From the NCBI GenBank assembly GCA_029747585.1, contig JAPEVF010000881.1:1-18603 (forward strand): DNA of 18,603 nucleotides, given 5' to 3'. Positions 1 through 18,603 of this stretch are shown in pieces. Numbering within the stretch: position 1 is the stretch's first letter; each line of letters opens with the position of its first letter. The stretch comes from Pleurotus djamor (lineage: Eukaryota > Basidiomycota > Agaricomycetes > Agaricales > Pleurotaceae). Under the pieces are notes generated by a model. That model was not told the origin of the DNA. It did no database searches and saw only the letters and a list, made by a program, of their open reading frames with translations. The position numbers and the translations under genes were made by a program.

Positions 1-328
1 TGTTAACAGTGAATAGTGTCTTGATAGGTTTCTGTTAACAGGATATATACTCTTGCTGGATCCCTGTTAACAGCCCCAGTTCCCTCATGGGTCTCTGTTA
101 ACAGCGAGTTCTGGCCTGCTGGGTTTCTGTTAACAGCCATGCTCCCTTGATGGTGCTCTGTTAACTATATTCACACCCTTGTTGCGTTTTGTTAACAGAA
201 TCTTGTTGGGCATCTGTTAACAGACCAGAGGGCTTGTTGGACTTTTGTTAATAATCCTTGCTGGGCCGAATTAACTACATTTTGCAACAACTGTTGGAAT
301 CTGTTAACTCAAGTAGCAGGGATTACTG
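1..328 (-). mobile_element. Right end of a repeat-array DNA transposon (relative of the 3822-7617 element)
   Basis: TGTTAACA-type boxes start at 1, 33, 65, 96, 128, 159, 190, 215, 246 and 302, mostly 31-32 bp apart. A CTTGCTGG-like box precedes several of them, the same two-box unit as in the right arm of the 3822-7617 element. After the last box (302) the sequence ends in ..GCAGGGATTACTG at 328. Read on the minus strand this gives the terminus CAGTAATCCCTGCTACTTGA, which matches the CAGTAATGGGAG terminus of the other element in its first seven bases and in its layout. I infer this is the right terminus of a related but distinct family. The left end lies outside the window, so the 8 bp after 328 (TGATTTGG) cannot be tested as a target duplication. 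No coding potential was seen. Confidence 0.6.
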
Positions 329-1391
329 TGATTTGGTTGTTTGAACGTTATCTGTTCGGCTCCAGCAATGCGAGGCCTTGAAGGTATGTGATATGTCCAT
401 CTTCTCGCGTGTTTGCGAGAGGCTAACATGAAGGTTTTAGTGGATCAGAGTCGGCCACTCCAGTAATCACTCGGACACTCAAAATATCGAAGGAAACCGG
501 TTTATTGCGAGTATATAAGACACAAGTGAGTACTTATCAGTAGCCGAAGGGTCTCCCCTTGTCCGAATAAGCAATCTAATGCCTGTCCTCCCTTCCAGCC
601 TATCTCTCATGATATCTCTTCCACCTCGCAACGCCCTCGTCTAGCAACTATACCCACTTGGAGCTACATGTCCAAGGTGTCCGTGACCAAGTTCGCGAGA
701 GGCTGGGGTGAGTAACGGCCGAGTCATCCATGAATCGTCTCCGAACAGTAAATTTTTGAAATCTTTGATTTTTCTGATTTTCTTGATGGCGGCGAGTTTC
801 GGTGGGTTATTGGATGTTTTTTTTTTTCATATCTTTGGTGCTTGTTCCCAAGTGTGTATAGTCTTGCTGATTGCATGCAGTCGGTCAAGAGGGGATGTGT
901 GCGGGCGGTACAAGGACCAAAAAGGTATTTGGTCGTTTCGGGGTCCTGGGCGGCGAAGGGATGTTTGAAAGGGAAGCTGTAGATACATAGAGTAAGTAGA
1001 GAGGTAGCAGCGAAAGATGTAGATTACTCCCCGAAAGCGTGAATCCATTGCCATATCAACTCCTTTTGCGTTGAAGCAGCTTGCGCTGTATGTTGTCCGA
1101 CATCTCATTTATCTCATCCTCATGATCCGAGCCATTCTCACAGCTCGTCGGTGGTTACACCATGACCTGTCAACTCGGACGCATGCTGCGCTCAAAGCCT
1201 CCAAACAACCGCTGTCCTAACTTCTGATATCTTGACAAAGGTTGGGCTGGCTATGTGGAAGATCAAACAGTTAGTTCTATTCGTGCTTCGGCGTCTCAAA
1301 AGCTACCATTCGATTTACCTTATACCTTACCAGCGATTGCCTCGTCTTAGACTCACAGCAAAGTGGATTCAAATACAATTTATTTGTCCTC
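329..1391. other. Stretch without a supportable gene
   Basis: Short overlapping reading frames on both strands show no convincing splice structure or recognisable protein. Features seen: a 14-bp direct repeat with one mismatch at 411-424 and 691-704 (GTTYGCGAGAGGCT), a TATA-like TATATAAG near 512, a CAGTAATCAC at 461 that resembles the element termini, and a pyrimidine-rich stretch at 570-660 that could be a 5' leader. A start codon at 668 opens 13 codons up to a GTGAGT donor. The only downstream exon I can attach ends at 968 and looks like nothing known, so I do not call a gene. Confidence 0.4.
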
Positions 1392-1897
1392 TCACACGGA
1401 CCCGTACATGCCACGCTCCGCGATGGCCCACACTAACAAGTCCTTGTGAGTACCTTGATCGTGCATGTATATGGGGGTTATGACTTACCAATGGGATTGT
1501 CATCCTCAGCTCTAGGTATACCATGGGTTGTTGCTGACTGCGAGTTTCCGTTGCCGCCCACCACCACCGCACCCGACCGCCTACTTCGCATTGCATGGGA
1601 ATCAGGCGTACTGGCTGAAGGATTTCGAAGCATCTGAGGCAAGAACGGTCGTAGATGCATTAGACGTCAGAAGACTTGGACTTGATTGACAGAACTTACG
1701 GTGCCATCAACGCCAGCCTGCTCCGCGCGATCTAGCTCGTCGTTCGTCAGATTCGACATCGCTCCTCGTCGACGGCCTGATGCGGTCGATGGATCGGTAC
1801 TCCTTTCTTTTTCCCGCTGATCGATGGGAGCATCGTTCTGATTGCGTTTGGTTTTTTTTGTAGTTGCTTTTTTGCCTTTTTGCTGGCCACCCCCCAT
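1392..1897 (-). CDS. Small spliced gene, unknown basic N-terminal protein (about 127 aa)
   Basis: Three exons on the minus strand join in frame: 1897-1700, 1633-1489 and 1432-1392. The introns are 66 and 56 nt, with GTAAGT donors at 1699 and 1488 and acceptors CTCAG and GTTAG. Summed exon length is 384 nt, a whole number of codons ending in TGA. The N-terminus (residues 2-20) is rich in Gly, Lys and Thr with a KKTKRNQ run, a possible nuclear localisation signal; the rest is Ser/Arg rich and polar. I do not recognise a domain. The gene is divergent from the transposase gene starting at 2112, 214 bp away. The 3' end is uncertain: further intron-like signals (branch CTAAC and acceptor CATAG near 1253) would allow the protein to continue if the stop at 1392 lies inside another intron. 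It may be the second gene of the transposon, or a remnant. Confidence 0.45.
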
Positions 1898-2111
1898 CCG
1901 AATTCCAGAGCAAGTGCTGTGAAATTGTTTTCTGGCGAGTCAAGTAAATCTGGGGTGTATGCGATGCTGGAACTGTACGCCGGATGTGTGAGGAAATGGT
2001 GGAAAGAAAGAAAGGTGCGAAAAAAAAATATAATCGATACGAAGTGAGGGTCCCCTTTGAAATTCAAATGTTTCAAGTCATCTGACCTGTTTTTCGACCT
2101 CAAGCTCAACC
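1898..2111. promoter_or_regulatory. Divergent intergenic region between two head-to-head genes
   Basis: The 214 bp between the minus-strand gene (start 1897) and the transposase gene (start 2112) are the only space for both promoters. There is an A-rich run with TATAATCG around 2028-2037 that could act as a TATA-like element for the plus-strand gene. No other motif stands out. The assignment rests on position only. Confidence 0.3.
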
Positions 2112-3821
2112 ATGGCTCGACCCCCCAAGAAGAATAAATCTTCAACACAGCGCCGTGCTCCCTGTCGTTGTAATTGTGGTCGCAATGTCACACAGTCCAC
2201 AGAACGTCGTCATCGCGCCGGAAAAGCAGCACCCCACGTCCTCGCCGCTGCAATCACTCGCCGCCATGAACTCGGTCAAGACTCAGACACAGACGCGTCA
2301 GATAGCGATCCGAATCAAAGCGACGATGAAATGTCCATATCGAGTGATGCCAGCCCTTCAGTCATATCAGACGATGGACGTCGCGGCGCCGATCCTGCAG
2401 TAATACAAGGTACAATGCTACTAGCACCAAAAAGATCGTCATAATATCTCATTTTTATCGATTTTAGACGCAGCCTTCGCCGCCGCCGTCCCAGAGGACG
2501 ACTTCCCTTCCCATTCCAATCACAACTCATCACCCCGACACAATCCCATTGATCTCGAAGAGCATCCTTCCTGCCTCCTTGATGACGACGATCAAGACAT
2601 CTTAAGGAATGCAAATATCCATCTGGATGATGCTGTCAACCCACGTACCTGGCGCCGGACCACAGTAGAAGATTACGACAGCGACGATGACTCTGACAAC
2701 GAGGACCCAGAGCCTGAGGGTGATCTCTTTGAGTGGGAGGCAGACTTAGGCGATCTTTACGATGTACCTCCTGATGAACTCTCCGATGAAGACATCCTAC
2801 CGGGCAACACGATGGAGGAGGAGTATGAACAACTGCTTGCAGCATTTCGTAAGTCATTGTCTATTCTGCGGAGTGAAGCACTTGTCTAATTCTGTAATGT
2901 AGAAGAAGATCTAACAGACAAAGACCTGGCGTTGCTGCGTCAGTTTTCATTCAAAGTTGAAGAACGGATTTCGGACGAGTCCTACGCGAAGCTGTCGTTT
3001 GTCTTTCCAGGGACTACTATATACCCCTTCAAGGTTGCTTGCGCGCGTGCAGCGTTCCTCGCAGAGTTTCGCCCTGTACCCTATGATTGTTGCATCAATT
3101 CATGTTGCTGCTACACCGGATCACTGTCCAAGCTCAATGTGTGTCCATACTGCGGCGAAGACCGATTCGATAGTCTTGATCGACCTCGAAAACGATTCAA
3201 CTACATCCCGCTCATTCCTCGACTACAGGGCTACTATCGCAACAGGAAGCTAGCTGAGCAGATGCAGTATCGACACCAGCACCGCCATGATCCCACCCAA
3301 GTCAATGATGTTTTGAGTGGTTGTCACTATGCGCGGCTACGAAAAACCCGTGTCACAGTGAATGGTGTTGAGCGGCCGTATATGTTTTTTTCCGATCGTC
3401 GTGACCTTCTCTTAGGCATGTCAACCGACGGTTTCGCGCCATTTCGTCGACGCAAGAAGACTTGCTGGCCATTGATCATCTTCAACTATAATCTCCCTCC
3501 CGAGGTCCGATTCCATCTCATCAACATCCTCTGCATCGGTGTCATCCCAGGTCCAAAAAAGCCCAAGGACTTTGACTCCTTTGTGTGGCCTCTCGTTAAG
3601 GAGCTGTTGCAACTTGCTCTTGGAGTTCGCTCATTCGATATCCTCTCTAATGAGGTGTTTGCCCTAAGGGCATACCTTGTCCTTGTGTTCGGCGACATCC
3701 CCGCAGTGTCTATGGTTATGCGAATCAAAGGACATAACGGTGTTCACCCCTGCCGTATGTGCAAAATCCGTGGCCTCCGTATTCCCGACGCCCGGTCGAC
3801 TGTCCACTACGTACCACTTCA
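2112..3821 (+). CDS. Tnp2-type (CACTA/En-Spm) transposase, 5' half, truncated by an inserted element
   Basis: Three exons join in phase 1: 2112-2409, 2468-2848 and 2903-3821, with 58- and 54-nt introns. They encode about 532 residues before the frame runs into the element at 3822. Residues 18-33 hold a Cys cluster (CRCNCG..H), and about 100-226 are strongly acidic. Cys pairs at 289/290 and 307/310 (CPYCG) suggest a zinc ribbon. The block that follows is typical of the Transposase_21/Tnp2 family: YIPLIPRLQ, STDGF with a candidate catalytic Asp at 402, FNYNLPPE, IPGPKKP, GDIPA with a candidate second Asp at 491, then CRMC. Family members cut and paste CACTA elements through terminal repeats. 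The C-terminal half, with the last acidic residue, is missing and not found elsewhere here, so the gene should be non-functional. The last 25 codons of the long open frame (NGSYF..) belong to the element. I did not find CACTA termini. Confidence 0.88.
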
Positions 3822-4475
3822 CAGTAATGGGAGTTACTTTTGTCAACGTGGTAACACCTGTTGTAACACGGCATGGTGGACCATATCCAGCAAGCTGCTG
3901 TAAGTGACATTTTACAGCAAGCATTTTAGAGAGTTAACATTGTTGTGACAAGGATTGTGTTAACAAAATACAGGTATAGCAAGGAGGGAGTCAACATAAT
4001 TGTAGGTAGAATATGTCAGTGTCTACTAGAATACAGCTAGGTTACTAGAATGTTATCAACAATAATCCAGGTAGAATCTCAAATGTTAACAAAAATACAG
4101 GTAGAGCAGCGGAGGAATTCAACATGATTGTACGTAGAATTTGTAATGGTTAACAATGCTACAGGTAGGATTATGATGACTGTTAACCATTACAAAGCAA
4201 GAATCAAGATTGTCAACACAGAGATAGGTAGAATTTTGCAGAGTGTTAACATTATGACAGCAAGAGGCATGATTGTTAACAATGATGCAGGGAAGGGAAT
4301 CAACAGAGATACAGGTAGGAACTTGGTAATCAACATGGCCATAGGTAGCTTCAGGCATAATGTTAACATTTACCCAGGAAGCATGTTGATTGTTGACAGG
4401 AATACACCTAGCCAGATGGTGATTGTTAACATAGATCCAGCAAGCTATACTATTGTCAACAGCAGGCCAGGTAGC
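3822..4475 (+). repeat. Left terminal inverted repeat
   Basis: This mirrors 6964-7617 with only scattered substitutions, and both arms are 654 bp. Similarity stops at the same point on both sides (CAGGTAGC), after which the two arms keep the same box pattern but differ in sequence. The outer ~110 bp (3822-3932) contain no regular box array and include GTAACACC/GTTGTAACAC repeats. GTYAAC boxes begin at 3933. Confidence 0.88.
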
Positions 4476-5165
4476 TAGATGATTGTCAACATAGGCATAG
4501 CAACACCAATTATTGTTAACTGTGTAGCAGGTAGATATATTTTGATTGTTAACATTTTCACAGCAAGCTAGGACATTGTTGACATCAGGGTTTGTAGTTT
4601 CTACCTGGATGTCAACAGAGACATGGCAAGGGATATGCATGTCAACAGAATCACAGGTAGGAAAAAGGTCTTTGTTAACACTTTGACAGCAAGAACCATG
4701 ATTGTCAACAATGGCACATGTAAAAATTCAACAGAGGTGCAGGTAAATTTGTTGTAGTCAACGTGAATGCAGGTAGAACCTGTTCCAGTGTTAACATTTG
4801 CACAGGAAGATGATAGATGGTTGACATTCAGACAGCAAGCACAATCATTAGCGTCCACAGAAATACAGCAAGGGTGATCAGTGTCAACACAAGCACAGGT
4901 AGGTTAGCATTCAATGTCAACATTGTTGCAGCAAGGAATGACATTGTCAACAGCAAGACAGCAAGCTTGCTGGTTCTTGTCAACAGAGGCACAGGTACCT
5001 AGTGGATTAATGTCAACATTTGTATAGCAACAGATTTGATTGTCAACAGAAGGGCAGGAAGCAAAATGTTATTGTTAACATTTAGACATATAGCTTTCCA
5101 TTCATGTCAACAGAGATGCAGCAAGCTATATCATTGTCAACAGCAGCACAGGTAGCATCACACAT
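3933..5165 (+). repeat. GTYAAC box array, left arm, alternating 33/30-bp spacing
   Basis: About 39 units begin with GTTAAC or GTCAAC (variants ATCAAC, GTTGAC). From 4149 the starts are 4182, 4212, 4245, 4275, 4299, 4329, 4362, 4392, 4425, 4455, 4485, 4515, 4548, 4578, 4611, 4641, 4674, 4704. The steps are mostly 33 and 30 bp in turn. Units followed by 33 bp mostly carry CAGGTAG and those followed by 30 bp mostly carry CAGCAAG, so the real repeat is a 63-bp AB dimer. The outermost part (3933-4149) is less regular, with steps of 26-33. Sequence between boxes varies freely, unlike a simple tandem duplication. Confidence 0.85.
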
Positions 5166-5185
5166 TCCATAGCCAATTGCTGATT

Positions 5186-5370
5186 TTGCTACCTGTATTA
5201 GTGTTGACAACAACCAAGCTTGCTGCACCTCTGTTGACAATATCCAAGCTTGCTGCACCTCTGTTAACAATATCCATTTTGCTTCCTGTCCTACTGTTAA
5301 CAATCAAGTTTCTTGCTACAATTTTGCTAACATCATTCAAATGAATACCTTTGCTTCTGTTGACAGTAGT
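5186..5370 (-). repeat. Short GTYAAC box array in reversed orientation
   Basis: About six units read leftward (CTACCTG or CTTGCTG followed by TGTTGACA), directly after the rightward array. The junction near 5140-5186 is an imperfect palindrome: GTCAACAGAGATGCAGCAAG at 5106 is mirrored by CTTGCTGCACCTCTGTTGAC around 5220. The element therefore has an internal fold point that is off-centre. Confidence 0.7.
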
Positions 5371-6260
5371 AGCTCTTGCCATCTATTTCTTTGTCTATGA
5401 ATTAAGATTCTGTCTGGAATCATCCTATTGACTGTAGCATAGTCCTACAGACTTGAATGTCCTCAGAAGGAAACAACGATTTGAGCATAGCTAATCACTG
5501 AGAATGAATAATAAATACTTGAGATATAGTATCTTAACCCACTTCTCAAAGCTTCATTCACAAGTATGCCTATTCTGCAATTGCACCTTGAACCCTTTTC
5601 ATTTGAGAAATCAGATCCATGGTTTCATACTAAAGCATGATATTGATAATAAACAGGTGGCTTTATGGGCATACATTAGTATGAAGCTAGCACAATGGAT
5701 AGGTCAAGGAGAATGCCAACAGTGTTCTAGATCTTAGGGATATGGTTGTTACCTCAATCAGAGTGAGCCCAACCAGAGTAGAAGGTGAAGATCAGAAGAT
5801 ACATCCATACATATAGATCATACAGATGACCAACAGATCAGATATAATAGGAATAGCATGAACTCTGTAGTAAGATTAAACCCAAGATTATTTCAGAGGA
5901 TACTGAAGTATACTTAACTTTCTCAATAACCAGGTATGCTCTACTCACTAACATCTAACCCAGGTTTTCATAGTCATTATAGATTCTAGAANAGGCAATG
6001 ACCTGAGATACTAAGTATGTACAATGGTTTTGGTGNGCTTTTTGGGCATGTTTTTGGTTTTCACAGCTNATAAAATGGTTTCTACAGCTAGTGAGGTAAT
6101 TTTTACAGTAAGAAAAAGGTTTCCACAGTCAACCAAATTATCCCATGCTTTTGGAAGATGATAGTAGACAGCCCCTATTATTTTGACAAAGTTCTCATGG
6201 TAAGTACATTGTCCACATGATCCAAGCAACCACTACTGAATCCAAAAATTTTAACATTTT
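5371..6260. other. AT-rich core of the 3.8-kb element, no supportable gene
   Basis: This ~890-bp stretch lacks the GTYAAC array. The longest frame (5504-5737, 77 codons) has a CxxC near each end but no intron structure, no recognised domain and the AT-rich composition of its surroundings. Ns occur at 5992, 6036 and 6069. If an autonomous copy exists, this is where a transposase gene would be expected; here it is absent or decayed. Confidence 0.5.
6058..6135 (+). repeat. 21-bp periodic YACAG motif array in the element core
   Basis: ACAG cores lie at 6063, 6084, 6105 and 6125, so steps are 21, 21 and 20 bp, each preceded by a pyrimidine run (TTTTC, TTTCT, TTTTT, TTTCC). The stretch ACAGTAAGAAAAA at 6105 followed by a CCACAGTCAA box at 6123 closely resembles 14088-14115, in an unrelated array. 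Confidence 0.55.
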
Positions 6261-6296
6261 CCCACAGTCTGACAACAGTCCCCTTGCTGGCCCAAT

Positions 6297-7510
6297 ATTG
6301 ACAATATTTACTTGGCTTCCTACAATAATGTTAACAGTCAAAATCCTTGCTATGTCTATGTTGACCATATTATTCTAGGTATCTGTAATACTATTAACAG
6401 TCAACATTCTTGCTATATCCATGTTGACAATCTTTACCTAGCTACCTGTGGAATGTCAACAGTCAAAATCCTTGCTGTCACCATGTTGACAATCTTCATC
6501 TGGGTACCTGTACTATTGTCAACAGCAAAAATCCTTGCTGTCTGTCTGTTGACAATATTTATCTAGCTACCTGTATTTGTGTCGACAATCAAATTTCTAG
6601 CTATGTTATTGTTGACAGCTATGATCAAGCTTGCTGTATCTCTGTTGACTATAACATTCTTTGCTGTATTGGTGTTAACAGTCATTATTAATCTTACTGT
6701 ATTTCTGTTGACAACTGGTTTGCTTGCTGCGTCCATGTTGATATTGATCCCCTGGATGACTGCATCTCTATACTCCTTCCTGTATATCTGTTAACAGAGA
6801 AATATATTTACCTGCATTATGTTAACCATAATATTGTTTGCTATGTCTGTGTTGACGAAACTCTTTTCCTATCTGATTGAATGTTGACAATAATCTGTAA
6901 GCTTGCTGCAGTGCTGTTAACACTGATGTATTTTCCTGCTTTAATGTTAACGTAAAGTGTCTGGCTACCTGTCCCACTGTTGACAATAGCATAGCTTGCT
7001 GGATCTATGTTAACAATCACCATCTGGCTAGGTGTATTCCTGTCAACAATCAACATGCTTCCTGGGTAAATGTTAACATTATGCCTGAAGCTACCTATGG
7101 CCATGTTGATTACCAAGTTCCTACCTGTATCTCTGTTGATTCCCTTCCCTGCATCATTGTTAACAATCATGCCTCTTGCTGTCATAATGTTAACACTCTG
7201 CAAAATTCTACCTATCTCTGTGTTGACAATCTTGATTCTTGCTTTGTAATGGTTAACAGTCATNATAATCCTATCTGTACCATTGTTAACTATTACAAAT
7301 TCTACGTACAATCATGTTGAATTCCTGTGCTGCTCTACCTGTATTTTTGTTAACATTTGAGATTCTACCTGGATTATTGTTGATAACATTCTAGTAACCT
7401 AGCTGTATTCTAGTAGACACAGACAGATTCTACCTGCAGTCATGTTGAATCCCTCCTTGCTATACCTGTATTTTGTTAACACAATCCTTGTCACAACAAT
7501 GTTAACTCTC
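6297..7510 (-). repeat. GTYAAC box array, right arm, alternating 33/30-bp spacing
   Basis: Boxes (GTTGAC/GTTAAC/GTCAAC, plus ATTGAC at 6297) start at 6297, 6330, 6360, 6393, 6423, 6455, 6485, 6518, 6548, 6581, 6611, 6644, 6674, 6707, 6737: steps 33, 30, 33, 30, 32, 30, 33, 30, 33, 30, 33, 30, 33, 30. In the first half of the run CTTGCTR precedes the box after each 30-bp step and CTACCTG the box after each 33-bp step; from 6644 on, CTTGCTG or TTTGCTG is used throughout. The part from 6964 onward is the right terminal repeat. Orientation is opposite to the left arm. Confidence 0.85.
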
Positions 7511-7617
7511 AAGAATGCTTGCTGTAAAATGTCACTTACAGCAGCTTGCTGGATATGGTCCACCATGCCGTGTTACAACAGGTGTTACCACGTTGACAAA
7601 AGTAACTCCCATTACTG
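6964..7617 (-). repeat. Right terminal inverted repeat
   Basis: This is the reverse complement of 3822-4475. It ends ..AACTCCCATTACTG at 7617, followed by unrelated DNA leading to gene X. It carries an N at 7264 in a region where the left arm reads unambiguously. Near-identity of the two arms suggests a young element or arm-to-arm gene conversion. Confidence 0.88.
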
Positions 7618-7755
7618 AACATCCATGAGCGTTGACGTATGACCAAGATCTGCCCACATACTTTGGGACGATAACCCTTTCGCCCCCCTAGACGTCCCAA
7701 CGCTTTTAAGCCAGACAGCTCACTCTCCTGCTCCTCATTCCTTAGCTCTCTTACC

Positions 7756-9153
7756 ATGTCTGTCATCGCTAACTCCGATGTTTCCAACCGCTCTCCTTCT
7801 CCTGCGCTTTCTTACACCTCTTCCAAATCTTCGATGATGGATGTCGAGGATGAGCTCCTCGCCGTCTCGCCAGCCGTCCACCACTATTGCAATCCAATGC
7901 TCCTTATACCAGGGGGCGGCTCTGTAACCTCCCTATCAGGACCTTTCCATGTGGTCCTTATGGGCAACATTGCAAATATTGTTCCCTCTGACTTTCGGTG
8001 TGTAAACCGTAGCTCCTCACCATGTTCCTCATCCATTCTGACCAATTCTCTTTCAGTGATGCTGCTCTTCAGTTAAAACAGAAGGGTGCAATTGTCGACA
8101 CATTCTTCACGCTTGAGGATGCCAAGCTGGCATATAGATGGATTTGTGGGGAAATGCATCCCTGCAGGCCACATTCGGACAACCGCGAGTATCATCGGTC
8201 GCTTATGACATACCTTGCGAACGACCCTCCTTCGTATTGCTCACCGCTTCCTCCACCTCGTAACCTTCTGCCGGAAGAGGACGATGACGATGCAATCAGC
8301 CTTCCCCCCAGTGAGATCTCGGAGCAATCTCCCATGCCTAGCACGCCAAGCAACTCCGCACCCTCCCCTCCGGCCTCCAGTTTCCCTTCCAGTAATGACG
8401 ATATCAGCAACGACGAAGACGATTCAATGAGCAATGACGGAACCGACTCTGTGAACGACAACGACTCCATTATAAATGACTCCAGCATTCAGGACGCTGA
8501 TGACGAACCCAATCTTAACGAGGACTATATCTACGGCGACCGCGCTACTAACAACAACATGTTTGCCAACAATCACTTCAGCTTTTCGCTGCTCATGGCC
8601 CAAGACTCAGAATCAGGGTATGAATCAGACAGCTCAACCATGGAAAGCCTTGTTGACAGCCTTCGCTACCCAACTCCTGATAATGCAAGCGATCCTATTC
8701 CGGGCCGTGGACCCTGCCAACTCGTTCGCATGGAAGATCACCGCTCGGTATTATTTGTCAATCAGTGAGTTCTATTCTATACCTCCATGCTTGCTTTTCA
8801 CAGCTCACGGACTTGCTCTCAGGCCCGTTGCTCTCCTGGTCTTTGCCGAGACATACAAGAAGATCCATTACGGAGACATCGTCTCCTCGCATGGTGTTGT
8901 GGGTAGCATAGATGCTGTCGTACGTAACGGAGAGACTAGGCTCTTTTACGCCGTTCGGGGAGAATTTATCAAGCGTTATTTCTCTGATCGGTAAGTTGCC
9001 ATTGCCAATTCACATCTACTCGATTTTCTCACCTTTTTTCATAGGTATCTTGCCCAACAATTCTTTGAAGAGGAAGCCCAGAACTGGGCTTTTGTCGACA
9101 TGCTGATTTTCACAGTGAGGGATGAGGCCAGGCGATTTGCTGGATTGATTTGA
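7756..9153 (+). CDS. Gene X: four-exon gene of unknown function (408 aa)
   Basis: Exons 7756-7997, 8057-8764, 8823-8990 and 9045-9153 join in phase 2 at all three introns (59, 58, 54 nt) and total 1227 nt, ending in TGA. The start lies after a pyrimidine-rich leader and is the first ATG of the frame. The N-terminus (1-35) is Ser rich. About 65-115 is a compact segment (FHVVLMGN .. KQKGAIVDTFFTLEDAKLAY) with a faint resemblance to viroplasmin/RNase H1-type N-terminal domains. About 150-260 is acidic and Ser/Asp/Asn rich, probably disordered. The C-terminal third (VSSHGVVGSIDAVV .. LFYAVRG .. NWAF) is the most protein-like part. I do not recognise the family. It starts 138 bp after the element's right end, so the element could supply upstream sequence. 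No frame break was seen. Confidence 0.75.
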
Positions 9154-9472
9154 AGCAAGGATGGGGACTTCGGCTAGATTGATTTTAGACATTAGACGGC
9201 ACCTTTAGAACAATAATAGATTCCCAAAATATTTTGAACGGTCCGGACCACTGATCCGAAATTGTAATCAGTGATCGAGGCTCTTGAGATCTTATCTCGA
9301 CGCCAAGGACCGTGACTTTGAGTCACAAATAACGGTCACGTCTGTCTCTATCATGACTCTTTCCACCTCTTTTTATTCCCTCTTCATCATCGACTGTCAA
9401 CTGCCCTCTCAACTCTTTCAAATCACTGGCTGTCACGACTCCTAACTTGTAACCTCGCCTCCGAACGTTACG
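9154..9472. promoter_or_regulatory. Gene X 3' region and gene A upstream region with a GTGACT(N3)AGTCAC palindrome
   Basis: The 319 bp between gene X and gene A carry a perfect interrupted palindrome, GTGACT-TTG-AGTCAC, at 9312-9326, about 150 bp before the gene A start codon, and a further GGTCACG at 9334. A symmetric GGTCCGGACC lies at about 9240-9249. The pyrimidine-rich stretch 9335-9420 looks like a fungal 5' leader. The palindrome has the form of a dimeric (bZIP-like) binding site, but the binding protein is unknown. Confidence 0.35.
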
Positions 9473-12400
9473 ATGGCTTCTGTACAACCGGATGCCCAGA
9501 AGAAGAAGCGTGGCAAGAAACCAAACTTCAGCAGTCAACGCCTTAGTTTCTTTGAATCGCATTGGCCTGAATACCTCTTGAAGTCGGCGGACGGTGTCAC
9601 GATCCGTGACAGGTCCCCTAGCTCCTGTGGTCACGTGACACCCCTATACCGCCTGTCACGTGACTCACGGATCTAGTGGACCCACCGCGCAGTAGTTACA
9701 TAAACGGACCCGCCATTGTTCTTTTAGCCGAAGCCTCATGTAGCATAGTATATATAGTTCCTTATCCTTGTATTTGTTTCCTTAGCTCGTTTATAGACGT
9801 TTTCACCTATCCTCTCTGATCCTCGTCCGGCCTGACGACCCGACCCGGACCCGAGACGACTTGGACCTCCTCCACTCGTCGCCCTCCTTCTCCGCCTCGT
9901 ATCCTCGGTCTTGCACCCGGCCTGGTACACCCGAGCCCGGAGTGTTAGTAGGAGTCCAGCGCTGCTCCTCAGTCGCTGTACTCGTCCTATCCTGTTCACT
10001 CGGCCGTCATCTCGGCCTGCGCTCGCCCCTATAGCCCCTCTCTGGATAGGGACTAACAGACGGCAAGGTTCAAAGCTGGTACACCGACACGTTGTTTCCT
10101 GCGTACTGGGAGAAGTTTAGCTGGAAGCTGCCGCTACGTGAAGATCCACCACCAAATCAAGATGATGACGCGTCAACTGGAGCTAACGACGTCGAGAAAC
10201 TCACACCATCGCAGAAGAAGGAGAAGGACTCGGTTGTAGCAAAGACCACTCAGGTACGTTGTTATCTCCTTTTTAGCCCGCTTGATATTGATGATAAGTC
10301 GATTATCTAGGCGATCAAAAACTGGTTCAACAATAATCGTGCCAAAACTGGTATTGTCATCAGCGAAGCCTGGATCCCCTTCCTTTCCATGCTGCGCGAA
10401 CATTGCAAGGACCCCCCGCATCGTCTCCGCGATTTTCAGTACTATATGCGGCATCCCACCTATAAGCCGGTCGTAAATGCAGCCTTCGACGAACAGTGGC
10501 CTGCTGCGAACCGTGACAAAGCCCAGAGTCTTGCGTTCCGATGTGAAATCGCCGCGAAGCTTTTGTCTGGAGAGCCGGAGGAGGTTCGAAAGCGGTTGAA
10601 AGAGGAAGCTGAGCAGGAGTACCAGGAGGTGTTGGCGCGGTTTGAGGAAACAACTCCATGGGATGATCAACAAGATCCCCAACTTCGTGCTGAGTATGTC
10701 GCTTTTTCGCCTCACCCATCTCTATTGGTCTTATCACTGATTTACAGGGCGATTGGTACCCTTTCGGCTCTGGTCCAACCACTTCTCAACGGTATACGCG
10801 CCATGACTGGATTATACGTCCAGTTCACCGCCGTCGCTCCGTCTGACAAGGTAGATTCTATTCAATGCTATAGGTGAGCTACTATCTTTTATCTTTTCTG
10901 AGGCAATCGGCACACTTACAATATGAGTTAGTATCGGTTCGGGCACCATGCCGGACGGACGCACTTTTTCAGATGCAGATAAGGCAGGGTTCAAGACTTT
11001 TTCTACTTTGTTTGTTCACTATGCCATGGTAGCTGCTGGTCGTACGTATTTGCGCCCATCTCTATTTCATTCCCTGACTGACACACACTCTTCTTAGACC
11101 TCAACGCTTCCGTATTCAAACAAGGAGAGGGTACAATCCCCGTGGCATCCACTTCATCACCTCAGAACGTCCCCTCCTCCACCACCCTTCCAGCTGTTGC
11201 TGCGCCCCTACCCCCACCTACCATTGCTCCCCCTCCACCCGCACCTATTGTCGTTCCTCCTCCCCCTCCAGCACCTGTCATTCCTCCCCATCCCACACCT
11301 CCTGCAGTTGTTCCGCCACCTGCACCTCCTCTACCTGCACCAGCTCCTCCCATCGTTGCACCTCCGCCTGCTCCCATTGTTTTTCCACCACCACCACCTG
11401 CCGTGGTTCTACCTCCTGCTCCCGCTGTCGTTCCACCACCACCTGCTCCTGCTGTCGTTCCACCACCACCTGCTGCTGTGGTTCTACCTCCTCAAACACC
11501 CGAACCCAACGATCTATCCCCTCCACCCCCCTCAGTAGAAGACGATGCTGAATCAAGAAGCCCCCTGCGAGATGGATCAACAAATCGAGAACTTTCCACC
11601 TCCGCGTCCACCACTTGTCTTCTTTTCACCTACGACGAAGATATATCTCGACGCCTCCACGCTACAGCGTTAGCGGCTGGAATCACCAACGCCGAGCCGC
11701 TCATCGCCGCTCTCAACCGACTACCCGTGGAAGAAAGGAGGAGGGCTGTTGAGGGCTACGTCTCGGGGGATCTAGACGCGATCAGGGAGGATAATCGAAA
11801 AGCGATGAAGTTGGAAGTTTTAAAGGCCCTTGATTTCACCGTGACGGCGGGGAGGAGTATTAACAACCAGAGGATTATATCCCCCCCTTCTTCACCATCA
11901 TCAAACCACGACACCCCTTTGCCATCTCCCTCTACATTCAACGATTACCCATCCCCTTCTCCATCTGCCTCGCAGGACCGTACTCCCACACCATCCGCTC
12001 CTTCCACCCCAACCGTTAGACGCAAACGGGCTAATCAGCAAACTTGCCGTCCAACCCACGTCGTCCCCGACTACAGTACCACCTTCAAATCAACAGCAAT
12101 GAATCGCAAGCGTGTCCGTATAGTGTCTCCCACTCCCAGCGACATCAACTCACAGCGCGACCATCCCCTCACACCCACCGATGCTTCGTCAACGGATTCT
12201 CAGTACGACCAGTTGGATTCGAGTGGGGTCGACGAACCCGGTGTTGTCAAAGTACCCGAAGCGGGTGCTATCAAAGTACCCGAGTGGTTCCAGACGGCGT
12301 TCTCTGCCTTCGAAGGACAGGCCTTCGGCGATCAATGGAAGGAGGCGCTGTGTTTATGGGAGGTTCATGAGCGTCGCACCAAGTTCAAAGACGTATGTTT

Positions 12401-12897
12401 CTTTTCTATTTCAGCCTTTGAACTTTGATTAATGAAGCATAAAGGTACCTCTCCCCAAGTCGAAGCGCCGACCTCCCCAAGTTGCGGATTGGATCAAGCA
12501 CGCACGATTCCACAACAACTACGATCGCGATGCAGACATCAACAACGTCGACATGTTTTCTACCCAATGGTGGGCGTGGTGGCAGGATTTGAATCCCAAA
12601 TGGCACCAATGGAAAGGTGGTCGACCAGTAAGAAGCAACAATAATGGCGAATGGGACCGAGCCCTCGGTTCTACAGGCAAGAACGGCCTCTTGAGCATCT
12701 TCACTGCGTTGCTGTGGTGGCGACGAACGGCCTCGAGTCCATCATGGGATGAGGCTATCGCCGACGTTGCGTACGTTCTTCAAGAGGCTTTCAATGACCT
12801 CGATGTTGAAGAACCCCCACGAAAACGGTAAGTCTTTGTGCCTCTCTTATGTTCTCCAGCTCATGCTTCCTTCCCCTCTAGTTCTCGACGTGATTAG
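9473..12897 (+). CDS. Gene A: long two-part hypothetical protein (874 aa), exon 1 interrupted by a solo LTR
   Basis: With the LTR and one target copy set aside, exons 9473-9594, 10064-10253, 10311-10693, 10748-10873, 10932-11041, 11098-12392, 12445-12827 and 12882-12897 total 2625 nt with no frame break. Introns are 52-58 nt, phases 0,2,2,1,0,2. Residues 8-17 are a KKKRGKK nuclear-localisation-like run. Residues 45-63 and 105-310 form the conserved N-terminal part, including IKNWFNNNRAK at 106 and FQYYMRHPTYKPVV. About 343-458 is a PPP-A/V tract, then a Ser/Pro-rich linker. From about residue 715 comes WFQTAF..FG..W, WI.HARF, QWWAWW..LNPKW and NGLLSIFTALLWW. This is the pattern of a family of unknown function that is abundant in mushroom-forming fungi. 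The final 16-nt exon (KRSRRD-type end) is inferred; otherwise TAA at 12829 ends it. The reading frame past the LTR is intact, so the insertion is young or tolerated. Confidence 0.8.
9590..9594. repeat. Target-site duplication GACGG, left copy
   Basis: GACGG directly precedes the TG of the LTR and is repeated directly after its terminal CA at 10059-10063. Five base pairs is the usual duplication length for LTR retrotransposon integration. Confidence 0.92.
9595..10058. mobile_element. Solo LTR (464 bp) inside gene A exon 1
   Basis: The insert starts TGTCACGATCC and ends GGGACTAACA, so it has the TG..CA ends of a retrotransposon LTR. It is flanked by perfect 5-bp direct repeats GACGG at 9590-9594 and 10059-10063. 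Removing the insert plus one GACGG restores an uninterrupted frame (SAD-GKVQSWY). The 5' end is a perfect hairpin, TGTCACG-ATC-CGTGACA (9595-9611). Two TCACGTGA palindromes follow at 9631 and 9656, and a TATATA lies near 9749. No internal retroelement region, primer-binding site or second LTR is present, so this is a solo LTR left by LTR-LTR recombination. Superfamily (Gypsy or Copia) cannot be told from the LTR alone, and strand is unknown; the TATA position favours plus. Confidence 0.92.
10059..10063. repeat. Target-site duplication GACGG, right copy
   Basis: Perfect copy of 9590-9594. Together with the LTR end it forms CTAACAG, which resembles a branch point fused to a 3' splice acceptor. 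Confidence 0.92.
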
Positions 12898-13213
12898 TGC
12901 CTACTCATCGTCGTCTACGCCGTCACCGTTATCTTCGTCGCCATCGCCATCGCCATCGCGCTCATTACCATCTAGTTCTTCGTCACTGTTGCTTTCTTCT
13001 TGCATACATCTCTTGGTTTCATCGCATATCTCTCTTTCACACCACTCCTACCATTGCTCTTCTCTGTTCTTGCCTGCTTCCTACTCTCCCATGCTATATC
13101 ATNCCCCCCAATGGACTTCTATGCTTTCGCTTCATACATCTCATTTCTTGGAAATTACCCTATAGATCCTCCTAGCCCCTAGTTAGTCTGGGTGACTGGC
13201 ACAAGTCCCCGCT
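12898..13213. repeat. Gene A downstream region with short CGTCGCCATCG-type microsatellite
   Basis: 12906-12965 is built of TCG, CCG and CCATCG units, clearest as CCATCG repeated three times near 12940-12957. The rest is pyrimidine-rich and reads open as Ser/Pro-rich frames only because of that composition. An N lies at 13103. No gene is supported. Confidence 0.5.
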
Positions 13214-13640
13214 ACATAATCCTTCATAATACATTACCACTGGGGATCTGCCCCAAAGTACATTGTTCACTCTGTCTATAATACATTATGGGTGGAAAGT
13301 AGGTGATATTATATTGTACATGGGAGGTTGCCCAACACTTGTCTGTTTTCGGCGTTTTGAGAGTCNAAAAAAAGTTTCTTAAAAAGGAAATTCTTCATAA
13401 TGTATTATGCTTGGGAGATAGCCCATCACCTACCCCTTTTCGGTGTCTAGAGAGTGAAAAAAAGGTTACCAAAAAGGAAGTCTCATAATATATTGTACAT
13501 GGGACATGGCCCAGTACCTATGGTTTTTTTGGTGTCTAGAGGGTCNAAAAAAAACTTACCAAAAAAGGAAACTACCCCTAGATGCTCATAATATTATGCA
13601 GAATAGGCCATAATATATTACAAGATTGGCCCAGGATATA
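13214..13640 (+). repeat. Degenerate tandem repeat, ~90-100-bp unit
   Basis: Units begin with CATAATATATTRTACATGGG or a close variant at about 13303, 13396, 13484 and 13587, so steps are about 93, 88 and 103 bp. Shared blocks in order are: CATAATRTATTR, TGGGA..TRGCCCA, TTTTCGGTGTCTAGAGAGT, a 7-8-bp A run (N at 13366 and 13546), RSTTACCAAAAAGGAA. Partial CATAAT starts also occur at 13214, 13224, 13276 and 13609. This looks like a decayed satellite or minisatellite. No coding potential. Confidence 0.65.
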
Positions 13641-14085
13641 ATTCAATGAACCTTGGACCATTACCCACCTGGTAATTTATTAATCCCACAGCAAATGGTG
13701 GTCTTGAACGGTTGTCGGGCCACGCGTCGGTTCGCTTTGTCACGGCCACACAACAGACTCATGTGAACTCATGTTTTCTCTCATGTTTTCTCTGTTCCCC
13801 CAAATATATGTGGATGCGAGCGAAACATACGGACGAGCGAAACATACCAAAAACATACTGAAGTCGCGTAACATGTAGCGTCATGCATCAAAATATATCT
13901 TACTTAAGGTGATCGTGATAGGCAGGTCAGTTGGTCGACAGTAGGAGCATTCATCGAGGCGTAGTGGCATTGATTGCGGTGATATGACGCTGGCACTGAC
14001 GCTCACAGCACTGGTGCCAGCATACAGATACAAGTCCATTTCATCAGCCAATCAGCAATGACGGGTATCGCCACTGCCGACGCTC
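13641..14085. other. Stretch without a supportable gene
   Basis: Only small local repeats were seen: TCATGTTTTCTC in tandem around 13768-13793 and GAGCGAAACATAC twice around 13818-13848. The palindrome-like CACTGGTGCCAGC follows a TGGCACTGACG near 14000. No exon structure or RNA gene was seen. Confidence 0.4.
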
Positions 14086-14520
14086 ACACAGTAAGAAAAA
14101 ACATCCCACGGTCAATGGCTGTTTCTCAGGATAAGTACATCACTCTCACGATAAGCAAGATTTGGAACCCGCAACTGACGATCGGCAGGATGTCTCACGG
14201 TCAATAGATTTTTCTCAGAGTAAGTAAAGCGGTCCCACGGTAAGGAACATTTGTACTGCTCACCTGTCCTTTCATACCAGTAGCGCGGTCGCTCGGTCTT
14301 GTAGGCGAACATTCCCTGAATCCAATCTACCGCTGTCTCCCAACTGTCACATTATGGGGACAAACAATCGAGTGGGTGCAGATTCTCACGGTAAGAAATG
14401 CAATCGACGGCGTCGACGAAAGGGTCTGTCTCACGATCACAAAATCTATCCCACGGTCAGTAAACCTGACCCAATCGGATGGGTGCTGCACAGGTGCCGA
14501 AATGATCTGATATCCCACGG
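14086..14520 (+). repeat. 20-bp periodic YYCACGGTMA motif array
   Basis: A motif of the form (T/C)(C/T)CACGGTMA(G/A) recurs with its central A at 14088, 14108, 14128, 14148, (14178), 14197, 14217, 14237, then 14388, 14407, 14433, 14453 and 14517. Steps of 20 bp dominate, in the same orientation throughout. The gap 14240-14380 has only weak motifs. The pattern resembles subterminal binding-site arrays of DNA transposons, but I could not find clear element ends. There is an N at 14538, and a (TA)n run lies at about 14585-14599. Reading frames here are by-products of the motif spacing. Confidence 0.6.
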
Positions 14521-14814
14521 AGAAGCTGTCTCCAATGNCCCGCGGAGAGGCATGAATGAGCCGAGGGGCAACAGAAATGGTTTTATATATATATATATTG
14601 GTGTCCGCTTTAATGCGTATTTTTTACAATATTTTATTCATTCTTTTGATTTTTCTGGTTCAATCCAGGATTTACTTTTTCTCTGTCATTTGTCAGCAAC
14701 TCCCACGCATTTTGCCTGGAATAATCCAGAGACCATGCCTACGGAATTCCTGGATCTTTCCACCTTGCTAGGCCTAATAATACAGTCTAGGCTGCTAGCG
14801 ATTTCGTTGGCTAA

Positions 14815-15230
14815 CGGATCATTAGTGACGACGCTATCCAACTTTTCCGATCTTTCCTCCGCAAAGGAGAACACGGTGATTACCGCGAGTACTCAATGGC
14901 CACCCTCCATAACATGCGTAGCGAAGCTTCTGACACGCTCTACTATGGCGTACACGGCTATTACTGCTTTGGGGTATTTGATGATCGGTTCGTTCACTTT
15001 CCTTGATCTTTTTTACTTTCAGGGTACTCAAACGGCCTTGTTAGCGGTGCTGCCCTTCGAGTTCTTCAGGCCGAAACCGAAGACTGGCATTCGAGCTCAA
15101 CACAGACTACCTCAAGGCACATCACTGGGCATACAGAGTACACCCAGATCTTGCCAAAGCTACTCATAGGCGCTTTGAAGTCGGCTTGGAGGGCGATGAT
15201 GATGTTGTCTTGGAGGCGGATGAATTTTGA
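14815..15230 (+). pseudogene. Decayed gene fragment, possibly a relative of gene X
   Basis: Three protein-like open stretches lie in different frames. 14815-14973 (SDDAIQLF .. REYSMATLHNM .. LYYGVHGYY) ends at a GTATTT donor. 15025-15087 (GYSNGLVSGAALRVLQ, ending EDW) lies just after an intron-like CTTTCAG. 15087-15230 (AFELNTDYLKAHHWAYRVHP ..) ends in TGA. Joining the first two by the visible splice sites is out of phase by one base, and the last two need a one-base shift at TGG/GCA. LYYGVHG and the following WAF parallel LFYAVRG and NWAF near the C-terminus of gene X, and it lies upstream of gene B as gene X lies upstream of gene A. The relation is a judgement by eye. A sequencing error could explain one of the two breaks. 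Confidence 0.45.
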
Positions 15231-15770
15231 TAGCCATGACTTCGCCCGAAATAGCTTTTAGAAATTTTTATGGTGTTCCTCAATATACTAGTTTGATCCT
15301 TAAAATGGTTTCGGTGCTTTTCTTGCTAGTAATAGGGTCATCATTAGGGACAAGGCATAATAGGGACTACATATAGGGACAGAGATAGGATGGTGAATGC
15401 CGGTAATATATGAGGACACGAACAGTGGAGCCAGAGAGAAGATACACCGAGTGTCGGATTCAGATACTGGAAACCCCCGAGTAATATACGCAAAGATGCG
15501 AGGAGCGGGGCGCATGAACAGGGCAACAAACTCGATCCAACGGTGATCGGCAAACAGTTCAATAGATCCTCGATGTGAAAGAGACTAGGCGTACCGTCGT
15601 TTGGGATTGACACTAGCATTTTGTTGGGGAAGAAAATAGAGAAAAAATAAGGTCCAGTAATCGGTCACCAAGGAGGAATCGCTGAGAGGGACGCCCGAAT
15701 CATCACTTGGCGTACCTCAGAACCTACCACCAGACATACACCTACTGCCTTCAATTCTTCATCCACGAAC
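15231..15770. other. Gene B upstream region without a supportable gene
   Basis: 540 bp with no convincing exon on either strand. It includes short GGGAC(A/T) repeats around 15348-15383. A leader-like stretch with ACATACACCTACTGCC lies just before the gene B start codon. It should contain the gene B promoter and probably the 3' end of the decayed gene upstream. Confidence 0.35.
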
Positions 15771-18438
15771 ATGGCCGATTCTGACATTCCAACTCCAGCT
15801 GAGGACACTGAGATCGGTACTGCCAACACCGGGAACTCCATACCAACTGGAAGTTCTTCCAGCACCGCCGTCCCGCAGAATACTGAACCCTCTATTCCAT
15901 CTTCCACCACTACTCCTCCGTCGGCAATGACTACCGTTCCTCGGAAGAAGAAGCGATCTGCTGCGAAGGCGCCTAGCAAGCCGAAGGATGAGCCTCCGAA
16001 GAAAAGAGGAAATAAAGGCGACTTTACGGGGTATCGTCTTCAGGTCCTTGAAGAAGAGCTTTCGAACTACTGCAAGGCCACGGCTACAAACGCAAACACT
16101 GTCCACACATGGTTCACGCTGCAGTTCTTTCCCCGCTACTGGGACAAGTTTCACTGGTCAGTGCCGCTCAACAAGGACACCTCAGATATCGTCGGACCTC
16201 TCCTACCGAAAGAAGATGAATTACTGTGTCCCGAGCAGCGCAAGGTCAAGAAGGGAATGGTTGACGCAGCCATGAAGGTAAGCAACTTGATAACTTCAGG
16301 GGATGCCCCTTCGTCGCTCCTAAGTACTGAAAATCATCGTCAGAAAATCAAATCTTGGTTTAACTATCGTCGTAACGCCTTGGGACTCAACAATGGGAAG
16401 GATCCCTGGAATCCTCTCCTAGAAAAGATCCGGATGCTCAGCGATGCACCACCAAGGAAACTCAGCGAGGGCCAGTTCTATATGCTTCATCCTGACTTCA
16501 AGGCCAAGGTCGACGCGATTTTCAATGTGAAATGGCCTGCTTCGGAGTTACCAGAGTCCCATCGTATGGCGTTTCAATGTGGAGTGTCGCAGGAGCTGCT
16601 GGATGCTGAGGGAGACAAGGTGAAGGCCAGGATAAGAAAGGAATTAGACGCCTCACACGCTTTGGACCTTCAAGACTACCACAAAGGCATCTGGGTTGAG
16701 GATGCGGATCCTGAGGATCGAGCCAGGTGAGTAACCTTTCATATACTCATAACGCGTCTGTAACGCTTTGGCTGACACCCTTCAGAGCAATCTCGTCAAT
16801 GGCACCACTCCTTCAGCCCTTGCTTGATGGCATTCGCGCTGTCACGGGGCTTTACTGCGGTTTTTTTGCGGCAGCCCCTCCGCCGAACGGGAAAGTCGAG
16901 GACATCAACTGTATATGGTGCGTATGAGCTGTAATTTATGCGTATAAGAGTCTAACTGCCACTACCATAGTCTCACATCGGGACAATCAGTTGAGAACGG
17001 CCAGGAATTATCCCAAGTCGACCCGAAAGGGTTCAGTCAAGCTACTCGCCTCTTTGTCAGATCGGTCGCGATTGCTTCAGGCTGTAAGGACTTAACACAA
17101 TAACTCGAGCGCAAACAGATCTGACACCCTATTTTCTATACAGATCGTGATCCACGAACGAGAGGGACAGGCGTGTTGGAACCGGAGACCCCTCATATCA
17201 CTCGCATTATCACCAATCCCTTGGATCACCAGTCATCGACCCCGTCTACCCCGATTGAAGGCCGTATACCACCACTCGTCACATCTACATCCACTTCCGC
17301 TGCCCATCCTTCTTCTGATTCCCAATCCGGCACGACGCACCCCGCAGAACCGCTCGATCCTATTGCGATCATCAGGTCTCAGCTCAAAGATATCCAGTTC
17401 CCTATTGGCGATGCCCTCATCAACGCCGTGGCAAAGCTTCCCCCAGCGAAGAAAAAAGCTCGCATACGGGAGCTGAAAGCCATGGACAAGGTTGAGTTTG
17501 AACGAGCCAACAACATCACCAATAATGCGGTGTTGTTGACGAGCCTTGGTATCAAAGACGCGTCATCAATTTTCAGACCGCCACCGCGTCCATCCTCAAT
17601 CGAGCCATCAGGCGACGAGGCCGATTTCGCACCGAGCAGCTCATTGAAACGCACCGCGAAGCAAATGCAAGCACCCCAGGACGCGCGTCTTACTCGAAGC
17701 AAGGCAACAACGTCCACAATGACCACAACAAACTCAGTACCAAGTACGATCACTGAAAACGCCAACGACTTGATGGATGGAGATGGCTTGGGAGATTCTG
17801 CGGAGCAGGACCATGGGTTCGAGGACAATTCGAACGAGACCAACGATGACGAAGAAGCTGATCCAGATGTTCAAGGCCCTGCCGATTTCGAGGAGGATGA
17901 GGAAGCTGAGGGTGTCGACGATGATACCTCAACGGTGCAGCCACAATGGTTTACAAGGTCGTTCGAAACCTTCTCCAGTGTTGACGAGGGTGATTATGGG
18001 CCAACATGGATGCGGCTGCTGGATCATTGGGCTTCATTGGATGCCGACGCTTCATTCGAACCGAATGTGAGTTTCATCTTGTATTCTTTCTGGCACCCCA
18101 TTCTGATCGTTTGCGCAGGGACTTCTCCTCACCGCCAAGAGCCGCCCATACGAAATTCTATATTGGATTAAGTCAAAGCATCCCCTCAGTCGGCCAGCGG
18201 ATATCAAGGATCCTGTCGCGTTTGGGGAGAAGTGGTGGGCTTGGTGGATTAACATCAATCCTTCCTGGCGTCGAACAAAGAATGGGAAATCCTTGAAACG
18301 TTCCCGTTCGGGTCTATGGGAAGAGGACCTACCCGTGACTGGCCTCAATGGGATCCTTAGCGTGATCGCTGGCCTGTGGTTCTGGCGGGAAGCTATCAAT
18401 ACGTCGGCAGCGCTAGCCAGCTGGCAATCTGCTGTTGC
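15771..18438 (+). CDS. Gene B: paralogue of gene A, C-terminus interrupted by the 3.8-kb element family
   Basis: Exons 15771-16277, 16344-16726, 16786-16917, 16971-17083, 17144-18066 and 18119-18438 give about 792 residues before the break. Introns are 52-66 nt with phases 0,2,2,1,0, the same order and phases as the first five introns of gene A, at matching protein positions. Residues 1-70 are Ser/Thr/Pro rich with a PRKKKR nuclear-localisation-like run at 57-62. Then come the conserved blocks TWFTLQFFPRYWDKFHWSVP, IKSWFNYRRN (about 171), FYMLHPDFKAKV and LLQPLLDGIRAVTG, an acidic linker (EEDEEAEG..DDD), WFTRSF..FS, EKWWAWW..INPSW and NGILSVIAGLWFW. There is no Pro-rich tract like that of gene A. 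The frame stops inside an Ala codon after SWQSAV, where the element begins. By comparison with gene A about 26 residues are lost. Probably a recent loss of the C-terminus. Confidence 0.82.
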
Positions 18439-18603
18439 CAGTAATGGGAGTTACTTTTGTCAACGTGGTAACACCTGTTGTAACACGGCATGGTGGACCA
18501 TATCCAGCAAGCTGCTGTAAGTGACATTTTACAGCAAGCANTTTTAAAGAGTTAACATTGTTATGACAAGGATTGTGTTAACNAAAATACAGGTATAGCA
18601 AGG
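18439..18603 (+). mobile_element. Left end of a second copy of the 3.8-kb element, cut by the window edge
   Basis: From CAG at 18439 the sequence matches 3822-3986 almost base for base, with a few substitutions and Ns at 18541 and 18583. Similarity starts exactly at CAG, and the upstream sequences differ (gene B here, the transposase there), which fixes the element's terminus. Whether it carries the same arrays and core cannot be seen. Confidence 0.9.

Follow-up and report, generated by a model that had tools for sequence, protein, structure and literature searches.

A transposon with arrayed sites in both arms

The window, a stretch of 18,603 bp from a Pleurotus djamor contig analysed at its full length, contains a complete element bounded by long terminal inverted repeats, the beginning of a second copy of this element, and the right arm of an element from another family (Table 1). 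The original prediction had the complete element spanning 3933–7510; the inverted repeats and the comparison of termini instead place its limits at 3822–7617.

Table 1. Coordinates of the elements, arms and site arrays within the window
Feature	Position	Strand	Details
Whole element, family F1, copy 1	3822–7617		3796 bp; inverted repeats, and termini compared with contigs C593 and C598
Left terminal inverted repeat, 658 bp	3822–4479	+	97% identity to 6960–7617 reversed
Right terminal inverted repeat, 658 bp	6960–7617	-	Pairs with left repeat, 3822–4479
Left site array, 40 bipartite sites, inward-pointing	3842–5155	+	Site scoring
Inner inverted cluster, 6 sites aimed back at left arm	5189–5364	-	Site scoring
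Array-free core	5421–6240		Permissive site matches: 3 and 1 on the two strands
Right site array, 38 bipartite sites, inward-pointing	6283–7597	-	Site scoring
Start of F1 copy 2	18439–18603	+	Runs on into contig C593 (53886–57652)
Family F3 element, right arm and terminus	1–328	-	Common site, 31/32-bp spacing

Within the element there are no recognisable genes, and neither a Kyakuja-Dileera-Zisupton (KDZ) transposase nor a CxC cysteine cluster is encoded; the Transposase_21 gene at 2932–3821 lies outside it. The inverted repeats of family F1 end in CAGTAAT. The second copy, 97.5–97.7% identical to the first, shows a duplicated target of 7 bp, CTGTTGC when read in the orientation of the window, around symmetric CAGTAAT ends, and the duplication of an F2 element on contig C207 is also exactly 7 bp, while F1 copy 1 and an F3 element on C899, two of the four complete elements read, are without a duplication. 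A composite transposon, in which the two F1 copies flank 7618–18438, is ruled out because copy 2 alone has its own 7-bp duplication, and one reading frame is open across its joined flanks; joining the flanks of the F2 element gave stops in all frames.

The unit repeated along the arms is a 20-bp bipartite site, GTYAAC-N7-CAGSWAG with mismatches allowed, in which the two boxes lie 13 bases apart. Scoring with at most one mismatch in box 1, and at most four across the 13 fixed bases, identified 84 sites, against a mean of 4.5 and a maximum of 12 in 200 shuffled sequences. Scored on the other strand, these three stretches still yield 29 passing sites, largely because GTTAAC is palindromic. Exact GTYAAC or GTTRAC boxes occupy 69 distinct positions of 3933–7510 (shuffle mean 2.5, maximum 7; 500 shuffles). 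With degenerate boxes included, as in the count of 84, the earlier figure of about 80 boxes on the two arms is right.

A site and terminus common to four families

The site is not peculiar to the window element, a finding beyond the original prediction: three further families in the P. djamor genome (F2–F4) share it at other spacings (42/32, 31/32 and a 140-bp unit). Base 21 from the tip is exactly where the first RTYAAC box begins in all four families, whose aligned termini read CARTAAT-N7-ACTT-N2-RTYAAC. This pattern occurs at 31 places in the genome with at most one mismatch, compared with a single place for the reversed control; as it was drawn from F1–F4, the 22 exact matches recover the same families, and what is new are the nine places with one mismatch. 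When the families were registered on box 1 alone, cross-family agreement was 0.54 in the box-2 columns, 0.29 in the linker and 0.26 in the background, and the 114 GTYAAC boxes outside the elements had no box 2, with at most 0.07 bits per column. It is the bipartite site, not the filler, that is shared by four differently spaced families, and the proposal that the transposon arms are lined with repeated recognition-like sites is supported by this and by the fixed position of box 1.

Alternating spacing, helical phase and sequence change

The distances between pairs of boxes peak at 63 bp in both the left and right arms, as anticipated, and Tandem Repeats Finder detects a 63-bp dimer unit. Neighbouring 30- and 33-bp spacings alternate in 22 of 25 pairs in the left arm, where they take turns mostly from 4055 onwards, in 21 of 21 in the right arm, and in 26 of 26 in C598, a diverged copy; none of 20,000 permutations reached the observed alternation in any of the three. 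The second box predicts the spacing, with xTAx accompanying 33 bp and xAAx accompanying 30 bp. This association was significant in the left arm (11/4 vs 2/13, p = 0.0025), the right arm (9/3 vs 4/11, p = 0.021) and C598 (13/1 vs 1/13, p = 1e-5), with too few sites in the inner cluster (p = 0.4). Hence both the 33/30 alternation, and a second box changing in step with it (CAGGTAG with 33, CAGCAAG with 30), hold as first described. The two stretches were also described as independent, which is true of the inner parts of the arms, and of C598, but not of the arm ends, since these are one inverted repeat. Irregular spacing, which would have spoken against the pattern, was not seen in other copies, as C598 keeps the phase. 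Filler identity between units of the window is nearly flat with distance: between the 33-bp A units it falls from 0.46 (lag 1) to 0.37 (lag 12), and between the 30-bp B units it lies at 0.40–0.47. The units therefore did not arise by recent duplication as wholes, and recent tandem duplication that included the filler is not supported. Growth by duplication of a 63-bp dimer would account for the alternation just as well as the dimeric or two-component binder that had been proposed.

It had also been suggested that all sites face the same side of the helix. Leaving out the C593 and C1162 arrays, which are near-copies of those in the window, phasing was strong in F2 (best R 0.93 and 0.97, p ≤ 0.001), modest in F1 (p = 0.02–0.05) and borderline in F3, while F4 phased weakly. 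Pooling every distinct array spacing gave p = 0.0009 for F1–F3, compared with p = 0.42 for F3 alone and p = 0.04 for F4 alone. The suggestion therefore stands for F2, and to a lesser extent for F1, and a single helical phase for every family was not borne out.

The filler has a pairwise identity of 0.41–0.43, while the boxes hold 1.3–1.7 bits per column, a value favoured by the choice of sites by motif, although hardly any 30/33 slot lacks a site. A comparison of the two recent F1 copies did not show boxes changing less often than filler, the rates being equal at 24/1014 and 40/1721 bases respectively. The differences were not significant between the arms (box 3/234, filler 17/425; p = 0.06), or in comparisons with C1162 (3/156, 13/222; p = 0.07) and C598 (7/78, 27/222; p = 0.54). 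All three of these comparisons lean towards fewer box changes.

KDZ transposase matches in related elements

None of the F1 copies seen has a transposase gene, and their link to KDZ elements is drawn through common termini, a common site and a common accessory gene. On C493, an F4 locus, a CxC2 cluster (E = 7e-37) directly precedes a KDZ domain, both just inside an array and a terminus at 13045, the one element end covered there; this pairing of cysteine cluster and KDZ domain was observed for F4 only. On C345, a KDZ match (1246–1918) lies between box triplets at 18–119 and 7760–8555, with a terminus at 8749, and on C868 another (16345–17140) lies on the inner side of a terminus at 13842, box 2 and orientation being unread at both. 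Six-frame reading meets stops, which may be introns, in the match on C493 and in the weaker pieces on C345 and C868, so none of the three KDZ genes is shown intact. Within 10 kb of the 31 termini, KDZ matches lie inside three and outside none (p = 0.005, post hoc), whereas hAT matches, compared by eye, lie inside none and outside three.

The accessory gene, which encodes a tryptophan-rich protein, is carried by C598. Four of its six non-self matches (C345, C493, C1002 and C505) fall within 10 kb of KDZ (p = 3.5e-6, post hoc), the distance on C493 being about 8 kb, and it also matches C847, inside an F3 terminus. A homologue search with the protein returned one match, its own gene model, and a search with the window relative gave no match. 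The candidate binder can be narrowed to a KDZ transposase or its accessory partner, neither of which the original prediction identified.

Discussion

We consider it probable, at roughly 0.68, that 3822–7617 is a non-autonomous KDZ-superfamily DNA transposon, whose arms iterate the predicted recognition site of the KDZ machinery. Elements that share its motif and ends are found around or next to KDZ genes, which makes the motif a likely docking site, through which the KDZ transposase would recognise and move such elements. The enzyme would contact the box lying two helical turns in from the cut, perhaps by way of a CxC2 cysteine cluster; additional KDZ or accessory molecules could then load along the arrays at intervals of about three turns and draw the ends together. 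Arrays may have grown by duplicating the 63-bp dimer of A and B units, generating the 33/30 alternation, with selection in mobile ancestors perhaps keeping the sites and a roughly helical phase as the linkers drifted. More tentatively, and with the odds well against it, A (CAGGTAG) and B (CAGCAAG) might form a two-component KDZ code, bound alternately by the transposase and its tryptophan-rich partner, or by the halves of a heterodimer, on one helix face; this would build a kilobase-long filament that pairs the ends or shields the element from silencing, and each family would retain code and phase as its array grew anew.

KDZ elements are of large size, additional genes are common in them, and in mushrooms they have a link to TET/JBP dioxygenase genes. 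The Kyakuja branch is reported to have 7-bp target duplications, 5'-CA..TG-3' termini and Agaricomycete hosts (Kojima 2025, PMC12730594), and both the duplication length and the CA..TG ends are matched here by F1 copy 2 on C593 and F2 on C207; the host is likewise an Agaricomycete, and KDZ matches lie inside related elements. However, two Laccaria families are reported there to be without inverted repeats, and the window element is not filed as Kyakuja because its own are 658 bp. Long inverted repeats, of 139–241 bp, do occur in the KDZ1–KDZ3 elements described from Cryptococcus, although these have duplications of 8 bp (KDZ1) or 4–8 bp, and CxC1 rather than mainly CxC2 (PMC12810828). The terms "tandem repeat" and "subterminal" are absent from the main text of PMC12730594, as are "tandem" and "subterminal" from that of PMC12810828. 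Titles and abstract openings yielded no description of site arrays in KDZ elements, although the founding papers on Zisupton and KDZ might hold one, and the portion of the KDZ literature covered gives no recognition site for a KDZ transposase. The 8-bp duplication of Zisupton and Dileera was rejected, as those at F2 and F1 copy 2 are 7 bp.

Arrays could alternatively serve, as with VANC in VANDAL elements, as a loading platform for the tryptophan-rich accessory protein against silencing, rather than as end sites for the transposase. The accessory gene adjoins the array in C598 and C345, and is near the terminus in C847; however, box 1 being locked at base 21 in F1–F4 suits end recognition better, and no Pfam family scores above its cut-off in the accessory protein. 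The available account of VANC concerns an anti-silencing role in a plant Mutator-like element, and in the part drawn on here mentions no dimer alternation (PMC5735166), and we regard this explanation as doubtful. Still less probable, and already disfavoured, is a neutral satellite, a 63-bp unit spread by slippage or unequal exchange in a transposon arm without any role, its boxes alike by common descent. The dimer found by Tandem Repeats Finder, and the equal change of box and filler between recent copies, are what such a satellite would leave, but it sits poorly with filler so diverged while the boxes hold their information, with four families of unlike linkers keeping two boxes 13 bases apart and a box at base 21, and with F2 spacings that hold helical phase.

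The subterminal sites of En/Spm (CACTA), bound by the element-encoded TNPA, are likewise an array of a short site, and hAT ends often start with CAG. En/Spm differs in its 3-bp duplications and CAC ends (PMC12730594), and CACTA/Plavaka in general (2–3 bp duplications; CAC, TGT or CATCA ends) is disfavoured by 7 bp and CAGTAAT. A non-autonomous hAT element with CAG ends, with 7-bp duplications as in hAT7 families (PMC12730594), and subterminal repeats for a BED-type finger, is very improbable: subterminal repeats are indeed what the BED domains of Hermes bind, and one of these sits in the right inverted repeat (PMC10368747), but only 3 of the genome's 22 hAT-domain matches are near termini (C899, C1252 and C868), all outside the elements, the reverse of KDZ. 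Hermes resembles the KDZ-type element proposed here in the numerous short sites that run inward from the terminal repeat at either end, which in Hermes are bound by a multimeric transposase, but its 17 and 14 AAGY sites have an end-specific arrangement, rather than long, regular arrays of a 20-bp bipartite site (PMC10368747).

Present in four families, locked at base 21 and repeated dozens of times, the site offers a ready candidate substrate for binding. The arrays allow selection on the helical phasing of predicted transposase sites to be tested, point to a candidate second protein in the accessory gene product, and tie gene-less elements to their likely autonomous partners within one genome.

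The bipartite site and its spacing

The window contains 69 exact GTYAAC boxes at 3933-7510, against 2.5 in shuffles. Bipartite sites, defined as GTYAAC (box 1), seven bases and CAGSWAG (box 2) with mismatches allowed, number 84 against 4.5 in shuffles; a separate count on the reverse strand gives 29, the palindromic GTTAAC being included there too. Analysis of the arrays bore out both the 33/30-bp alternation of the original prediction and the association of the second box with spacing, and the autocorrelation had a 63-bp peak. The 33-bp A unit is GTYAAC N7 CAGGTAG N13, and the 30-bp B unit is GTYAAC N7 CAGCAAG N10. In either unit, box 2 begins 13 bases later than box 1 does, with the 3-base length difference falling downstream of box 2. 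Box 1, box 2 and filler carried 1.62, 1.32 and 0.52 bits per column in window A units (n=22), and 1.65, 1.47 and 0.60 in B units (n=28), values biased towards the boxes by choosing sites by motif, yet almost all 30/33 slots are filled.

The window element (copy 1 of family F1; see table) has inverted repeats ending CAGTAATGGG..CCCATTACTG. A second full copy lies on another contig of the genome (C593, 53886-57652), with 97.5 and 97.7% identity to copy 1 in two blocks. C593 overlaps the right end of the window (17862-18603) at 99.6%, which places the first bases of copy 2 inside the window, from 18439 on. A 7-bp target duplication is present at copy 2 and absent from the flanks of copy 1, which is one of two elements lacking it among the four complete ones read. 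A Transposase_21 (tnp2, CACTA-type) gene lies at 2932-3821, its domain match stopping just short of copy 1; its reading frame continues into copy 1, hence the element appears to have cut this gene. As a point against the boxes serving as binding sites, boxes and filler changed equally often between the two recent copies (24/1014 versus 40/1721 bases); these may be drifting, with constraint then seen only on a long time scale. Contig C598 holds a diverged copy, 93% identical over the outer 270 bases, with a differing inner array that keeps the same phase; a protein encoded on this contig matches a Pleurotus djamor gene model at 98%. Its filler pairwise identity is 0.59-0.60, versus 0.41-0.43 in the window, and we infer that arrays would re-grow by dimer steps and drift afterwards.

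Positions and properties of the elements and KDZ loci
Feature	Location	Size or spacing	Other features
F1, copy 1	Window 3822-7617	658-bp inverted repeats	97% repeat identity
F2	C207	2785 bp; mostly 42/32	7-bp duplication GAAGTGG
F3	C899, C1252, C143, window 1-328	31/32	
F4	C493	140-bp unit	Several sites per unit
KDZ locus	C345 1246-1918		Between GTTAAC triplets 18-119 and 7760-8555; terminus 8749
KDZ locus	C493		CxC2 domain and KDZ match, both inside F4 array and terminus 13045
KDZ locus	C868 16345-17140		Terminus 13842

Sites and termini shared between families, and helical phase

The bipartite site is not specific to the window element. A genome scan for GTYAAC-N7-CAGSWAG found 113 matches, against 16 in a reversed control, some belonging to families F2, F3 and F4. 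Registered on box 1 alone, cross-family agreement was 0.54 in box-2 columns, 0.32 in the first filler, 0.29 in the linker and 0.26 in background, and box 2 was absent at 114 GTYAAC boxes lying outside elements. Further F3 relatives, short or lacking genes and with this site spaced at 31/32 bp, occur on C108, C331, C843, C847, C1155 and C1277; several F3 relatives sit at contig ends, hence the assembly probably breaks on arrays. The F2 and F3 cores (L044 3040-3920, L046 400-2350) have AT-rich pieces in common, about 75-94% identical in parts, so the kinship of these gene-less families extends past the arms.

The ends of all four families align as CARTAAT-N7-ACTT-N2-RTYAAC, the RTYAAC box beginning at base 21 in each (for F4, at a single end). 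When up to one mismatch is allowed, this terminus occurs at 31 places in the genome, against one in the control. Exact matches make up 22 of these, all on contigs that the patterns of individual families had picked out before. Five of the nine with one mismatch (C85, C695 twice, C868 and C1153) had been seen as variant termini, while four are new (C423:732-757, C539:26234-26259, C585:161832-161857 and C650:4187-4212), and possibly represent new families.

The coherence of box positions peaked at a period of 10.50 bp in C598 (R 0.81) and in each window arm (R 0.67), 10.60 bp in F2 (R 0.93, 0.97), 10.38-10.66 bp in F3 (R 0.68-0.80) and 10.80 bp in F4 (R 0.59). Under a null of one random shift per distinct spacing, over periods of 10.2-10.8, p was 0.018, 0.019 and 0.047 for three F1 arrays, two being arms that share their outer part; 0.001 and <0.0005 for F2; 0.15, 0.05 and 0.04 in three stretches of F3 whose sequences overlap; and 0.01 in F4. 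The F2 result says most, as five of its spacing classes (21, 31-33, 41-42, 54 and 64) are near whole turns, with 24 off. Helical phasing is likely in F2, and plausible in F1.

Probable relationship to KDZ transposons

No F1 copy seen was found to have its own transposase, which, like the missing target duplications, weighs against a KDZ assignment. The genome has 106 matches to Kyakuja-Dileera-Zisupton (KDZ) transposases, merged by hand into 62 loci spread over 59 contigs. Up to 10 kb from the 31 termini, a KDZ match lies on the inner side three times and on the outer side never (Poisson p 0.005, post hoc). Stops interrupt some of the six-frame matches at C345, C493 and C868, and may be introns or decay. 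Compared by eye, three of 22 hAT matches are near termini, all three outside elements. These hAT dimerisation domains lie just beyond the termini (C899:18935-19069, C1252:3764-3895 and C868:8371-8544), perhaps reflecting nested insertion.

The C598 element is the sole F1 copy with coding sequence, a minus-strand W-rich accessory gene inside the array. Its protein matched no Pfam family above cut-off. Non-self matches number six, on C345, C493, C1002, C266, C847, where the match sits within an F3 terminus, and, weakly, C505 (E 2e-4). Four of the six are within 10 kb of a KDZ match (binomial p 3.5e-6, post hoc), and the two genes read apart in C345, C493 and C1002, though not in C505. The last 339 bases of C598 (57228-57566) are a dispersed repeat, 96-99% identical on at least nine other contigs, which cuts the accessory gene region. 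Copy 2 is inserted into a related W-rich gene (window 17173-18438): joining its flanks leaves one frame open across the junction, and the interrupted gene is a distant relative of the accessory gene (25%, E 4e-8, in a single comparison).

Excerpts of Kojima 2025 (PMC12730594) describe Kyakuja with 7-bp duplications and CA..TG ends, without inverted repeats, and Zisupton and Dileera with 8-bp duplications. Assignment of the window element to Kyakuja was not adopted, as it has 658-bp inverted repeats. In extracts of PMC12810828, Cryptococcus KDZ elements have inverted repeats of 139-241 bp and duplications of 8 bp or 4-8 bp; extracts of other sources treat Marasmius transposons (PMC9674265) and giant KDZ elements in Ectocarpus (PMC12477816). 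The nearest functional parallels to these arrays of predicted binding sites, in the excerpts consulted, are Hermes (PMC10368747) and VANDAL/VANC (PMC5735166). Judged from sequence, the shared ends, site and accessory gene point to the window element being a probable KDZ derivative, and a candidate member of this superfamily.
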